From the NCBI RefSeq assembly GCF_016907715.1, contig NZ_JAFBCM010000001.1, positions 2,976,001 through 3,040,000 of the forward strand: a DNA stretch of 64,000 nucleotides, read 5' to 3'. The translations under genes and the position numbers were made by a program. Below the pieces are notes generated by a model that saw nothing but the letters and a program-made list of their open reading frames with translations, was not told the origin of the DNA and made no database searches. Shown one piece after another: positions 1 through 64,000 of this stretch (position 1 is its first letter; every line of letters starts with the position of its first letter). Origin of the DNA: Tenggerimyces flavus (GTDB lineage: Bacteria; Actinomycetota; Actinomycetes; Propionibacteriales; Actinopolymorphaceae).

Positions 1-627
1 AAGCCCTTTCCACCGCTCGCCCACAGCGCCTAGGTTCGCGTCGTTGTCGATCTCGACGTGCCACCCCAACGCGTCCGTGAGCTCCGAGCGCAGGTCGAAG
101 TCCGACCAGTGCGGCAACGCGCTGCAGAAGATCACCCGGCCCGACGTCGTGTCGATGATGCCCGGACTCGCAACGGCCGCCGCAAGCACCGACGCAGGAG
201 CCGCGCCGGCACGTTCGACGGCCAGGAACGCGGTCCGCCGGACCTCCGCGATCCGGCGCCGGCGGGTGGCCGAGAACGGAATCGGGCGGGACAGCTCGAC
301 CACCGGCTCGCCGTTCAGATCGCTCACGACGACGTTCACCGCTTCGTAGCCGATATCGATTCCGACGACGTACCCAGCCGAGGAATGGAACGCGAACCGC
401 CGCGCGGGACGGCCGCGCCGCGTGACCGTCGAACCGTCGGCGGGAAGCACCAGTCCGAGGCGGGACAAGTCCTCGACCGCGGCATCGACAGTGGGCCTCG
501 ACAATCCGGTCATCACGCCGATCTCGGTCACGCTCAGCGGGCTCGACTGGCGTAGCGTGTCGAGCACCAGACCTGCGTTCATCCTGCGCAGCAAGGGAGG
601 TGTTGCCCCGGCGGATCGTCGCTCCAT
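1..627 (-). CDS. ROK-family transcriptional regulator (C-terminus outside window)
   Basis: The first 209 residues of a ROK protein run off the left edge of the window. Residues about 10-70 form a winged helix-turn-helix (VTEIGVMTGLSRPTVDAAVE), followed by a ROK domain starting with GYVVGIDIGYEAVNVVVSD. Near the edge is IDNDANLGAVGERW, the conserved ROK sugar-site segment. The zinc-binding Cys/His motif would lie outside the window. The ATG at 627 is preceded by GGAAGGGGG at good spacing. ROK regulators usually sense a sugar and repress a neighbouring transport or catabolic operon. This one is divergent from the importer starting at 813, so it is the likely regulator of that operon. That link is inference, and ROK partners are normally sugars whereas the importer looks peptide-type. 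Confidence 0.88.
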   Translation of the reverse strand, partial: MERRSAGATPPLLRRMNAGLVLDTLRQSSPLSVTEIGVMTGLSRPTVDAAVEDLSRLGLVLPADGSTVTRRGRPARRFAFHSSAGYVVGIDIGYEAVNVVVSDLNGEPVVELSRPIPFSATRRRRIAEVRRTAFLAVERAGAAPASVLAAAVASPGIIDTTSGRVIFCSALPHWSDFDLRSELTDALGWHVEIDNDANLGAVGERWKGL

Positions 628-640
628 CGAGCCCCCTTCC

Positions 641-724
641 GGTATCGAACGCGCCAGCTTGCGAACCGTGATACCCAATCGAAACGGAGTTGACAAGGTC
701 TTATCGAAAGAACCCTTGATAAAT
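641..724. promoter_or_regulatory. Divergent control region with candidate ROK operators
   Basis: Between the ROK gene and the importer lies an inverted repeat TTATC-N12-GATAA (701-722). The hexamer ATCGAA occurs three times (644, 678, 703). A TTGACA sits at 690-695, and TTGATA follows at 716-721, but the 20-bp spacing is too long for a confident sigma-70 promoter. The symmetrical arms make this the best candidate operator in the region. Assignment to the ROK protein is inference from position. Confidence 0.4.
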
Positions 725-812
725 CCCTGAGGGTCCGGCACTCTACGCAGAAACACGGGCTTCCGTGGCCCTTGGGTCGGTAGAGCGGAAGCCTCCAGAA
801 AGGGTGGGCGAG

Positions 813-2489
813 GTGCGTCGAACGCGGTTCTTCTGGGCAGCCCTGGGACTGTCCGTCGTCGCCCTGGTCGCCGCCGCTTGCGGCGGACAGCAGGGCGGAT
901 CAGGCAACCAGAACAATGCTGGAGCAAAGGGAACGTTGGCGATCGTCAACGCCTCCGGCTCCCTCTGGACGTGCAACTTCAACCCGTTCGCGCCGGCCGC
1001 TGGCCAGACGCGTGGCGCGGTGTGGGAGCCGTTGATCTTCATCAACTCACTGAACGGCAAGGAGCAACCCTGGCTCGCCACGGAGTACAAGTGGAGCGAG
1101 GACCAGAAGGAGCTGACGTTCACCACGCGCGAAGGCGTGAAGTGGACCGACGGCAAGCCGTTCACCGCCAAGGACGTGGCGTTCACGTTCAACCTGGCTA
1201 AGGAAAACGAGGCCACCGACTCCTATGCCCTCTGGGGTGAAGGCGTCCTCGACAGCGTGACCGCGACCGACGACAAGACCGTCGTCTTCAAGTTCAAGCG
1301 CGTCTCGACATCGTCGTTCTTCTTCCTCGCCGGGCAGACCAACATCCTTCCCGAGCACATCTGGTCGTCGATCACCGATCCGGTCAAGGAGCTCATGAAG
1401 GAACCGGTCGGCACCGGCCCGTACAAGGTGGGCGAGTGCACGCCGCAGGCCATCACGTACACGAAGAACGCGAGCTACTGGCAGCCCGGCAAGCCGAAGG
1501 TCGAGAAGGTGCTCTACCCGGCCTTCACCGACAACCAGCCCGCGAACCTCTATCTCGCACAGGGCAAGGGCGACTGGGGTGGCCAGTTCATCCCGAACAT
1601 CGACAACTACTGGGTCAACAAGGACAAGGCGAACCGCAAGTACTGGTTCCCGCCGAACGGCAGCGTCTTCATCGCGCTCAACGTGACCGATCCCCTGCTG
1701 AAGGACAAGCGCGTCCGGCAGGCGCTGGTGTACGCGACCGATGGGCCGAAGGTGTCGAAGGACGGCATGTACGGCTACCAGCCGCCGGCGAACCAGGCGG
1801 GCATCCCGACGCCGACCTTCGAGGAGTGGATCGACCAGGCCGCCGTCGACAAGGCCGGCTACAAGTACGACCCGGCGAAGGTCGCCGAGCTGCTCGGCCA
1901 AGCAGGCTTCAAGAAGGGCGCCGACGGGATGTTCCAACAGCCCGACGGTAAGCCGTTCAAGCTGAGCATCATCAACAACGGTGGCTTCACCGACTGGGTC
2001 GCGTCCGTGCAGGTGCTCGTCGGCAGCTTCAAGGCCGCCGGGATCGAGCTCGAGGCGTTGAACCTCAACGGGCAGCAGTACGACCAGCGGAAATCCCAAG
2101 GTGAGTTCCAGCTCGCCTACTCGGGAGCGTCCACGGGACCGACGCCGTTCTACGAGCTCCGCGACATCATGTACGGCGAGTACTTCCAGCCGATCGGCAA
2201 GGACACGTTCCGCAACTTCGAACGGTGGAAGGACCCGAAGACCGACCAGCTGATCCAGCAGTACGACCAGACGACCGACAAGAACGAGCAGGTCGCGATC
2301 GTCAAGCAGCTCTCGCAGATCATGCTCGAAGAGGTGCCGGTGATTCCGGTGACGCAGAACGTCTCCTGGTCGCAGACCGACACCACGCGGTTCGGCAACT
2401 GGCCGACTGCTGAGAACCCGTACGCCAACCCGGCACCGTACGCGCAGCCTGACTGGGGTGTGGTGCTACTGAACCTCGAGCCGAAGTAG
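813..2489 (+). CDS. Peptide/nickel-type ABC transporter substrate-binding lipoprotein
   Basis: This is a family-5 extracellular solute-binding protein (SBP_bac_5) that captures oligopeptides or similar ligands outside the cell. It starts with a lipoprotein signal: a positively charged RRTR, a hydrophobic stretch and the lipobox VAAAC with Cys at about residue 23. The body carries family features such as EGVKWTDGKPFTAKDVAFTF and GTGPYKV. The GTG at 813 is chosen because it places a normal signal peptide at the N-terminus; the open frame continues 16 codons further upstream. It is the first gene of a five-gene importer operon (SBP, two permeases, two ATPases). The true ligand cannot be read from the sequence; some family members bind oligosaccharides. 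Confidence 0.92.
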   Translation: MRRTRFFWAALGLSVVALVAAACGGQQGGSGNQNNAGAKGTLAIVNASGSLWTCNFNPFAPAAGQTRGAVWEPLIFINSLNGKEQPWLATEYKWSEDQKELTFTTREGVKWTDGKPFTAKDVAFTFNLAKENEATDSYALWGEGVLDSVTATDDKTVVFKFKRVSTSSFFFLAGQTNILPEHIWSSITDPVKELMKEPVGTGPYKVGECTPQAITYTKNASYWQPGKPKVEKVLYPAFTDNQPANLYLAQGKGDWGGQFIPNIDNYWVNKDKANRKYWFPPNGSVFIALNVTDPLLKDKRVRQALVYATDGPKVSKDGMYGYQPPANQAGIPTPTFEEWIDQAAVDKAGYKYDPAKVAELLGQAGFKKGADGMFQQPDGKPFKLSIINNGGFTDWVASVQVLVGSFKAAGIELEALNLNGQQYDQRKSQGEFQLAYSGASTGPTPFYELRDIMYGEYFQPIGKDTFRNFERWKDPKTDQLIQQYDQTTDKNEQVAIVKQLSQIMLEEVPVIPVTQNVSWSQTDTTRFGNWPTAENPYANPAPYAQPDWGVVLLNLEPK

Positions 2490-2504
2490 GTAGGGGCCCA
2501 CAGG

Positions 2505-3488
2505 ATGATCCGACTGCTCCGTCGGTTGGAGTTCTTCATCGTCACGTTCTGGGCAGCAGTGAGTATCAACTTCCTGCTGCCCAGGCTGATGCCCGGCGAT
2601 CCGATCCAGCAGATGATGAACCGGATGAAGGGTCAGATCAGCCCGGCGGCGAGGCACTCCCTCGAAGTCATGCTCGGCCTGAACACCACGGACCCGTTGG
2701 TGAAGCAGTACTTCGCCTACTGGGGACAGGTGTTCAGGTTCGACTTCGGGTCGTCGATCACGTACTTCCCCGACTCGGTGACGCACGTGATCGCGATCGC
2801 GCTGCCGTGGACTCTCGGGCTGGTCGGAGTCACGACGATCATCTCGTTCCTGCTCGGCACGTTCCTCGGCGCCGCCGCGGCTTGGCGGCGCGGAGGAATC
2901 CTCGACAGCGTGCTGCCACCGGTGTTCGCGGTCGTCGGCGCGTTGCCGTTCTTCTTTGTGGGCTTGCTCCTTCTGTTCATCTTCGCGGTCGTGCTCGGGT
3001 GGGCGCCGGTCGGTTTCGGGTACGACGTCACACTCGGGTTGTCGATGTCCTGGGCCACGGTCGGGCAGATCATCGCCCACGCCGTACTGCCGGCGAGCGC
3101 GATCATCGTCACCTCGATCGGCGGCTGGGTCCTCACCATGCGCAACACGATGATCGGCGTGCTCACCGAGGACTACGTGAAGATGGCGCGGGCCAAGGGG
3201 CTGTCGTCGACGCGGATCATGTTCCAGTACGCGAGCCGCAACGCGATCCTGCCCAACCTCACCGGCTTCGCGATGTCGATGGGCTTCGTGATCAGCGGCG
3301 CGCTGCTCGTCGAGCTCGTCTTCTCCTATCCCGGTGTGGGATTCATCCTCGTTCAGGCCGTCACCGGGCAGGACTACCCGCTGATGCAGGCGCTGTTCCT
3401 GCTGATCACGACCGCCACGCTGATCTCGGTGCTGATCGCCGACGCGGTGACGTACGTCATCGATCCGCGCACGAGGGTGAGGGCCTAG
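2505..3488 (+). CDS. ABC transporter permease, DppB/OppB type
   Basis: Inner-membrane permease of the importer, 327 residues and about six hydrophobic segments. The cytoplasmic coupling (EAA) loop reads EDYVKMARAKGLSSTRIMF, the form typical of DppB-type permeases. It starts 16 bp after the binding-protein stop. The stop codon TAG lies inside the left arm of the palindromic element that separates it from the second permease. It pairs with the DppC-type permease downstream. Confidence 0.93.
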   Translation: MIRLLRRLEFFIVTFWAAVSINFLLPRLMPGDPIQQMMNRMKGQISPAARHSLEVMLGLNTTDPLVKQYFAYWGQVFRFDFGSSITYFPDSVTHVIAIALPWTLGLVGVTTIISFLLGTFLGAAAAWRRGGILDSVLPPVFAVVGALPFFFVGLLLLFIFAVVLGWAPVGFGYDVTLGLSMSWATVGQIIAHAVLPASAIIVTSIGGWVLTMRNTMIGVLTEDYVKMARAKGLSSTRIMFQYASRNAILPNLTGFAMSMGFVISGALLVELVFSYPGVGFILVQAVTGQDYPLMQALFLLITTATLISVLIADAVTYVIDPRTRVRA

Positions 3489-3668
3489 GCCGTGCCTCTT
3501 GACTATCGCCTGGCGCGCGACACCTCGCATCCCGCCTGGCCGCGGTGCACGTCGTCACCCATAGGACAAACTATGAATTCCTCCTGCACCACGCCCAGCC
3601 GGGCGCGATGCGCCGCGCGCCATCGCGCTACGCGCGATGACCGACGCTACTCAAGAGGCACGACCTAG
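3484..3668. repeat. 185-bp palindrome-bounded element between the two permease genes
   Basis: The gap between the permease genes is bounded by near-perfect inverted repeats of about 22 bp: 3484-3505 against 3648-3669, with a perfect 12-bp core CGTGCCTCTTGA / TCAAGAGGCACG (3491-3502, 3651-3662). Smaller nested inverted repeats lie inside, such as CATAG-N6-CTATG and GCGCGATG-N10-CATCGCGC. There is no convincing reading frame. It could be a miniature inserted element or an RNA hairpin regulating downstream translation. Confidence 0.7.
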
Positions 3669-4637
3669 ATGGTCGCGCAGAACGTTCCCCCGGTCGACCC
3701 GCTCGAGGCCGTCGTCCCCACACCCGGCCGTCGCCGCGGCGGCGCGATCTCGAACCTGCTCATCGCGGTGGTCCGCAGCCCGAAGGCGCTGATCGGTGCG
3801 GTGATCCTCGTGATCTTCGTGCTGATGGCGCTGCTCGCGCCGTTGATCGCCCCGCACGACCCGACCAGCAACGAGTTCGAACGCGCGGTCGGCCCGTCCG
3901 CCCAGCACCTGCTCGGGACCACGGCGTACGGCGGCGACGTGTTCTCCCAGATGGTCTTCGGATCACGCCAGTCGTTGCTGATCGCGTTCCTCATCGGCGC
4001 GATCGCGACGACGATCTCCGCATTGATCGGCGTGGCGGCGGCGTACATCGGCAACCTGCCCGACCACATCATCTCGCTCGTGACCGACATCTTCCTGGTG
4101 CTGCCCGGGCTGCCCCTGCTGATCGTGATCAGCTCCTACATCCGCAGCAGCGGCATCATGGTGATGGTGCTGGTCGTGGCGCTCACCAGCTGGGCGTACG
4201 GTGCGCGACAGTTCCGCGCGCAGGGTTTGGCCTTGCGCAACAGGGAATTCCTCGAGGCGGCGCGGGTCCGCGGCGAGCGTACGTGGTACACGATCGTGTT
4301 CGAGATCCTGCCGACGATGACCGGGCTGCTGGTCGCGAACTTCCTCGGCGCGGCGGTGTACGGGCTGATCGCCGTGGTCGGGTTGCAGTTCATCGGGCTC
4401 GGCGACATCTCCACGGTCAGCTGGGGATCGATGATGCGGTGGGCGCACAACAACGAGGCGCTGCAGGCAGGCGCGCCGCTGTGGGAGCTGGCGCCGGGTG
4501 TGTGCATCGGGCTGTTGGGAGCGAGCATCACGTTGCTGAACTACGCGTTCGACGAAGTCAGCAACCCGGCCCTGCGTCCTCCGCGGCGCCGCGTTCGACG
4601 CCGGCGGTCGAGCGTGACGGCGGAGGCGGCGTCATGA
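3669..4637 (+). CDS. ABC transporter permease, DppC/OppC type
   Basis: Second permease of the importer, 322 residues. It has the long cytoplasmic N-terminus, first membrane helix and periplasmic segment typical of DppC (LLAPLIAPHDPTSNEF). The coupling loop is EFLEAARVRGERTWYTIVF. The ATG lies immediately after the right arm of the palindromic element, with no clear ribosome-binding site, so its translation may depend on the structure of that element. The stop overlaps the next start (ATGA). Confidence 0.92.
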   Translation: MVAQNVPPVDPLEAVVPTPGRRRGGAISNLLIAVVRSPKALIGAVILVIFVLMALLAPLIAPHDPTSNEFERAVGPSAQHLLGTTAYGGDVFSQMVFGSRQSLLIAFLIGAIATTISALIGVAAAYIGNLPDHIISLVTDIFLVLPGLPLLIVISSYIRSSGIMVMVLVVALTSWAYGARQFRAQGLALRNREFLEAARVRGERTWYTIVFEILPTMTGLLVANFLGAAVYGLIAVVGLQFIGLGDISTVSWGSMMRWAHNNEALQAGAPLWELAPGVCIGLLGASITLLNYAFDEVSNPALRPPRRRVRRRRSSVTAEAAS

Positions 4638-5650
4638 TCCGGCCGGAGACCGAGGCACGGTTGGGCGAGGCGGCCACGGGACCGCTGCTCGCCGTCGAGG
4701 ACCTGGTCGTCGAGTACGGTCTCGACCAACCTGTCCGCGCGGTCGACCATGTCAGCCTGACCGTCAACCGCGGCGAGTTCATCGGCATCGTCGGCGAGTC
4801 GGGCTGCGGCAAGTCGACCTTGCTGTACGCGATCGCCAAGCTGCTCAGCGAACCGGCCCGCATCGTCAGCGGAACGGTCGACTTCAACGGCAACAACATG
4901 GTCGAGCTGACCGAGGCCGAGCTCCGGCAGATCCGCTGGCGCGACTACTCCGTCGTCATGCAGAGCGCGATGAACGCCCTCAACCCGGTGCTCTCCATCG
5001 GCGACCAGCTCCAGGACGCGATGCTCGCGCACGAGAAGGTCTCGGCGGACGCGATCAGGACCAGGTCCGAAGAGGCGCTGCGGCTCGTCGGCATCGACCC
5101 GATCCACCTGAAGAGCTACCCGCACCAGCTCTCCGGCGGCATGCGGCAGCGGGCGATGATCGCGATGGCGCTGGTGTTCCGCCCGGACCTCGTCATCATG
5201 GACGAGCCGACGTCCGCACTCGACGTCGTTGCCCAACGCTCGTTGATGATGCGGATCAAGCAGCTGCAGAAGGAGTTCGGCTTCGCCGTGCTGTTCGTCA
5301 CCCACGACATGTCGCTGGTGAGCCACTTCTCCGACCGGCTCGCGATCATGTACGCGGGGCAGATCGTCGAGCTCGGCCGTACCCGCGACGTGTTCAACGC
5401 CCCGCAACATCCTTACAGCGTGGGACTTCTGCAGGCGTTCCCGTCGGTGTTCGGCGAGCGCAAGGAGCTCACCGGCATCCCGGGCAGCCCGCCGGACCTG
5501 CGGCATCCGCCGAGCGGATGCCGCTTCCATCCGCGCTGCCCGCAGCGGATGGAGGTCTGCGACGACGTCGAGCCGGAGGCGGTCACGGTGGGTGGGTCGG
5601 ACCTGGTGCGCTGCCACCTGTTCACTGGAGCGGGGGCGGGGTCGCGATGA
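4634..5650 (+). CDS. Peptide ABC transporter ATPase, DppD/OppD type
   Basis: Nucleotide-binding subunit of 338 residues. It shows Walker A GESGCGKST, signature LSGGMRQRAMIAMAL, Walker B LVIMDEPTSALD and switch His in THDMS. The C-terminal oligopeptide-transporter extension contains GCRFHPRCPQRMEVC, which in some family members holds an iron-sulfur cluster. The ATG at 4634 overlaps the previous stop by 4 bp, and that coupling decides the start; the open frame extends further upstream inside the permease gene. It works as a heterodimer with the next gene product. Confidence 0.94.
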   Translation: MIRPETEARLGEAATGPLLAVEDLVVEYGLDQPVRAVDHVSLTVNRGEFIGIVGESGCGKSTLLYAIAKLLSEPARIVSGTVDFNGNNMVELTEAELRQIRWRDYSVVMQSAMNALNPVLSIGDQLQDAMLAHEKVSADAIRTRSEEALRLVGIDPIHLKSYPHQLSGGMRQRAMIAMALVFRPDLVIMDEPTSALDVVAQRSLMMRIKQLQKEFGFAVLFVTHDMSLVSHFSDRLAIMYAGQIVELGRTRDVFNAPQHPYSVGLLQAFPSVFGERKELTGIPGSPPDLRHPPSGCRFHPRCPQRMEVCDDVEPEAVTVGGSDLVRCHLFTGAGAGSR

Positions 5651-6648
5651 CCGACGTCCTGGCCGCGCGCGGCCTCACCCGGCACTTCAAGGTCGGCGGA
5701 GCGTTCGGCGGCCACACGCTGCACGCCGTTGACGACGTGGACCTCACGATCGGCGAACGTGAGATCGTCGCGCTGGTAGGCGAAAGTGGCTCCGGCAAGT
5801 CGACCGTCGCGCGACTGCTCGCCCAGTTGTACCCGCCGACCGCGGGCGAGATCTCGTTCCGCGGCTCGCTGGTGACGTCGCTGCGGGGTCGCAAGCGGCA
5901 GCTCGACTACCGGCGTCGCGTGCAGATGGTGTTCCAGGATCCGTTCAGCTCGCTGAGCCCGGTCTACCCGGTCGCGCATCCGATCCTGCGGGCGCTCAAG
6001 CTGCACCGCCGCGACCTCAACGGCACCCAGCGCGAGGCCGAGGCGGCCCGGCTGCTCGAGGAGGTCGGGCTGACGCCGGCGTCCGACGTGCTGCACAAGT
6101 ACCCTTACGAACTGTCCGGTGGGCAACGGCAACGCGTCGGGTTCGCCGCCGCGCTCGCGTGCCGACCCGAGGTGATCCTCGCCGACGAGCCCGTCTCGAT
6201 GCTCGACGTCTCGATCCGTATCGGCATCCTCAACCTGATGGCGCGGCTGCGGGAGACCGAGGGCGTCTCGTTCCTCTACATCACCCACGACCTGGCGTCG
6301 GCGCGGTACGTCGCGGACCGGATGCTCGTGATGTACGCGGGCCACGTCGTCGAGAGCGGACCGTGCGAGCAGGTGCTCACCGATCCGCAACACCCGTACA
6401 CGAAGCTGTTGCTGTCCGCGGCACCCGACCCGTGGGCCCCGCTGGCCGTGCCGACGGACGACGTCGGCGAGCCGCCCCGGGTGATCGACCCCGAGGAGGG
6501 CTGCCGCTTCCAGCCGCGGTGCCCGGTCGCGATCGACGTCTGCCGCAGCGTGACGCCGAGGCTCGCCGACACCCGGCCTGGCCACGCGGCGGCGTGCCAC
6601 GTGGCCCATCAGGAAGCCGGCTTGGAGCCTCAGTCCAGAACGGGGTAG
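5647..6648 (+). CDS. Peptide ABC transporter ATPase, DppF/OppF type
   Basis: Second nucleotide-binding subunit, 333 residues. Walker A is GESGSGKST, signature LSGGQRQRVGFAAAL, Walker B VILADEPVSMLD and switch His in THDLA. The C-terminal cysteine motif is GCRFQPRCPVAIDVC. The start overlaps the previous stop (ATGA). Pairing of D-type and F-type ATPases completes the importer. The 3' end overlaps the convergent FAD oxidase gene by 19 bp, so the two transcripts collide with no terminator space between them. Confidence 0.94.
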   Translation: MTDVLAARGLTRHFKVGGAFGGHTLHAVDDVDLTIGEREIVALVGESGSGKSTVARLLAQLYPPTAGEISFRGSLVTSLRGRKRQLDYRRRVQMVFQDPFSSLSPVYPVAHPILRALKLHRRDLNGTQREAEAARLLEEVGLTPASDVLHKYPYELSGGQRQRVGFAAALACRPEVILADEPVSMLDVSIRIGILNLMARLRETEGVSFLYITHDLASARYVADRMLVMYAGHVVESGPCEQVLTDPQHPYTKLLLSAAPDPWAPLAVPTDDVGEPPRVIDPEEGCRFQPRCPVAIDVCRSVTPRLADTRPGHAAACHVAHQEAGLEPQSRTG

Positions 6649-7937
6649 TTCGAGCGGAACACGTTCGCCGGGTCGCGGTCGCGCTTGAGCTGCCGCAGCC
6701 GTTCGATCGTCGGCTGGTCGAACGCGTCGGAGGCCGACTCGCCACCGGTGAGGAACGTGAACGGCTTCCGCCCGCTGACGTTGTCGCCCAGCTTTGCTTC
6801 GTACTCGTCGAGCTTGGTGCTGATGCCCGCGGCCAGCTCCGGGCTGAGCGGGAGACCGAACGCGTACAGCAGGTACGGCTCGGCGATCGACCCGTGCGGT
6901 CCGGCGTCCGGCCCGGCCGCGGCGAGCGCGCCGCCGGTGTGGCGGAGCTGGAGGGCGAGTAGCGGTGCGAGCGAGCCGTCGAGCAGGGTCTCGGTGACGT
7001 CGTCGTTCAGGCTGGTCAGCATCGAGGAGCGACCCTTGCCCGGCGACGGGTCGGTCGGGTCGTTGGTGATCGCGGCCAGCTCGGCCAGGGTGCGTTCCTG
7101 GCGGGTGTCCTGGAGCGGGTCGCCGAGCTTGTCGAACGCGGCCAGCAGCGCCTGTCCGGCGTCGGCGTCGCCCAGGTAGGCGGCCTGGATCGCGACCATA
7201 GGCGGCGGTCCGTTCGGGATCTCCAGCCGGCCGAACCAGAGGGTCAGCTCGTCGGGTGCCTGCGCGGTCACTTCCTTGAACGTGGCGAGCACGTCCGCGG
7301 CCTTGTCCGCGGGCCACGCCAGCGCGCCGCCGTACAGGCCGGGCGCCTCGTAGAGGCCGTACTCGACCGCGGTCACGATCGCGAGGTCGCCGCCGGAGCC
7401 CCGCAGTGCCCAGAACAGGTCGGCGTCGGAGTCCGCGGTGACGTGCTGCTGGTTGCCGTCGGCGTCGACGAGGTCGAACGCGCGCACGCTGTGCGCCGCG
7501 AGACCGTACTTGCGGGCGAACCAGCCGAGGCCGCCGCCGAGGGTGTAGCCGACGACGCTCACCACCGGTGCGCTGCCGGGGAGCCCGGTCAGGCCGTGCG
7601 CCTCGGTCGCGGCCTGTGCCTGGCCCCAGCTGACGCCGGCGCCCACCTTCGCGGTGCGCTCGGCGGCGTTGACCTCGATGGTCTGGAGTGCCTTGGTACG
7701 AAGGAGAATCACGCCGTCGGCGTTGCCGCTCGCCCCGTGCCCGTTCGGCTGGACGGCGACCGTCAGGCCTTCTTTGCGCGCATAGCGAACAACACTCGCC
7801 ACGTCGTCGGCGTCGGTCGCCTCGACCACGGCCGCGACAGACTGAGGGACGGCTACGTTCCACGGCTTGCTGGCCGGCTCGAAGTCGGCGTCGGCCGGCT
7901 CGAGAACCCGGCCCTTGGTCGCTGCTTGCAGAGTCAT
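6630..7937 (-). CDS. FAD-binding oxidoreductase, BBE (berberine-bridge) family
   Basis: Predicted 435-residue flavoprotein of the PCMH/VAO fold. The N-terminal FAD_binding_4 domain carries PNGHGASG, whose His67 is the expected 8-alpha covalent attachment site. The conserved GYTLGGGLGWFARKYGL follows, and the C-terminus is a BBE segment ending NVFRSNYPVLD. The second flavin-linking Cys found in bicovalent members is absent (SAPVVSVVGY in its place), so single-point attachment is predicted. Such enzymes oxidise sugars or alcohols with O2; the substrate here is unknown. The ATG at 7937 gives the normal family N-terminus, although the frame is open about 43 codons further. There is no signal peptide. 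It is convergent with the ABC operon. Confidence 0.88.
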   Translation of the reverse strand: MTLQAATKGRVLEPADADFEPASKPWNVAVPQSVAAVVEATDADDVASVVRYARKEGLTVAVQPNGHGASGNADGVILLRTKALQTIEVNAAERTAKVGAGVSWGQAQAATEAHGLTGLPGSAPVVSVVGYTLGGGLGWFARKYGLAAHSVRAFDLVDADGNQQHVTADSDADLFWALRGSGGDLAIVTAVEYGLYEAPGLYGGALAWPADKAADVLATFKEVTAQAPDELTLWFGRLEIPNGPPPMVAIQAAYLGDADAGQALLAAFDKLGDPLQDTRQERTLAELAAITNDPTDPSPGKGRSSMLTSLNDDVTETLLDGSLAPLLALQLRHTGGALAAAGPDAGPHGSIAEPYLLYAFGLPLSPELAAGISTKLDEYEAKLGDNVSGRKPFTFLTGGESASDAFDQPTIERLRQLKRDRDPANVFRSNYPVLD

Positions 7938-8071
7938 CGTCGAATCCACTCTTGCTCGGTGTCTTTGTTCTTTTGCTGCACTGACGTTGCCGCGAACCCG
8001 ACTGTGACACGAACCACCGACAGGTTTCTGTCCTGACTCCGCGCCGATCGGCCGCCGGCCCGACACGTTTG

Positions 8072-8090
8072 GATGAAGGTGCCCTTCATC
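8072..8090. repeat. Short palindrome, family A
   Basis: Nearly perfect palindrome GATGAAGGTGCCCTTCATC: 8-bp arms around a 3-nt centre. It has the same core as the other ATGAAGG-N3-CCTTCAT copies in the window. Confidence 0.75.
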
Positions 8091-8123
8091 TAATCGGCCG
8101 GCCGCGGGGTGCGCTCGACGCCT

Positions 8124-8199
8124 GTGATCATGAACGTGATCATGAAGCCGAACTGGTCGTATACGCCGGGTTTGCCTTCATGATCACGTTCATGATCAC
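8124..8199. repeat. Hairpin element, family B (24-bp perfect arms)
   Basis: Arms at 8124-8147 and 8176-8199 are exact inverted repeats built from two GTGATCATG units. The 28-nt spacer contains ACTGGTCGTATACG. A second copy with similar spacer lies at 16030-16105. Confidence 0.9.
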
Positions 8200-8224
8200 G
8201 GGCGGGTGGCGGAGGTTTGGGTGA

Positions 8225-8264
8225 GGGGCACCCTGGTCCCATAGGTTTGGACAGGGGTGCCCCC
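8225..8264. repeat. Hairpin element, family D (GGGGCACCC arms, CATAGGTTT spacer)
   Basis: Arms GGGGCACCCTGGTCC (8225-8239) and GGACAGGGGTGCCCC pair with two mismatches around the spacer CATAGGTTT. The related copy at 53994-54032 has the spacer GAACCTATG, the same core on the other strand. Confidence 0.75.
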
Positions 8265-8329
8265 GACCCAGCCGAGCTCTCGCCACACCAGCACTACCCG
8301 GCCACCTCGACAGCGGCCACCGCGCCGCT

Positions 8330-8354
8330 TTGAATGAGGGGCACCTTCATTCAA
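8330..8354. repeat. Short palindrome, family A
   Basis: TTGAATGAGGGGCACCTTCATTCAA-type palindrome: arms TTGAATGA and TCATTCAA with one mismatch near the centre. Confidence 0.75.
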
Positions 8355-8386
8355 TAGCCCGGCCCATCCACCGTGTCCCATCAAAC

Positions 8387-8436
8387 TGTGGGGTTCTGGT
8401 CGCGACACGCCGGCGTGTCGCGACCAGAACCCCACA
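8387..8436. repeat. 50-bp perfect palindrome
   Basis: Two 25-nt arms meet with no spacer: 8387-8411 is the exact reverse complement of 8412-8436, centred on ACGCC|GGCGT. No mismatch is present across the full 50 bp. Confidence 0.95.
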
Positions 8437-8475
8437 CTCTCGCGAAGGGCGGAGGGGTCCCCTCGCTCGAGGAGG

Positions 8476-8501
8476 TTCGAATGAAGGTGCCCTTCATTCA
8501 A
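8476..8501. repeat. Short palindrome, family A
   Basis: Copy with arms TTCGAATGAAGG and CCTTCATTCAA around a TGC centre. Confidence 0.75.
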
Positions 8502-8615
8502 CTTGCTCAGGTTCTTGGCGGAGCTCGCCGGCTGTTGGTGCTGTCTTGGTGCGGTGTTCCGGTGAGAGCTCTCCGGGGTTGGTGCTCTCGGGGTCTGTGG
8601 CGGCGGTCGAGTGTG

Positions 8616-8725
8616 GTGGCCGGTCCGGGGCGCGTCAAGGGCGCCTCCCAGGGGGCGCTTCGCGCGGGGTGAGAGCGTCGCTTCGCGACCGCGGAGCGGC
8701 CCTTGACTCGTCCCGGCCCGGCCAC
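8616..8725. repeat. 110-bp imperfect hairpin, family C
   Basis: The outer 27 nt on each side (starting GTGGCCGG and ending CCGGCCAC) pair with about four mismatches. The inner part contains GTCAAGGGC and GCCCTTGAC. The interior, read on the minus strand, matches the element at 22535-22638 (AGTCAAGGGCCGC, GCGGTCGCG, AGCGACGCT). No gene is visible. Confidence 0.75.
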
Positions 8726-8870
8726 CTGTCTTTCACGCGCCGCCCCTGCCCCCCGGAACAGGTGTCCCGGGGGGAGGTTCCTTCTTGCTGGGGTTTGCTG
8801 CCGTGCTCGCGTCGCCTGTTGGCCCCCTGCTTCTTGTGGTGTCGATGAAGCCGGGCCTTCCGACTGCCCG

Positions 8871-8929
8871 TTTTGAATGAAGGGCACCTTCATTCAATAG
8901 GTTCGAATGAAGGTGCCCTTCATTCAAAA
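8871..8929. repeat. 59-bp double palindrome, family A (paired form)
   Basis: Two family-A palindromes lie back to back: perfect 25-bp outer arms (8871-8895, 8905-8929) separated by AATAGGTTC. The same element, inverted (spacer GAACCTATT), occurs at 22346-22401 and at the IS481 insertion site. Confidence 0.9.
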
Positions 8930-8943
8930 CCAGTGCGCTGAGC

Positions 8944-9432
8944 TCAGTCGATCTCGGTCCCGTAGTCGGGGTCGATCTGCTCGGGATCGATGCCCAGCAG
9001 CTCGGCGACTTGTTCGACGACGACATCGTGGACGAGTGCGGACAATTCGGACGAGCCGACCGTGCGCAGCTCGATCGGGCGGCGGTAGATCACGATTCGG
9101 GCCGGTCTGTTCGGACCGGGCTCCACCAGGACGCCGAGCGGGATGTCCTCCTCGTCCGGCGCGGTCGTCGGGTCGGGAACGTCCTCGACCGCGAACTCGA
9201 CGCCGGACAGTTCCTTGGCGTACCTGCGTTCGAGCTCCTCGACCGCGTCCAGGACCAGGTCGTCGAAGCGCTGCGAACGGGTCCGCGCCACCGGTACCCC
9301 GTCCGGCGCGAGTGGGCCGCCGACGGCGAGCGGGCCGCGCATGCCGCGCCCGTGTCGGTCGCGGCGGGAACCAGGCCGTACGCCGGCGCCTGGGTCGGGG
9401 CCGGCGAGGGGATCTGGAAGCCCTCCGGACAT
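8944..9432 (-). CDS. Metallopeptidase-like protein (zincin-fold family)
   Basis: Product of 162 residues, similar to the actinobacterial metallopeptidase-family protein encoded divergently from DUF3499. A basic, Gly-rich N-terminus (SRRDRHGRGMRGPLA) is followed by the conserved domain from about residue 55. The helix that holds HExxH in true zincins reads HDVVVEQVAELLG (His135, Asp136, Glu140), so the canonical HExxH is absent and proteolysis is doubtful. The ATG at 9432 is supported by TAGGCT at 9439-9444, exactly 6 nt upstream, giving a leaderless mRNA. Function is unknown. Confidence 0.82.
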   Translation of the reverse strand: MSGGLPDPLAGPDPGAGVRPGSRRDRHGRGMRGPLAVGGPLAPDGVPVARTRSQRFDDLVLDAVEELERRYAKELSGVEFAVEDVPDPTTAPDEEDIPLGVLVEPGPNRPARIVIYRRPIELRTVGSSELSALVHDVVVEQVAELLGIDPEQIDPDYGTEID

Positions 9433-9438
9433 GGTCGA

Positions 9439-9444
9439 AGCCTA
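9439..9444 (-). promoter_or_regulatory. -10 element of leaderless promoter (TAGGCT)
   Basis: TAGGCT is followed by 6 nt (TCGACC) and the ATG of the metallopeptidase-like gene. This spacing puts the transcription start at the start codon. Confidence 0.55.
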
Positions 9445-9489
9445 GTTGTTCCACCCACATGTCGGTGGGTCCGTGGCATCCTTCCGGCC

Positions 9490-10767
9490 ATGACCGACGA
9501 GCGGCTCACCGCGAAGCAGTTCCAGGACTCCGACGGGGTCGAGGACTGGCGCGTTCTCGCCTTCGGCGCGAACGCGTGGTTCGACGCGCCCTCGCACGCC
9601 GCCGGCGCTGAGCTGGTGCGCCGGATCGCCGACCTCGGCGGGCGCCAGCCGGACGTCAACCTGCGCGCCAGTGGCGTGCACGTACGTATCCCCTCCCCGC
9701 CCGACCTCACCACTGCCGACGTGGAGCTGGCGCGGCAGATCTCCGCGGCCGCGCGCGACCTCGGCCGAGCCGCCGATCCGTCGGCCGTGCAGGACGTCCA
9801 GGTGACGATCGACGTGCTCGACAAGGCGGCGGTGGTCCCGTTCTGGCAGACCGCGCTGGGGTACGACCTGGTGGGCGACGACGACCTGGTCGACCCGATG
9901 CGGCGGCACCCGGCGATCTGGTTCCAGCAGCAGAGCGACCCACGACCGTTGCGCAACCGGATCCACCTCGACATCGTGCGCCCGAACGCGCTGGCCGCCG
10001 ACGGAGTCGAGGCGGTCGGCGGCCGTGCCACCGGGGTGATCGAGGTGGGTCTCGCCGACGCCGAGGGCAACGAAGCGGACGTCATCCCGCTCGGGCCGGC
10101 GGAGCGCCTGGAGGCACCGGAGACCGCTGACTGGAGTGGTCCGTTCGCCGGGATGGTGTTCTACCCGGTCTCCTCGCCCCAGCAGGGCGCCGAGGTCGCC
10201 GCCGTCGCGGCGGGGATGGCCGACGAGGCCGGCATGCCGATGATGATCGACCTGCGCCCGGGCGGCGTGCTGCTCGACACCGGCAAGGACCAGGAGTGGA
10301 ACGACCCGTTCCCGGAGCTGGCCCGCAAGATCCAGGCCGCGGCGCGGGGGATGGGGCTGGCCGCGGACCCGGCTCCGCTGCGGTTCGTCCAGGTCGGGAT
10401 CGATGCCGCCGACGTCCCCGTGCTCCGTCACTTCTGGCGGACCGTCCTCGGCTACGAGGAGGACCAGCGCGAGCATGTCACCGACCTCTTCGACCCGCGC
10501 AGGCTCAACGCACCGGTGTTCTTCCTGGAGATCGACACCTCGGAGGAGGACCGGCGCAAGCAGCGCAACCGCATCCACGTCGACGTCTTCGTACCGAACG
10601 ACCAGGCCCAGGCACGCATCGATGCGGCCCTCGCAGCAGGCGGCCGGATCGTCTACGACGCCGAGGCGCCGGAGTGGTGGACGCTCGCCGACCCCGAGGG
10701 CAACGAGGTCGACATCGCAGTCTCGGTGGGTCGCGAAGAGCTCTGGCAGGAGCGGGCCGGCGCCTGA
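9490..10767 (+). CDS. Duplicated pterin-dehydratase-like / VOC (glyoxalase) protein
   Basis: Protein of 425 residues with an internal duplication. Residues about 1-100 and 215-310 resemble pterin-4a-carbinolamine dehydratase-like domains. Residues about 105-210 and 312-425 are vicinal-oxygen-chelate (glyoxalase-like) domains, each with a PFW or RHFW helix, an NRIH(L/V)D strand and a DAEGNE or DPEGNE ending. VOC domains bind a metal and act in lyase, isomerase or resistance reactions; the reaction here is unknown. The ATG at 9490 yields the family-like start TDERLTAKQFQDSDGVEDW; a longer open frame upstream lies antisense to the metallopeptidase-like gene and is ignored. It sits between genes that are normally adjacent in actinobacteria. 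Confidence 0.85.
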   Translation: MTDERLTAKQFQDSDGVEDWRVLAFGANAWFDAPSHAAGAELVRRIADLGGRQPDVNLRASGVHVRIPSPPDLTTADVELARQISAAARDLGRAADPSAVQDVQVTIDVLDKAAVVPFWQTALGYDLVGDDDLVDPMRRHPAIWFQQQSDPRPLRNRIHLDIVRPNALAADGVEAVGGRATGVIEVGLADAEGNEADVIPLGPAERLEAPETADWSGPFAGMVFYPVSSPQQGAEVAAVAAGMADEAGMPMMIDLRPGGVLLDTGKDQEWNDPFPELARKIQAAARGMGLAADPAPLRFVQVGIDAADVPVLRHFWRTVLGYEEDQREHVTDLFDPRRLNAPVFFLEIDTSEEDRRKQRNRIHVDVFVPNDQAQARIDAALAAGGRIVYDAEAPEWWTLADPEGNEVDIAVSVGREELWQERAGA

Positions 10768-10803
10768 CGCGTGGCGGAAGAACTGGTTGGGGGTGGCGCC
10801 CGC

Positions 10804-10809
10804 TACGAT
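10804..10809 (+). promoter_or_regulatory. -10 element of leaderless promoter (TACGAT)
   Basis: TACGAT lies 6 nt before the GTG of the DUF3499 gene. There is no ribosome-binding site, so a leaderless transcript is likely. Confidence 0.55.
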
Positions 10810-10815
10810 CCGAAC

Positions 10816-11169
10816 GTGGGGTCGCTTCGGAGATGTTCGCGGACGGCATGTCTGCGCCCGGCGATCGCGACGCTGACCTACGTCTACGCCGACTCGACCG
10901 CGGTGCTGGGTCCGTTGGCGACGTACGCCGAGCCGCACTGCTATGACCTGTGCGCCGAGCACGCGGAGCGGCTCACCGCGCCGCGCGGCTGGGAGGTGAT
11001 CCGGCTCGCGCCGGATCCCGACGCGCTCCGCCCTTCGCACGACGACCTCGAGGCGCTGGCGAACGCGGTCCGCGAGGCCGCCCGCCCGGAGGAGTCCTCC
11101 GACCAGCCTCCGGTCGAGGTCGGCCGCCGCGGTCACCTGCGCGTCCTGCGTACTCCCGACTCGACCTGA
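10816..11169 (+). CDS. DUF3499 family protein
   Basis: Small cytoplasmic protein of 117 residues, conserved in actinobacteria between the metallopeptidase-like gene and phosphomannomutase. The core LRRCSRTAC ... TLTYVYADSTAVLGPLA ... HCYDLCAEHAERLTAPRGWE is nearly invariant in the family. Paired cysteines (Cys7, Cys12 and the CYDLC motif) suggest a zinc ribbon. The open frame begins at 10771, but the GTG at 10816 gives the family start MGSLRRCS and is placed by a leaderless -10. Function is unknown. Confidence 0.88.
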   Translation: MGSLRRCSRTACLRPAIATLTYVYADSTAVLGPLATYAEPHCYDLCAEHAERLTAPRGWEVIRLAPDPDALRPSHDDLEALANAVREAARPEESSDQPPVEVGRRGHLRVLRTPDST

Positions 11170-11182
11170 CCCGCTCGCCAGT

Positions 11183-11188
11183 TAGGGT
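11183..11188 (+). promoter_or_regulatory. -10 element of leaderless promoter (TAGGGT)
   Basis: TAGGGT followed by 6 nt and the GTG of the phosphomannomutase gene at 11195. An in-frame GTG at 11189 is too close to the hexamer to be the start of this transcript. Confidence 0.5.
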
Positions 11189-11194
11189 GTGGCC

Positions 11195-12562
11195 GTGTCA
11201 GATGCAGGGGCGGTCTTCAAGGCGTACGACATCCGCGGTGTCGCGCCCGACGAGCTCGACGACGACCTCGCGCGCCGGATCGGTGCCGCGTTCGTCCACG
11301 TCGTGGCCTCGCCGAAGGTCGTCGTCGGCCGCGACATGCGCCTCTCCTCGCCTGGCCTCGCCGCCGCGTTCATCGAGGGCGTGACCAGCCAGGGCGTCGA
11401 CGTGATCGACATCGGGCTCGCCTCGACCGACCTGCTCTACTTCGCCAGCGGCCGCCTCGGACTCCCCGGCGCGATGTTCACCGCGAGCCACAACCCCGGC
11501 AAGTACGGCGGCATCAAGCTGTGTCGCGCCGGCGCCGCCGCGCTGAGCCGCGACACCGGGCTCGCCGAGCTGAGGATCCTCGCCGACAAGGACTTCGAGC
11601 CCGCCGAAAGCCAAGGCTCGGTCGAGCACAGCGACCTGCTCGCCGCGTACGCCGACTACCTCCGCGAGCTCGTCCCGCTCGAACACATCCGCCCGCTCAC
11701 CGTCGTCGTCGACGCCGGCAACGGGATGGCCGGCCACACCGTTCCGGCCGTGCTCGCCGGGCTGCCGATCGAGGTCGTTCCGCTCTACTTCGAGCTCGAC
11801 GGCACGTTCCCGAACCACGAGGCCAACCCGCTCGACCCGGAGAACCTCCGCGACCTGCAGGAACGCGTCCGCTACGAGGGCGCCGACCTCGGTCTGGCGT
11901 TCGACGGCGACGCGGACCGCTGCTGGGTCGTCGACGAGGAGGGCGAGTCGGTCTCGCCGTCCGCCGTCACCGCGCTGATCGCCGCCCGCGAGCTCGAGCG
12001 GGAGCCGGGCGCGACGATCATCCACAACGTGATCACCTCGCGCGCCGTCCCCGAGATCGTCCGCGAACGTGGCGGCCACCCGGTACGGACGCTCGTCGGC
12101 CACTCGATCATCAAAGCCCGGATGGCGGAGACCGGCGCGATCTTCGGCGGCGAGCACTCCGCGCACTTCTACTTCCGCGACTTCTGGCACGCCGACTCCG
12201 GCCTGCTCGCCGCGCTGCACCTGCTCGCCGCGCTCGGCACCGACGAGATGCCGCTGTCGGAGCTGATGGCCGGGTACGAACGGTACGTGTCGTCGGGCGA
12301 GATCAACACGACCGTGGCGGACCATGATGCGACGATGACGCTGGTGAAGAAGCAGTACGCCAGCCGCTCGGACGTGACGATCGACGAGCTGGACGGGTTC
12401 ACGGTCGAACACCCCGACTGGTGGTTCAATCTCCGCCCGTCCAACACCGAGCCGCTGCTTCGGCTCAACGCGGAGGCCTCCGACCAGGCCACCATGGAAC
12501 GGATCCGCGACGAGGTCCTCGACCTCGTACGCGGCGTGGGAAGGGAAGCATCGCCCTCGTGA
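11195..12562 (+). CDS. manB: Phosphomannomutase / phosphoglucomutase
   Basis: Converts mannose-6-phosphate to mannose-1-phosphate (and often the glucose equivalents), feeding GDP-mannose for mannosylated lipids and glycans. Product of 455 residues with all four alpha-D-phosphohexomutase domains. The N-terminus is [10 protein letters not shown], the catalytic phosphoserine loop is [13 protein letters not shown] (Ser98), the metal loop is FDGDADR, the sugar loop is [10 protein letters not shown] and the phosphate loop is [11 protein letters not shown]. It heads a run of mannose-metabolism genes (Trm112-like, SIS isomerase, manA) with overlapping or very close starts, so they are likely one operon. 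Confidence 0.95.
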
Positions 12563-12780
12563 ACCTCGACCAAGAACTGCTCGAGATCCTGGCCTGCCCG
12601 GCCTGCAAGTCGGCTCTGCGCGTGGACGACGGCGCGAACGAGCTGGTCTGCACGAGCGGGGCCTGCGGGCTCGCGTACCCAGTGCGCGACGACATTCCCG
12701 TGCTGCTCGTCGACGAAGCGCGCAAGCCCGGCGAGAAGCCGAGCGAAGCGGCTTCCGACGACGACGCGCCGACCGAGTAG
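12559..12780 (+). CDS. Trm112-like (UPF0434) zinc-ribbon protein
   Basis: Protein of 73 residues with [15 protein letters not shown], a second cysteine pair ([12 protein letters not shown]) and VRDDIPVLL, the standard Trm112/YcaR pattern. Trm112 proteins act as small partners of methyltransferases or other enzymes. The acidic tail (DDDAPTE) is probably disordered. The GTG start overlaps the manB stop (GTGA), which fixes it and implies translational coupling; the open frame extends further upstream inside manB. Confidence 0.92.
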
Positions 12781-12790
12781 GAGCACCTGA

Positions 12791-13831
12791 GTGTCGGTTC
12801 AATCGTTCGACGAAAGCCTGCTCGACGACGCCGAGGCGTTGCAGCACGCCGATGCGGCGCTGCGCGGCCTGGCCGAGGCCGGCGCGCGCGTACGGACCGA
12901 GGCGAACGCGAGCAACGACGTCGCGGAACGGCTCACCCAGCTGGGCCGGCCGCGCGCCCTGGTGGCGGCCGGCGCGGACGCCCGGCTGCTGCGTGCCGTG
13001 CTCGAGCCGTGGTGCCCGGTGCCGTTCGTCGCCTGGCCCGGACCCGGCCTGCCGGGGTGGGTCGGCGCGCTCGACCTGGTCGTCGTGCTCGCGCCCGGCG
13101 GCTCCGACGCGGAGACGCAGTCGGCCGTGCAGGAGGCGGTACGTCGCGGCAGCACGCTGATCGTCGCCTGCCCGACGCAGTCGCCGCTCGCGGAGATGGC
13201 CGAGGGGCGCGACACGATTCTGGTGCCGTCGCAGACCGGTGACGCGCTCGCCGTGGCCGTCGTCGTTCTGCAGCTGTTGCACGTGCTCGAGCTCGGACCC
13301 GAGGTCAATGGCGAGTCGGTCGCGATGGCGCTCGACGACGTGGCCTCGCGCTGCTCGCCGTACGCCGACCTCGCCTCGAACCCGGCGAAGGACCTGTCGC
13401 TCGTGCTCGCCGAGGCGTTGCCACTCGTGTGGGGTGGCTCGGTCCTCGCGGCCCGCGCCGGCCGCCGGGTGGCGGAGACGTTGCGCCGAGCTTCCGGTCG
13501 CGCCGCGTTGGCGGCCGACGCCGACCATCTCGTTCCGGTGATCGAGGGCTCGCCTCCGCGCGACCTGTTCGCCGACCCCTGGGCCGACCCGGCGGCGACC
13601 CCGCTGCGGCCCGCGTTGTTCGTTCTCGACGACGGCTCGGAGCAGCCCGTGATCCGCGCGAACCGCGGCCGGCTGCTGGCGACCGCGGAGAAGGCGCAGG
13701 TGCACACCCGCACGATCAGCTGGACCGAGGGTCCGGAGGTCGCGCGGTACGCGGCGTTGCAGTCGATGGGGACGTACGTCGCGATCTACCTCGCGGTCGG
13801 ACTGGGTAAGTACCTGCCGGCAGCCACCTGA
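12791..13831 (+). CDS. SIS-domain sugar-phosphate isomerase-like protein (TobH type)
   Basis: Product of 346 residues belonging to the actinobacterial SIS/TobH family, annotated elsewhere as bifunctional phosphoglucose/phosphomannose isomerase-like. An N-terminal SIS half (residues about 50-160, with DLVVVLAPGGSDAETQSAVQ) precedes a C-terminal half ending YVAIYLAVGLGKYL. The GTG at 12791 follows a GGAG 7 nt upstream and lies 10 bp after the Trm112-like stop. Its place between phosphomannomutase and manA is the same as in mycobacteria and suggests a role in hexose-6-phosphate interconversion; the reaction is not proven from sequence. Confidence 0.85.
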   Translation: MSVQSFDESLLDDAEALQHADAALRGLAEAGARVRTEANASNDVAERLTQLGRPRALVAAGADARLLRAVLEPWCPVPFVAWPGPGLPGWVGALDLVVVLAPGGSDAETQSAVQEAVRRGSTLIVACPTQSPLAEMAEGRDTILVPSQTGDALAVAVVVLQLLHVLELGPEVNGESVAMALDDVASRCSPYADLASNPAKDLSLVLAEALPLVWGGSVLAARAGRRVAETLRRASGRAALAADADHLVPVIEGSPPRDLFADPWADPAATPLRPALFVLDDGSEQPVIRANRGRLLATAEKAQVHTRTISWTEGPEVARYAALQSMGTYVAIYLAVGLGKYLPAAT

Positions 13832-13856
13832 CGACACGATCTGAGGGCCAAGGGAC

Positions 13857-15029
13857 ATGCAGCTCCTGGAGAACCCGATCCGCCCGTACGCCTGGGGTTC
13901 GCCCACCGCGATCCCCGAGATGCTTGGAGTCGAACCGACCGGCGAGCCGCAGGCCGAGCTGTGGATGGGCGCCCATCCGGGGTCGCCGTCGTTGGTCGGC
14001 GGCCGTTCGCTCGTGGACGTGATCGAGGCGGATCCCGCGGGTGAGCTGGGGCCGGCCGTCCTCGAGGGCTTCGGCCCGCGACTGCCGTTCCTGTTGAAGG
14101 TGCTGGCGGCTGCCGATCCGTTGTCGCTGCAGGCGCACCCGAACCCGGAGCAGGGGCGGGAGGGGTTCGAACGGGAGAACGACGAGGGCATCCCGCTGTC
14201 GGCTCCGGAGCGGAACTACAAGGACGCGGGCGCGAAGCCGGAGCTGATCTGCGCGCTGACCGACTTCTCCGCGCTGGTGGGCTTCCAGCCGCCGGCTCGT
14301 ACGTTGGCCTCGGTCGACGCGCTGGGGGCGGCCGAGCTGGAGCCGTACGTCGCTCATCTGCGCGAGCAGCCGGACGCGCGAGGGGTGCGGGCGGCTTTCA
14401 CGATGCTGATGACGGCGCCGGTGGCCGAGCAGCGGCGGCTGGTCGCCGCCGTACTCGCGCGGGCTCGGTCGTCGTCGCTGCCGGAGGCCGCGTTGCTGCG
14501 GCTGCTCGGGTCGAAGCACCCGGGCGATCCCGGCGTGATCGCGGCGTTGCTGCTGAACCACGTCGACCTGCGGCCGGGGGAGGCGCTGTACCTGCCGGCG
14601 GGCAACCTGCACGCGTACCTGTCCGGCGTCGGCGTGGAGATCCTCGCGAACTCCGACAACGTGCTGCGCGGCGGTCTGACCAGCAAGCACATCGACCTGC
14701 CGGAGCTGCTGCGGCTGCTCGACTTCACGCCTGCTGCGGCTCGGGTCTTGGTGCCGGAGGCTCGGCCGGGCGGCGAAGAGGTGTACCCGACGCCGGCGCC
14801 GGACTTCCGGCTGTCGCGGATCACGGTGTCGGCCGAGCACGAGGTGAAGCTCGAGGCGGCAGGGCCGCAGATCCTGCTGTGCGTCGCTGGTTCCGCCGTG
14901 GCGCAGAGCGAGCGCGGCCAGGTGTCGTTGGCGCGGGGCGCCTCGGCGTTCGCAGGCGCTTCGGACGGCGCGGTGACGCTTTCCGGGGACGGCGTGATCT
15001 TCAGGGCGACGGCCGGTCTGGCTGTCTAG
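13857..15029 (+). CDS. manA: Mannose-6-phosphate isomerase, class I
   Basis: Interconverts fructose-6-phosphate and mannose-6-phosphate, the entry to GDP-mannose. Cupin-fold enzyme of 390 residues. Zinc ligands lie in LSLQAHPNPEQ and in the following Glu/His positions. YKDAGAKPELICALTDFSALVGF and LYLPAGNLHAYLSGVGVEI are diagnostic. The ATG at 13857 has an AGGG 5-6 nt upstream. It is the last gene of the mannose block and lies 25 bp after the SIS gene. Confidence 0.95.
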   Translation: MQLLENPIRPYAWGSPTAIPEMLGVEPTGEPQAELWMGAHPGSPSLVGGRSLVDVIEADPAGELGPAVLEGFGPRLPFLLKVLAAADPLSLQAHPNPEQGREGFERENDEGIPLSAPERNYKDAGAKPELICALTDFSALVGFQPPARTLASVDALGAAELEPYVAHLREQPDARGVRAAFTMLMTAPVAEQRRLVAAVLARARSSSLPEAALLRLLGSKHPGDPGVIAALLLNHVDLRPGEALYLPAGNLHAYLSGVGVEILANSDNVLRGGLTSKHIDLPELLRLLDFTPAAARVLVPEARPGGEEVYPTPAPDFRLSRITVSAEHEVKLEAAGPQILLCVAGSAVAQSERGQVSLARGASAFAGASDGAVTLSGDGVIFRATAGLAV

Positions 15030-15084
15030 ATCTCTTCCGGCAAGATATGGCAAAACGTTTCGGGGTCACGAACGGAAGGGCCGC

Positions 15085-16026
15085 ATGAGCGCAGAGGGAG
15101 GCACCAAGGCAGTCGTTGCTGCCTTGCTCGCCAATTCGGGTATCGCGGTGACGAAGTTCATCGCGTTCTTGCTCACCCAGTCGTCGGCGATGTTGGCCGA
15201 GTCGATCCACTCGGTGGCGGATGCCGGTAACCAGGTTCTGCTGCTCGTCGGCAAGAAGCGCTCGGAGCGCGAGGCGAACGAGCTGCACCCGTTCGGCTAT
15301 GGGCGCGAGCGGTACATCTACGCGTTCATCGTGTCGATCGTGCTGTTCTCGGTCGGTGGACTCTTCGCGCTGTACGAGGGGTGGCACAAGGTCAGCGAGC
15401 CGCACCCGATCACGGCGTGGCAGTGGGTGCCGGTCGTGGTGCTGCTGATCGCGATCGTGCTGGAGACGCTGTCGTTCCGTACGGCGATCGTCGAGGCGAA
15501 CCACGTACGCGGGTCGGCGTCGTGGAAGAACTTCATCCGGCGGGCCAAGTCGCCGGAGCTGCCGGTGATCCTGCTCGAGGACCTCGGCGCGCTGGTCGGT
15601 CTGGTGCTCGCGCTGATCGGCGTCTCGCTGACCCTGATCACCGGGAACGGCATCTGGGACGGCCTCGGCTCGATGTCGATCGGCGTGCTGCTGGTGATCA
15701 TCGCGATCATCCTGGCCGTGGAGATGAAGAGCTTGCTGATCGGCGAGTCCGCGACCGCCGAGCACGTGGCGGCGATCGAGAAGGCGATCGCCGACGAGCC
15801 GCTGGTGGATCGGCTGATCCACATGAAGACGCTGCACATCGGCCCGGAGGAACTGCTGGTGGCGGCCAAGATCGCCGTGACGGCGTCGGACCGCGCCTCG
15901 GACGTGGCTGATGCCATCAACGCGGTCGAAGAACGCATCCGCGCAGCCGTCCCGATCGCCCGCGCCATCTACGTCGAGCCCGACCTCGACCGCGCCCCCG
16001 CCGAGAGCGCGCCACCGCTGTCCTAG
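15085..16026 (+). CDS. Cation diffusion facilitator (CDF) metal exporter
   Basis: Membrane antiporter of 313 residues that exports divalent metals such as Zn2+ using the proton gradient. It has six predicted helices. The metal site uses HSVAD in helix 2 and EDLGA in helix 5. The C-terminal cytoplasmic dimer domain (residues about 215-300) carries LHIGPEELLVAAKI. It has GGAAGG upstream of the ATG and lies 55 bp after manA. A CDF gene is common at this place in related genomes. Metal specificity cannot be read with confidence. Confidence 0.92.
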   Translation: MSAEGGTKAVVAALLANSGIAVTKFIAFLLTQSSAMLAESIHSVADAGNQVLLLVGKKRSEREANELHPFGYGRERYIYAFIVSIVLFSVGGLFALYEGWHKVSEPHPITAWQWVPVVVLLIAIVLETLSFRTAIVEANHVRGSASWKNFIRRAKSPELPVILLEDLGALVGLVLALIGVSLTLITGNGIWDGLGSMSIGVLLVIIAIILAVEMKSLLIGESATAEHVAAIEKAIADEPLVDRLIHMKTLHIGPEELLVAAKIAVTASDRASDVADAINAVEERIRAAVPIARAIYVEPDLDRAPAESAPPLS

Positions 16027-16029
16027 GCC

Positions 16030-16105
16030 GTGATCATGTACGTGATCATGAAGGCGTACTAGTCGTATATGACCAGTCTGGCTTCACGATCACGTACATG
16101 ATCAC
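16030..16105. repeat. Hairpin element, family B (24-bp arms, one mismatch)
   Basis: Arms at 16030-16053 and 16082-16105, again made of GTGATCATG units, enclose a spacer with ACTAGTCGTATATG. It fills the gap between the convergent CDF and MerR-like genes and could act as a bidirectional terminator. Confidence 0.88.
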
Positions 16106-16125
16106 CGGGTGGAGTCGGGGCTGGA

Positions 16126-16464
16126 TCAGATTCGGGGAGGTAGGACGCCGCTGCGGCCGAGCCATTTGAGGGCTCGTTCGCGCTCGGTCTCGGCGGCGGT
16201 GGGGAGGCGGCCGGTACGTTCGGCCAGCTCTCGTACCGACGCCGCCACCGACGGCTCGGCCAGCACCCGGATGGCGAAGGCCAGGGCGGCGGGCGACACG
16301 TCGTAGTGCTGCTCCAACTCCAGCGCCAGGCGGGCGACGGACAGGGCCTCGTCGGAGTACTGCCGGTGCCCTTGTGACGGGGTGGGGAGCAGGCCGAGCG
16401 ACTCCCGATAGCGCAGCATCCGAGGCGAGGTTCCGAGCTCGTGAGCCGCTGCCGAGATCCGCAT
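16126..16464 (-). CDS. MerR-like transcriptional regulator
   Basis: Regulator of 112 residues with an N-terminal MerR winged helix ([26 protein letters not shown], then [20 protein letters not shown]) and a short helical tail. No cysteine effector site is present, so it does not look like a metal sensor of the MerR or CueR class. It is divergent from ahcY. An inverted repeat TGACA-N6-TGTCA sits just upstream of its start and overlaps its promoter, suggesting autoregulation and perhaps control of ahcY. Confidence 0.82.
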
Positions 16465-16471
16465 GCCGGCT

Positions 16472-16491
16472 ATTCTGACAAAGTTCTGTCA
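16472..16491. promoter_or_regulatory. MerR-type operator and overlapping promoter
   Basis: The inverted repeat TGACA (16476-16480) / TGTCA (16487-16491) has a 6-nt spacer. On the minus strand CAGAAT lies 7 nt before the MerR-like ATG, so repressor binding would cover the -10. Confidence 0.5.
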
Positions 16492-16569
16492 AGAACGGGC
16501 GATCCGGCGCGAGGAATCGGTGAGGGCGCGGCTACGCTCCCACCCGGGGACACCGGACTAAGGAGAGCA

Positions 16570-18006
16570 ATGTCGTTCGAGTACAAGGTCGCGGACCTGA
16601 ACCTCGCGGACTTCGGCCGCAAGGAGATCACCCTGGCCGAGCACGAGATGCCGGGTCTGATGGCCGTCCGCGAGGAGTTCGGCGCGGCCCAGCCCCTCCA
16701 GGGCGCGAAGATCATGGGCAGCCTGCACATGACGATCCAGACCGCCGTACTCATCGAGACCCTCACCGCCCTCGGCGCCGACGTGCGCTGGGTGAGCTGC
16801 AACATCTTCTCCACCCAGGACCACGCCGCGGCCGCGGTCGTCGTCGGCAAGGACGGCACGCCGGACGACCCGAAGGGTGTCCCCGTCTTCGCCTGGAAGG
16901 GCGAGACGCTCGAGGAGTACTGGTGGTGCACCGAGCAGGCGCTCACCTGGCCCGGTGGTGAAGGTCCGAACATGCTGCTCGACGACGGCGGTGACGCCAC
17001 GCTGCTCGTACACAAGGGTGCGGAGTACGAGAAGAACGGCGTCGTCCCGGCTCCGGAGACCGCGGACAGCGAGGAGTTCGCGATCGTTCTCCGCCTGCTC
17101 CACAACACCTTCGCGACCGACAAGCAGAAGTGGTCGACGATCGCGGGTCGCATCAAGGGCGTCACCGAGGAGACGACGACCGGCGTCCACCGCCTGTACG
17201 AGATGGCGAAGGCCGGCACGCTGCTGTTCCCGGCGATCAATGTCAACGACTCGGTGACGAAGTCGAAGTTCGACAACAAGTACGGCATCCGCCACTCGCT
17301 GATCGACGGCATCAACCGCGGCACCGACGTCCTCATCGGCGGCAAGGTCGCGGTCGTCTGCGGGTACGGCGACGTCGGCAAGGGCGCGGCCGAGTCGCTC
17401 CGCGGCCAGGGCGCGCGCGTCGTCGTCACCGAGGTCGACCCGATCTGCGCGCTGCAGGCGGCGATGGACGGCTTCCAGGTCGCGCTGCTCGAGGATGTCG
17501 TGGAGACCGCCGACATCTTCATCACCACGACCGGCAACTTCAACATCATCACCGCCGACGACATGACCCGGATGAAGCACCAGGCGATCGTCGGCAACAT
17601 CGGGCACTTCGACAACGAGATCGACATGGCCGGACTCGCGAAGGTTCCGGGCATCGAGAAGATCGAGGTCAAGCCGCAGGTCCACAAGTGGGTCTTCCCC
17701 GATGGGCACGCGATCCTCGTCCTGTCCGAGGGCCGGCTGCTCAACCTGGGAAACGCGACTGGGCACCCTTCGTTCGTGATGTCGAACAGCTTCACCAACC
17801 AGGTGATCGCGCAGCTCGAGCTGTTCACGAAGACCGACGAGTACCCGATCGGCGTGTACGTCCTGCCGAAGCACCTCGACGAGAAGGTCGCCCGCCTCCA
17901 CCTGCCCGCGCTGGGTGCGAAGCTCACCGAGCTGACCAAGGAGCAGGCCGCCTACATCGGCGTCGACGTGGCGGGTCCGTACAAGCCCGACCACTACCGC
18001 TACTGA
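16570..18006 (+). CDS. ahcY: Adenosylhomocysteinase (S-adenosylhomocysteine hydrolase)
   Basis: Splits S-adenosylhomocysteine into adenosine and homocysteine, removing the product inhibitor of methyltransferases in the activated methyl cycle. Product of 478 residues, with [15 protein letters not shown] in the substrate domain, the NAD-binding [18 protein letters not shown], and a C-terminus ending KPDHYRY that completes the partner active site. The longer length relative to mammalian enzymes fits the actinobacterial form with its extra loop. ATG 16570 follows AAGGAGAG at ideal spacing; the frame is open further upstream. TACGCT around 16532-16537 is a possible -10. A strong hairpin follows the stop. 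Confidence 0.97.
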
Positions 18007-18014
18007 GCAACCGC

Positions 18015-18055
18015 TGACGAGAGGGGCACCGCCGGTCGGGGTGCCCCTCTCGTCA
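18015..18055 (+). terminator. Terminator hairpin after ahcY
   Basis: A 16-bp perfect stem (TGACGAGAGGGGCACC, 18015-18030, with its complement at 18040-18055) and a 9-nt loop. There is no T-run, as is common in high-GC actinobacteria. It also ends the convergent hydrolase transcript. Confidence 0.85.
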
Positions 18056-18057
18056 TG

Positions 18058-19278
18058 TCAACCCGCGCTTGACGTTGCGCGGAACTCGACCTCCGGGTAC
18101 TTCGCTGACGGCTTGTCGAGGAGCGGCTCGCGCTGACCCTTCAAGAACCGTTCGAAGAACGCCGTCGTGTAGCGGATCACGATCTGCTGGGAGCGATGGT
18201 CGTCGATGTCGCCGAAGTTGGCTTGCCACGCGTCCGGCCCCATCGTTGCGCGGAGGTTCCACTGCTCGGCGCTGCCGCCGAGGTCGACGAAGCGGTAGTG
18301 GCCGGCCTGGCGCAGCCGGAGCCATCGATGCCAGCCGTCGAGCTTCGGCAGGACGTCCGCCCAGGTCGGGTCGGGCAGGGTCGTGTGGTGGTACTCGCTG
18401 GCCATGATGAGGAACGGTTTCTTCAAGCCGGTCTTGCGTACCGGCCCGACGAACAGCCCGTCGAGGTTGGCTCCCGCACGGATCCGCTTGTCCGCGGCGG
18501 TGGCCCAGGCGGCGGTGGCGCCGCCCATCGAGTGGCCGAAGATGCCCACCTCGTCCAGTGCCAGCGAACGGCCGAGGAAGCGCGGCAGCTCCCTTGGCCG
18601 ACGCTCGAGCTCGTCGAGAACGAACGAGACGTCGCCGACGCGTACGCGCTGCAGCTTGTTCAGCAGCGCGAGGTTCTTGGGGCTCTCGATGTCGCCGCTC
18701 GCGGCGCCGCAGAACTCGGGGTCCGACGTACTCGCGACCCGGCCGCCGGGGAACTCGACCTTCCACGCTTCGTACGTACTGCCGATCGCCACGACGACGA
18801 ACCCGCGGCTCGCCAGCTCCTCGTTGATGGCGGTCGTGTCGGTCCGCGCGGCGCACAGCCCGTGGTACATCAGCACGACCGGATACCGCCCCGGAATCGC
18901 CGGCGCGTTCGCCCTGCTGTGTGTCACCGCTTCGCTGAAGCCGCCCGCGGGGACGGGGTAGTACTCCTGCAGTCCGGCGGCTTCGTGTGTAGGCGCGTAC
19001 GGAGCCTTGGTGCCGACCGGGACGGCTGGATACCAGAGCTGGACCATCAGCTCGCGGTCGCGCGGCGTCGGAGCGAGGTCGTCGGTGCGCTTCTCGTCGA
19101 CGAGATGGAGTCGGGTCGTGCCGGTCGGGTACGGCCCGGTCGGCTCGGGCAGATAGAGGCGCACGTCAGCGCTTGCACCGGCCGCGGGCGCGGAGACGAG
19201 CGCACTGAGCAGGCAGATGACAACGGTCGCCACCGCAAGGGGGCGGAGCTTGGGCTTGGGCTTGCGCATGAGGCCCAT
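18058..19278 (-). CDS. Secreted alpha/beta hydrolase, PAF-acetylhydrolase-like
   Basis: Esterase-like product of about 406 residues. It starts with a Sec signal peptide (RKPKPKLR, hydrophobic core, ending near SAPAAGASA). The nucleophile elbow is GIFGHSMGGATAAWA, the oxyanion region is VVLMYHGLCA, and the catalytic His is probably in RQAGHYRFVDLGG. The pattern resembles platelet-activating-factor acetylhydrolase / dienelactone hydrolase family members; the substrate is unknown. The start is uncertain: ATG 19278, ATG 19269 or an upstream TTG at 19335; 19278 gives a normal signal peptide. It stands alone beside an IS insertion whose left flank lies about 100 bp upstream, which may affect its promoter. 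Confidence 0.8.
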   Translation of the reverse strand: MGLMRKPKPKLRPLAVATVVICLLSALVSAPAAGASADVRLYLPEPTGPYPTGTTRLHLVDEKRTDDLAPTPRDRELMVQLWYPAVPVGTKAPYAPTHEAAGLQEYYPVPAGGFSEAVTHSRANAPAIPGRYPVVLMYHGLCAARTDTTAINEELASRGFVVVAIGSTYEAWKVEFPGGRVASTSDPEFCGAASGDIESPKNLALLNKLQRVRVGDVSFVLDELERRPRELPRFLGRSLALDEVGIFGHSMGGATAAWATAADKRIRAGANLDGLFVGPVRKTGLKKPFLIMASEYHHTTLPDPTWADVLPKLDGWHRWLRLRQAGHYRFVDLGGSAEQWNLRATMGPDAWQANFGDIDDHRSQQIVIRYTTAFFERFLKGQREPLLDKPSAKYPEVEFRATSSAG

Positions 19279-19358
19279 TGCAGCATTGGGGCGGATGGTC
19301 ACAACAGCGGCAAGAGTCGGGGATACCCCCTCCAAAAGTCGTGCCTCCGGTGCGGCCG

Positions 19359-19378
19359 TTTTGTATGAAGGGCACCTT
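19359..19378. repeat. Left half of family-A repeat split by IS481 (with 16-bp target duplication)
   Basis: TTTT followed by GTATGAAGGGCACCTT (19363-19378). The same 16 bp recur at 22075-22090 immediately after the element, then the rest of the double palindrome follows. This marks the insertion point of the IS481 element. Confidence 0.88.
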
Positions 19379-20504
19379 TGTCCTGGTTCAGGACATCGGA
19401 ATGGGGTGTCTCAGGTCATCGGTATAGCGTGTCGCGGGTCTTCGGAATGGCCGGCGGCGCACAGGCTGCGCCATGTCGACGCGTCGCCTTGTCATCACCG
19501 CTGTTCTGGCTGGTCAGTCCCAGTCGGAGGTCGCCCGCCTTTACAGGGTCTCCCAGGGCTGGATCAGCCGGCTCATGGGTCGCTACCGAGTCGAGGGCGA
19601 GGCCGCGTTCGAGCCGCGCTCGCGGGCTCCGAAGACGAGCCCTGGGGCGACCCCACCCCAGACCGTTGAGTTGGTCCTCGAGCTCCGCAAGAAGCTCACC
19701 GAGGCCGGTCTGGATGCTGGCGCCGACACCATCGGCCGACACCATCGGCTGGCACCTGCGGCACCATCACCAGGTCATGGTGTCGCGGGCGACGATCAAC
19801 CGGGTCCTGGGCCGGGCGGGCGCGGTCACACCAGAACCGTCCAAGCGCCCGAAGAGTTCCTACATCCGCTTCGAAGCCGAGCAGCCGAACGAGTGCTGGC
19901 AGTCCGACTTCACCCACTACCGGCTCACTCGCCCAGACGGCACCTCAGGCGCCGACACCGAGATCATCACCTGGCTCGACGACTGCTCCCGCTACGCCTT
20001 GTCGGTCACCGTGCACTGGCGGGTCACCGGCCCGATCGTGCTCGCCCGGTTCCGCGAAACCGTTGCAGCGCACGGGATTCCGGCATCCACGTTGACCGAC
20101 AACGGGATGGTGTTCACCACCCGGTTCTCCGGCGGCAAGGGCGGCCGCAACCACCTCGAACACGCGCTCCGAGAGCTGAACATCACCCAGAAGAACGGCA
20201 AACCGAACCACCCGCAGACCCAGGGCAAGGTCGAACGCTTCCAGCAGACGATGAAGAAGTGGCTACACGCCCAACCAGCCCAGCCCACCACCATCACCGA
20301 GCTGCAGACCCTCCTCGACGCCTTCGTGGCCGAATACAACCAGCGCCGGCCGCACCGCTCCCTGCCCCACCAGGCCACCCCCGCCACGATCTACACCACT
20401 CGACCCAAAGCCACCCCCAGCACCGACCGCAGCACCGACTGGCGTGCCTCCCACTTTCCGGACTGCGGACCGCATACGGTCCCGTCTGGAAAGGAGAATT
20501 GGTG

Positions 20505-20795
20505 GTGGCGAGAAGGAAGGGCACGTTCACGCCGGAGTTTCGCGAGGAGGCGGCTCGGCTGGTGGTCGAGAGCGGCCGCCGAATTGCCGATGTCGCGCGT
20601 GAAATCGGGGTCGGTGAGACCACTTTGGGCAATTGGGTGAAGGCCTACCGCGAAACGCACGTCGGCGAGGAGTCGCCGTTGGAGTTGTCTGAGCGGGCGC
20701 GACTACGGGAACTCGAGCGGAAAGTTCGCGAGCTGGAGATGGAGAACAACTTCCTAAAACGAGCGGCGGCATACTTCGCGAAGGAGCAACGGTGA
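20505..20795 (+). CDS. IS3-family transposase OrfA
   Basis: DNA-binding subunit of 96 residues. A helix-turn-helix (FTPEFREEAARLVVE, IADVAREIGVGETTLGNWV) is followed by a leucine-zipper-like helix (RLRELERKVRELEMENNFLK) and the usual ending AAAYFAKEQR. The GTG at 20505 lies 8 nt after AAGGAG; a GTG at 20502 is equally in frame. The frame is open far upstream only because it runs on into the interrupted IS481 gene. OrfB starts within its stop codon. Confidence 0.9.
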   Translation: MARRKGTFTPEFREEAARLVVESGRRIADVAREIGVGETTLGNWVKAYRETHVGEESPLELSERARLRELERKVRELEMENNFLKRAAAYFAKEQR

Positions 20796-21712
20796 CCAGC
20801 AGGTACGAGGTCGTCGATGAGTGTGCTGCCATGGTCGCCGACCACGATTCGGCTGATGCTCCACGAAATGTCCCTAGTGTTCGGAAGATGTGCGGCTGGC
20901 TTGGCGTGTCGACATCGGGGTTCTATGAATGGCGGTGTCGGCCGATGAGTGCGACCGTCCGACGGCGCGAGGATCTGAAGGTCAAGATTCGGGCGTTGTT
21001 CGACGAGTCCGACGGCACGTACGGATACCGGCGTATCCACGTCGAGCTGGTCGGCGCCGGCGAGCAGGTCGGTGAGGAGCTGGTCCGCGCCCTGATGCGT
21101 GAGCTGGGCTTGATGCCCTGCCAGCCGCGTCCGTACAGGGTTACCACGATCCCCGGCGATGTCGACCCGGCCGTCCCGGACTTGGTCCGCCGCGACTTCA
21201 CCGCCGCGGCACCGGGAACGAAGCTCGTGGGCGATATTACCTACATTCATACCTGGGAAGGGTGGCTCTATCTGGCGACTGTGATCGATTGTTTCAACAA
21301 AGAAGTCGTTGGTTATGCTATGGCCGACCACATGCGCGCTCAACTTGTCGCCGACGCGCTCGGCATGGCGGCGCGAAATCACGATCTCGCGGAAGATTGC
21401 ATTTTCCACTCTGACCGCGGAACGCAATACACCTCTGGTGAGTTCGCGGCCAGGATCGAGGATTTCGCGATGCGCGCCTCGATGGGACGGACCGGGACTT
21501 GTTACGATAACGCACTTGCCGAATCGTTCAATTCCACGCTGAAGGTCGAGCGTGTCTATCGCACCGCCTATCCAACACGCAAGAAAGCCCGTGACGACAT
21601 TGCGACCTACATCGAACTGTTCTACAATCGCCGAAGAATCCACTCAGGAATCGGCTACCGGACTCCCCAGCAAGTCCGCAACGAGTACCTGAATCAGCAG
21701 CTCGCAGCATAA
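20792..21712 (+). CDS. IS3-family transposase OrfB (DDE integrase)
   Basis: Catalytic subunit of 306 residues. An N-terminal HTH_21 region (DGTYGYRRIHVELVG) precedes the DDE core: Asp in VGDITYIHTWEG, Asp in FHSDRGTQYTS and Glu in CYDNALAESFNSTLK, with the ending YNRRRIHSGIGYRTP. All catalytic residues are present. The GTG start overlaps the orfA stop (GTGA), so OrfB may be made by coupling as well as by the frameshift fusion usual in IS3. Its codons are visibly richer in A and T at third positions than neighbouring genes, a sign of foreign origin. Confidence 0.93.
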   Translation: MTSRYEVVDECAAMVADHDSADAPRNVPSVRKMCGWLGVSTSGFYEWRCRPMSATVRRREDLKVKIRALFDESDGTYGYRRIHVELVGAGEQVGEELVRALMRELGLMPCQPRPYRVTTIPGDVDPAVPDLVRRDFTAAAPGTKLVGDITYIHTWEGWLYLATVIDCFNKEVVGYAMADHMRAQLVADALGMAARNHDLAEDCIFHSDRGTQYTSGEFAARIEDFAMRASMGRTGTCYDNALAESFNSTLKVERVYRTAYPTRKKARDDIATYIELFYNRRRIHSGIGYRTPQQVRNEYLNQQLAA

Positions 21713-22074
21713 ACGCCCGCAAACGAAGCGGTCCGGAAAGCGCGGGGCAGCCCAGACCGCAGCACCGACCGCCACAACCGCGTCCGCCGCGACAAGATCG
21801 ACAAAGCAGGCAGCGTCACCCTGCGCGTCGCCGGCCAGCTCCGTCACATCGGTATCGGCCGAACCTACGCCCGAACAGGCGTCATCCTGCTCGTCCAAGA
21901 CCTCCACGTCACCGTCATCAACGCCGCCACTGGAGAAATCCTCCGCGACCTCACCATCGACCCACGCCGCGACTACCAACCCACCAGACGACCACACAGA
22001 CCAGCACCGACAAAGAACTAGCCCAGACCTACACCCTGCAGGTCCGAGCCATTCCGATGTCCCGAGACATCACA

Positions 22075-22130
22075 GTATGAAGGGCACCTTCATTCGAACC
22101 TATTGAATGAAGGTGCCCTTCATTCAAAAC
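22075..22130. repeat. Right part of split family-A double palindrome, with target duplication
   Basis: It begins with GTATGAAGGGCACCTT, identical to 19363-19378, then CATTC, spacer GAACCTATT and the second arm ending CATTCAAAAC. Joining 19359-19378 to 22091-22130 rebuilds the element seen at 8871-8929, in inverse orientation, with one base difference. Confidence 0.88.
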
Positions 22131-22253
22131 AACGGGGTGCGGCGGGGGATGGCGGTTGGTGGCAGTGGGCGGCAGCTGATCGTGGCGAGTCAGGTCGCCA
22201 GCGATGGGTCTCGAAACGTGGCGGGCCAGCTCGGCCGGGGAGAGGAGGGGTGC

Positions 22254-22280
22254 TTTGGATGAAGGTGCCCTTCATCCAAA
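22254..22280. repeat. Short palindrome, family A
   Basis: Arms TTTGGATGAAGG and CCTTCATCCAAA, 12 bp each and perfect, around the centre TGC. Confidence 0.8.
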
Positions 22281-22345
22281 CTGCGGACAGCTCGGGTCGC
22301 CGGGGATGGCGACGAAGGGAGCGGAGCGCGGGAGGGTGGCGGAGG

Positions 22346-22401
22346 TTTGAATGAAGGGCACCTTCATACGAACCTATTGAATGAAGGTGCCCTTCATTCA
22401 A
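22346..22401. repeat. 56-bp double palindrome, family A (paired form)
   Basis: Two back-to-back palindromes with the spacer GAACCTATT, in the same orientation as the copy split by IS481. One arm carries a CATAC variant. Confidence 0.88.
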
Positions 22402-22534
22402 GCAGCGGAGAGCTCCCCCGGCAGTGGGGGCGCGGAAGGGGAGTGGGCCGCGAGCTGGTGGACGGGGAGGACAGGCGCGGGGGAGCTGGCGGGGAGTCGA
22501 TCAGGCGCCACGTCGATCTCGTCCATGCGCCTTT

Positions 22535-22638
22535 CCGGTCGCGGCGGAGCTAGTCAAGGGCCGCGTAGCGGTCGCGTAGCGACGCTGCCCCGTCTGCGAA
22601 GCCGCCGCGGCGCCCTTTACTCGCTCCGCCGCGACCGG
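22535..22638. repeat. 104-bp hairpin element, family C
   Basis: Perfect 16-bp outer arms (CCGGTCGCGGCGGAGC at 22535-22550, complement at 22623-22638) continue into AGTCAAGGGC / GCCCTTTACT. The interior matches the minus strand of 8616-8725. Confidence 0.8.
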
Positions 22639-22748
22639 ACACTGGCGGACGAGATGACGAGGCGGAGCACCCGCTCCCCGGAGAGCGCGCCCGAAGCTCA
22701 GCGAGTGGGAAGCGTGCCGAAGCTCGGCGAGTGGGAGGCGCGGGGCCG

Positions 22749-23750
22749 TCAGCCGACGGTGGGGAGCATGTCTCCGCGATCCCTCGCGCTGATGTCGCCC
22801 GTCTCGCCAGCCCGGACAGCTCGGCGGCCGAGGATGAGGACGTACGCGAAGAACGCCACCTCAGCCACCACCCCGATCCCCACCCGACCCCACGTCGGCA
22901 ACCCAGAAGGCGTCACAAACCCCTCGATAGCCCCCGAAACCAGCAGCACCACAACCAACCCCAAGGCCATGCCGACAGTCGCGCGCCCAGTCTCAGCAAG
23001 AGCCTGCATCCGCGTGCGACCCCCAGGGTCGACGACCGTCCACCCCAGCCGCAGCCCAGCCCCGGCAGCGACGAACACAGCGGTCAGCTCGAGCAGCCCA
23101 TGCGGCGTGATCAGCCCGAAGAAGACGTCCGCCCGGTCGTTCACGACCATCAGCCCGCCGGAGATGCCGACGTTCGCCGCGTTCTGCCACAAGATGTTGA
23201 CGACCGGCACACACAGCAAAACCCCCAAAACGAGGCTCTGCGCAGCCACCCAGGCGTTGTTCGTCCACACCCCCAGAGCGAACTCAGCAGCCGGCGCCGA
23301 CGAGTAGTAGTCGGCGAAGTCGTGCTCCACCAGCTGCTGGATCTGCTCAGGAGGAGCGATCTGCGACTGCACATCAGGGCTCGTCCCCACCCAGAAGCCC
23401 ACAGCCACAGCCACCGCGTAGAACGCCAGCCCAGTCGGGACCCACCACCGCATCGTCCGATACAAAGCCGCCGGGAACGAGACCACGAAGAACCGCGTGA
23501 CCTCCTGCCAGGCGGGCGTGTGCGCCCCCGTCACGGCAGAACGGGCCCGCGCCACCAACGTCGACAGCCGCCCCACCAGCTGCGCGTCCGGCGCGGTCGA
23601 ACGGATCACCGACAGGTGGGTGGCGACGCGCTGGTACAGCGTGACGAGCTCGTCCGCCTCGGCTCCGCTCAGCCGCCTGCGGTGGTTGACCAACTCGGCC
23701 AACCTGTCCCACTGCGCCTGATGGGCAGCAACGTACGCCTCCAGCTCCAC
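22749..23750 (-). CDS. SpoIIM-like (stage II sporulation M family) membrane protein
   Basis: Integral membrane protein of 333 residues. A cytoplasmic helical N-terminus (about 1-90) is followed by five or six membrane segments and the family motif GLITPHGLLELTAVFVAAGAG. In sporulating firmicutes SpoIIM assists engulfment; in actinobacteria the homologue sits beside an RDD protein and the DUF58/MoxR operon and its role is unknown. The start codon is GTG 23750, placed by TAGTCT exactly 6 nt upstream (leaderless). It is divergent from the RDD gene with only 17 bp between start codons. Confidence 0.9.
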   Translation of the reverse strand: MELEAYVAAHQAQWDRLAELVNHRRRLSGAEADELVTLYQRVATHLSVIRSTAPDAQLVGRLSTLVARARSAVTGAHTPAWQEVTRFFVVSFPAALYRTMRWWVPTGLAFYAVAVAVGFWVGTSPDVQSQIAPPEQIQQLVEHDFADYYSSAPAAEFALGVWTNNAWVAAQSLVLGVLLCVPVVNILWQNAANVGISGGLMVVNDRADVFFGLITPHGLLELTAVFVAAGAGLRLGWTVVDPGGRTRMQALAETGRATVGMALGLVVVLLVSGAIEGFVTPSGLPTWGRVGIGVVAEVAFFAYVLILGRRAVRAGETGDISARDRGDMLPTVG

Positions 23751-23767
23751 GCTGGCAGACTAGCGTC
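23751..23767. promoter_or_regulatory. 17-bp divergent start region with overlapping promoters
   Basis: On the minus strand TAGTCT (23757-23762) lies 6 nt before the SpoIIM-like GTG. On the plus strand CAGACT (23756-23761) lies 6 nt before the RDD GTG. The two -10 hexamers overlap almost completely, so the genes may compete for polymerase. The plus-strand hexamer is weaker. Confidence 0.5.
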
Positions 23768-24622
23768 GTGAGCGAACTGGTGACCGGAGAGGCAGTCGTC
23801 CTGGAGCTGCGGCTCGCCCGCCCGGCGACCCGCGCGCTCGCGCTAGGCGTCGACCTGCTGATCGAGGCCGCCATCTTCACCGCGCTGCTGATCCCGGTCG
23901 GCCTGACCATCGGCGGCCGGCTGTCCTCGTCGATGGTCACCGCGCTGATCCTGATCGGCATGGTCGGCACGTTCGTCGGCTACAACACCGTGATGGAGAC
24001 GCTGACCCGCGGCAAGACGGTCGGCAAGTACGCGCTCGGGCTGCGGGTGGTCCGCGACGACGGCGGGCCGGTGCGGTTCCGGCACGCGTTCGTCCGCGCT
24101 CTCGCGGGGTTCGTCGTCGACTTCTTCGGGACGTCCGGGGTCGTCGGCTTCACGACCGCGATGATGTCCAGCCGCGGCAAGCGGGTCGGCGACATGCTCG
24201 CCGGGACCGTGGTGGTCCGCGAACGAGCGCCGCAGGCGCCCGATCCGCTGCCGGACATCCCGCCGCAGCTGGTGTCGTGGGCCTCGATGGCGGAGCTGTC
24301 CCGCGTACCGGACGACCTGGCCCTGTCCACGCGCTCGTTCCTGTCCCGGTACGCCGAGCTCCAGCCCGCGGCACGGGAGGCGCTCGGCGGCCGGCTTGCG
24401 GGCACGATGGCGCAGTACGTGTCGCCCCCTCCGCCGCCCGGAACGCCCGCCTGGGCCTACCTCGCCGCGGTGTTGGGCGAACGCAGCCGCCGCGCCTTCG
24501 GCCGCGCCCCGCAGCAGCAGGCGGCACCGCCGCAGCCCCCGCCGTTCCAGCCACCACAACCACCACAACCGCCGCCCCAGCAGCAGCCACCCGACAGCGG
24601 AGGCTTCGCCGCGCCCCGCTAG
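23768..24622 (+). CDS. RDD-family membrane protein
   Basis: Protein of 284 residues with the RDD domain in the first 165. The Arg is in RLARPATRALALGVDLLIE, the conserved helix is TLTRGKTVGKYALGLRVV, and SSRGKRVGDMLAGTVVV closes the domain. About four membrane helices are present. A cytoplasmic C-terminal tail is rich in Pro and Gln (about 230-284). Some RDD proteins act in ion transport; the function here is unknown. Pairing with the divergent SpoIIM-like gene is conserved in actinobacteria. Confidence 0.9.
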   Translation: MSELVTGEAVVLELRLARPATRALALGVDLLIEAAIFTALLIPVGLTIGGRLSSSMVTALILIGMVGTFVGYNTVMETLTRGKTVGKYALGLRVVRDDGGPVRFRHAFVRALAGFVVDFFGTSGVVGFTTAMMSSRGKRVGDMLAGTVVVRERAPQAPDPLPDIPPQLVSWASMAELSRVPDDLALSTRSFLSRYAELQPAAREALGGRLAGTMAQYVSPPPPPGTPAWAYLAAVLGERSRRAFGRAPQQQAAPPQPPPFQPPQPPQPPPQQQPPDSGGFAAPR

Positions 24623-24625
24623 CCC

Positions 24626-25525
24626 CTACCGGTGCAGGCGCGGGTCCAGAGCATCGCGCAGCACGTCCCCCAGCAGGATGAACGCGAGCACCGTCACGCT
24701 CAGGAACAACGACGGGAAGACCAGCAGGTGCGGGTACGCCTGGAAGTCGTTCTGCGCCGTCGACAGCTGCAGCCCCCAGGAGATCGCCGGCGACTGCAGC
24801 CCGATCCCCAGGAACGTCAGCGCCGCCTCGGCGACGATGACGCCGCCGACCGAGAGCGTCCCGATCACGATCACCGGCGCGATCGCGTTCGGCAGGATGT
24901 GCCGCAGCAGCACGCGCACATCCGACGCACCCAGGGCACGAGCCGCGGTGACGTACTCCAGGTCCCGCGTCGCGAGCACGGTCGATCGCATCAGCCGCGT
25001 CAACGTCGGCCAGCCGAACATCGCCAACACCAGCGACACCGTCCACACGTTCCGGTTGTCGAAGCTGGTCAGCACGACCAACGCCCCAAGGATGAACGGG
25101 AACCCGAAGAACACGTCCGTCAGTCGCGACACCACCACGTCGACCATCCGCCCGTAGAACCCGGCCAGGCTCCCCAGCACGATCGCCAACACCAGGCTGC
25201 CCAACGTCACGAGCACGCCGACCGAGATCGACGCGCGCGCCCCGTAGACCACGTTCGCGTAGACATCGCAACCCTGCTTGTCGAAACCGAACGGATGCCC
25301 CTCGACAGGCGCCGCCCCGCTGCTCCCCAGATCGCACACCCGCGGGTCGCCGTGCCCGAACCAACCCGCGAACAGACCAGGCACGACGGCCATCAGCACC
25401 ATCACCGCCACGACGACTCCGGCGAGCCAGAAGATCGGGTTGCGCCGCAGCTGCCGCCACGCGTCGCCGAGGAACGAGGCCCGCCGTTCCGTGTCGGGTT
25501 GGAGCGAGGACGTCAGCTCACTCAC
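24626..25525 (-). CDS. Peptide-type ABC transporter permease, DppC type
   Basis: Permease of 299 residues with the DppC layout. The first helix is NPIFWLAGVVVAVMVLMAVV, followed by an extracytoplasmic segment (DLGSSGAAPVEGHPFGFDKQG), and the coupling loop is LEYVTAARALGASDVRVLLR. The GTG at 25525 is chosen because it overlaps the stop of the upstream permease by a few bases and gives SELTSSLQPDTERR as N-terminus; the frame is open 12 codons further. It ends 4 bp from the convergent RDD gene. No ATPase gene is present in this operon, so energising subunits must come from elsewhere, perhaps 4634-6648. Confidence 0.92.
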   Translation of the reverse strand: MSELTSSLQPDTERRASFLGDAWRQLRRNPIFWLAGVVVAVMVLMAVVPGLFAGWFGHGDPRVCDLGSSGAAPVEGHPFGFDKQGCDVYANVVYGARASISVGVLVTLGSLVLAIVLGSLAGFYGRMVDVVVSRLTDVFFGFPFILGALVVLTSFDNRNVWTVSLVLAMFGWPTLTRLMRSTVLATRDLEYVTAARALGASDVRVLLRHILPNAIAPVIVIGTLSVGGVIVAEAALTFLGIGLQSPAISWGLQLSTAQNDFQAYPHLLVFPSLFLSVTVLAFILLGDVLRDALDPRLHR

Positions 25526-26444
25526 GACGAATCCTCGGGTCGAGTACGCCGTACAGCACATCCACGGCGAGGTTCGCGAGCAGGAAGATCAGCACGAGCG
25601 CGGTCGAAACGCCAACGATCACAGGGCCTTCGTGGACGCGGATCGCGTTGAACAGCAGCTGCCCAACGCCCGGCAGGTTGAAGATGCCCTCGATGATGAC
25701 CGCGCCGCCGAGCAGGTAGCCGAGCTCGATCGCGAGGTACGTCACCGCGGCGATCAGCGAGTTCCGCAACACGTGGCGCCCGATGACGTACCGCCGCGAC
25801 AGCCCCTTCGCCAAGGCGGTCTTGACATAGTCGGCGCGGAGATTCTCCAACACCGACGTACGAACGAGCCGCGCCACCGATGCGAGCCCGAACGCGGCGA
25901 GGATCAACGCGGGCAGCAGGTACGAACGCGGCCAGCCCTCGTCCACACCCGACACCGGGAAGAGCCCGGCGCGAACGCCCAACAGCAGCTGCGCGGTGTA
26001 GCCGAGCACGAAGACCGGGATCGAGATCACCGCGATCGTGAACACCAGCACGACATAGTCGAACACCTTGCCGCGACGCAGCGCCGCGAACACCCCGAGC
26101 AGCACGCCGACCACGATCTCGATCAGCCACGCCGTCAACGCCAGCGTGATCGTCACCGGCCAGCGTTCGGCCATCAACGTGGAGACGCTGCGCCCGTTGA
26201 AGTCCTCGCCGAGATCGCCGGTCAGCACGTCGCCGAGGTAGCCGACGTACCGCACGAGCACGGGATCGTTCAGGTGATAGCGCTCACGCAGCGCCTCCAC
26301 GACGCTCTGCGAGAGTGGCTGGTCGCCGGCCATCCCGCGGATCGGGTCGCCGGGCAGAGCGTAGATCGCCAAGAAAATAAGGAGAGTGACACCGAGAAAG
26401 ATCACGACGAGCTGCAGCAGGCGGCGAACTACGTACCTGCCCAT
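25518..26444 (-). CDS. Peptide-type ABC transporter permease, DppB type
   Basis: Permease of 308 residues starting MGRYVVRRLLQLVVIFLGV, with six membrane segments. The extracytoplasmic loop is typical of DppB (LPGDPIRGMAGDQPLSQSVV), and the coupling loop is ADYVKTALAKGLSRRYVIGR. It lies between the M14 peptidase gene and the second permease; the gap to the peptidase stop is 9 bp, so all are co-transcribed. Confidence 0.93.
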   Translation of the reverse strand: MGRYVVRRLLQLVVIFLGVTLLIFLAIYALPGDPIRGMAGDQPLSQSVVEALRERYHLNDPVLVRYVGYLGDVLTGDLGEDFNGRSVSTLMAERWPVTITLALTAWLIEIVVGVLLGVFAALRRGKVFDYVVLVFTIAVISIPVFVLGYTAQLLLGVRAGLFPVSGVDEGWPRSYLLPALILAAFGLASVARLVRTSVLENLRADYVKTALAKGLSRRYVIGRHVLRNSLIAAVTYLAIELGYLLGGAVIIEGIFNLPGVGQLLFNAIRVHEGPVIVGVSTALVLIFLLANLAVDVLYGVLDPRIRRE

Positions 26445-26453
26445 GCTTCGTGG

Positions 26454-27863
26454 TCAGCCCTTCGCCTCGGCCACGGCCTGCCGGGCGCCGGCGAGAATCG
26501 CGGCGAGCTGCACGCCGACCAGGTGCCGGATCGGGATCGGCTCGCCGGCAGTCTCGCCCTCGGCGATCTCCGTCCACGTCTCGAAGACCTCGCTGAGGTG
26601 GGCGAACTGGGCCCGGATCCTGGGGGTGCGGTTGCCTGCCGCCAGCTCGGCGCTGAGCGCCGCCAGCAGCATGCCGCCGTAGCGGACGGCGAACATGCGA
26701 CCGACGTCGATGGCGTGGAAGCGTTCGGCGACCGTGGCGGACCGAGCGTTCTCCGGATCGTCCGCCCGCGTCCGGTCCGCAGCGACGTGGCCCGGCAGAC
26801 CGGGAACGAACCACTTCAGGGCGCTCAGATAGGGCGAGTCGACCGTGAGGTCGCGCTGGACGGTGTCGAGCACGCCGCCGAGGACACGGTGGACCTCCTC
26901 CAGCCCGGACGCCCGCCTGCGGAGGACGTCGGCGTAGGTCAGGTCGCTCGGGGACTCGTCGTTCGCGTCGCGATGGGCCCAGTACGGGACCTCGGTCACG
27001 ATCGTCAGCGTGCCCCAGCGCTCGGCGTACGACCAGCTCGCGCCGCCGCCGACCCGGTCCGTCGGGTCGTTGCCGACGCTCTGGAGGAAGTCGTAGGTGT
27101 CCTCGCCGCGAATCACCTCGTAAACACCGGGGGAGAACTCGGCGACGTACGGCACCTCGGGCTTGCTCGTGTCGATCGGGATGCCGAGCGCCCGCGGAGT
27201 GACGTAGAGGTGCTCGTACAGCTCGGGAGTCGGTCGGCTGAGGTAGTAGAAGACGCCACCGTTCTCGCCGTTGTGCAGCGAGGACATGAACACCGGTTTG
27301 GTGTCGTCGATCAGCCGCATCAGCGCGAGCGTCTCCGGCATCACCCGGTCGAAGTAGGCGTCCTTGTAGACAAAGGGAAACGTCCACTCGACCTGCTCGT
27401 CCGGGGCCGGGCGGTAGAAGTGCCGGCCGTAGTGGCCGCGGGTCATCGGCCCGTTGAACCAGCCCTCGTTCAGCCGGCTTCCGTCCGGGTCGATGCAGCC
27501 GATCACGTGCCAGCGCAGGCCGAACGAGCTCCGCAACGCCTCGTCCTGGCAGAGGATCGTCGCGAGGTGCAGGGCGGTCAGGCCGCCGATCGGCTCGTTC
27601 GGATGCGGTCCGGCGAACACGACCGCGTCGTTCTCGCCCGCTCCGATCGTCAAGCAGGTCAGCGGATCACCGAGTCGAGACGTACCGACGCGGTGCAACG
27701 TGGCGACGTCGGGATGGTCGTCGGCGAGCCGCTGGAACGCCGCGGTCAGCTCGTCGACGGTGGGGAAGTGGTCGAAGTCCGGGACGTCGCTGGCGAGCGC
27801 GACGAGATCGAGGTCCAACCGGCGCAACTCCTTCGGTGGTGCGGACGTGGCGTTCTCTTGCAT
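26454..27863 (-). CDS. M14-family zinc carboxypeptidase
   Basis: Product of 469 residues of the metallocarboxypeptidase fold. The zinc ligands are in GPHPNEPIGG (His and Glu of HxxE) and in SSLHNGENGG (second His). Other conserved segments are GCIDPDGSRLNEGWF and GEDTYDFLQSVG. No signal peptide is seen, so it probably works in the cytoplasm. M14 enzymes remove C-terminal residues or process peptidoglycan-type peptides. Its place inside a peptide-importer operon suggests it trims what the importer brings in; that is inference. Confidence 0.88.
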   Translation of the reverse strand: MQENATSAPPKELRRLDLDLVALASDVPDFDHFPTVDELTAAFQRLADDHPDVATLHRVGTSRLGDPLTCLTIGAGENDAVVFAGPHPNEPIGGLTALHLATILCQDEALRSSFGLRWHVIGCIDPDGSRLNEGWFNGPMTRGHYGRHFYRPAPDEQVEWTFPFVYKDAYFDRVMPETLALMRLIDDTKPVFMSSLHNGENGGVFYYLSRPTPELYEHLYVTPRALGIPIDTSKPEVPYVAEFSPGVYEVIRGEDTYDFLQSVGNDPTDRVGGGASWSYAERWGTLTIVTEVPYWAHRDANDESPSDLTYADVLRRRASGLEEVHRVLGGVLDTVQRDLTVDSPYLSALKWFVPGLPGHVAADRTRADDPENARSATVAERFHAIDVGRMFAVRYGGMLLAALSAELAAGNRTPRIRAQFAHLSEVFETWTEIAEGETAGEPIPIRHLVGVQLAAILAGARQAVAEAKG

Positions 27864-27865
27864 GC

Positions 27866-27977
27866 GTCTGGTCTGACGTGGCGTCGTGCGAGCCTTGTCT
27901 TTTGAGGGCTAACCCGCGACTCGTCCGTCGGCATCGCCGGGCCGTTTTCGGATGTTCACCGCGCTCCTGGTCTGGCG
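27866..27977. repeat. Intergenic repeat copy H1 between M14 and binding-protein genes
   Basis: It contains GTTCACCGCGCTCCTGGTCT and four further identical bases (27954-27977), repeated exactly at 29754-29777. A looser similarity extends about 50 bp to the left. A second short motif (CGTGCGAG followed by CTT) occurs at about 27885 and again in the binding-protein tail at about 27990. Confidence 0.6.
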
Positions 27978-29579
27978 CTACGTCCGTGCGAGTCTTATTT
28001 CAGTCAGCTCGATCTGGTCGTGCCCGATCCGTACGTTGTCGACGTTCTTGCTGTAGCCGTAGACGTACTTGGCATAGAAGAGCATCGCGACCGGAAAGTC
28101 CTGCATGATCCGCTCTTCGGCCTGCTTGTACAGGTCGACGGCCTCCTCGGGCGACTTCGCCGCGTTGCCGTCGGAGATCAGCTTCTCGACGTCGGGGTTG
28201 CTGTAGAAGCCGGAGGTGTGGTTGCCCTCGCCGGTCTTGGTGAACAGCGCGCTGAGGACGTTCTGCGCACTCGGGTAGAGCGAGCCCCAGTGGCCGCGGA
28301 ATGGGCCCTTGACGGACTTGTCGGACAACGCCTGGAGGTACTGGGTGAAGCCGGGCTGCGCCTTCACGGTGACGTCCGCGATGCCGAGGTTCTGCCTGAT
28401 CTGGTTGGCGATCGCCTCGAACGTCTGCTCGTAGCCGACCCCGCCCGGGAACCAGATCTCCATCGGTCCCTGCCAGCCGCCGGCCTCAGCGAGCAGCTGC
28501 TTGGCGCGGGCGGCGTCGAACGCGCAGAGCTCGGCGCAGGAGTCCGTGGAGCCGCCGATCGTGTTCGGCGACAGGATCGACTTGGCGGGCTCGTACAGGC
28601 CGCCGAAGATCGCTTCGTTGACCGCGTCGCGGTCGATCGACAGCGAGATCGCCTCACGGATGCGTACGTCGGAGAATCGCTTGTCCCACAAGGGAAAACC
28701 GAGGTAGTCGATGGACGCGGCGTTGAACGCGATGATGCGGCCGGAAAGGTCCTTGTCGGCCTGGCGGTACTTCTCCTGCGGGACGAAGATGACGTCCACG
28801 TTGTTCGCCACGAGGTCGGTGTAAGCCGTACCCATCTGGCTGTAGATCTTGAAGACGACGCCGTCGACCTTCGGCTTCGTGCCCTTGTAGCCGTCGTAGC
28901 TGGTCATCGCGATCTGCTTGTCGTGCTGCCAGGCGCCGTCCATCTGGAACGGACCGTTGCCGATCGGCTTCTCGTCGTACGCCTTGAGGTCCTTGAACGC
29001 GGCCTTCGGCATCGGGTACCAGCCGGGCGAGCTCGGCGTGAGGCGGTAGGGGAACTGGCTGTCCGGGCCCTTCAGCGTGACCTGGATCGTGGTCTCGTCG
29101 ACGACCTTGACGCCCTCGAGCTTCTCGGTGGCGGGCTTGCCCTTCTCGGGGTTGAGCTTGTCGTACCCGACGACGTTCGAGAGCTGGCCGTTGTTGCCCC
29201 AGCCGTTGGGTCCGTACGCGGTCGCGTTCCACGCGTCGGCATAGCTCTGCGCGGTCACGGACTCGCCGTTGTGGAACGTCCAGCCGGGCTTGAACTTGAT
29301 CGTCCAGGTCGTGTTGTCGGTCGAGGTGACGGACTCGGCCTGAACGTAGGTGAGCTCGTTCTTCTCGTCGAGCTTGACGATCGGGGCGAACAGGGCGTGC
29401 ATCTGGTCGTACGCGCCGGTCGCCTGGCCCGGCGTGAGGTGGTCGGGCTCGACGCCTCCCACGGAGAACGTCGACGGCTGCTTGTCCCCGTCACCCGATC
29501 CGGCGTCACCGCCGCAGGCACTCGCCGCGAGGATCGCGATGCCGGCCAGCATGGCGATGCCTACCCGCTTCAGACTCAT
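27978..29579 (-). CDS. Peptide-type ABC transporter substrate-binding lipoprotein
   Basis: SBP_bac_5 family product of 533 residues with a lipoprotein signal (MSLKRVGIAMLAGIAILAAS, Cys22 in SACGG). Family segments include VTSTDNTTWTIKFKPGWTFHNGE and REAISLSIDRDAVNEAIFGG. It binds oligopeptides or related ligands outside the cell for the two permeases encoded downstream. GAGGAGAG lies 6 nt before the ATG. Two palindromes lie 60-105 bp upstream and are likely operators for the divergent GbsR/MarR-type regulator. Confidence 0.93.
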   Translation of the reverse strand: MSLKRVGIAMLAGIAILAASACGGDAGSGDGDKQPSTFSVGGVEPDHLTPGQATGAYDQMHALFAPIVKLDEKNELTYVQAESVTSTDNTTWTIKFKPGWTFHNGESVTAQSYADAWNATAYGPNGWGNNGQLSNVVGYDKLNPEKGKPATEKLEGVKVVDETTIQVTLKGPDSQFPYRLTPSSPGWYPMPKAAFKDLKAYDEKPIGNGPFQMDGAWQHDKQIAMTSYDGYKGTKPKVDGVVFKIYSQMGTAYTDLVANNVDVIFVPQEKYRQADKDLSGRIIAFNAASIDYLGFPLWDKRFSDVRIREAISLSIDRDAVNEAIFGGLYEPAKSILSPNTIGGSTDSCAELCAFDAARAKQLLAEAGGWQGPMEIWFPGGVGYEQTFEAIANQIRQNLGIADVTVKAQPGFTQYLQALSDKSVKGPFRGHWGSLYPSAQNVLSALFTKTGEGNHTSGFYSNPDVEKLISDGNAAKSPEEAVDLYKQAEERIMQDFPVAMLFYAKYVYGYSKNVDNVRIGHDQIELTEIRLART

Positions 29580-29641
29580 GTTGGGCTCTCCTCAAGCTCA
29601 CCTCTCGACCCCACCAGGTCATCCTTGGTAGCTTGCCGAGC

Positions 29642-29684
29642 ACTGTCAATACAGTAAATGTCGAGTTTTCAGTGTGAACTGAAA
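29642..29684. promoter_or_regulatory. Two palindromic operators upstream of the peptide-importer operon
   Basis: ACTGT-N4-ACAGT (29642-29655) and TTTCAGTgtgaACTGAAA (29667-29684) have centres 27 bp apart. On the minus strand TTGACA (29644-29649) lies within the first palindrome, followed after 17 nt by AAGGAT as a possible -10, so binding would block the promoter. The AT-rich composition stands out from the surroundings. The divergent MarR/GbsR-type protein is the likely binder. Confidence 0.65.
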
Positions 29685-29702
29685 GTTACGTGGGCTGGCA
29701 TT

Positions 29703-29777
29703 TTGGAGGAAACCCGCGAGTGTTCTGTCCGCGTCGCCTGGCCGGTACAGGGCGTTCACCGCGCTCCTGGTCTGGCG
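29703..29777. repeat. Intergenic repeat copy H2
   Basis: Second copy of the repeat at 27901-27977, with 24 identical bases at 29754-29777. This copy is also bounded by GTCGCC / GGCGAC arms, so it can form a hairpin. The two copies flank the binding-protein gene as direct repeats exactly 1800 bp apart. Confidence 0.6.
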
Positions 29778-29819
29778 AGGCGACTGGAGGGGATCCATAT
29801 TTAGGGGCCGGGGAGGCCG

Positions 29820-30341
29820 ATGGCGAAACGCAAGCGGGCTCCGGCTCCAGGCCCGGCGGCCCCTGAGGTCTTGGACGAGGATCGCCGGATGGACCTGGTC
29901 GAGGAGCTCGGCGTGATCTGGGCGGCCCGCGGCTCCCCGATGGAGGGCCGCGTGCTCGGCTATCTGATGCTGAGCAACGCGCCCAAGGTGTCCAGCGCCG
30001 AGCTGAGCCAGGCGCTGCGGGCGAGCACGGGTTCGATCTCGTCGGCGACCCGGGTGCTGCTGGCGGACGGCTTCATCAAGCGCGTCTCGGTCGCGGGGGA
30101 GCGGACCTACTACTTCGCGGTCGAGGACGACATCTGGGGCGCCTTCCTCGCCGGCGAGCGTCCGCATCTGGCCCGCCGCGAGCGCTTCGCCGAGAAGGCC
30201 CTCGAGCTGCTGGCCGCCGGCGACGAGGTGCCGAAGCGGCGGTTGGCGTACATGCGGGACTACATGAGCTGGCTGGCGACGTACCACCGGAAGATGCTCG
30301 CGGACTGGGAACAGTACAAGCGCGACCGCGACCACGCCTGA
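29820..30341 (+). CDS. GbsR/MarR-type winged-helix regulator
   Basis: Regulator of 173 residues. The winged helix lies at about residues 25-105 (GRVLGYLMLSNAPKVSSAEL, LRASTGSISSATRVLLADGF, GERTYYFAVEDD), followed by a helical dimerisation tail. GbsR-type proteins repress transport genes until an effector binds. GGGAGG lies just upstream of the ATG. It is divergent from the peptide-importer operon, whose control region contains two palindromes suited to a dimeric regulator. Confidence 0.87.
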   Translation: MAKRKRAPAPGPAAPEVLDEDRRMDLVEELGVIWAARGSPMEGRVLGYLMLSNAPKVSSAELSQALRASTGSISSATRVLLADGFIKRVSVAGERTYYFAVEDDIWGAFLAGERPHLARRERFAEKALELLAAGDEVPKRRLAYMRDYMSWLATYHRKMLADWEQYKRDRDHA

Positions 30342-30356
30342 CGGGGTGTCCAAGAC

Positions 30357-30368
30357 GCGACATGTCGC
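30357..30368. promoter_or_regulatory. 12-bp perfect palindrome upstream of the S8 protease gene
   Basis: GCGACATGTCGC lies 105 bp before the protease start, between it and the regulator gene. It may be an operator; no binder is known. Confidence 0.35.
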
Positions 30369-30472
30369 ATCCGCGGCAGCTTTGGGCTAATGACAGGGAG
30401 TGACATTTCCGGGCATTCTCAGGCCTGACGGGGACGGGTCTGTCATCGGCAGGGCAACGAAGGGCCTTCAGA

Positions 30473-33400
30473 GTGCGCATCAAGTCAGTACGGTCGCGTG
30501 TCCTCGTACTCGGAGCTGTCGCCAGTCTCCTCTTCGGCGCGGCCTCGGTCGCGCCGGCAGTGGCGCAGTCTCCCTCGAAGCCGGCGACGGTGACCCCGCT
30601 CGCCGGTACGGCGAAGCGCGTCACGTTGCTCACCGGCGACGTGGTGTCCGTCCAGGAGGTTCCCGGCGGCAAGCACGCCGCGACGGTCTCGCCGGGTGTG
30701 GGTCGGGAACGGATGTCGTTCCAGCAACTCGAGCTCGACGGCGACCTGCTCGTGATCCCGCACGACGCGATCCCGTACCTCGCCAACCAGCGCCTCGACC
30801 GCACGCTGTTCAACGTCACCGAGCTGATCGCGCAGGGCTACGACGACGCGCGCAGCAAGAGCCTGCCGCTGATCGTGCGGTACGGCGCGAAGGTCGACGA
30901 GGCTCGCGCCACGAGGGCGCTGCCCGCGATCGAGGCCGGCCCCGTCCTGGACAGCATCGACGCCCGCGCGCTCGCTGCGGACAAGCAGCGGATCGGCACG
31001 TTCTGGGAGGCGCTCGACAACGACACCGCGGCGCCGAAGACCACGCGGATCGGCGAGCTGCGGCTCGACGGCGGCGTCGAGTACGTCTGGCTGGACCGGA
31101 AGGTCCGCGCGAACCTCGAGCGCAGCGTGCCGCAGATCGGCGCCCCGTACGCCTGGCAGGCCGGGTTCGACGGTACGGGCGTGAAGGTGGCAGTCCTGGA
31201 CACCGGCGTCGACGACACCCACGGCGACCTCGCCGGCAAGGTCGTCGAGGCCCGCAACTTCACCACCAGCCCCGACACCAAGGACCGCTTCGGCCACGGC
31301 ACGCACGTCGCGTCGACGGTCGCCGGCACGGGCGCTGCCTCCGGCGGATCGCGCAAGGGCGTCGCGCCCGGCGCGCAGCTGCTCGCCGGCAAGGTCCTCG
31401 ACGACAGCGGCTACGGCTCGGACTCCGAGGTGATCGCCGGCATGCAGTGGGCCGCGAGGGCCGGGGCGAAGGTCATCAACATGAGCCTCGGCGGCGATCC
31501 GACCGACGGCACCGACTTGCTGAGCCTGTCCCTCAACGAGCTGACCGCGGAGACCGGCGCGCTGTTCGTCGTGTCCGCCGGCAACAGCGGCCAGTCCGGC
31601 GGCTACACGGTCGGCTCGCCGGGCTCGGCCTCCTCCGCCCTCACCGTCGGCGCGGTGGCGCGCGACGAGACGTTGGCGCCGTTCTCCAGCCGCGGACCGC
31701 GCGTCGGCGACTTCGCGATCAAGCCGGACATCACCGGTCCGGGCGTCGGCATCGTCGCGGCGCGGGCCGCGGGAACGTCGCTGGGGACGCCGGTCGACGA
31801 CCACTACACCGCGGCGTCCGGTACGTCGATGGCCGCGCCACACGTCGCCGGCGCGGCGGCGATCCTCGCGCAGCAGCACCCGACCTGGACGGCAGTCCAG
31901 CTCAAGAACGCGCTGGCGAGTACGGCCAAGCCGAAGGACGGGCTGAGCGTCTTCGACCAGGGCGTCGGGCGGGTCGACGTCCAGCGCGCCGTGTCGCAGG
32001 GCGTCTTCGGCACGTCGGTGGTCGACCTCGGCGTGTTCACGGCGAAGGACACCGCGAAGGTGACGAAGGAGGTCACCTACACCAACGCGAGCGCGCAGCC
32101 AGCGACGCTGTCGTTGCAGCTGTCGCTGACCGGTCCCGGCGGAGCGCTGCCGGCGGACGCCGTGGCGCTCGACAAGTCGTCCTTGACAGTGCCGGCAGGC
32201 GGGTCGGGGACCGTCAAGGTGACGGTCGACCCGGCCGTCCTGCGGTCGGGCATCTTCAGCGGCGTCCTCACCGCGCGCGCCGGATCGGTCGAGGTGCGTA
32301 CGGCGCTGGGCGTGTCGCGCGAGGCGCCGCGGCATCGCGTGACGTTCAAGGCGGTCAAGAGCGACGGCAGCCCCGGTGGTCTCGACGCGATGGCCGTGAT
32401 CGGTGAGGACGCGCGGTTCGACTTCGTGGGCTACATGCCGGACGGGTACACCAGGACGCTGGAGCTCGCCGAGGGCACGTACCAGGTCCACGGCATGGTG
32501 CACGAGGGCGTCGATCCCGACGGCGTCTCGTACGAGGTGACCGATCCCTCGTTCCAGGTCAAGGCCGACGCGACGCACGTCTTCGACGTCCGCAAGGCGC
32601 GGCCGGTGCGGATCGAGACGCCGAAGCCCGCGGAACAGAAGACGATTCTGAGCTGGTACGTGCGGCGCGAGTTCGGCGCGCGGTCGGTGACGAACTACAC
32701 GATGCAGTTCTACACCGGGCAGGAGCTGCGGGTCGTACCGACCAAGCGCGTCACGGATGGGCTGTTCGAGTTCGGCACGCGCTGGCAGCTCGAGGCACCG
32801 CAGCTGCGATCGACGGCACGGGTGTCGGGGAAGTCCGCCAAGCCGGTCGAGCTGTTCCTGCTCGCGTTGTCGCAGCCGGTCGATGGCAAGCGCACGTTGA
32901 CAGTGGTCGACGTGGGTGCCGGGCTGCCGGCTGACTATGCCGGGAAGGACGTCCGCGGGAAGGCCGTTCTCGTCACGTCGGTTGACGATCTGTACGAGGA
33001 CCGCACGCGGGACGCGGCGGCCGCAGGGGCGGCGATGGCGGTGATCGTTCCGCCGGAGTTCTACGGCCCGTACTCACGCTGGAACCCCGCCGCGTACGGC
33101 GACCGGCTGCCGATCCCGGGCGCGCTGGTGCCGGAGAACCAGGCGAATCTCCTTCGCTCCAAGGGATCTACGGTCAAGCTGGAGCTGATCGGCGTGTCGG
33201 TGAGCCCGTACCTGTACGACATCATGCAGGTGTCGCACCAGCAGGTGCCGGCCGATGGCGTGCATTACAAGGTGAGCAGCCGGAACACCGCGCTGGTGAC
33301 GACTCGCTACCACGAGTCCGGTGGCGACGGCTGGTCGTCGGAGCAGCGGTTCGGCTGGCGGCCGTGGCAGGACAACGCGATCAACCATCACCAGCGGCTC

Positions 33401-34255
33401 GTCGGGACCGGTCACGTGCGGGAGGAGTACGTCAGCACCGACGGCACGATGTGGCAGCAAAAGGTGAAGTTCGGTCGGCAGTTCGACAACATGAACGAGC
33501 TGTACCAGGGGCTGACCGAGCAGCCGCGGACCTACCGTTCGGGCGAGCGGCTGTCGCAGTCCTGGTTCGCGCCGGTGTCGCGTCCGGTGATCCCGCGCGG
33601 GTCCAGGTCCGGGTCGTACCGCGAGGCCGACCTGCTGACCCTGCGTGTGCCGGTGTTCGGTGACGGCGCTCCGGGGCACTACGGCTACATCGAGGGCGGG
33701 TTCGGGCCGGTGACCGACGTGGTGTCGGCTCAGCTGTACCGGGACGGGACGTTGATCGCGGACGTGCCGGAGCCTTGGGGCCAGTTCCCTGCTGGTGCCG
33801 CGTCGGGCACGTACCGGCTGGACGTCGATGTGGCGCGGACGTCGCCGGACTGGGCGTTCTCGACGCGGACCCGGACGTCGTGGACGTTCGGCTCGTCGCG
33901 TACGCCGGCGGGGACGCAGGCCCTGCTGCCGTTGCTGCAGCTGGACTACGCGACCGAGGCGGGGCTGGACAACCGGGTGCCTGCACGGCGTTGGCAGTCG
34001 ATCGACCTGACGGTCCGGCACCAGGACGGTCTGAAGGGCCCGCGCGTGAAGAGCGCGAAGGTCTGGGCGTCGTACGACGACGGGGCGACCTGGCGCTCCG
34101 CGGCCCACGTGTCGTCGCGCGGCGACGGCAAGTACCGCGTGACGCTGGCGCCGCCGAAGTCCTCGAACGGCTTCGTGACGCTCCGAGTGCAGGCTACGGA
34201 CACCGCCGGCAACGCCGTCGACCAGACGGTCGTCCGCGCCTACGGCCTGAAGTAA
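30473..34255 (+). CDS. Large secreted subtilisin-like serine protease (S8 family)
   Basis: Product of 1260 residues with a Sec signal peptide (RIKSVRSRVLVLGAVASLL, cleavage near AVAQS). A propeptide-like region spans about 45-215. The S8 domain spans about 225-505, with Asp243 (VAVLDTGVDD), His275 (FGHGTHVAS), oxyanion Asn371 (VVSAGNSG) and Ser452 (SGTSMAAPHVAG). A further 750 residues follow, including a region about 815-900 that resembles a PA-type insert (GKAVLVTSVDDLYEDRTRDA), and beta-rich C-terminal domains ending with an Ig-like segment. It probably degrades extracellular protein and feeds the peptide importer next door. GTG 30473 follows GAAGGG and gives the signal peptide directly. 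Confidence 0.93.
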   Translation: MRIKSVRSRVLVLGAVASLLFGAASVAPAVAQSPSKPATVTPLAGTAKRVTLLTGDVVSVQEVPGGKHAATVSPGVGRERMSFQQLELDGDLLVIPHDAIPYLANQRLDRTLFNVTELIAQGYDDARSKSLPLIVRYGAKVDEARATRALPAIEAGPVLDSIDARALAADKQRIGTFWEALDNDTAAPKTTRIGELRLDGGVEYVWLDRKVRANLERSVPQIGAPYAWQAGFDGTGVKVAVLDTGVDDTHGDLAGKVVEARNFTTSPDTKDRFGHGTHVASTVAGTGAASGGSRKGVAPGAQLLAGKVLDDSGYGSDSEVIAGMQWAARAGAKVINMSLGGDPTDGTDLLSLSLNELTAETGALFVVSAGNSGQSGGYTVGSPGSASSALTVGAVARDETLAPFSSRGPRVGDFAIKPDITGPGVGIVAARAAGTSLGTPVDDHYTAASGTSMAAPHVAGAAAILAQQHPTWTAVQLKNALASTAKPKDGLSVFDQGVGRVDVQRAVSQGVFGTSVVDLGVFTAKDTAKVTKEVTYTNASAQPATLSLQLSLTGPGGALPADAVALDKSSLTVPAGGSGTVKVTVDPAVLRSGIFSGVLTARAGSVEVRTALGVSREAPRHRVTFKAVKSDGSPGGLDAMAVIGEDARFDFVGYMPDGYTRTLELAEGTYQVHGMVHEGVDPDGVSYEVTDPSFQVKADATHVFDVRKARPVRIETPKPAEQKTILSWYVRREFGARSVTNYTMQFYTGQELRVVPTKRVTDGLFEFGTRWQLEAPQLRSTARVSGKSAKPVELFLLALSQPVDGKRTLTVVDVGAGLPADYAGKDVRGKAVLVTSVDDLYEDRTRDAAAAGAAMAVIVPPEFYGPYSRWNPAAYGDRLPIPGALVPENQANLLRSKGSTVKLELIGVSVSPYLYDIMQVSHQQVPADGVHYKVSSRNTALVTTRYHESGGDGWSSEQRFGWRPWQDNAINHHQRLVGTGHVREEYVSTDGTMWQQKVKFGRQFDNMNELYQGLTEQPRTYRSGERLSQSWFAPVSRPVIPRGSRSGSYREADLLTLRVPVFGDGAPGHYGYIEGGFGPVTDVVSAQLYRDGTLIADVPEPWGQFPAGAASGTYRLDVDVARTSPDWAFSTRTRTSWTFGSSRTPAGTQALLPLLQLDYATEAGLDNRVPARRWQSIDLTVRHQDGLKGPRVKSAKVWASYDDGATWRSAAHVSSRGDGKYRVTLAPPKSSNGFVTLRVQATDTAGNAVDQTVVRAYGLK

Positions 34256-34264
34256 CCCCCGAGT

Positions 34265-34300
34265 CCGGGGCCGCCTCCTACCGGGCGGCCCCGGTTCCTT
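34265..34300. terminator. Bidirectional terminator between S8 protease and LLM genes
   Basis: An 11-bp stem (CCGGGGCCGCC, 34265-34275, with its complement at 34284-34294), 8-nt loop, then TTCCTT. It separates two convergent genes. Confidence 0.8.
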
Positions 34301-35096
34301 ACGCCCGGGGCGGACCGGCCTCGATGCGTTGCTGGATGACCGTCAGCGGCTCGTCGAAGCCCTTGGGTTCGTCGATGATCCAGGTGGCGCCGGCCTGCTC
34401 GAGGGCGGCGACCGAGGACGTCGAGTTCAGCGCGGTGATGATCTCGAAGCCGTCCGGTGGGTCGAGCGCCTCGACCGTACGGGCCAGGACGTCGGCGGAC
34501 AGGCCGCCCTCGGACGCGCTCGGGTCGAGCGGGTAGAAGCCGTCCCAGCGCAGCGCTCGTTCCATCGGCTTGCGGCGGCCCACCCCGCCGGCCACCCAGA
34601 TCGGCGGGCGCGGCTTGCGTACCGCGGCCGGCGCGAGGTGCGCGGACACCTGGTAGTACTCGCCGGAGTGCTCGACCGCGTCGCCGCGCAGGATCGCGTC
34701 GATCAACGGGAGCGCCTCGTCGAGCATCGCCGCGTGTGTGCGCGGGTCGCCGGACTCGCCGAACGCCTCGTACTCCAGCGCCGCCGGCACCCCGAGCCCG
34801 ACGCCCAGCGTCGCCCGGCCGCCGCTCAGGTGGTCGACCGTCACGACCTGCTTCGCCAGCTGCCACGGCCGGCGGCGAGCGACCGGCGTCACCAGCGTGC
34901 CGACCTGGATCGTCGTCGTTCGCGCCGCGATCGCACCCAACAGCGACCACGGGTCGTGCAGCTCCGGCCGGTACGCGGCTCCTTGCAGGTGGTCCCAGAC
35001 GAAGAACCCGTCCCAGCCCGTCTCCTGCGCCGTGACCGCGAGGTCGAGGAGGAACGAGGGATCGCCGACAGCTGGCACGTTCAGCCCGAATTTCAC
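34299..35096 (-). CDS. LLM-class flavin-dependent oxidoreductase
   Basis: Luciferase-like monooxygenase-fold enzyme of 265 residues using reduced FMN or F420. The start KFGLNVPAVGDPSFLLDLAV, WDGFFVWDHL, TTIQVGTLVTPVARRRPWQLAKQVVTVDHLSGGRATLGVGLG and PPIWVAGGVGRRK are typical family segments. Actinobacterial members often use F420, but cofactor and substrate cannot be decided here. GTG 35096; TAGGCT on the minus strand at 35105-35110 may be its -10, 8 nt away. No functional partner is evident. Confidence 0.88.
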   Translation of the reverse strand: MKFGLNVPAVGDPSFLLDLAVTAQETGWDGFFVWDHLQGAAYRPELHDPWSLLGAIAARTTTIQVGTLVTPVARRRPWQLAKQVVTVDHLSGGRATLGVGLGVPAALEYEAFGESGDPRTHAAMLDEALPLIDAILRGDAVEHSGEYYQVSAHLAPAAVRKPRPPIWVAGGVGRRKPMERALRWDGFYPLDPSASEGGLSADVLARTVEALDPPDGFEIITALNSTSSVAALEQAGATWIIDEPKGFDEPLTVIQQRIEAGPPRA

Positions 35097-35213
35097 GCGA
35101 CCAGAGCCTAGTCAACCGTCCACCAACGAGCCCGACTTCGCCGAGACCGGTCGCTCTACTGCATCATCGGAAGCAGAACGCGCGACCAACGGGGCTGGGC
35201 GAGGAGGTTAAGC

Positions 35214-36230
35214 ATGCTGGAGGCGACCGGGATCGGGCCGGAGGAGGAGCGCGTCTACAGGCTGCTCGTCGGCACGTTCGACTCCTGCCCCGAGAACCTG
35301 GCGGTCAAGCTCGACCTCACGGTCGAGGAGACCGTCAAGCTGCTCGAGTCCCTCCACGCGAAGGGGCTGGTCAGCCGCATCGCCGGGCCGGACGAGCGGT
35401 ACGAGCCGATGCCGCCGGACGTCGGCTTCGGCCCGCTGCTGCTGAGCGGCCAGGAGTCGCTGGAGTGGGCGCGGAACGCGGTCTTCCAGCTCTCCGAGGA
35501 GTACCGCAGCAGTGCCCGCCGCCGCGACGCGAGCCAGCTCGTCGAGGTCGTCACGGGCGCGGCGCCGCTCCGCCAGCAGATCCGCAACCTGCAGCTGTCG
35601 GCGCGGCACGAGATCGTCTGGTTCTGCAAGGCCGGCCACGTCGCGATGACGTCCGCGGACAACGACGAGGAGCTCGACATGCTCGCGCGGGGGATCCGCT
35701 ACCGCGTGATCTACGAGCGTGCGCTGCTCGAGGAGCCGGGCATGATCGAGAGCGCCGCCACGTCGATCCGCAGCGGCGAGATCGCGCGGGCGACGTCGAC
35801 GCTGCCCGTACGCCTCGCCATCGCCGACGGCTCGCTCGCGCTGTGCCCACTCGTACCCGCCGCCGACGGCCTCGGTGAGCCGACGGCCGCGCTGATCCGG
35901 CAGAGCAGCCTGCTGGACGCGTTGATCGCGCTGTTCGAGACCCATTGGGAACGTTCGTCGCCGCTGCAGCTGACCGGCGACGGCGGTCAGGCGGCCGAGA
36001 CCGGACCCGACAACGACGAGCTGTACCTGCTGTCGCTGCTCGTCGCCGGCGTCGCGGACAAGGCGATCGCGAGCCAGCTGGGGTTGTCGCTGCGTACGGT
36101 GCAGCGACGGGTCCACGATCTGATGATCAAGGCCGGCGCCGACACCCGTACGCAGCTCGCCTGGCATGCGGCGAAACTGAATTGGTTGCCCGGCGATGTC
36201 GAAAAGCCGCGATCGGCTCCGACCTCCTAG
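35214..36230 (+). CDS. LuxR-type regulator with TrmB-like N-terminus
   Basis: Protein of 338 residues. An N-terminal TrmB-like winged helix (about 10-60, EEERVYRLLVGTFDS and LTVEETVKLLESLHAKGLV) is followed by a central PLD-like/effector domain and a C-terminal LuxR helix-turn-helix (about 275-330, DKAIASQLGLSLRTVQRRVHDLMIKAGADTR). This architecture is common in actinobacteria, often near secondary-metabolism or enzyme genes; the signal is unknown. GAGG precedes the ATG. The downstream hydrolase gene begins 4 bp after its stop. Confidence 0.85.
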   Translation: MLEATGIGPEEERVYRLLVGTFDSCPENLAVKLDLTVEETVKLLESLHAKGLVSRIAGPDERYEPMPPDVGFGPLLLSGQESLEWARNAVFQLSEEYRSSARRRDASQLVEVVTGAAPLRQQIRNLQLSARHEIVWFCKAGHVAMTSADNDEELDMLARGIRYRVIYERALLEEPGMIESAATSIRSGEIARATSTLPVRLAIADGSLALCPLVPAADGLGEPTAALIRQSSLLDALIALFETHWERSSPLQLTGDGGQAAETGPDNDELYLLSLLVAGVADKAIASQLGLSLRTVQRRVHDLMIKAGADTRTQLAWHAAKLNWLPGDVEKPRSAPTS

Positions 36231-36234
36231 TGTG

Positions 36235-37074
36235 ATGAACGAATCCTCTCTCGCATTGGCCGACGGCCGGACCCTGCACTACTACGACCTCGGCGGCTCG
36301 GGGTTCCCGGTGTTCTGGCACCACGGAACGACGAACATCGGCACCCCGCCGGCGCCGCTGTACTCGCTGGCCGCGCGGCTCGGGCTGCGCTGGGTGTCGA
36401 TCGACCGGCCGGGATACGGCGGGTCGACTCGGCAGGTCGGACGTACGATCGCGGACACCGCCGCGGACGTGCTGGCCGTTGCGGACGCGCTGGGCTTCGA
36501 GCGCTTCGCCGTGATGGGTCAGTCAGGAGGCGGCATGTACACGCTCGGCTGCGCGGCGGCGCTCCCGTCGCGGGTGGCCGCCGCGGTGAGCCTCTCCGGG
36601 CCCGCGCCGTTCTCCGCCGAGGGCCTGGACTGGTACGCCGGGATGATCCCGTCCACCCGAATCTCCATGTCCGCGGGAGCCGCCGGGCTCGAGGCGAGGG
36701 AGGAGCTGGAGGCTTCGTCGTTCGAGTACGACATGGAGCTCACCGAGGCCGACATCGCCACGCTCTCGGGTGAGTGGTCCTGGTTCGGCGAGGTCGTCCG
36801 ACCGGCGATGGAAGGCGACCCCGGCGGCGGGATCGACGACGACATCGCCAGCACCCACCCCTGGGGCTGCGACCCGCGCGACATCACCGCCCCGCTACTG
36901 CTGATCCACGGCGACAAGGACCAGGTCATCCCCGTCTCCCACGGCAAGTGGCTCGCCGCCCACTGCCCCACCGCCGAGCTGCGGGTGAAGGACGGCGAGA
37001 GCCACATCTCGATCATCACCCACGCCGCCGAGGGCCTGGAATGGCTGGCCGAGCAGGTCCGGCTCAGAGCGTGA
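36235..37074 (+). CDS. Alpha/beta hydrolase
   Basis: Hydrolase of 279 residues. Oxyanion segment FWHHGTTNIG, Ser nucleophile in MGQSGGGMY, Asp in HGDKDQVIP and His in GESHISII complete the triad. ATG 36235 follows the regulator stop by 4 bp and gives a normal family N-terminus (LALADGRTLHYYDLGGSG). It is probably co-transcribed with the regulator. Substrate unknown. The last 11 bp overlap the convergent SDR gene. Confidence 0.87.
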   Translation: MNESSLALADGRTLHYYDLGGSGFPVFWHHGTTNIGTPPAPLYSLAARLGLRWVSIDRPGYGGSTRQVGRTIADTAADVLAVADALGFERFAVMGQSGGGMYTLGCAAALPSRVAAAVSLSGPAPFSAEGLDWYAGMIPSTRISMSAGAAGLEAREELEASSFEYDMELTEADIATLSGEWSWFGEVVRPAMEGDPGGGIDDDIASTHPWGCDPRDITAPLLLIHGDKDQVIPVSHGKWLAAHCPTAELRVKDGESHISIITHAAEGLEWLAEQVRLRA

Positions 37075-37822
37075 TCGGTGGGGTGGGGAAGCCGCGGGCA
37101 GTGGTGGCGCCGTCGACGACCATCTCTGCGCCGCTGACGTAGGAGGCGGCGTCGGAGAGGAGGAAGGCGATCACGGCGGCGACCTCGGTGGGTGAGGCCA
37201 CGCGACCCATGGGGGAGATCGCACCCTCTTGGCGCAAGCTCTCCGACACGTCCGCCCCGGGAGACAAAGTCGCGCGCAGCATCGGGGTGTCCATCGATCC
37301 CGGCAACACCGCGTTGCAGCGAATCCCGTAAGGCGCGTAGTCCACCGCCACGCTCCGGGACATCGCGACGACGGCGGCCTTTGCCGCGCCGTAGGCGAAG
37401 TAGCGGGGCCACAGCGCGAAGGCCTGGATCGACGACACGTTCACGATCGATCCGCGCCCGTGGGGCAGCATCCGGCGGACCGCGGTGCACGTCCCGTACA
37501 TCGGCCCGAACTGCAGCACCCGCAGCGCCGCCTCCAGCGAAGCGGGCGTGATCTCGTGTGCCGCGCCCTGAACGTCGATGCCTGCGTTGTTCACCCACCA
37601 GGCAAGGGGAGCCGTACGTTCGGCCACCTCCGCTGCGGTCTCGTGCGACGACGGATCCTCGACCCCGCCCACCACGGTCGACACCCCGAGCTCGGAGGCC
37701 AACCGCGACAGGCCCTCGTCGTCGATGTCCGTCGCTACCACGTGCACGTCGGCGCTCACCAATGCGGCAACGACGGCCGCGCCCAGCCCGTGCGCCGCGC
37801 CCGTCACCACCGCCGAGATCAT
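37064..37822 (-). CDS. Short-chain dehydrogenase/reductase (SDR)
   Basis: Classical SDR of 252 residues: cofactor motif TGAAHGLG, NNAG in WWVNNAGID, Ser in VNVSSIQAF and YGAAK at the active site, ending with the GAEMVVDG motif. Asp in VVATDIDDEG at the end of the second strand suggests NAD preference. It is the last gene of a LacI-headed minus-strand operon (RraA-like, LacI, SDR) with 4-bp overlaps. It likely oxidises or reduces an intermediate of the sugar-acid pathway. Confidence 0.9.
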   Translation of the reverse strand: MISAVVTGAAHGLGAAVVAALVSADVHVVATDIDDEGLSRLASELGVSTVVGGVEDPSSHETAAEVAERTAPLAWWVNNAGIDVQGAAHEITPASLEAALRVLQFGPMYGTCTAVRRMLPHGRGSIVNVSSIQAFALWPRYFAYGAAKAAVVAMSRSVAVDYAPYGIRCNAVLPGSMDTPMLRATLSPGADVSESLRQEGAISPMGRVASPTEVAAVIAFLLSDAASYVSGAEMVVDGATTARGFPTPPITL

Positions 37823-38859
37823 GACCGCACCCCTGCCGTCGTGTCCCGCAGAACGAGCTCCACCTCGAACGACACCGCCTCGGCAGGTCGCGAAGGGTCG
37901 TCCAACGACTCCTTCACCAGATCGAACGCCCGCGCCGCCATCCGCGCACCGGGAAGGCGGACCGTCGTGATCGAGGGCCGCACCCAGCTCGCGAAGTCGA
38001 AGTCGTTGAAACCCACTACCGACACATCCGACGGCACCCGCAGCCCATCCGCCTCGGCCTGCTGAACGACACCCAACGCGATCAAATCGTTCGCCGCGAT
38101 GACGGCTGTCGGAGCAGCGGCCTCACTCAGCAGGCCGGCCACTGCCAGCCGAGCATCGGCAACGGTGTAAGCCGAAGCTTCCCACTCCACCAACGACACC
38201 TCCGCGGACGAGCACGCCAGCCGTACCCCCTCGCGACGGTGCCGCGGCCCCGGCCACTCCGGATCCGCGCCCAGCCACACGAACCGCCGATGCCCCAAGG
38301 CGACGAGCTGCCGCACCGCCTCGAAGGCGCCGCGCTGGTCGTTCGCCGACACCGTTTGAACGCGCGGCAGCACCGGATCCTGCTGCAACAGAACGACGGG
38401 CGCCGACAGTCGGGTGATCGCCGCGATATCGCGCCGGTGACCGGCGTCCAGCTCACCCACACTGAGGATGGCGCCGTCGACCCGCCCCTCGCGGACCAGG
38501 CGCAGAGCAGAGCTCGCCGCCTCACCGGGAGCCGTCACGTCCACCACCGCCGTGTAGCCGGATGCACGAGCCGCGCCCGTCGCACCGTGCAGGAACTCAA
38601 GGTGCAGGGGATCGTGCAGCCCCAGATGGCTGGGGTCCTCGAGGGCGAGAACGATCGAGTGCGCCCGCTGCGAACGAAGCGAGCGCGCGGACGCGTTCGG
38701 CCGGTATTTCAGGTCGTAGATCGCCCGCTCGATCGACTCGCGGGTGTCCTTCCGCGGCCGGTGCCGGTTGTTCAGGTAGTTGGAGACGGTCTGCATCGAC
38801 ACGCCGGCTCGTTCGGCCACATCGCGCATGGTCGCCCGATCGGGTACCGAGCCCGTCAC
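37819..38859 (-). CDS. LacI-family transcriptional repressor
   Basis: Regulator of 346 residues with the LacI headpiece (MRDVAERAGVSMQTVSNYLN, hinge NASARSLRS) and a periplasmic-binding-protein-like effector domain (VPSDVSVVGFNDFDFASWV). The GTG at 38859 overlaps the RraA-like stop (GTGA), which marks the start although the frame is open much further upstream. It sits in the middle of the operon it probably controls; the palindrome at 39591-39608 between that operon and the enolase-superfamily gene is the likely operator. Confidence 0.9.
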   Translation of the reverse strand: MTGSVPDRATMRDVAERAGVSMQTVSNYLNNRHRPRKDTRESIERAIYDLKYRPNASARSLRSQRAHSIVLALEDPSHLGLHDPLHLEFLHGATGAARASGYTAVVDVTAPGEAASSALRLVREGRVDGAILSVGELDAGHRRDIAAITRLSAPVVLLQQDPVLPRVQTVSANDQRGAFEAVRQLVALGHRRFVWLGADPEWPGPRHRREGVRLACSSAEVSLVEWEASAYTVADARLAVAGLLSEAAAPTAVIAANDLIALGVVQQAEADGLRVPSDVSVVGFNDFDFASWVRPSITTVRLPGARMAARAFDLVKESLDDPSRPAEAVSFEVELVLRDTTAGVRS

Positions 38860-39515
38860 AGCACCCGCCACTTGTCCCAGACCGCGTCGAGGGATCGGCC
38901 GTTGCGGAGCTCGTGTCGCGCGCCGCTCTCCCGTCGTACCCGGTGCAGAACGAGCTGGCGTACGTCCGCCATCGCTGACGCGGGCACGACGACCACGCCG
39001 TCGCTGTCGGCTACGACGAAGTCGCCCGTATGCACCTGGACCCCTCCCGCCTGGACCGGCGACCCGATCTCGCGGACTCGAGCACGCGCTCGCGTGTCCA
39101 ACGGCGACGCCCCACGGCAGAACACAGGGTATTTCATCTCCCGCAGCTGCCGGGTGTCGCGAACGTACCCGTCCACGATCGCGCCCGCGGCCCCACGCGC
39201 CAACGCCGCATGGGAGAACAACTCGCCCCACACAGCGGCGCGATTGTCGGCGGGCACGGCATAGACCGACACGCTGCCCGGCTGGAGGGCGTCGACGGCG
39301 AGGATCTCGTTCGCGTACGGGACGTCCGGCGCCGTCACCTCGCTGGAGGACTGGACCTCGACGGTCAGCACCGGCCCGCAGATCACCGTGTCCAGGGCGA
39401 GCGGGCGGATGGCATCGTCCATCAGCTGCACGGGGAGCCCGAGCTCGTCCAAGGCGTCGCAGATGAGTGCCGACGACAACTCCATCGCGTCCGGTGTTGG
39501 ATTCGATCCAGCCAT
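38856..39515 (-). CDS. RraA-like / HMG-aldolase family protein
   Basis: Product of about 219 residues with the RraA fold: LICDALDELG near the start, GELFSHAALARGAAGAIVDG and YVRD (substrate/metal site), and VVADSDGVVVVP near the C-terminus. Many members cleave 2-keto acids to pyruvate plus an aldehyde or keto acid, whereas others inhibit RNase E; the metabolic setting favours the aldolase role. The start is uncertain (ATG 39515, or ATG 39539). First gene of the minus-strand operon, divergent from the dehydratase gene. Confidence 0.85.
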   Translation of the reverse strand: MAGSNPTPDAMELSSALICDALDELGLPVQLMDDAIRPLALDTVICGPVLTVEVQSSSEVTAPDVPYANEILAVDALQPGSVSVYAVPADNRAAVWGELFSHAALARGAAGAIVDGYVRDTRQLREMKYPVFCRGASPLDTRARARVREIGSPVQAGGVQVHTGDFVVADSDGVVVVPASAMADVRQLVLHRVRRESGARHELRNGRSLDAVWDKWRVL

Positions 39516-39565
39516 CGGAAGTCCCAATCTGCCGTCCATGGATGGGGAACACGGCCGGCGAAGTC

Positions 39566-39608
39566 TTGACGAGCGAAGATCTTGTTTATAACGTTCAAGT
39601 TCGAACGT
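39566..39608. promoter_or_regulatory. Divergent promoter and LacI-type operator
   Basis: TTGACG (39566-39571) and TATAAC (39587-39592) form a plus-strand promoter with a short 15-bp spacer. The palindrome ACGTTCaagttcGAACGT (39591-39608) overlaps the end of the -10. The AT-rich composition is exceptional in this neighbourhood. Binding of the LacI-type repressor here would control both directions. Confidence 0.65.
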
Positions 39609-39639
39609 AGCACAACCCGCCGCCGAGCACAGGACCGCC

Positions 39640-40824
39640 GTGAAGATCACCAGCGTCCAGTTCCACAAGGTCAACATCCCCCTGCACGCCCCGATGCTCT
39701 GGGCCGGCGGGATCAATCGCTCGTGGACGCGCGTCATCGTCCGCATGCAGACCGACGAGGGGATCGAGGGCATCGGCGAGACCTGCGGCGGGGACTCGAC
39801 GCTCGTGCAGCTCAACGAGCTGAAGGAGTTCTACCTCGGCCAGGATCCGTTCGACACTGCGAAGATCCTCAAGCACTTCTGGTACGTGCCGCGCTATCAC
39901 GGCAACACCGGCAAGTACGCGGTGCAGGCGCTCGAGACCTGCTGCTTCGACATCATGGGCAAGTCGGCCGGACGGCCGATCAGCCAGCTGCTCGGCGGGA
40001 AGATGCGCGACGAGATCCCCACGATCGCGTACGTCTTCTACCGGCAGCGCAACGAGCGGGGCGAGGGCGGCGAACGGACGGCGGAAGAAGTCGTCGACTA
40101 CACCCGCGAGCTGTGCGAGCGCACCGGTGTCACCACGATCAAGATGAAGGGTGGCGTCTACTCGCCCGAAGAGGAGGTCGCGACGACGGCGGCCCTGCGC
40201 GAGGCGTTTCCCCAACACCGCTTGCGGTTCGACCCGAACAGCCTGTGGTCCGTCGAGACCACGATCAGGATGGGCCGCAGGTTCGAGGAGCTCGACCTGG
40301 AGTGGTACGAGGACCCGGTCTGGGGCATCGAGGGCATGAGCAGGGCACGCCGGGACGTGCGGATCCCGTTCGCCACCAACATGTGCTCGGTGCAGCTTGA
40401 CGAGCTCCCGATGGCCATCCGCGAGCACGCCATCGACGTGCAACTGCTCGACGTGCACGACTGGGGCGGCATCAACAATGTGTGGCGCGCGGCGGCGACG
40501 TGCCAGACGTTCCAGATCGGCATCGGCTTCCACTCCGGCGGGGAGGCGGGCATCTCCACCGCGCTCTACCTGCAGCTCGCGGCCGCCCTTCCGGTGTTGC
40601 CGTATGCCATCGACTCCCACTACCACCATCAGACCGACGACGTCCTGGCGGAGATGTTCGCCTACGAGAACGGCTGTTTCCGGGTGCCGGACGGGCCGGG
40701 CCTCGGTGTGGAGCTCGACGAGGACAAGCTCCGACACCTGGAACGCCTCAACGATCGCGAAGGCGATCTGACCTTCTACGGGGACTTCGAGCGGAGCGAG
40801 ACCCGCTACATGGGCATGTACTGA
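39640..40824 (+). CDS. Enolase-superfamily sugar-acid dehydratase (glucarate-dehydratase-like)
   Basis: Product of 394 residues of the mandelate racemase/muconate lactonising group. The N-terminal capping domain has GIEGIGETCGG. Barrel residues are the KxK in TIKMKGG, metal ligands in FDPN and YEDPV, ATNMC, and LLDVHDWGG and FHSGGEAG at the later strands. The KxKGG, DPN and ATNM motifs resemble glucarate dehydratase. The expected reaction is removal of water from a sugar acid to give a 2-keto-3-deoxy acid, a substrate type suited to the divergent RraA-like aldolase. GTG 39640 follows AGGACC. Confidence 0.88.
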   Translation: MKITSVQFHKVNIPLHAPMLWAGGINRSWTRVIVRMQTDEGIEGIGETCGGDSTLVQLNELKEFYLGQDPFDTAKILKHFWYVPRYHGNTGKYAVQALETCCFDIMGKSAGRPISQLLGGKMRDEIPTIAYVFYRQRNERGEGGERTAEEVVDYTRELCERTGVTTIKMKGGVYSPEEEVATTAALREAFPQHRLRFDPNSLWSVETTIRMGRRFEELDLEWYEDPVWGIEGMSRARRDVRIPFATNMCSVQLDELPMAIREHAIDVQLLDVHDWGGINNVWRAAATCQTFQIGIGFHSGGEAGISTALYLQLAAALPVLPYAIDSHYHHQTDDVLAEMFAYENGCFRVPDGPGLGVELDEDKLRHLERLNDREGDLTFYGDFERSETRYMGMY

Positions 40825-40840
40825 AGGGTGGCTGACCACC

Positions 40841-42502
40841 ATGCAGATCAAGGGAGTCGCGACCGGATTCGCCGCGGTGCTGTTGGGGGCGTCGCTGCTC
40901 GCGGCGTGTACGGATGAACCGAAGTCGCCGGCGGCCACCACAGTGGAGCTGCTGACCTGGCACGGTCCGGAGTCGAGCACGAAGTACTACGAGGGCTACC
41001 AGAAGATCGCCGAGTCCTACATGGAGACCCATGAGGACGTCGACATCGAGATCAAGTACGAGGCGGACGACACGTTCGGCAGCATCCTCGAGACGGGTTT
41101 CGCCGGCAACACGGCGCCGGACATCGTCCAGATGAAGTCCGGGCAGCGCACGACGTTCAGCGCGAACCTGCTCGACCTCCGCAAGCACCTGCTCCAGCCG
41201 AACCCGTACGACAAACGCGAGCCGCGCTGGATCGACACCTTCGTCGGGGGCGAGGCCGCCTTCCCGCCGGAGAAGAACGCGTCGAGCGCGAACGGTCTGC
41301 TGTTCGTCCCGAACGACGGCAACCCGGACGTCTACGCAGGCAAGCTCTACATCTTCAACAAGAAGCTCGTCGCCGACGCCGGGCTCGACCCGAACTCTCC
41401 TCCGAAGGACTGGAAGGAGATGTTCACCTGGCTGGAGGCGCTCAAGGGCAAGCCCGAGGTCGCGCCGATCGCCGGCTCGAAGGACGTCGGCGGGAAGGTC
41501 TCCCAGATCGGCTACGGGTTCGGCGCGGACTACGCCGACAGGTACTTTGCCCCGGAGTTCAACACTCCCGAGTTCGCCGACGACCTCTACAACGACAAGC
41601 TCTACGTGCTCACGTGCTACACCGGCGGATCCCAACCAGCGTTGACGGACCTGCCGTACTACCCGGCGATGTTCAAGCTGATGAAGCAGCACCTCAGCTA
41701 CTACCAGACGAGCTGGACCGAGAACAGCCCGGAGACCGAGATCCTCACGTTCGCCAGTGCGAAGGCCGCGCTGATGAACACGACGTTCTGGGACTACGGC
41801 ACGCTGGTCGGGTCGCTGAGCGACTCGTCGTTCCCCGACGGGTATGGCCTGTTCCAGCTTCCCTACTTCGGCAAGGACACGCTCCCGTACGCGGTCGGAC
41901 AGGGCTGGGTCACCCAGGCCGAGGCCGACGCCGCAGCGCCGTTCGCGGTCGACCGCCCCGCCGCGGCGGGTGGTGCGGGAAAGCACGAGTACGGCTTCAC
42001 CGTGAACGCCGCGAGCGCGAAGGACACCAAGAAGCTCAATGCGATCGTCGACTTCCTGCGCTACCTGTCCAGCAAGGACGTTCAGGCCAAGTACGTGCAG
42101 ACCGCGCAGTCGATGTCCCCGGTGAAGGACGTGCCGCTGATCGATGCCCTGACGCCGTTCGTGGTGGCCGAGCCTCCGGGCGGGTACGCGAAGCACGTCC
42201 TCGGCTACACGGTCGTCGAGTGGGGCAAGGCAGGTTGGGACGTCGACCTGACCAGGTTCCTCAGCGGCTCGATGAGCTCGGCGGACATGGTGAAGGCGGT
42301 CGCGGCTCCGGAGTGGGCGAAGGACATCCCGAAGCTGGAGGCGCTGAAGGAAGGCGTCGCGACCGCGAAGGCCGACGCGCAGAAGGCCGCCGCGGACACC
42401 AAGGAGGAGAAGGGCCGGGCATTGGCGTTCGCCCAACTGCGGTTGAAGTTCTACGAGCGCTACTACTACTCGCTGAAGGGCGACCTGAGGGTGCTCGGCT
42501 GA
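40841..42502 (+). CDS. Sugar ABC transporter substrate-binding lipoprotein (SBP family 1)
   Basis: Binding protein of 553 residues, long for the family. Lipoprotein signal MQIKGVATGFAAVLLGASLL with Cys23 in AACTDE. Family segments include VELLTWHGPESSTKYYEGYQ and GYGFGADYADRYF. The last 60 residues form a charged helix. It delivers a mono- or oligosaccharide, probably uronate-containing given its neighbours, to the two permeases downstream. It starts 16 bp after the dehydratase stop. Confidence 0.9.
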   Translation: MQIKGVATGFAAVLLGASLLAACTDEPKSPAATTVELLTWHGPESSTKYYEGYQKIAESYMETHEDVDIEIKYEADDTFGSILETGFAGNTAPDIVQMKSGQRTTFSANLLDLRKHLLQPNPYDKREPRWIDTFVGGEAAFPPEKNASSANGLLFVPNDGNPDVYAGKLYIFNKKLVADAGLDPNSPPKDWKEMFTWLEALKGKPEVAPIAGSKDVGGKVSQIGYGFGADYADRYFAPEFNTPEFADDLYNDKLYVLTCYTGGSQPALTDLPYYPAMFKLMKQHLSYYQTSWTENSPETEILTFASAKAALMNTTFWDYGTLVGSLSDSSFPDGYGLFQLPYFGKDTLPYAVGQGWVTQAEADAAAPFAVDRPAAAGGAGKHEYGFTVNAASAKDTKKLNAIVDFLRYLSSKDVQAKYVQTAQSMSPVKDVPLIDALTPFVVAEPPGGYAKHVLGYTVVEWGKAGWDVDLTRFLSGSMSSADMVKAVAAPEWAKDIPKLEALKEGVATAKADAQKAAADTKEEKGRALAFAQLRLKFYERYYYSLKGDLRVLG

Positions 42503-42506
42503 GCCG

Positions 42507-43532
42507 ATGACGAACCTCGTCGACAGGGACGCGCTGCCGATCGCGCCGCCGCCGCGCCAGCCGCGGCGGCGGCGCGTACGGCTGTCGCGGCGGATCGTCG
42601 GCCTGATCCTCGACATCGACCCCGAGGAGCATCGCCAGCGGATCCGCTGGCGACGCGTCCTTACCAAGACCGCGCTCGTCGGAATCGTCCTCGCCCTGCC
42701 GGCCTTGGTCAGCAACATCATCTTCGACTGGATTCCGACCATCGACGGGGTGGTGCGTTCGTTCTTCACCTGGTCCGACCGCAACCCGGAGCCGGTCTTC
42801 GTGGGGCTCGGGAACTTCCAACGGGTGCTGGTCGATCCGGAGTTCCACGCCTCGCTGGGCAACATGCTCTTCTTCCTCGTCGCCTACCTCGTGCTCATGG
42901 TCCCGACGATCGTCTGCAGCGTTGTGCTCTTCCGCATCCAGAACAGCAAGCTGCAGTACGTCTACCGCGTGCTGCTGTGCTTGCCCATGGTCGTGCCGGC
43001 GCTGGTGTTCACGCTTACCTGGATCTTCATCCTGGGTTACGACTTCGGCGCGATCAACAACGTCCTCGTCGACCTGGGCTTCGAGCGCGTCCGGTTCCTC
43101 GGCGACCCGGAACTCATCAAGTGGACGATCCTGCTGACCGGCATCCCGTTCGTCTCCGCCAACAGCGCGCTGATCTACCTCGGTGGGCTCAACAGCATCA
43201 GCGACTCTGTATGGGACGCGGCCAAGCTGGACGGTGTCGGACCGATCCGGAAGTTCTTCAGCCTCGAGTTCCCGCTGATCATCGGGCAGTTCAAGCTCAA
43301 CCTGATGGGCGTCATCGGGGCCGGGATCACGGTCTTCGCCACCCAACTGGTGTTCTACAACGCGTCGGTCCACCACGGGCTGATCACCCCCGGGCTGCTG
43401 ATGTACTTCAAGGCGTTCCCCAACACCGGTGCGCCTGACTACGGTTACGCCTACGCGCTGGGACTCATCCTGTTCCTGCTGGCGCTGACCGTCTCCCTGC
43501 TGGCGCTGAAGTTCCTGAAGTCGAGGGACTAG
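42507..43532 (+). CDS. Sugar ABC transporter permease, MalF/UgpA type
   Basis: Permease of 341 residues. A long basic cytoplasmic N-terminus (about 1-60, PPPRQPRRRRVRLSRR) precedes six membrane segments. The coupling loop is DAAKLDGVGPIRKFFSLEFPL. It starts 4 bp after the binding-protein stop. No ATPase is encoded in this operon; a shared MsiK-like ATPase from elsewhere in the genome would be usual for this transporter type in actinobacteria. Confidence 0.92.
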   Translation: MTNLVDRDALPIAPPPRQPRRRRVRLSRRIVGLILDIDPEEHRQRIRWRRVLTKTALVGIVLALPALVSNIIFDWIPTIDGVVRSFFTWSDRNPEPVFVGLGNFQRVLVDPEFHASLGNMLFFLVAYLVLMVPTIVCSVVLFRIQNSKLQYVYRVLLCLPMVVPALVFTLTWIFILGYDFGAINNVLVDLGFERVRFLGDPELIKWTILLTGIPFVSANSALIYLGGLNSISDSVWDAAKLDGVGPIRKFFSLEFPLIIGQFKLNLMGVIGAGITVFATQLVFYNASVHHGLITPGLLMYFKAFPNTGAPDYGYAYALGLILFLLALTVSLLALKFLKSRD

Positions 43533-43535
43533 GCA

Positions 43536-44390
43536 ATGGCGGAGACCCTGAGCATGCGACGTGGCCGCCGCCGGCAACCGTCGCCGGCGAACGTGCTCAA
43601 GAACACATACCTGATCATCATCATCGCGATCATGCTGTTCCCGCTGTACTTGATGATCGTTGGATCGCTCAAGAACCTGGAGCAGATGCTCGACGACTTC
43701 TTCTCGCCGTCGTTGCCGTTGCATCTGGAGAACTACGTCAAGGCGTTCGAGTACGTCTCTCCGTACTTCGTCAACACGTTGGTCTACGCGGCGCTGAGCT
43801 GCGTGCTGACCGTTGGCGCGGCGGCGCTGGGCGGGTACGCGTTCAGTGCGCTGCGCTTCCCCATGCGGCGGATCCTGTTCGTGCTGTTGTTCGCCAAGAT
43901 GTTCCTGCCCGGTGTGATGAGCCTCGTTCCTTCGTTCGTGCTGGCGTCGTCGCTCGGCCTGCTCAACACGCCGTTCGTCATCGCGCTGTTCTGCATGGGG
44001 ACGTCGCAGCCGTTCTGGGTCTTCGTGATGAAGACGTTCGTCGACCAGCAGCCGCGGGAGCTGTTCGACTCGATGCGCATGGACGGCGCCGGCGAGCTGC
44101 GGATCTTCTGGAGTCTGGTGCTCCCGTTGCTGCGCCCGATGATCGCCCTGATGTCGTTGAACGTCCTGCTGTTCGTCTGGAACGACTTCATCTGGCCGCT
44201 GGTCACGCTCACCGACCCGGACAAGCGGACGATCACGGTCGGGATCTTCAAGCTGTCGACGGCGGCCGGGCTCGACTACGGCATGATGATCGCCGGCTAC
44301 GCGCTCGCCGCGCTGCCGTTGCTGATCGCGTTCTTCCTCTCGATGCGCTCGTTCATGAGCGGGCTGACGGCAGGAGCGATCAAGCTGTGA
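43536..44390 (+). CDS. Sugar ABC transporter permease, MalG/UgpE type
   Basis: Partner permease of 284 residues: LFPLYLMIVGSLKN near the start, the coupling loop FDSMRMDGAGELRIFWSLVLPL, and the ending MRSFMSGLTAGAIKL, all typical of MalG-type permeases. It begins 4 bp after the previous stop. Its stop overlaps the start of the next gene (GTGA), tying the transporter to the lyase-like protein. Confidence 0.92.
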   Translation: MAETLSMRRGRRRQPSPANVLKNTYLIIIIAIMLFPLYLMIVGSLKNLEQMLDDFFSPSLPLHLENYVKAFEYVSPYFVNTLVYAALSCVLTVGAAALGGYAFSALRFPMRRILFVLLFAKMFLPGVMSLVPSFVLASSLGLLNTPFVIALFCMGTSQPFWVFVMKTFVDQQPRELFDSMRMDGAGELRIFWSLVLPLLRPMIALMSLNVLLFVWNDFIWPLVTLTDPDKRTITVGIFKLSTAAGLDYGMMIAGYALAALPLLIAFFLSMRSFMSGLTAGAIKL

Positions 44391-46627
44391 GGACCGACCG
44401 ACCGTTCCTGCTGGAGGACATGGACGAGCTGCGCGAGCGGGTCCTCGCCGAGGAGGGGACACGGCGTGCGGAGCTGTGGAACCTGCTGCGGAACTCGGCG
44501 CGCAGCGCACCCGCGGACTTCGGCTGGTTCGTACCGTTCGTCGCAGTCGTGACCCGTGACCCCGACGACATCGAACGCGCGCGGCAGCTCGTCTTCACCT
44601 ATCTCGACAAGCTCGACCCGATGAGTTTCTGCTCCGGGCTCCAGTTCCACTTCTGGTGTTTCGCCTTCCCCCACGCGAAGGTCGCGCTCTACTTCCAGTG
44701 GTTGTGCACGGTCGACGCCTTCACCGCGGAGGAACGCGAGCGCATCTCCGAGCAGCTGATCGCGTACCACTTCGTCAACTTCTACTACGGCATGCGCACC
44801 AAGCCCGAGCCGGAGTGCGTCGACAACCAGGCGTTGTCGCTCTGCCTGTCGAACACGATAGTCGGCCAGCTGTTCGCGGACGGCTCGCGGATGGCCGGGA
44901 TCATGCTCCGCGACGGGCTGCGGCGCTTGCCGGGGCTGCTGTCCGACCTCCCGGTGAGCGGCTACACCGGCGAGGGCAGCTCGTACATGGACTGTGTCAA
45001 CGGGCCGGCGATCCCGTTGGCAGTCGAGGTGCTGGAGCGGATCACGGGTGAGACCGGCCTCCTCCACCGTTCGGTGGGTGAGGAGGGGGCACTCCCGGTC
45101 AGCGTACTGCGCATGGTCGCCCGTTCGTTCATGCCCGGTGGGTTGCTGCTGCCGTGGGACAACTACGGCTACCAGTGGGGTGTGCGCTCGACGCTCGCGT
45201 ACGGCGCGCTCCGGACGAGGGAGCCGATCTTCCAACGGGTGTTGGAGAACGAGTGCATCTGGACCTACGACATCGGGATCGGCTGGGCGTACGACGACCT
45301 CGTCTGGACGCTGATCTGGTGGCCGGACGAGCCTCCGGTCGGCGACGACGATGGCCGGAGCTGGTACGAGCCTCACCTCGGCGCGGCGCTGGTCAGCGCC
45401 GACGGCGACCGCTACGCGATGCAGCTGTGGGACGAGTCCGAGCCGGACATCCCGACTCGGTCGCACGTGAACCCGAATGCCGTGCTGTTCAACGGCTTTC
45501 GCACCCCGATCTCCGCCGACGGTTCGCCGACTCCGGACGCTCCGCACCGGTTCCAGTTCGACGACACCTGGCGGACGGTCGGTTTCCTCGCGATCGACAC
45601 CGAGACCCGCTACAACTACGGCGACGGCTGCGCGGGCGCGCACTCGGTGATCGTCGTGGACGGCGCGGAGTCGATGCGGGCGCACGCCGCGTACGACCAG
45701 GTCCTGTCGTCCTCGTTCGGGCCTGGTCTGGTCGAGGCGGACGTCACACCGATCTACCGGGAGAACTTCCCGGATGTCCGTGTCGTGAGCCGGAGGACGC
45801 GGCTCCATCTCGACCGGTTCTTCACCGTGGAGGACACGTTCGAAGCCGAGTCGGAGCATCTGGTGACGTCGCGGTTCCTGTTCCGGCCAGGCGTGGCGCG
45901 GATGGACCGGGGGGTACGCGTCGAGACGCCGGAGGGCGTGACCCTGCAGCTGATCGAGTTGTGGAACGACGATGAGCTCCGCATCGAGCGGGTCGAGAAC
46001 CATCCGTACAAGCCGGACGGTCGTTCGGAGCTGGTCGACTTCAGCGTCCGCGGCCGTGAGGTACGTCGACTGTTCGTGGCGCTGATCTCGCGTACCCGTG
46101 CCGACGCGACGGAACTCGCCGGCTTCCGCGTGGTCCCGGACGCCGCCTTTTCGCTGTCCGAGGCGGTGGCGGCGCTCGAACGGAGCACGGACCTCGTACC
46201 GATGCGGCTGCCGGCGTATATGGAGACGGGGCTGTCGAACCCCCAGAGGTGGTGGTACATGCGGATGGTCGTCAAGCGCCCGGGGCCTAGCTGGCTCCGG
46301 CTTCCGGTGGGCATGCACGCGCCGCGGCTGTACGTGTCGGGCGAGGAGGTCGACCTGTCGCCGTTCGCCCTGTCCGGCGAGCTGATCGCTCCACGGGTGC
46401 GGATCCCGGAACGCTTCGACGCGCTGCGGGAGGTGCACGTCGTGCTGCGGGTGGACGTACCCAAGGGACACTACGACGGCCAGGGCGACGGCACCATCGG
46501 GATGACCGGCGGGATGGCGCTCGCCTATCCGGTCGAGGAGGAAGTGATCCGCTCCGCGCGCTGCGCGGACGGGATCGTCACCGTGCTCACCAACGAGGAC
46601 GAGTACCGCTTCGGAGTGGCGCGATGA
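44387..46627 (+). CDS. Heparinase II/III-like protein, probable intracellular polysaccharide lyase
   Basis: Protein of 746 residues without signal peptide. The first about 340 residues are helical with alpha-toroid character (LQFHFWCFAFPHAKVALYFQ, YTGEGSSYMDCVNGPAIPLA, WDNYGYQWGVRSTLAYGAL). The remainder is beta-rich with DRFFTVEDTFEAESEHLVTS. This layout suggests the heparinase II/III or alginate-lyase superfamily, but recognition is by architecture and not by a decisive motif. Cytosolic location implies action on imported oligosaccharides. It is coupled by overlap to the permease upstream and the HEAT-repeat gene downstream. Alternative: a glycoside hydrolase of toroid fold. Confidence 0.55.
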   Translation: MRTDRPFLLEDMDELRERVLAEEGTRRAELWNLLRNSARSAPADFGWFVPFVAVVTRDPDDIERARQLVFTYLDKLDPMSFCSGLQFHFWCFAFPHAKVALYFQWLCTVDAFTAEERERISEQLIAYHFVNFYYGMRTKPEPECVDNQALSLCLSNTIVGQLFADGSRMAGIMLRDGLRRLPGLLSDLPVSGYTGEGSSYMDCVNGPAIPLAVEVLERITGETGLLHRSVGEEGALPVSVLRMVARSFMPGGLLLPWDNYGYQWGVRSTLAYGALRTREPIFQRVLENECIWTYDIGIGWAYDDLVWTLIWWPDEPPVGDDDGRSWYEPHLGAALVSADGDRYAMQLWDESEPDIPTRSHVNPNAVLFNGFRTPISADGSPTPDAPHRFQFDDTWRTVGFLAIDTETRYNYGDGCAGAHSVIVVDGAESMRAHAAYDQVLSSSFGPGLVEADVTPIYRENFPDVRVVSRRTRLHLDRFFTVEDTFEAESEHLVTSRFLFRPGVARMDRGVRVETPEGVTLQLIELWNDDELRIERVENHPYKPDGRSELVDFSVRGREVRRLFVALISRTRADATELAGFRVVPDAAFSLSEAVAALERSTDLVPMRLPAYMETGLSNPQRWWYMRMVVKRPGPSWLRLPVGMHAPRLYVSGEEVDLSPFALSGELIAPRVRIPERFDALREVHVVLRVDVPKGHYDGQGDGTIGMTGGMALAYPVEEEVIRSARCADGIVTVLTNEDEYRFGVAR

Positions 46628-47193
46628 TCGAGCATGCGGGGCTGATGGAGCAGGTCCTCGCCGACCCGGAGGCACTGCGGGCGAACTGCCGGCATCCGGA
46701 CTGGCGCGTTCGCTATGCCTGCGCGGTGGCGATGGGGGAGTGCGGCGACGCGGCCTGGTTGCCCCTGCTGTACGAGGTCTTGGTGGCGGAGAACGCACGA
46801 CAGTTGTACTCGCAGCCGCGGGTCCGCGAGTTCGTCGGAAGCTACGACGACACGCGGATGGCCGAGCAGCTGATCAGGACCGAGGCAGTGTTCGACCGCG
46901 AGTATCCGGAGGAGCTGAAGGAGGACTGGCGGTGTCGCGGTCGCGTCCGGCAGGCGTGCCTGTTCGCGGTGTACGCAATCGGCTCGGCGACGTCGGAGCT
47001 CGTCGCGGAGATCCACCGGGTGCTGGCTGACCCGTCGGAGGACTCGGTCGTGATGGCCGCCGGAGCGATGGTGCTCGGCAAGGTGGGGGATCGGTCGAGC
47101 GTCCCGTACCTCGAGCAGGCCATGCGGCTGGACGAGTGGTGCCTCCGGGTGGAGGCACGCAAGGCGCTCGCCGCGCTCGAGCGGTTCGCGTAG
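46624..47193 (+). CDS. HEAT-repeat protein
   Basis: Protein of 189 residues made of helical HEAT-like repeats: DWRVRYACAVAMGECGDAAWLPLL, DSVVMAAGAMVLGKVGDRSSVPYL and LRVEARKALAAL. Such repeats form binding scaffolds. Its ATG overlaps the stop of the lyase-like gene by 4 bp, so the two are made together and may form a complex. No enzymatic motif is visible. It is the last gene of the sugar-acid operon. Confidence 0.75.
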   Translation: MIEHAGLMEQVLADPEALRANCRHPDWRVRYACAVAMGECGDAAWLPLLYEVLVAENARQLYSQPRVREFVGSYDDTRMAEQLIRTEAVFDREYPEELKEDWRCRGRVRQACLFAVYAIGSATSELVAEIHRVLADPSEDSVVMAAGAMVLGKVGDRSSVPYLEQAMRLDEWCLRVEARKALAALERFA

Positions 47194-47260
47194 GCGATCC
47201 CCGACTCCGGCCGGCAGACCAGCCCTCCACTGCGGGCGGATGTCCACAGCTCGCGCGACA

Positions 47261-47324
47261 TCACCCACCGAAGCGGCGTTGAGAACGCCGTTGCGACGTT
47301 GGACAACCCCGGTCCGGTGGGTGA
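47261..47324. terminator. Nested double hairpin between convergent operons
   Basis: Outer arms TCACCCACCG / CGGTGGGTGA (47261-47270, 47315-47324) enclose a tight inner hairpin CGGCGTT-gag-AACGCCG (47274-47290). It lies between two convergent operons and is the probable terminator for both. Confidence 0.65.
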
Positions 47325-47353
47325 AGTGGCGGGTGGAAGGTCGGGGACAGTGG

Positions 47354-48370
47354 CTACTTGTTGCTGAAGTCGAACTTCGCGTACAGGTCGGCCGCGTTCT
47401 CCGGGGTCACGCCTTCGATCTCCAGCGTCTGGTCCTTCTCCACCGTCTCGCCGTGTACCAGGGCGTTCGCGGCCTTGGCCGCTTCCTCGGCGCCCGTCGG
47501 GTAGATGAACGTGCCTGCCAGCTGGCCTTGCTGGACGGCGCGGATGCCGCCGTCGGGGATGGCCAACCCATCCGTGCCGATGAACTTCATCGCCTTCTCC
47601 TGGCCGCGTCCGGCGGCGGCGAGGTAGGCGCCCAGGGCCATGGGGTCGTTCTCGGCGTATACGAGGTCGATCTTCAGGTTCTGCGCGAGCCACTGGTTCA
47701 TCACGGTCGTGGCCTCTTCCTTCAGCCACTTGGCCTCGCGCTGCTGGATGATCTTGATCTTCGGGTTCGCCGCGATCGCCTCGCGGAAGCCCTTGTCGCG
47801 GTCGATCTGGGGCTGATTCGACAGGATCCCCTGCAGCTCCACCACGTTCCCGCCGGACGGCAGCAGCTGCACGGCGAGCTCGCCGGCCTTGCGGCCCGCG
47901 GCCACGTTGTCGCCGCCGATGAACGACGAGTAGCAGTCGGTGTTGACCGTACGGTCGAGCACGATCACCGGGATCTTCGCGTCACACGCCTGCTGCACTG
48001 CCGCGGTCAACGGCGCGGCTTCGTTCGGCGACACGATCAGAACGTCCACCTTCTGCTGGATGAAGTTCTGCACGTGCGCCACCTGCTTGCCCGAGTCCTG
48101 CTGCGCGTCGGTGATCGGCAGCAGCTTCAGGTCCGGGTACTGCTTGATGAAGTGCTCCAACTGAATGTTGAGCTGCGCGCGGTACGGCTCGGCGTTGTTG
48201 GACTGCGAGTAGCCGACCACGTACTCGGACTTCGTCGGAGCGCCCGACTCCGAGCCTGACGCGCCGCCGGTCGCACCGGATCCCGGAGTCTCGGTCGTGG
48301 ACGCGCACCCGGCGGCGACCGCCATGGCGAGAGCCGCCGCCACCCCGAAAGCGAGCACCTTCGATCTCAT
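47354..48370 (-). CDS. Sugar-binding lipoprotein, ribose type (RbsB-like)
   Basis: Periplasmic-binding protein of 338 residues of the LacI-like fold. Lipoprotein signal MRSKVLAFGVAAALAMAVAA with Cys22. Domain segments: VVGYSQSNNAEPYRAQLNIQ, VDVLIVSPNEAAPLTAAVQQ, VIVLDRTVNTD, FIGGDNVAAGRKAGELAV and VYAENDPMALGAYLA. AAGGAG lies 7 nt before the ATG, inside the end of the permease gene, with a 4-bp overlap. It binds a monosaccharide outside the cell. In the context of the GH172 gene, a furanose is likely (inference). Confidence 0.93.
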   Translation of the reverse strand: MRSKVLAFGVAAALAMAVAAGCASTTETPGSGATGGASGSESGAPTKSEYVVGYSQSNNAEPYRAQLNIQLEHFIKQYPDLKLLPITDAQQDSGKQVAHVQNFIQQKVDVLIVSPNEAAPLTAAVQQACDAKIPVIVLDRTVNTDCYSSFIGGDNVAAGRKAGELAVQLLPSGGNVVELQGILSNQPQIDRDKGFREAIAANPKIKIIQQREAKWLKEEATTVMNQWLAQNLKIDLVYAENDPMALGAYLAAAGRGQEKAMKFIGTDGLAIPDGGIRAVQQGQLAGTFIYPTGAEEAAKAANALVHGETVEKDQTLEIEGVTPENAADLYAKFDFSNK

Positions 48371-49473
48371 GTCGATCTCCTTGTTGTGTGGGTTGAATCG
48401 TCCCGCCCGAACGCGCGGCGCACCGCCGCGCTCGCCGAGGTGAACAGATCGGGTCGTTGCAGCACCACCGCGACGATCACGATCAAGCCCTTGATGATCA
48501 GCTGCAGGTTGTCGCTCACCGCGTTCAGCCCGAGCACGTTGTCGAGCAACGTCAGGATCAACGCGCCGACGAACGTTCCGATGATCGTTCCTCGCCCGCC
48601 GGCAAGGGAGGCGCCGCCGATCACGGCCGCGGCGATCGCGTCGAGCTCGTACGAGAAGCCCGCTTGCGGATCCGCCGACGCGGAGTACGCGGCGTCGATC
48701 GGTCCGGCGAAGCCGGCGAGCAGTCCGGCCAGCGTGTACACGGCGATCTTCACCCGCGTCACGTTCACCCCGGACAGCCGCGCCGCGGTCTCGTTGCCGC
48801 CGACGGCGTAGATGTGCCGTCCGAACGTCGTCTTCGACAGGATCAGCTGAAAGACGATGCAGACAACGACGAACGCGAGCACGGGATAGTACACACCGGC
48901 ACCTAAGACGCCCTCGAACAGGTTGTGCCCCGGCGTTCCGAACAGCTGGAACTGCTCCGAGTGTGGCGTCAGCGTGCCGTCGTCCTGCGCGATCTGCGTG
49001 CCCACGCTGACGTTGTTGCTGATCTGTCTGTCGATGCCACGGAACACCGATAAGGTCGCTAACGTCATGACGAACGGCTGGATCCGCAGCAACGTCGTGC
49101 CCGCACCGTTGAACAAACCCATCGCCCCGCCAGCGACCATCGCCAGCGGCAGGATCATCCACGGACTCAGGTCCGCGCGCGACAGCAACATCGCCGACAC
49201 CATCGACGCCAGCCCCAGCATCGAGCCCACCGACAGGTCGATGCCGGCGGTGAGGATCACCAGCGTCACCCCGACCGCGAGGATGCCGCGCGACGCGAAT
49301 GCCCCGACAGCGTTGGTCAAATTGGCCTGGTTGAGGAAGATGTCGCCCTTGGTGAGGATGCCCGCGCTGACGACGAGCACCAGCCCGATATACCCCTGGA
49401 GCGAGCCCAACATCGACAACGTACGGCGCCAGTTGCTCACCCCGTTGGGCACGTCGGCCGTGCTGTGGGACAC
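48367..49473 (-). CDS. Sugar ABC transporter permease, RbsC type
   Basis: Permease of 368 residues with about ten membrane segments. Typical parts are GILAVGVTLVILTAGIDLSVGSMLGLASMV, YAVGGNETAARLSGVNVTRVK and GGASLAGGRGTIIGTFVGALIL. Gene order ATPase, permease, binding protein matches ribose-type importers. It abuts the ATPase gene (stop 49474, start 49473) and overlaps the binding-protein start by 4 bp. Confidence 0.93.
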   Translation of the reverse strand: MSHSTADVPNGVSNWRRTLSMLGSLQGYIGLVLVVSAGILTKGDIFLNQANLTNAVGAFASRGILAVGVTLVILTAGIDLSVGSMLGLASMVSAMLLSRADLSPWMILPLAMVAGGAMGLFNGAGTTLLRIQPFVMTLATLSVFRGIDRQISNNVSVGTQIAQDDGTLTPHSEQFQLFGTPGHNLFEGVLGAGVYYPVLAFVVVCIVFQLILSKTTFGRHIYAVGGNETAARLSGVNVTRVKIAVYTLAGLLAGFAGPIDAAYSASADPQAGFSYELDAIAAAVIGGASLAGGRGTIIGTFVGALILTLLDNVLGLNAVSDNLQLIIKGLIVIVAVVLQRPDLFTSASAAVRRAFGRDDSTHTTRRST

Positions 49474-51078
49474 CTACCGCACCTCTCCCCGTTCGGTCTC
49501 GGCAAGGACGACTTGGCGCGCCGTCGCCGCCTCGAGAATCCGTTCCTGCGTTGCCTCTTCCCGCGACAGCTCGGCCGTCAGCCGGCCCTCGCACAGAACG
49601 AGGATGCGGTCGCACATCGCGAGCAGCTCCGGCAGCTCCGACGACACCATCAAGATCCCCGCGCCGCGTGACGCCAACTCGCTCATCAGCGCGTAGATCT
49701 CGGCCTTCGCGCCGACGTCGATCCCGCGCGTCGGCTCGTCCATCAACAGCACCGACGGATGCGTCAACAGACACTTGGCGAGGACGACCTTCTGCTGGTT
49801 TCCGCCGGACAGGTTGGCGACTGCCGACGTCAACGACGGCGTCTTGATCCGCAACGCCTTCACCTGCTCGGCGACTGCCGCACGTTCGCGCCGGCCGTCG
49901 ACGGTGAACCAGCGCCGGAACGCCTTCAGCGCGGCCAGGCTCGCGTTGAACTTCACCGTGTTGCCGAGCACGAGACTCTGCGCCTTGCGATCCTCCGCCA
50001 CCAGAGCCAGCCCGCGTCGGATCGCGTGCCGGGGCGAACGCGGCCGGAACGGCTTGCCGTCCACCCAGATGGACCCGCGCACCAGATGCTCGCCGAACGC
50101 GCCGTAGATCGCCTCCACGACCTCCGTACGCCCAGCGCCCATCAGCCCAGCCAGACCGACGATCTCGCCCGCACGTACCGAGACATCGACGCCGTGCAAG
50201 GGAGACCGCCCGATCGCGGCATCGCCGCGCAGCGTCAACCCCGACACACGTAGTCGCTCCGATGCGTCAGACTCGGTCGCCGCGACCCGCGGGAACAGCT
50301 CGCCGAGCGGCCGCCCGACCATCATCGCGATCAGCTCCTGGCGCGTCGCCGAGGCCATGTCGCGCGTCCCGACCGCATGGCCGTCCCGAAGCACCGTCAC
50401 GCGATCCGCGATCTCGGCCAGCTCCTCCAGCCGGTGCGAGATGTAGATCACCGCGACGCCGCGCGCGGTCAACGTACGGATGACGTCGAAGAGCAATTGC
50501 ACCTCGGCATCGGCGAGCGCGGACGTCGGCTCGTCCATTACGAGGATGCGGACGTTCAACGACAGCGCCTTAGCGACCTCGATCAGCTGCTGCTCGGCGA
50601 TCCGGCAGTTGCGGATCAGCCGTCGCGGCTCGAGCCGCATGCCGAGCTCGCCCAGCAGCTCGCGCGACCGGCTGATCATCGTCTTGCGGTCGATCGTCCC
50701 GATCCGGGTCCGCGGCTCCCGGCCGAGGAAGATGTTGTCGGCGATCGACATGTCCGGAACGAGATTGAGCTCCTGGTGGATCATCCCGATGCCGAGCGAC
50801 TGCGCGTCCTTCGGCGAGTGGATGTTCGCCGGCTGGCCGTCGAACTCGATCGTTCCGTCGTAGTCCGCGAAGACGCCGGACAGCACGTTGCACAGCGTCG
50901 ACTTGCCCGCGCCGTTCTCCCCGAGCAGGGCGTGCACCTCGCCGACGCGTACCGAGAACGACACGTCGTCGAGCGCTCGGACACCGGGAAAGGCCTTGCT
51001 GATGCCGCGCATGGACAGCACCGACGGCCCCGACGTGCTGCCCGGGGCCGCGGCGTCGTCGTTGACGTCGATAGCCAA
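49474..51078 (-). CDS. Sugar ABC transporter ATPase, RbsA type (two ATPase domains)
   Basis: Product of 534 residues with two ABC domains. Domain 1 has Walker A GENGAGKST and Walker B RILVMDEPTSALA, but its signature reads NCRIAEQQLIEVAKAL, lacking the usual LS pair. Domain 2 has the degenerate Walker A GLMGAGRTEV normal for this family, a full signature LSGGNQQKVVLAK and Walker B VLLMDEPTRGID. The start is TTG 51078, preceded by AGGAAT and only 9 bp after the GH172 stop, so it is co-transcribed with the glycosidase. Confidence 0.92.
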   Translation of the reverse strand: MAIDVNDDAAAPGSTSGPSVLSMRGISKAFPGVRALDDVSFSVRVGEVHALLGENGAGKSTLCNVLSGVFADYDGTIEFDGQPANIHSPKDAQSLGIGMIHQELNLVPDMSIADNIFLGREPRTRIGTIDRKTMISRSRELLGELGMRLEPRRLIRNCRIAEQQLIEVAKALSLNVRILVMDEPTSALADAEVQLLFDVIRTLTARGVAVIYISHRLEELAEIADRVTVLRDGHAVGTRDMASATRQELIAMMVGRPLGELFPRVAATESDASERLRVSGLTLRGDAAIGRSPLHGVDVSVRAGEIVGLAGLMGAGRTEVVEAIYGAFGEHLVRGSIWVDGKPFRPRSPRHAIRRGLALVAEDRKAQSLVLGNTVKFNASLAALKAFRRWFTVDGRRERAAVAEQVKALRIKTPSLTSAVANLSGGNQQKVVLAKCLLTHPSVLLMDEPTRGIDVGAKAEIYALMSELASRGAGILMVSSELPELLAMCDRILVLCEGRLTAELSREEATQERILEAATARQVVLAETERGEVR

Positions 51079-51087
51079 GCGAGATTC

Positions 51088-53829
51088 CTAGTCCACCCGT
51101 TGGAACTGCAGATAGTCGATGCCTGCCATGTAGCTGATCGCTGCCGGGTTCTTGCTCCCCACCGTCACTGTCAACGTGTGCTTGCCAGCCGACAGGTCGT
51201 GCTCGCCGTAGCTGAGCGGCGGGCTGACCTTCACGTCCGGGAACGCGTACCCGTCGAACGGTTCGCCGATCGTCACGCCGTCGATGGCGAGGGTGTTGAT
51301 GCCGTAGTCGCGTGCCAACGTCTGCTGCGTCGTCACCTCGTACTTGCCGGCGGTCTTGATCTCGAACTCGACCACGAACTTCTTGCCCGCCTCGGTCGGC
51401 GTGAACCACAGCTGCGCGCCGCCGGACCAGCCGACGCCGCAGCAGTTGCCCTGCGCGGTCAGCGGGCCTTCGGCCGACACCGGCGGCAGCAACCGCTCGG
51501 CCTCGATCCGGACGATGTCACCGGCAACCCCGACAACCTGGGCCGACGGCAGCCCGACGCGGCCGGAACGGTCGATGGCCCGCACCTTGTAGTACCAGGT
51601 CTCGCGCGGCGCGAGGTCGTGATGGGTGAAGCCCGGCGTCATCGTGGTGCCGATGAGGTTGCTCGGCGCCGGCTTGAACCCGCTCGTGGTCGACGCGAAC
51701 ACCTGGTAGCGCGGAGCGTAGACGTCGTCGCGGCCGGGCAGCCAGGACAGCTCGATCTGGTTGTACGTCCCCGTCGACGTCCTCACACCGCTGATCATGT
51801 CCGGATTCGCCCGATCGCGGTAGACCGGAAGCTTCGCGATCGCCTGGTACGCGGCCGCGCTCCACGGCGGGCTGCCCTCGGTGGGCGCGAGCGTGATCGT
51901 GACCGACCTCTTCCCTGCGGTGAGGCTCGCGGGCAGCTCGAACGAGTCGTCCAGCCAGCGCTGGTCGGCGTTGCCGAGCGGCTGGTACCAGGTGCCGGCC
52001 GGCACGCCGTCGACCGCGACCCTGGCCGACTGGTACGGCTTGGCCTGGTCGGACGTACGGCGCAGCGTCACACCCTGGTTCGCGGCGGGCACACCGACCT
52101 TGAACGACACCTGTGCCGACGTCGCGCGAGCGTCGAGCGTCACGTGCTCCGCCGGACCGTCGACGCCCTCGTACCTGCTCGTCAGCTTGGTGACCTTGCC
52201 GACGTCGGACGCCTTGTAGTCATGGGCTTTCTCGCTCGCCGGGCTGCCGACGTCGAGGCTGTCCGACCATTGCTGCGCGCCGGTCGGCAGGCCGTACCAG
52301 TACGTCGTCGACGCCTCCAGCGCCGGCTCGTCGTCGCCCTGCCCGTGCTCGATGCTGAATCGCATGCTGTTGTCGAAGTTGATGCCCTCGGCGAGCAGCA
52401 GCCGGTACATGCCGGTGCAGCCCTCGACGCAGTCCGTGCGGTCCTTGACCGGGGTGCCGGTGGTCGGCGTGGTGAACGCGTCGCGGTTGAAGTACCAGCC
52501 GCCCTCGTAGAAGTCCTCGGTGCCTGTTCCGTGCAGCGCCGGGCTGGTCGCGCCGTCGACGAACACGCGCTCGTCGCCCTCGAGGTAGGCGAGCCGCCAG
52601 CCCGACTTGGGTCCGCCGTTGACGGTCTGGGTGACGCCGACGACACGCCCGCGGCCGACGGTCTCGAGGAACATGACGTCGCGGCCGAACGTGGCCTGCG
52701 CGCTCTGCGAGGTCGCGCGGAAGTGCCCGACGCTCCCGTTCGCGAGCTCGTTCGCCCACTTCGGGTCGGCGGACGTCGTGGTCGTCGCCTTGCCGGTGAT
52801 CGTCTCGCTGGAGCCGTTGTAGAGCTCGATCTTCGCGTTCTTCGCGTACGGCATCAGCCACCAGGCTTGGAGCTTCTTGGCGGCCGGGTCCATGCCGAAC
52901 GTGAACGCCTTGACGTTGTAGAGCCCGAGCCCGCTGCCGTAGAACTCGCCCAGCGGCGAGTCGATCGTCCGTACGCCGTCGAACGTGGCGCGGAGCCGCG
53001 CCTTCTGCAGGACCTCGGTGCCTACCGGGTGCGTGCCGAGCTGGGGGAGCTCGAAGCCCAGCGCGGTGATCGCGCCGCTGCCCTTGGCGGTCGCGATCGT
53101 CGCGGTCGCGCCGGGGGCGATCGCGAGGTCCTTGCTGGCGGTCTGGGCGTTCGGCTGCTGTGGCTTGGGATCCTGCGTGCCAGATGCGGTGAGCTTGGCG
53201 AGGACGTCCTCGGCCTTGTCGTTCTTGTCGAACGTGGCGATGCCCTCGGGGCTGGCGAACGTGCGGTAGGTGACGTGGTAGAAGAACGGGTTGCTCTGCA
53301 CGGTGACCCGCATGTTCTCGCGGTAGGTCATCGGGACCTTGATGTAGACGCCGCCGGAGCTCTGGTCGGCGTTCGCGACGAGCGGGTACGTGAACGGCGC
53401 GCCGAGCTTGCCGTCGACGACGTCCTGCAGGCTGGTGTCGACGACGGTCTGGCCGTCGAGCTCGATCCTGATCCAGCCGGTGTTGCGCACGTCGCCGTTG
53501 TCGCGGGTGAACCAGATCGAGTCGATCTCGCCGGCGCCCTGCTGCTCGGCGATGACGCAGTTCGTGTTCTCGGTGCGCAGGCACGAGTAGTTGCCGCCGA
53601 ACCCGTCGTTGTTGCTGCCGCTGCGGTCGAAGCTGGAGAACTGCAGCGTGCGCGAGTCGGTGCCGATCTCGGCGAGACGTTCGGGGTTGCGGAACGTCTC
53701 CCAGCCGACCGGCCCGTGCCTGGGCGCCTGAGCAGCTGTCTGGGCTGCCGGTTCCGCGGTGGCGGCGGGCGTGCCGGCGAGGGTGGCGATGCCCAGAGCG
53801 AACGCGACCGCGACGAGCCCAGCACGCAT
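51088..53829 (-). CDS. Secreted GH172 (DUF2961) glycosidase with Fn3 and carbohydrate-binding domains
   Basis: Product of 913 residues with a Sec signal peptide (AGLVAVAFALGIATLAGTPA). The DUF2961/GH172 domain covers about 45-560. WFTRDNGDVRNTG, SPLGEFYGSG, YLEGDERVFVDG (Glu417) and HGTGTEDFYEGGWYF (Glu438) are family motifs; the 21-residue spacing of these glutamates fits the catalytic pair known for the family. C-terminal parts are a fibronectin-III-like domain (about 655-745) and a beta-sandwich carbohydrate-binding-like domain (about 775-913). GH172 enzymes act on alpha-linked fructofuranose or D-arabinofuranose. It heads the operon with the ribose-type importer. GGGAGG precedes the ATG. 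Confidence 0.9.
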   Translation of the reverse strand: MRAGLVAVAFALGIATLAGTPAATAEPAAQTAAQAPRHGPVGWETFRNPERLAEIGTDSRTLQFSSFDRSGSNNDGFGGNYSCLRTENTNCVIAEQQGAGEIDSIWFTRDNGDVRNTGWIRIELDGQTVVDTSLQDVVDGKLGAPFTYPLVANADQSSGGVYIKVPMTYRENMRVTVQSNPFFYHVTYRTFASPEGIATFDKNDKAEDVLAKLTASGTQDPKPQQPNAQTASKDLAIAPGATATIATAKGSGAITALGFELPQLGTHPVGTEVLQKARLRATFDGVRTIDSPLGEFYGSGLGLYNVKAFTFGMDPAAKKLQAWWLMPYAKNAKIELYNGSSETITGKATTTTSADPKWANELANGSVGHFRATSQSAQATFGRDVMFLETVGRGRVVGVTQTVNGGPKSGWRLAYLEGDERVFVDGATSPALHGTGTEDFYEGGWYFNRDAFTTPTTGTPVKDRTDCVEGCTGMYRLLLAEGINFDNSMRFSIEHGQGDDEPALEASTTYWYGLPTGAQQWSDSLDVGSPASEKAHDYKASDVGKVTKLTSRYEGVDGPAEHVTLDARATSAQVSFKVGVPAANQGVTLRRTSDQAKPYQSARVAVDGVPAGTWYQPLGNADQRWLDDSFELPASLTAGKRSVTITLAPTEGSPPWSAAAYQAIAKLPVYRDRANPDMISGVRTSTGTYNQIELSWLPGRDDVYAPRYQVFASTTSGFKPAPSNLIGTTMTPGFTHHDLAPRETWYYKVRAIDRSGRVGLPSAQVVGVAGDIVRIEAERLLPPVSAEGPLTAQGNCCGVGWSGGAQLWFTPTEAGKKFVVEFEIKTAGKYEVTTQQTLARDYGINTLAIDGVTIGEPFDGYAFPDVKVSPPLSYGEHDLSAGKHTLTVTVGSKNPAAISYMAGIDYLQFQRVD

Positions 53830-53874
53830 GACGGCCTCCCGAGGACCCAGAAATCGATTGCTGATTCTTGCGCG

Positions 53875-53903
53875 AGGCTAGGGAGGCTCTCACCGGGTGT
53901 CAA
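53875..53903 (-). promoter_or_regulatory. Promoter of the GH172-importer operon
   Basis: On the minus strand TTGACA (53898-53903), an exact 17-bp spacer and TAGCCT (53875-53880), about 46 bp before the ATG. Just upstream lies the palindrome ACCGATCGGT (53913-53922), a candidate operator or activator site. Confidence 0.7.
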
Positions 53904-53993
53904 GGCCTGGTGACCGATCGGTGTCAGCTGGGTGGGCGTGGGTGGTGTCGAGGCGAGCTGTGGTGCTTGGTGTGGCGAGGTCTGGTGGGGTCG

Positions 53994-54032
53994 GGGGCAC
54001 CCTGGTCCGAACCTATGGGACCGGGGCGCCCC
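53994..54032. repeat. Hairpin element, family D (GAACCTATG spacer)
   Basis: Arms GGGGCACCCTGGTCC (53994-54008) and GGACCGGGGCGCCCC (54018-54032) around GAACCTATG. It is the same family as 8225-8264. Confidence 0.75.
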
Positions 54033-54141
54033 GGACCCAAACCACCAGGCGCGGTTCATGATTCCCAGGGGATGCACCGCCCTCGTCGTATGAGGGGCCC
54101 CTTTTCGAGCGACTCGCCGCCGGTCGTCCACAGGCTTGCGC

Positions 54142-54211
54142 ACTTCCCTAGCCGAAACGGGGTTCCTGGCCATCCTTGCCACGATGTAAACCCCGGCCTG
54201 GTGAGGGAAGT
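54142..54211. repeat. 70-bp imperfect hairpin
   Basis: Outer arms ACTTCCCT / AGGGAAGT (54142-54149, 54204-54211) and inner arms CGGGGTT / AACCCCG allow a long hairpin. It is not seen elsewhere in the window. Confidence 0.5.
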
Positions 54212-54301
54212 CGCAGGAGGGAGCGCAGGAGAGCATGCCCGCCGCGCGCGGAGGGCATCAGCCAGCGGCGGTGCCCGGCGTACCGCAACCGCGGTAGCTC
54301 T

Positions 54302-54312
54302 ACTGTTCGATC
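54302..54312 (+). promoter_or_regulatory. -10 element of leaderless promoter (TACTGT) with 6-nt gap
   Basis: TACTGT at about 54301-54306 is followed by TCGATC and the ATG at 54313. Confidence 0.5.
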
Positions 54313-54885
54313 ATGTCCGACGCTCTGGTGGTGCACGACCTCGTCGAGCGGCTCACGGGCTGGCTGCGCCGGTTGATGCCGCCCGGCGCCCGCCGCGACG
54401 CGCTCATCGCCGTGCTCACTGAACGGTTCGGGGCGGTGGATACGCCGGTCACTCACGTCGACTGCGTGGCGATCGAACGGTGCGCGTGGACCGTCTCCCG
54501 CCATCTCGCGCTCACCTTCGAACCCGGCGGCACCGGCCGGCCCGACACCGAGTCGCCGGGCTGGCCGGATCCCGACCCGGACGTGGTCCGGGCTCGTGCC
54601 GCGTGCGTTTCGCAGGTGCGGCGGCTGGCGGACGGGACCTGCCTCATCAGCATCGACGACCTCGAGAGCATCAACCTCGCCCAGCCGTACCTCGACGCCG
54701 CGTTCGCCCTCGCGCAGGGCTCGGCCCGGATCCTGCTCAACCTGCGCGCCAACGGGGGCGGCGACCCGGCGACGGTGGCGCACATCGCCGGCCGGCTGCT
54801 CGGCGATACGCCGACGCAGTTGTCCGAAGTCGTCTACCCGGACCGGCGGCGCCAGTGGTGGACACCCGCCCTGCCGACACGGTGA
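54313..54885 (+). pseudogene. Truncated S41-family (tail-specific-protease-like) gene
   Basis: The 190-residue product matches only the front part of an S41 peptidase. It has the N-terminal helical region, ADGTCLISIDDLESINLAQPYLDAAF, and ARILLNLRANGGGDPATVAHIAGRLL, which corresponds to the conserved segment just before the catalytic domain end, then QWWTPALPTR and stop. The catalytic Ser/Lys region that should follow is missing. A short open stretch in another frame continues to a stop at 54918-54920, suggesting a deletion or frameshift. A leaderless-type promoter is still present, so it may be transcribed. Confidence 0.65.
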
Positions 54886-54986
54886 TCGAGACCGCGGTGG
54901 CGGCGTTCGACACGGCCTAGCCTGGTGGTCGCCTTACACGGCCAGTGACCCCTTTACCTGGCGTCTACCCGGCGTAATGCGGCCGC

Positions 54987-55006
54987 TGATCATGTTTACA
55001 TGATCA
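54987..55006. terminator. TGATCATGT palindrome between convergent genes
   Basis: Arms TGATCATGT and ACATGATCA (9 bp, perfect) with a 2-nt loop, 57 bp beyond the DUF58 stop. It resembles half of the family-B element. Possible terminator. Confidence 0.45.
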
Positions 55007-55063
55007 TTGGCCCCAGGGCGGGGCCGGACCGGTCGAGACCAGCCGTCGGACGAGAGATCGAGC

Positions 55064-56359
55064 CTAGAGTCGGCCGGCCTTCTTCAGGGCGAGGTAGGTG
55101 TCGGCCAGCGCCGGCGCGATCTGGTCGGGTGGTTGGTCGACGACGGTGACGCCGAGGCGTTCCAGCAGGGCGGTCACGCGGCGGCGTTCGGCGCGGGCGC
55201 GCTCGGCGGCGGCCGCGCCGTAGACGGCGTCGAGGTTGCCGCGGCCGCGGGCCAGCGACTCCACCAGCGGGTCGGCCACGGCCGCGAGGCAGAGCTCGTG
55301 CCGCCGGGTGAGGGCAGGCAGAACGGGCAGCAGTCCCTCCTCGACCACCGCCGCGTCGAGCCCCGTCAGCAACACGACTAGGGACCGCTGCGTCGCCCGC
55401 GACGCCACAGCGGCGGCCAGCCCTCGGTGGTCGGTCTCCACCAGCTCCGGGTCGATCACCGCCATCGCCGACGTCAGCCGCCCCAGCACCTCCTCCGGAC
55501 CGGACCGCGCGACGTCGGCCCGCAACCGCCGGTCGAACGCCAGCAGATCCACCCGGTCGCCGGCTCGGGTCGCCAACGCGGCGAGCAGCAGAGCGGCGTC
55601 CATCGCGTGGTCCAGCCGCGGCGCGTCGCCGACCCGGCCCGCCGACGTCCGCCCGGTGTCGAGCACGATCAACACGTGCCGGTCGCGTTCGGGCCGCCAC
55701 GTACGTACGACAACGCCGCGCCGCCGCGCCGTCGCCCGCCAGTCGATCGAACGAACGTCGTCGCCGGGAACGTAGTCCCGCAACGAGTCGAACTCCGTGC
55801 CCTGCCCGCGCACGAGCACCGAAGCCCGGCCGTCCAGCTCCCGCAACCGAGCCAGCCGCGACGGCAGGTGCTTCCGGCTCTCGAACGGAGGCAACGCCCG
55901 CACTGTCCACGGCACCGAGTGCGAGCCCTGCCGAGCCGCTAACCCCAAAGGCCCAAACGCCCGTACCGTAACGCGAAACGCCGGTCGGTCGCCCCGCCGC
56001 GTCGGCGTCAAGGTGGTGTTGACGCGGCGGCGTTCGCCCACAGGCACGTCGAGAGAGTGCCGCTGCGTCAGAGCGCCGGCCGACGGCGGCCAGGCGTCGC
56101 GCAGCTTCCCGCGCACCCGACGAGTGCCCGGGTTCGTCACCAGCAAGGACACGTCGACGGTCTCGCCGAGTCGTACCGACGTCGCTCCCTCGCGCTCGAA
56201 CGTCAACCCACGTGCGGATCCCGCCAGCAGGAAGTCCACGAGCACGAGCAGCAGCACGACACCGGTGACCAGCCAGACACCTGCCAGGCTGGGAACGAGG
56301 AACGCAACGACCAGGGCGCCCACCAACGCGAGCAGCCCGGCGCGGACCGTCAGCGCCAT
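55064..56359 (-). CDS. DUF58-domain protein
   Basis: Membrane-anchored protein of 431 residues. Two N-terminal membrane helices (about 5-50) are followed by a beta domain and the DUF58 signature GTEFDSLRDYVPGDDVRSIDW with RTWRPERDRHVLIVLDTGRT, part of a von-Willebrand-A-like fold. DUF58 and MoxR proteins form conserved pairs thought to act together in assembling or remodelling envelope or metal-containing complexes. ATG 56359 gives a normal start 7 bp after the MoxR stop; the frame is open upstream to 56413. Confidence 0.9.
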   Translation of the reverse strand: MALTVRAGLLALVGALVVAFLVPSLAGVWLVTGVVLLLVLVDFLLAGSARGLTFEREGATSVRLGETVDVSLLVTNPGTRRVRGKLRDAWPPSAGALTQRHSLDVPVGERRRVNTTLTPTRRGDRPAFRVTVRAFGPLGLAARQGSHSVPWTVRALPPFESRKHLPSRLARLRELDGRASVLVRGQGTEFDSLRDYVPGDDVRSIDWRATARRRGVVVRTWRPERDRHVLIVLDTGRTSAGRVGDAPRLDHAMDAALLLAALATRAGDRVDLLAFDRRLRADVARSGPEEVLGRLTSAMAVIDPELVETDHRGLAAAVASRATQRSLVVLLTGLDAAVVEEGLLPVLPALTRRHELCLAAVADPLVESLARGRGNLDAVYGAAAAERARAERRRVTALLERLGVTVVDQPPDQIAPALADTYLALKKAGRL

Positions 56360-56366
56360 CGACGCA

Positions 56367-57374
56367 CTACCGAGGCACGGGAACGGTGGACAGGATGCCC
56401 TCGAGGACGGCATCGACGGACACGCCCTCGATCTCCGCCTCCGGCCGCAGCTCCACGCGGTGTCGCAGCGCCGGCAGCGCGAGCGCCTTCACGTCGTCCG
56501 GTGTCACGAAGTCGCGCCCCGACAGCCACGCCCAAGCCCGCGCGGCCCTCATCAAAGCCGTCGCACCACGCGGCGACACCCCGAGCCGCAGCGACGGCGA
56601 CTGCCGCGACCCACGGGCCAGGTCGACGACGTACCCGATCACCTCCGGATGCAGCTGCACCCGGGTCACGGCCTCGCGCGCCGCCGCGAGCTCCGCGGCG
56701 CCGGCGACCGGACGCAACCCCGCCGCGGCCAGGTCGCGCGGGTCGAAGCCGGCCGCGTGCCGGCCCAGCACCGCGACCTCCTCCTGCCGCGACGGCAACG
56801 TGAGGTGCAGCTTCAGCAGGAACCGGTCGAGCTGTGCCTCGGGGAGCGGGTACGTGCCCTCGTACTCGATCGGGTTCTGCGTGGCGGCGACGACGAACGG
56901 GTCGGGCAGCTCGCGCGCCGTCCCCTCGATCGTGACCTGCCGCTCCTCCATCGCCTCGAGCAGCGCGGCCTGGGTCTTCGGCGGCGTCCGGTTGATCTCG
57001 TCGGCGAGCAGCAGGTTGGTGAAGACCGGGCCCTTGCGGAACTCGAACTCCGCCGAGCGAGTGTCGTACACCAGCGAGCCAATCACGTCGCCCGGCATCA
57101 GGTCCGGCGTGAACTGCACGCGCTTGGTCTGCAGCTGCAGCGCGGCGGCGAGCGCCCGGACCAGCAGCGTCTTCGCCACGCCGGGGACGCCTTCGAGCAG
57201 AACGTGCCCGCGGCACAGCAGCGCGATGATCAGGCCGGTCACCGCGGCGTCCTGGCCGACGACGGCCTTGCCGACCTCCGCGCGCAACGCGATGAGGGCC
57301 TGGCGAGCGGCCTCGGACTCGCTCCGCGCCGAAGAGGCCGAAGAGGGGGCGGTCTGGGTGCCGTGCTCGGTCAC
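56367..57374 (-). CDS. MoxR-family AAA+ ATPase
   Basis: ATPase of 335 residues: Walker A GVPGVAKT, Walker B NLLLADEINR, sensor 1 VAATQNP and the arginine-finger helix near PEAQLDRFL. The C-terminal lid has VSPRGATALMRAARAWAWL. MoxR ATPases act as chaperone-like partners of VWA/DUF58 proteins, the gene for which follows directly. The stop of the upstream gene overlaps its start by 4 bp (57371-57374). Confidence 0.95.
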   Translation of the reverse strand: MTEHGTQTAPSSASSARSESEAARQALIALRAEVGKAVVGQDAAVTGLIIALLCRGHVLLEGVPGVAKTLLVRALAAALQLQTKRVQFTPDLMPGDVIGSLVYDTRSAEFEFRKGPVFTNLLLADEINRTPPKTQAALLEAMEERQVTIEGTARELPDPFVVAATQNPIEYEGTYPLPEAQLDRFLLKLHLTLPSRQEEVAVLGRHAAGFDPRDLAAAGLRPVAGAAELAAAREAVTRVQLHPEVIGYVVDLARGSRQSPSLRLGVSPRGATALMRAARAWAWLSGRDFVTPDDVKALALPALRHRVELRPEAEIEGVSVDAVLEGILSTVPVPR

Positions 57375-58564
57375 GATCGGCGTACCTCCTGCTCGAGGAC
57401 ATCGAGCTGATCGGCCAGGCGTACGAGCCCGGCGTCGTCCAGGTCTGTCATTGTTCCGACCGGGTCGCCGAGCAACGCGGCGACCTCGGCAGCGGGTCGG
57501 CCGGTCCGTGCCGCGGCGGCCGCCGCGACAACGTGCTCGGGCGCGGTGATCGGCATCCCCAGCAACGGAGCGAGCCTCGAACGGGTCGCCTCGCGCAGCC
57601 CCGCGGCCGCACGGTCGCGAGCCCGCGAACGCCGGTACAGGCGCGCCCGGCCCTCGACTGCCTCGGAGGCTCGGACGACGACCGGCAGTGGTTCAGGTAC
57701 GACCGGGCCGAGGCGGCGAGCCCGGGCGATCATCAGCAGCGCTATGCCCACGGCGGCCATCCCGACCGCGTAGCGGACGCCGACCGGCAGCAGCGAGAAC
57801 AGCGACGGCGGGTCAGCCGGCGCGCCCGGCTCGCCGGTTTGCGGGACGTCGGAGAGCGACGGCAGGTACCAGACGAGGTGGGCATTGTCGCCGAGCAGGT
57901 TGAGCGCGAACGCCGCGTGCCCCTCCTCGTCGAGTCGGGTGTTCGTCAACGCCTCTTGGGTTCCGACGACGTCGACGGTGCGCTCGCCGTCGATCCAGCG
58001 GACCAGGCCGAACCGCTGGCCGTCGCCGTAGCAGCCGGTCAGCTCGCCCGCGGGAGCGTCGGGAGCGATCCGGTACGCCTCGCCGTTGCCCCGGATCGAG
58101 CCGGCCTGCTCGGCGAGTGGGAGGTCGCAGCGCGGCTCGCGGATGACCTGGAACGCGTTCTCGGGCGCCTGGACGTGCGGGGACAGCGCTTGGAGCGTCT
58201 TCGCGCGAGGGGTGAGCAGCACGACGTGGTCGACTTTCGCGTCCTTGATCTGGTCGAGCTGGAGCGGGACGAGGAGGTCGGGCGTCGCGATCAGCAACGT
58301 GGTGGGCTCGTTCTCGCCGACGGCTTCGAGTGCGCTCTCGAGCGTGGTCACCCGTTCGACGTCGACCCCGCGCTGCTCGAGCAGGACCGAGAGCGCGCGG
58401 GCACCGTTCTGGCGTGCCGATCTCGGGTCGAGCGGTCCGCCGGTCGTCGTCGCCCGGAGGATGCCGATCAGGATGCCGGCGATCAGCACAACGCCGATCA
58501 CGATCACCGGCCAGCGCACGCTCTGCCAGGCGCGCCGCGGCGTGACGTCGACCGACGTACTCAT
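57371..58564 (-). CDS. DUF4350-domain membrane protein
   Basis: Protein of 397 residues. An N-terminal membrane helix (WPVIVIGVVLIAGILIGIL) is followed by the DUF4350 domain (DPRSARQNGARALSVLLEQR and GVDVERVTTLESALEAV), a second membrane helix (VRYAVGMAAVGIALLMIARA) at about residue 285, and a cytoplasmic tail. It belongs to the conserved DUF4129-DUF4350-MoxR-DUF58 operon. The ATG at 58564 overlaps the DUF4129 stop by 4 bp. Function is unknown. Confidence 0.88.
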   Translation of the reverse strand: MSTSVDVTPRRAWQSVRWPVIVIGVVLIAGILIGILRATTTGGPLDPRSARQNGARALSVLLEQRGVDVERVTTLESALEAVGENEPTTLLIATPDLLVPLQLDQIKDAKVDHVVLLTPRAKTLQALSPHVQAPENAFQVIREPRCDLPLAEQAGSIRGNGEAYRIAPDAPAGELTGCYGDGQRFGLVRWIDGERTVDVVGTQEALTNTRLDEEGHAAFALNLLGDNAHLVWYLPSLSDVPQTGEPGAPADPPSLFSLLPVGVRYAVGMAAVGIALLMIARARRLGPVVPEPLPVVVRASEAVEGRARLYRRSRARDRAAAGLREATRSRLAPLLGMPITAPEHVVAAAAAARTGRPAAEVAALLGDPVGTMTDLDDAGLVRLADQLDVLEQEVRRS

Positions 58565-59199
58565 CCGGCGACTCTCGCGGCCCGCCGGCGGATCGAACGG
58601 ATCGCCTCGTCGGCCTGCTTGACCACGCCGTACGCGTGCTCCGAGCCCGGCCGGCTGCCGTAACAGACCTCGTCGAACACCGTCGCCGCAGCGCGCATCG
58701 GCTCGGCGGCGTCCGGCGCGACGAGCGCGACCTCGGTCGACACCTCGTACGCCGTCCGGCCCAGCCGCTCGTCGATCAGCGTGCGCTCCTCGAGGTCGCG
58801 GACGATCGCGCGGAACCGTTCGCGCACCGCCTTCTCGAAGTCGCCCGCCAGCGCTGCCGCCTCGGCGTCCGAACGGTGCTCGGCCGCCGTCCGCGTTCGT
58901 CCCTCGAAGACGACCGCGTCCGCCCGTGCCCGCGACCGGGCCAACTTGCCGACCCGCCAGCGGATCAGGATGACGAGCAGCACGACCAGCAGGACGACGG
59001 CGATGATGCCCCAGTAGCCGCCCGGAGAGTTGCTCGCGATCTGGGCGAGGAACTCCAGGATCCGCTCGTACAACCACTGCAGCGCGCGCGAGACGACGCC
59101 GGGCTCGTCCTCGTGGTAGATCCGCTTGACGAGCTCCTCGCGCGCGGCCCTGGCCGCCTCCTCGCGGCCGATGTCGATCGGTGGATCGAGCAGGATCAA
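58561..59199 (-). CDS. DUF4129-domain membrane protein
   Basis: Protein of 212 residues: LDPPIDIGREEAARAAREEL, a membrane helix (YWGIIAVVLLVVLLVILIRW) at about 55-75, then the DUF4129 domain (AVRERFRAIVRDLEERTLID, then RTAYEV). DUF4129 is found at the C-terminus of transglutaminase-like membrane enzymes and as this free form. The start is TTG 59199, overlapping the stop of the upstream gene (TTGA), which is an unusual coupled start but gives exactly the family N-terminus; the much longer open frame upstream is a shadow. Confidence 0.85.
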   Translation of the reverse strand: MILLDPPIDIGREEAARAAREELVKRIYHEDEPGVVSRALQWLYERILEFLAQIASNSPGGYWGIIAVVLLVVLLVILIRWRVGKLARSRARADAVVFEGRTRTAAEHRSDAEAAALAGDFEKAVRERFRAIVRDLEERTLIDERLGRTAYEVSTEVALVAPDAAEPMRAAATVFDEVCYGSRPGSEHAYGVVKQADEAIRSIRRRAARVAG

Positions 59200-60479
59200 C
59201 GCGCCACCCAGGGCGTGGCCGTGGGTTGCCCGTAGCCGGGAGTCGTGGCCTGGGTGAGCTCGATGTCCAAGCCCTCCGTACGCATCCGCGCTTCGACGTA
59301 GATGATCGCGTTGACCGCGGCGACGAACGCGAGCTGGATGACGGCCGAGCCGATCGCGCCGACGGAGGAGACCGCCAGCGTGAACGCCGTACCGGTCGCC
59401 GTCTGGCCGAACGCGAGGCCGATCATCGTGCCCAGCAGGAGGAAGGCGATCTGCAGGATCTGGGAGACGACACCGGCGATGAGCCCGGCGACGAAGATGA
59501 GGCCGAACGTACGCCACGACCGGCCCTTGACCAGGCCGTAGGAGCGCTTCATCGCCGCGACGATGCCGACCTTGCGCTGCTCGCCCTGCGGGTAGTTCGG
59601 GTCGACCGGGTTGGTCTCGAGCACCAGGATCGCGGACGCGCAGACCATCCGCGTCGTGAACATGACGAACAAGACGATGCCGCCGATGCCCAGCACGATG
59701 CCGAGCAGGACCGCCAGCCAGGTGAGCTCGAAGTAGGCGGCGAGCGCGACCAGGATCGTGATGACGGCGACGCCGACGATGGCGATGGCGCTGAGAAGCA
59801 GGCCCAGCCCGAACAGCCGAAGGATGTGCGGTCGCGCCGATCGCCAGGCCTCGCCGACCGTCATCGGCTGCCCGAGCACGCCGCGGCCGACGGTCGCGGT
59901 GACCATGCCGGTCAGCGCGTAGCCGGCGACGAACGACAGCAGCACGACGACCAGGATCGAGACGATGAACGTGATCCAGCTGGCGTCACTGATCTGGGTG
60001 ATCTGGCTCGGGTCGGCGGCGATGATGTCGCCCGCGCCGACGAACGTGGCCACCAGACCGAGCGCGGTGACGACGGTCATCACCAGCGCGGACAGGCCGA
60101 GCAGGATCTTCGGGTAGCGCTGGATCGTCGTGAACGCGCCGTCCAGGATCTCGCCGAACCCGAGCGGGCGTAGCGGGACGATGCCGGGCTTGGGCGCCTG
60201 CGGCGGACCGTACCCTGGCTGGCCACCCCAACCACCCGGCTGCGGCGGCGGTGCGCCCCAACCCGAGTGCGGGGGAGGCGGCGGTGGTGGCGTGCCCCAG
60301 CCGCCGCCCGGCTGAGGCGGAGGCTGCTGCGTACCCCAGCCACCCGGCTGCTGAGGTGGTGCCTGCTGCGGCGGCGGAGGCTGCTGCGGGTGTGGTTGCG
60401 TGCCCCACGCGGGCTGCCCTCCGGGTGGAGCCCAGCCCGGCGTACTGCCCGGTTCTGGCTGGCCCGGCTGCTCGCTCAT
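59196..60479 (-). CDS. Multi-pass membrane protein with Pro/Gln-rich N-terminus
   Basis: Protein of 427 residues. The first about 105 residues are low-complexity Pro, Gly and Gln repeats (PPPPPHSGWGAPPPQPGGWG), probably disordered and cytoplasmic. Then comes PLGFGEILDGAFTTIQRYPK and six or so membrane helices, resembling the glycerophosphoryl-diester-phosphodiesterase membrane domain family. No catalytic motif is present. It is first in the operon toward DUF58 and divergent from mtrA, a conserved actinobacterial arrangement. Confidence 0.85.
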   Translation of the reverse strand: MSEQPGQPEPGSTPGWAPPGGQPAWGTQPHPQQPPPPQQAPPQQPGGWGTQQPPPQPGGGWGTPPPPPPPHSGWGAPPPQPGGWGGQPGYGPPQAPKPGIVPLRPLGFGEILDGAFTTIQRYPKILLGLSALVMTVVTALGLVATFVGAGDIIAADPSQITQISDASWITFIVSILVVVLLSFVAGYALTGMVTATVGRGVLGQPMTVGEAWRSARPHILRLFGLGLLLSAIAIVGVAVITILVALAAYFELTWLAVLLGIVLGIGGIVLFVMFTTRMVCASAILVLETNPVDPNYPQGEQRKVGIVAAMKRSYGLVKGRSWRTFGLIFVAGLIAGVVSQILQIAFLLLGTMIGLAFGQTATGTAFTLAVSSVGAIGSAVIQLAFVAAVNAIIYVEARMRTEGLDIELTQATTPGYGQPTATPWVAR

Positions 60480-60650
60480 CTCGAACCCCTCACACGTCGC
60501 ATCCCCTGCGTGACGGTCATCGTGCCACGTTCGGCGCCTCGACTAACCAACGCGTTGCACTGGCGCGGCGTTCACTCCCGCGACGCGGCTCGATGAGGAC
60601 GAAAGCCCAGGTGCGAGCGTTCTGCGGCGCATGGTGCGACGATTGGCCTC

Positions 60651-61328
60651 ATGAAGGGTCGGATCCTGGTCGTCGACGATGACACCGCGCTGTCCGAGAT
60701 GCTGGGGATCGTGCTCCGCAGCGAAGGGCTCGAGTCGGTGTTCTGCGAGTCGGGGGAGAAGGCACTGGCGAAGGTCCGCGAGACCAAGCCGGACGTCGTC
60801 CTCCTTGATCTCATGCTCCCGGGCAAGGACGGCATCGACGTATGCCGCGAGATCCGGGCCGAGTCGGACGTCCCCATCGTCATGCTCACCGCCAAGACCG
60901 ACACGGTCGACGTGGTCCTCGGGCTGGAGTCCGGCGCCGACGACTACGTGATGAAGCCGTTCAAGCCCAAGGAACTGGTCGCCCGCATCCGGGCCCGGCT
61001 GCGTCGCAACGAGCAGGCCGTGCCCGAGTCGCTGACGATCGGCGACCTGGCGATCGACGTTCCCGGCCACGCGGTGAAGCGGAACGGTACGTCGGTCAGC
61101 CTGACCCCGCTCGAGTTCGACCTGTTGGTCTGTCTCGCGCGCAAGCCCTGGCAGGTGTTCAGCCGCGAGCAGCTGCTCGAACAGGTCTGGGGCTACCGCC
61201 ACGCCGCCGACACGCGCCTGGTCAACGTGCACGTGCAGCGGCTGCGCAGCAAGATCGAGAAGGATCCGGAGCACCCGGAGATCGTCGTGACCGTCCGGGG
61301 CGTGGGGTACAAGGCGGGCCAGACCTGA
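60651..61328 (+). CDS. mtrA: Response regulator MtrA
   Basis: OmpR-type regulator of 225 residues. The receiver domain (1-118) has acidic pocket Asp9-Asp11, phosphorylation site Asp53 (LLDLMLPG), Thr in LTAK and Lys in YVMKPF. The C-terminal winged helix (about 130-225) includes LTPLEFDLLVCLARKPWQVFS and VTVRGVGYKAG. MtrA controls cell division, wall and osmotic genes in actinobacteria. The mtrA-mtrB-lpqB order is present. GACGAT lies 7 nt before the ATG, a possible leaderless promoter. Confidence 0.97.
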   Translation: MKGRILVVDDDTALSEMLGIVLRSEGLESVFCESGEKALAKVRETKPDVVLLDLMLPGKDGIDVCREIRAESDVPIVMLTAKTDTVDVVLGLESGADDYVMKPFKPKELVARIRARLRRNEQAVPESLTIGDLAIDVPGHAVKRNGTSVSLTPLEFDLLVCLARKPWQVFSREQLLEQVWGYRHAADTRLVNVHVQRLRSKIEKDPEHPEIVVTVRGVGYKAGQT

Positions 61329-61372
61329 CCAACGGACGACCCGAGCCCTGGCGCCGGTCGGCGAGCCGGCGC

Positions 61373-62992
61373 GTGACGCTGCTGGCCCGCCGCGGCCTGG
61401 CCGCGTGGCGACGTTCGCTGCAGGTGCGCGTGGTCGCCGGAACGCTCGTGCTCTCGACCGTGGTGGTCGTGCTCGCCAGCTGGATGCTGCTTCGTCAGGT
61501 GAGCGAGGGCATCCTGCAGGAGAAGATCGACTCGTCCATCGTCGAGGCGTCCTCGGATCTGCGTTCGACGAAGGTGACCATCGACGCGGCCGAGCCGACC
61601 GGCGACACCAACCGGGTGTTGTTGGACCTGTCCGAGGACATCGCGATGCGGGCCCGGACGAGCGGTCTGTATGAGGTCGGCGTTCGCATCGTCAAGCCGA
61701 ACGGTGACGACGTCCCGCCGGTCGCCGAGGCGACCATGAACACGCCGCTCGTCTGGAGCGTGCCGGACGATCTGACCCGCTCGCTGCGGATCGGCCAGGT
61801 GTCGTACCGGTTCGTCAGCCTGGTCCGGACGGACGGATCGATGACGCCCAACCTCGTCATCGGTTCGCAGCTCCGGGAGTCCGACACCAACGCGACGTTC
61901 AACCTGTACTACTTCTTCGACCTCCGCCAGCAGCAGGACATCCTCGACCTCCTGCAGCGGTCGCTGATCGCCGTCGGCTCGCTGCTCGTCCTGCTGCTCG
62001 GGCTGGTCGCCTGGTTCGTCACGAGGCAGGTCGTGTCGCCGGTCCGGATGGCTCGTGAGATCGCCGAACGGCTCGCCGCCGGCCGGCTCGACCAGCGGAT
62101 GCGCGTCCGCGGCGAGGACGACCTGGCCCGGCTCGCGACGTCGTTCAACCAGATGGCCGCCAGCCTGCAGCGGCAGATCCGGCAGCTGGAGGAGCTCTCC
62201 CGGGTGCAGCGCAGGTTCGTCTCCGACGTGTCGCACGAGCTCCGGACGCCGATCACCACCGTACGGATGGCCGCCGACGTCCTGCACGACGCGCGGCGCT
62301 CGTTCGACCCCAGCATCGCCCGGTCCGCGGAGCTGTTGCAGAACGAGCTCGACCGCTTCGAGGCGCTGCTGACCGACCTGCTGGAGATCAGCAGGTTCGA
62401 CGCCGGTGCGGCGGCGCTGGAGCTCGACGACGTCGACTTCCGCCCCCTCGTTCGGCAGGTCGTCGACGCGGCGCAGCCGCTCGCGACCCGCAAAGGCAGC
62501 CGGCTCGTCCTCGATCTTCCCGACACCGCGTGCGTGGCCGAGGTCGACCCGCGCCGGCTGGTGCGGGTGCTGCGCAACCTGGTGATCAACGCGATCGAGT
62601 ACGGCGAGGGCAGGGACGTCGAGATCCGCGTCGCGTCCGACGAGCAGGCCACCGCGGTGTCCGTCCGCGACCACGGCATCGGGCTGAAGCCAGGGGAGTC
62701 GGCCATGGTGTTCGACCGGTTCTGGCGCGCCGACCCCGCACGGGCGCGGACGACCGGGGGAACCGGCCTCGGGCTCGCGATCGCGATGGAGGACGTCTTG
62801 CTACACGGTGGTTGGCTGCAGGCCTGGGGGAGCCCGGGCGAGGGCGCGCACTTCCGGCTCACCGTGCCGCGGCGGCCGAGCGAGCCGTTGGACCACTCGC
62901 CGATCCCGTTGGTGCCCGACGACGCCCGCCGCCCGTTCGCGGAGTTGACCGCGAGCCCGGAGAACGCCGAGTCGCCGGGAGCGTCGACATGA
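61373..62992 (+). CDS. mtrB: Sensor histidine kinase MtrB
   Basis: Kinase of about 539 residues. The first membrane helix is VVAGTLVLSTVVVVLASWML; an extracytoplasmic sensor region spans about 50-190; the second helix is SLIAVGSLLVLLLGLVAWFV. Then HAMP (RLAAGRLDQRMRVRGEDDLA), the phosphorylated His in FVSDVSHELRTPITTVRMA, and ATPase boxes N (NLVINAIEYGE), G1 (VRDHGIGL), F (FDRFWRAD) and G2 (GGTGLGLAI). It phosphorylates MtrA. The start is uncertain: GTG 61373 is used; an in-frame CTG overlaps the mtrA stop. Its stop overlaps the lpqB start. Confidence 0.94.
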   Translation: MTLLARRGLAAWRRSLQVRVVAGTLVLSTVVVVLASWMLLRQVSEGILQEKIDSSIVEASSDLRSTKVTIDAAEPTGDTNRVLLDLSEDIAMRARTSGLYEVGVRIVKPNGDDVPPVAEATMNTPLVWSVPDDLTRSLRIGQVSYRFVSLVRTDGSMTPNLVIGSQLRESDTNATFNLYYFFDLRQQQDILDLLQRSLIAVGSLLVLLLGLVAWFVTRQVVSPVRMAREIAERLAAGRLDQRMRVRGEDDLARLATSFNQMAASLQRQIRQLEELSRVQRRFVSDVSHELRTPITTVRMAADVLHDARRSFDPSIARSAELLQNELDRFEALLTDLLEISRFDAGAAALELDDVDFRPLVRQVVDAAQPLATRKGSRLVLDLPDTACVAEVDPRRLVRVLRNLVINAIEYGEGRDVEIRVASDEQATAVSVRDHGIGLKPGESAMVFDRFWRADPARARTTGGTGLGLAIAMEDVLLHGGWLQAWGSPGEGAHFRLTVPRRPSEPLDHSPIPLVPDDARRPFAELTASPENAESPGAST

Positions 62993-64000
62993 GGCGCCTG
63001 CTCGTCGGTCTCGTCGCGGTGGTGGCGCTCACCGGATGCGCCGCGCTGCCGATGGACCGGGAGGTACGTTCGGCGCCGGTCGATCTTCAGCAGGGCGACG
63101 ACGAGCTGATCCCGGCGGCCCCGGAAGGCCCGCGGGCGGGGGACACGCCGGAGCAGATCCTCGAGGGCTTCCTCGCCGCGATGGCGACGTACCAGCGCGA
63201 CTTCCCGGTGGCTCGCGAGTTCCTCGTTCCGTCCGAACGTGCCCTGTGGCGGCCGACGGACCTGCGCGTGCACGAGTCCAGTGTGCCGCGACCGTTCGAC
63301 GCCAAGACCAACAGCCTGCGGATGCAGACGGGCTGGATCGGAACCGTCGGCGCGGACGGTGGCTGGACGCCGGCCGCGCGGGACGCGCAGGTCGGCTACG
63401 ACTTCAAGTTCGTCCAGGCGGGCAAGGAGTGGCGGATCGCGAACCCGCCGAACTTCCTCCTGATCTCGGATGCGAGTTTCAAGGCCGAGTATCTCCGCTA
63501 CGACACCTACTTCTGGGACTCCTCCGACGACTATCTCGTCCCCGACCCCGTCTACCTGCCGTTCCGCGGGAACGTCGTGACGATGCTCGTTCAGGCGGTC
63601 CTCGACGGCCCGACCGCGTGGATGAAGCCGGCGGTGCGGACGGCGATCCCGCGAGGGACCCGGCTGACCACGCAGTCGGTGCCCGTGGTGGACGACCAGG
63701 CGAGCATCGACCTCGACGGCATCCCGCCCGACCTGTCGTACAACGAGCGCAGGCTGATCGCCAACCAGCTGAGCTGGACGCTGCGCCAGGTCCCCGACCT
63801 GAAGCAGTTGCAGCTCCTCAGCCAGCACGAGCCCCTGCAGGTCGTGAAGGACCAGCCAGGGTCGAGCGTGCAGGCGCTGGACGCCGCGTCCAACGACAGA
63901 GCCGAGGATGGGACGTTCTCGACGAACGCGTACGCCCTCCGCGACGGCCGCGTCGTGCAGGTCACCGCGATCTCGACCGCGCCGGCACTGGGGCGACTGG
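62989..64000 (+). CDS. lpqB: Lipoprotein LpqB (C-terminus outside window)
   Basis: The first 337 residues of LpqB are present. The lipoprotein signal is MRRLLVGLVAVVALTG with Cys17. A region with TPEQILEGFLAAMATYQRDF follows, then a GerMN-like domain (residues about 170-290: PVYLPFRGNVVTMLVQAVLDG, RGTRLTTQSV, NERRLIANQLSWTLRQVP). The beta-propeller begins at about 315 (NAYALRDGRVVQV) and runs off the window. LpqB modulates MtrB signalling. The ATG overlaps the mtrB stop by 4 bp (ATGA). Confidence 0.95.
   Translation, partial: MRRLLVGLVAVVALTGCAALPMDREVRSAPVDLQQGDDELIPAAPEGPRAGDTPEQILEGFLAAMATYQRDFPVAREFLVPSERALWRPTDLRVHESSVPRPFDAKTNSLRMQTGWIGTVGADGGWTPAARDAQVGYDFKFVQAGKEWRIANPPNFLLISDASFKAEYLRYDTYFWDSSDDYLVPDPVYLPFRGNVVTMLVQAVLDGPTAWMKPAVRTAIPRGTRLTTQSVPVVDDQASIDLDGIPPDLSYNERRLIANQLSWTLRQVPDLKQLQLLSQHEPLQVVKDQPGSSVQALDAASNDRAEDGTFSTNAYALRDGRVVQVTAISTAPALGRL

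Follow-up and report, generated by a model that had tools for sequence, protein, structure and literature searches.

Palindromic doublets in the window and the genome

The window analyzed here comprises 64,000 nucleotides of the Tenggerimyces flavus genome and corresponds to positions 2,976,001–3,040,000 of its single 8,519,422-bp (8.52-Mb) contig. A series of palindromic features on the forward strand leads up to the stop codon of a Zincin_1 gene at 8944–9342(−). The last of these features, at 8870–8930(+), is an AT-type doublet that forms a 26-bp hairpin with the loop AATAGGTTC; its end lies 13 bp from the stop codon of the facing gene. The segment 8868–8932 folds into a single hairpin of 26–28 pairs whichever strand is folded, with energies of −44.6 and −47.3 kcal/mol on the two strands (z −11.3 and −11.8). 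A copy of a conserved noncoding element of ~300 nt, with approximate limits of 8530–8868(+), runs into the doublet at its end and contains an imperfect 27-bp stem (arms at about 8615–8641 and 8700–8726). To the left lie a split AT doublet (8330–8502(+)), a GC-type doublet with the loop CATAGGTTT (8218–8270(+)), and a single palindrome of the GGATGAAGG subtype (8069–8093(+)). An 86-nt GATCATG-type hairpin at 8119–8204(+) belongs to a separate dispersed hairpin family of the genome, with arms such as GTGATCATGAACGTGATCATGAAG; another member lies at 16030–16105 and 39 were found in our samples.

A second cluster contains an AT doublet at 22075–22128(−), with the loop AATAGGTTC on the reverse strand, that has been struck by a mobile element occupying 19379–22074. 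Its rve/rve_3 ORF (19714–20640) suggests an IS481-type element, and the HTH_21 + rve ORF (20945–21712) of an insert nested within it, at about 20440–21746, suggests the IS3 type; both names are inferred from Pfam domains. A further GGATGAAGG-subtype single palindrome (22254–22281(+)) and a further AT doublet (22345–22403(−); loop AATAGGTTC on the reverse strand, one T·T mismatch next to the loop) follow. The second GC-type doublet of the window is found at 53987–54039(−), with the loop CATAGGTTC on the reverse strand. A hairpin at 18015–18055, TGACGAGAGGGGCACC..GGTGCCCCTCTCGTCA, stands between convergent genes and does not have the loop of the doublet family.

Allowing up to two mismatches, the motif ATGAAGGNNNCCTTCAT matches the window 11 times (8073, 8334, 8481, 8877 + 8907, 22077 + 22107, 22259, 22351 + 22381, and 19365 beyond the IS), whereas shuffled sequences lead one to expect 0.02 matches. 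The original prediction, that these palindromes recur both singly and back-to-back, is thereby borne out, as are its three doublets (8877 + 8907, 22351 + 22381, and the IS-split 22077 + 22107). The match at 19365 lies in a target duplication: the IS481-type element duplicated 16 bp of the doublet arm, now present on its far side at 19363–19378(+). Four copies had been described as single. All four positions are real, and those at 8073 and 22259 are indeed single; the palindromes at 8330 and 8476 belong together as opposite ends of a single doublet with a module of ~115 nt in its loop. In this split doublet, the left arm (8332–8352) is followed by AATAG, the ~115-nt module with a 50-bp palindrome (8387–8436(+)), GGTTC, and the right arm (8479–8499).

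Each doublet amounts to one long hairpin with a stem of 22–26 bp and a 9-nt loop, [A/C]ATAGGTTC. The T. flavus genome holds 143 exact matches to the palindrome core GAATGAAGGNNNCCTTCATTC and 80 to the loop-containing sequence CAATAGGTTCG, and a strict doublet pattern occurs 163 times (77 forward and 86 reverse); the reversed control gave 0 in each case. Lining up the 80 exact-loop doublets indicates a unit of ~57 nt with the majority form TTTGAATGAAGGGCACCTTCATTC AATAGGTTC GAATGAAGGTGCCCTTCATTCAAA. Unless stated otherwise, counts come from two samples. The first comprises the window and 74 stretches surrounding the exact CAATAGGTTCG sites (825,959 bases in total); the second, unbiased, takes 60 stretches of 20 kb at even spacing (1.2 Mb) and is also counted separately. 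Most AT sites derive from stretches picked for the exact loop. The two samples pooled contain 132 distinct doublet sites (105 AT and 27 GC). The sampled stretches have a G+C content of 68.9%, and 87.6% of the bases in the unbiased sample are coding according to our own hexamer-based gene caller, which was run independently of any annotation and is more reliable for stop codons.

A conserved loop between covarying stems

The heptamer ATAGGTT occurs 128 times in the 825,959 bases, and in 118 cases it forms a hairpin loop closed by at least 17 Watson–Crick pairs out of 22; the remaining 10 occurrences have at most 11 paired positions of 22. A second search, which relied on arm pairing and the core motif without assuming the loop and was restricted to 9-nt loops, returned 139 hairpins: 105 AT-type, 32 GC-type, and 2 others that resemble chance. 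ATAGGTT was present, on either strand, in the loop of 104 of the 105 AT-type hairpins, in agreement with the conserved doublet spacer that had been predicted. The loop of the GC-type hairpins reads CATAGGTT[C/T] in 23 cases, a near variant in 8, and an unrelated sequence in 1. Loop and core are common to AT-rich and GC-rich arms. Between the two majority forms, 1 of 9 loop positions differs, compared with 7 of 22 arm positions, the latter with compensation. The GC-rich family recognized in the original prediction (its family D), with other arms, a related spacer, and a modular relationship between the two, is therefore upheld.

Of 96 distinct copies, 95 were assessed for covariation; L149, one base out of register, was omitted. 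The long-hairpin fold pairs 91.4% of cells, and 15 of its 24 pairs have changed on both sides, a number reached by 5 of 500 shuffles; the arms thus co-vary. Both-side changes occupy 210 cells, whereas shuffles give 72.1 ± 10.1 and slid controls no more than 63; the covariation score is 0.272, compared with 0.148 ± 0.005 for shuffles and at most 0.133 for slid controls; our covariation control (a) is not to be read as a probability. Further pair types number 27, which is not above shuffles (30.0; 491 of 500 equally high), so that the paired changes are of few types spread over many related copies. Because the copies fall into two main families of related sequences, independent events must be far fewer than 210.

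Overall, a fold into two local hairpins performs about as well, with 91.3% of cells paired and a covariation score of 0.282; only the GC family discriminates between the two folds. There, the local pairs 36–52 and 37–51 are each unpaired in 25 sequences, and the local pairs 6–22 and 7–21 turn to G–U in 25, whereas the long-hairpin pairs 6–52, 10–48, and 21–37 are unpaired in none of the 95 copies. Some long-hairpin pairs are often broken (5–53 in 27, 8–50 in 13, 9–49 in 14, and the outermost 1–57 in 49 of 95). Across 2596 cells, departures from stem pairing comprise 32 G–T, 30 A–C, and 107 others. Since G–T and A–C departures are equal, neither strand appears to be favored as RNA, and we rejected RNA-level selection on the stems; equal departures are as expected for a palindrome at the DNA level or for use of both strands. 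Template switching within palindromes could keep the arms complementary, and gene conversion or palindrome-correcting template switching could account for the high identity of the AT arms.

A loop-blind hairpin search of both samples (at least 17 of 20 pairs, loops of 3–15 nt) returned 235 hairpins, 10 of them within called genes. These include 125 with ATAGGTT, 39 of the GATCATG type, 17 of the 50-bp palindrome type, 3 of other REP types, and 51 others. Among the last, we distinguish an E family, with arms GAATGAGGGCGTCCCTCTATC and the loop GAATAGATC or variants, and an F family, ACTTGTTGGACAGATCTCGG, at 7 sites. When loops are oriented, F loops carry ATAG at 4 and TAG at all 7 sites. TAG is nearly universal in the loops, with ATAG in 104 of 105 AT arms, in the majority of GC and E arms, and at 4 of the 7 F sites. 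The 50-bp palindrome has 17 copies, 11 of which lie in the ~115-nt module, between two arms of matching type and directly after the (A)TAG of the loop. The module is hosted by AT, GGA, GC, and E arms; the ATAG is one base short in the GC case, and one E case has the loop AAGAG. At L096 the right arm alone is kept. The five free-standing copies, TGGGGTTCTGG.., lie at about 498970 (L135), 2213787 and 2214979 (L147), 5331631 (L169), and 7451654 (L106) in genome coordinates.

Placement, insertion sequences, and a companion element

The doublets are nearly absent from genes. All 29 exact REP cores and all 22 doublets of the unbiased sample are intergenic, and in both samples together 130 of 132 sites lie outside called genes (inside: 0 of 105 AT, 2 of 27 GC). 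Together with the 163 strict doublets of the genome, this substantiates the proposal of a dispersed class of small intergenic palindromes. A facing stop codon lies within 55 nt of the loop centre in 54 of 105 AT doublets, compared with 10.2% of random intergenic positions (p ~5e-26), and in 6 of 10 AT doublets of the unbiased sample alone. For GC doublets the figure is 6 of 27 (p 0.05). Start codons within 100 nt are depleted (14 of 105 AT doublets vs 30.4% of random intergenic positions, p ~7e-5; 2 of 27 GC doublets). The AT doublets lie in 44 convergent, 29 and 24 co-directional, and 8 divergent contexts; in the unbiased sample, the 525 gaps of 60 nt or longer serve as background and comprise 75 convergent, 148 and 138 co-directional, and 164 divergent ones. 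Whether copies lie between convergent genes had been proposed as a check; 6 of the 22 doublets (AT and GC) of the unbiased sample are so placed.

A stable hairpin soon after a stop codon, a feature of intrinsic terminators, is found for about half of the doublets (54 of 105 AT, 6 of 27 GC; about −45 kcal/mol for the window copy), and 51 AT and 21 GC doublets have no facing stop within 55 nt. No U-tract follows the stem: 61 gene–doublet junctions average 0.64 T per 12 nt, with T runs of at most 2, and a terminator scan of two window regions marked no doublet. The missing U-tract leaves a classical intrinsic (Rho-independent) terminator unsupported, and no Rfam covariance model matched the window at gathering score. 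A known Rho-independent terminator family, the alternative named in the original prediction, is not supported. Assuming that the terminus lies opposite dnaA, the loop is oriented along the replication fork in 56 of 80 exact-loop doublets and in 66 of the 102 AT doublets of that sample. This bias (65%) is no greater than that of genes, 60% of which lie on the leading strand (462 of 769; p = 0.36 against 0.60), so we no longer take it as a hint that the doublets transpose as single strands.

AT doublets are targets of insertion sequences. All five copies seen of two unrelated elements lie within AT doublets. The end of the IS481-type element has two genomic matches at up to three mismatches, both in an AT doublet and at the identical point; the 16-bp duplications, AAGGTGCCCTTCATAC and AAGGTGCCCTTCATTC, each carry the allele of their own site, and the other copy (2,669,384) is without the nested IS3-type insert. 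The second element, 3,234 bp long with a DDE_Tnp_1_4 transposase and an IS110 inside, is presumably of the IS1380 type. Its three copies (L076:1749–4982, L103:1749–4982, and L105:5030–8263, the last 100% identical to each of the other two) are flanked by 5-bp duplications, ATGAA or TTCAT; the count refers to copies with IS110, as those without it would escape detection. IS110 itself has six copies, and the other three come after stop codons of DUF222-HNH genes.

The ~300-nt element, with a doublet at its right end, accompanies 44 of the 80 exact-loop doublets by a stricter motif and 48 by a looser stem motif; by the stricter motif, 36 are without it. The stem motif also lies upstream of 22 of 23 DUF222-HNH (13E12-type) genes of the T. 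flavus genome (L199–L221), which are 78–100% identical and have no internal stop. We take these genes to resemble REP13E12 repeats, as a multicopy DUF222-HNH gene is present in both; we know of no characterized role for such multicopy genes. Their upstream DNA is conserved over ~350–410 nt (only 188 nt at L219), and one ORF (L205) extends to 532 aa beside an IS3-type gene. No REP, loop, or GC/E motif was found in the 1.5-kb flanks of the 23 copies; two matches with one mismatch lie inside the ORF. In the unbiased sample, the rows of a loose scan show the element followed by a DUF222 ORF in 5 cases, an AT doublet in 4, and an E doublet in 1, the others being different or doubtful.

A relative of the same family, G001, has 23 DUF222-HNH matches of its own, 40–51% identical to the T. 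flavus copies (L227–L241); some are fragmentary or have stops, and the conserved upstream DNA differs from the T. flavus element. A 339-nt query with the element gave only weak, short matches in 292 other genomes of the order (best 8.5e-5), a weak negative since the search scored two candidates per genome and returned just 6 matches even in T. flavus. Folding of 65 of 70 copies (5 dropped for length) revealed a stem that hardly varies, with no clear signal for either strand. Five Rfam matches, in L122, L159, and L050, had E values of 0.077–2.7, all below gathering score. As a candidate 5′ leader RNA of DUF222, the element was rejected: a suggested promoter, TAGAAT, lies 6 nt before the ATG, so the element is probably not in the DUF222 mRNA.

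Relation to known repeats and origin of the family

REP and REPIN elements are best known alongside RAYT transposases. The Y1 transposase model PF01797 had no match in the T. flavus genome at E ≤ 0.1, while the control matched in 8 of 14 genomes. A RAYT-like transposase, which had been proposed as something to look for in a relative, is thus not seen in T. flavus itself; an IS200/RAYT mover was rejected on this basis for this genome, and the doublets have no known mover. Free-standing doublets show no convincing target duplication of the kind that marks MITEs: the best of many offsets gave a 2-nt flanking match in 13 of 56 cases vs 4.9 expected, uncorrected for the offset search. The strict doublet pattern, whose 163 copies extend well beyond the locus, was absent from 393 further genomes sampled evenly across the class; from the genome_contigs collection, which may lack the source and very near genomes; and from viral_contigs. 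Doublets did not match plasmids or phages, and none of 7 family relatives has the AT palindrome. A probe for orthologous empty sites with one protein matched family relatives at only 38–40% identity, too distant for such a site to be recognized. Among the genomes searched, the pattern is confined to T. flavus, which makes this a lineage-specific family as far as the collections show. No open-access paper among the matches listed concerns the doublet family, judged by title and abstract opening.

REPINs, as described from Pseudomonas and Escherichia (Bertels and Rainey 2011, PMC3116915), share several features with the doublets: two inverted REP units that form one hairpin, an extragenic location and high copy number, the coexistence of doublets and singles, compensatory changes, and several groups per genome. 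The one-hairpin folding of inverted units and the high-copy, extragenic distribution are found in T. flavus. However, the ends of REPINs are conserved and the spacer less so in that description, whereas the T. flavus loop is short and conserved and the arms vary by type; a RAYT (Y1_Tnp) gene, moreover, was not found. Small palindromic repeats also make up the GTAG/CGTC REP superfamilies (Di Nocera et al. 2013, PMC3733652); these often occur as inverted dimers, which can fold unit by unit or into a single large hairpin, and CGTC families also exist without an associated transposase. Their unit stems measure 5–13 bp, unlike the single 22–26-bp stem of T. flavus, and the words "actinobacteria" and "Streptomyces" do not occur in that text. 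Neither tag is seen by eye in the majority consensus of 95 copies, TTTGAATGAAGGGCACCTTCATTCAATAGGTTCGnATGAAGG.... With neither a RAYT gene nor GTAG/CGTC tags, we do not file the doublets as REPINs despite the shared structural features. Tobes and Pareja (2006, PMC1525189), writing on REPs that serve as targets of ISs, also describe ISs every copy of which lies within a repeat; they name IS3, IS110, IS4, IS256, and IS5, and neither IS481 nor IS1380 occurs in that text. The name REP13E12 appears in PMC10589994. Compared with REP13E12 repeats, the T. flavus genes differ in their conserved ~300-nt upstream element, which also occurs without an ORF and ending in a doublet.

We consider it rather probable that the doublets form a dispersed hairpin family that resembles REPINs, is specific to this lineage, and has been spread by some enzyme other than a visible RAYT. 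It is conceivable, but on balance unlikely, that they are primarily functional: bidirectional transcription-end hairpins serving convergent genes and multiplied through duplication and gene conversion, not by a transposase. The excess of AT doublets between convergent genes (44 of 105 vs 75 of 525 gaps) and just behind facing stops, the stability of the window copy (z about −11), and the depletion near start codons all fit this reading. It is weakened by the lack of a U-tract and of terminator calls, by G–T departures that do not exceed A–C, by the convergent placement of just 6 of 22 unbiased-sample doublets, and by the copy number, since 163 strict doublets per 8.5-Mb genome are too few for a general terminator; nor would such a function require one shared loop. 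That the palindromes are double-stranded sites bound by a dimeric chromosomal or regulatory protein seems very improbable. Near-perfect, strand-symmetric, intergenic dyads oriented with the fork in 66 of 102 cases might suggest such sites, yet a dyad site predicts the opposite of a conserved loop (1 of 9 positions differing) between varying, compensated arms (7 of 22), positions near start codons are depleted, and the fork bias is no greater than that of genes.

Two readings involve the DUF222-HNH genes. In one, the nuclease moves the ~300-nt element, and the doublet forms the terminal part of a non-autonomous DUF222-HNH derivative, taking the place of the ORF and spreading with the element. 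The stem motif shared by 22 of 23 near-identical genes and 48 of 80 exact-loop doublets (44 by the stricter motif), and the intact reading frames of all 23 copies, would accord with this. We nevertheless regard it as improbable, because the 1.5-kb flanks of all 23 genes are free of doublets and REP motifs, the element is missing by the stricter motif from 36 of 80 exact-loop doublets, and G001, with as many DUF222-HNH matches, has different conserved upstream DNA. The near universality of TAG invites a broader speculation, which we hold to be doubtful: a new loop-addressed element might tolerate any stem sequence with TAG in the loop, and a non-RAYT enzyme, possibly the DUF222-HNH nuclease, might nick the extruded loop; in this way the arms would be copied, the ~115-nt module would enter after ATAG, and the adjacent ~300-nt element would be carried along.

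For the REPIN-like family that we favor, the doublet unit would have been copied around the genome as DNA, a step suggested by the number and near-identity of its copies, by its modular build, and by its restriction to a single lineage. The enzyme, which would not be an IS200/RAYT Y1 transposase visible to the Pfam model in this genome, may recognize the hairpin and perhaps its ATAG loop: the conserved loop and compensated stems point to recognition of the folded form, and the ~115-nt module is also lodged after ATAG. Copies would persist chiefly in noncoding DNA, frequently next to gene 3′ ends, where their presence does no harm or is of use. Read from either side, a hairpin of about −45 kcal/mol may pause or block transcription with the aid of Rho or another factor, or shield the 3′ ends of mRNAs. 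This role, which we infer from position, is the weakest step of the model since the U-tract is absent.

The family connects an ORF-less repeat with multicopy DUF222-HNH genes, and its AT doublets add IS481- and presumed IS1380-type elements to those found in REP-like repeats, beyond the families named in PMC1525189. A large and clean hairpin family with no visible RAYT, a conserved loop, and covarying stems makes it directly testable what is recognized and by what.
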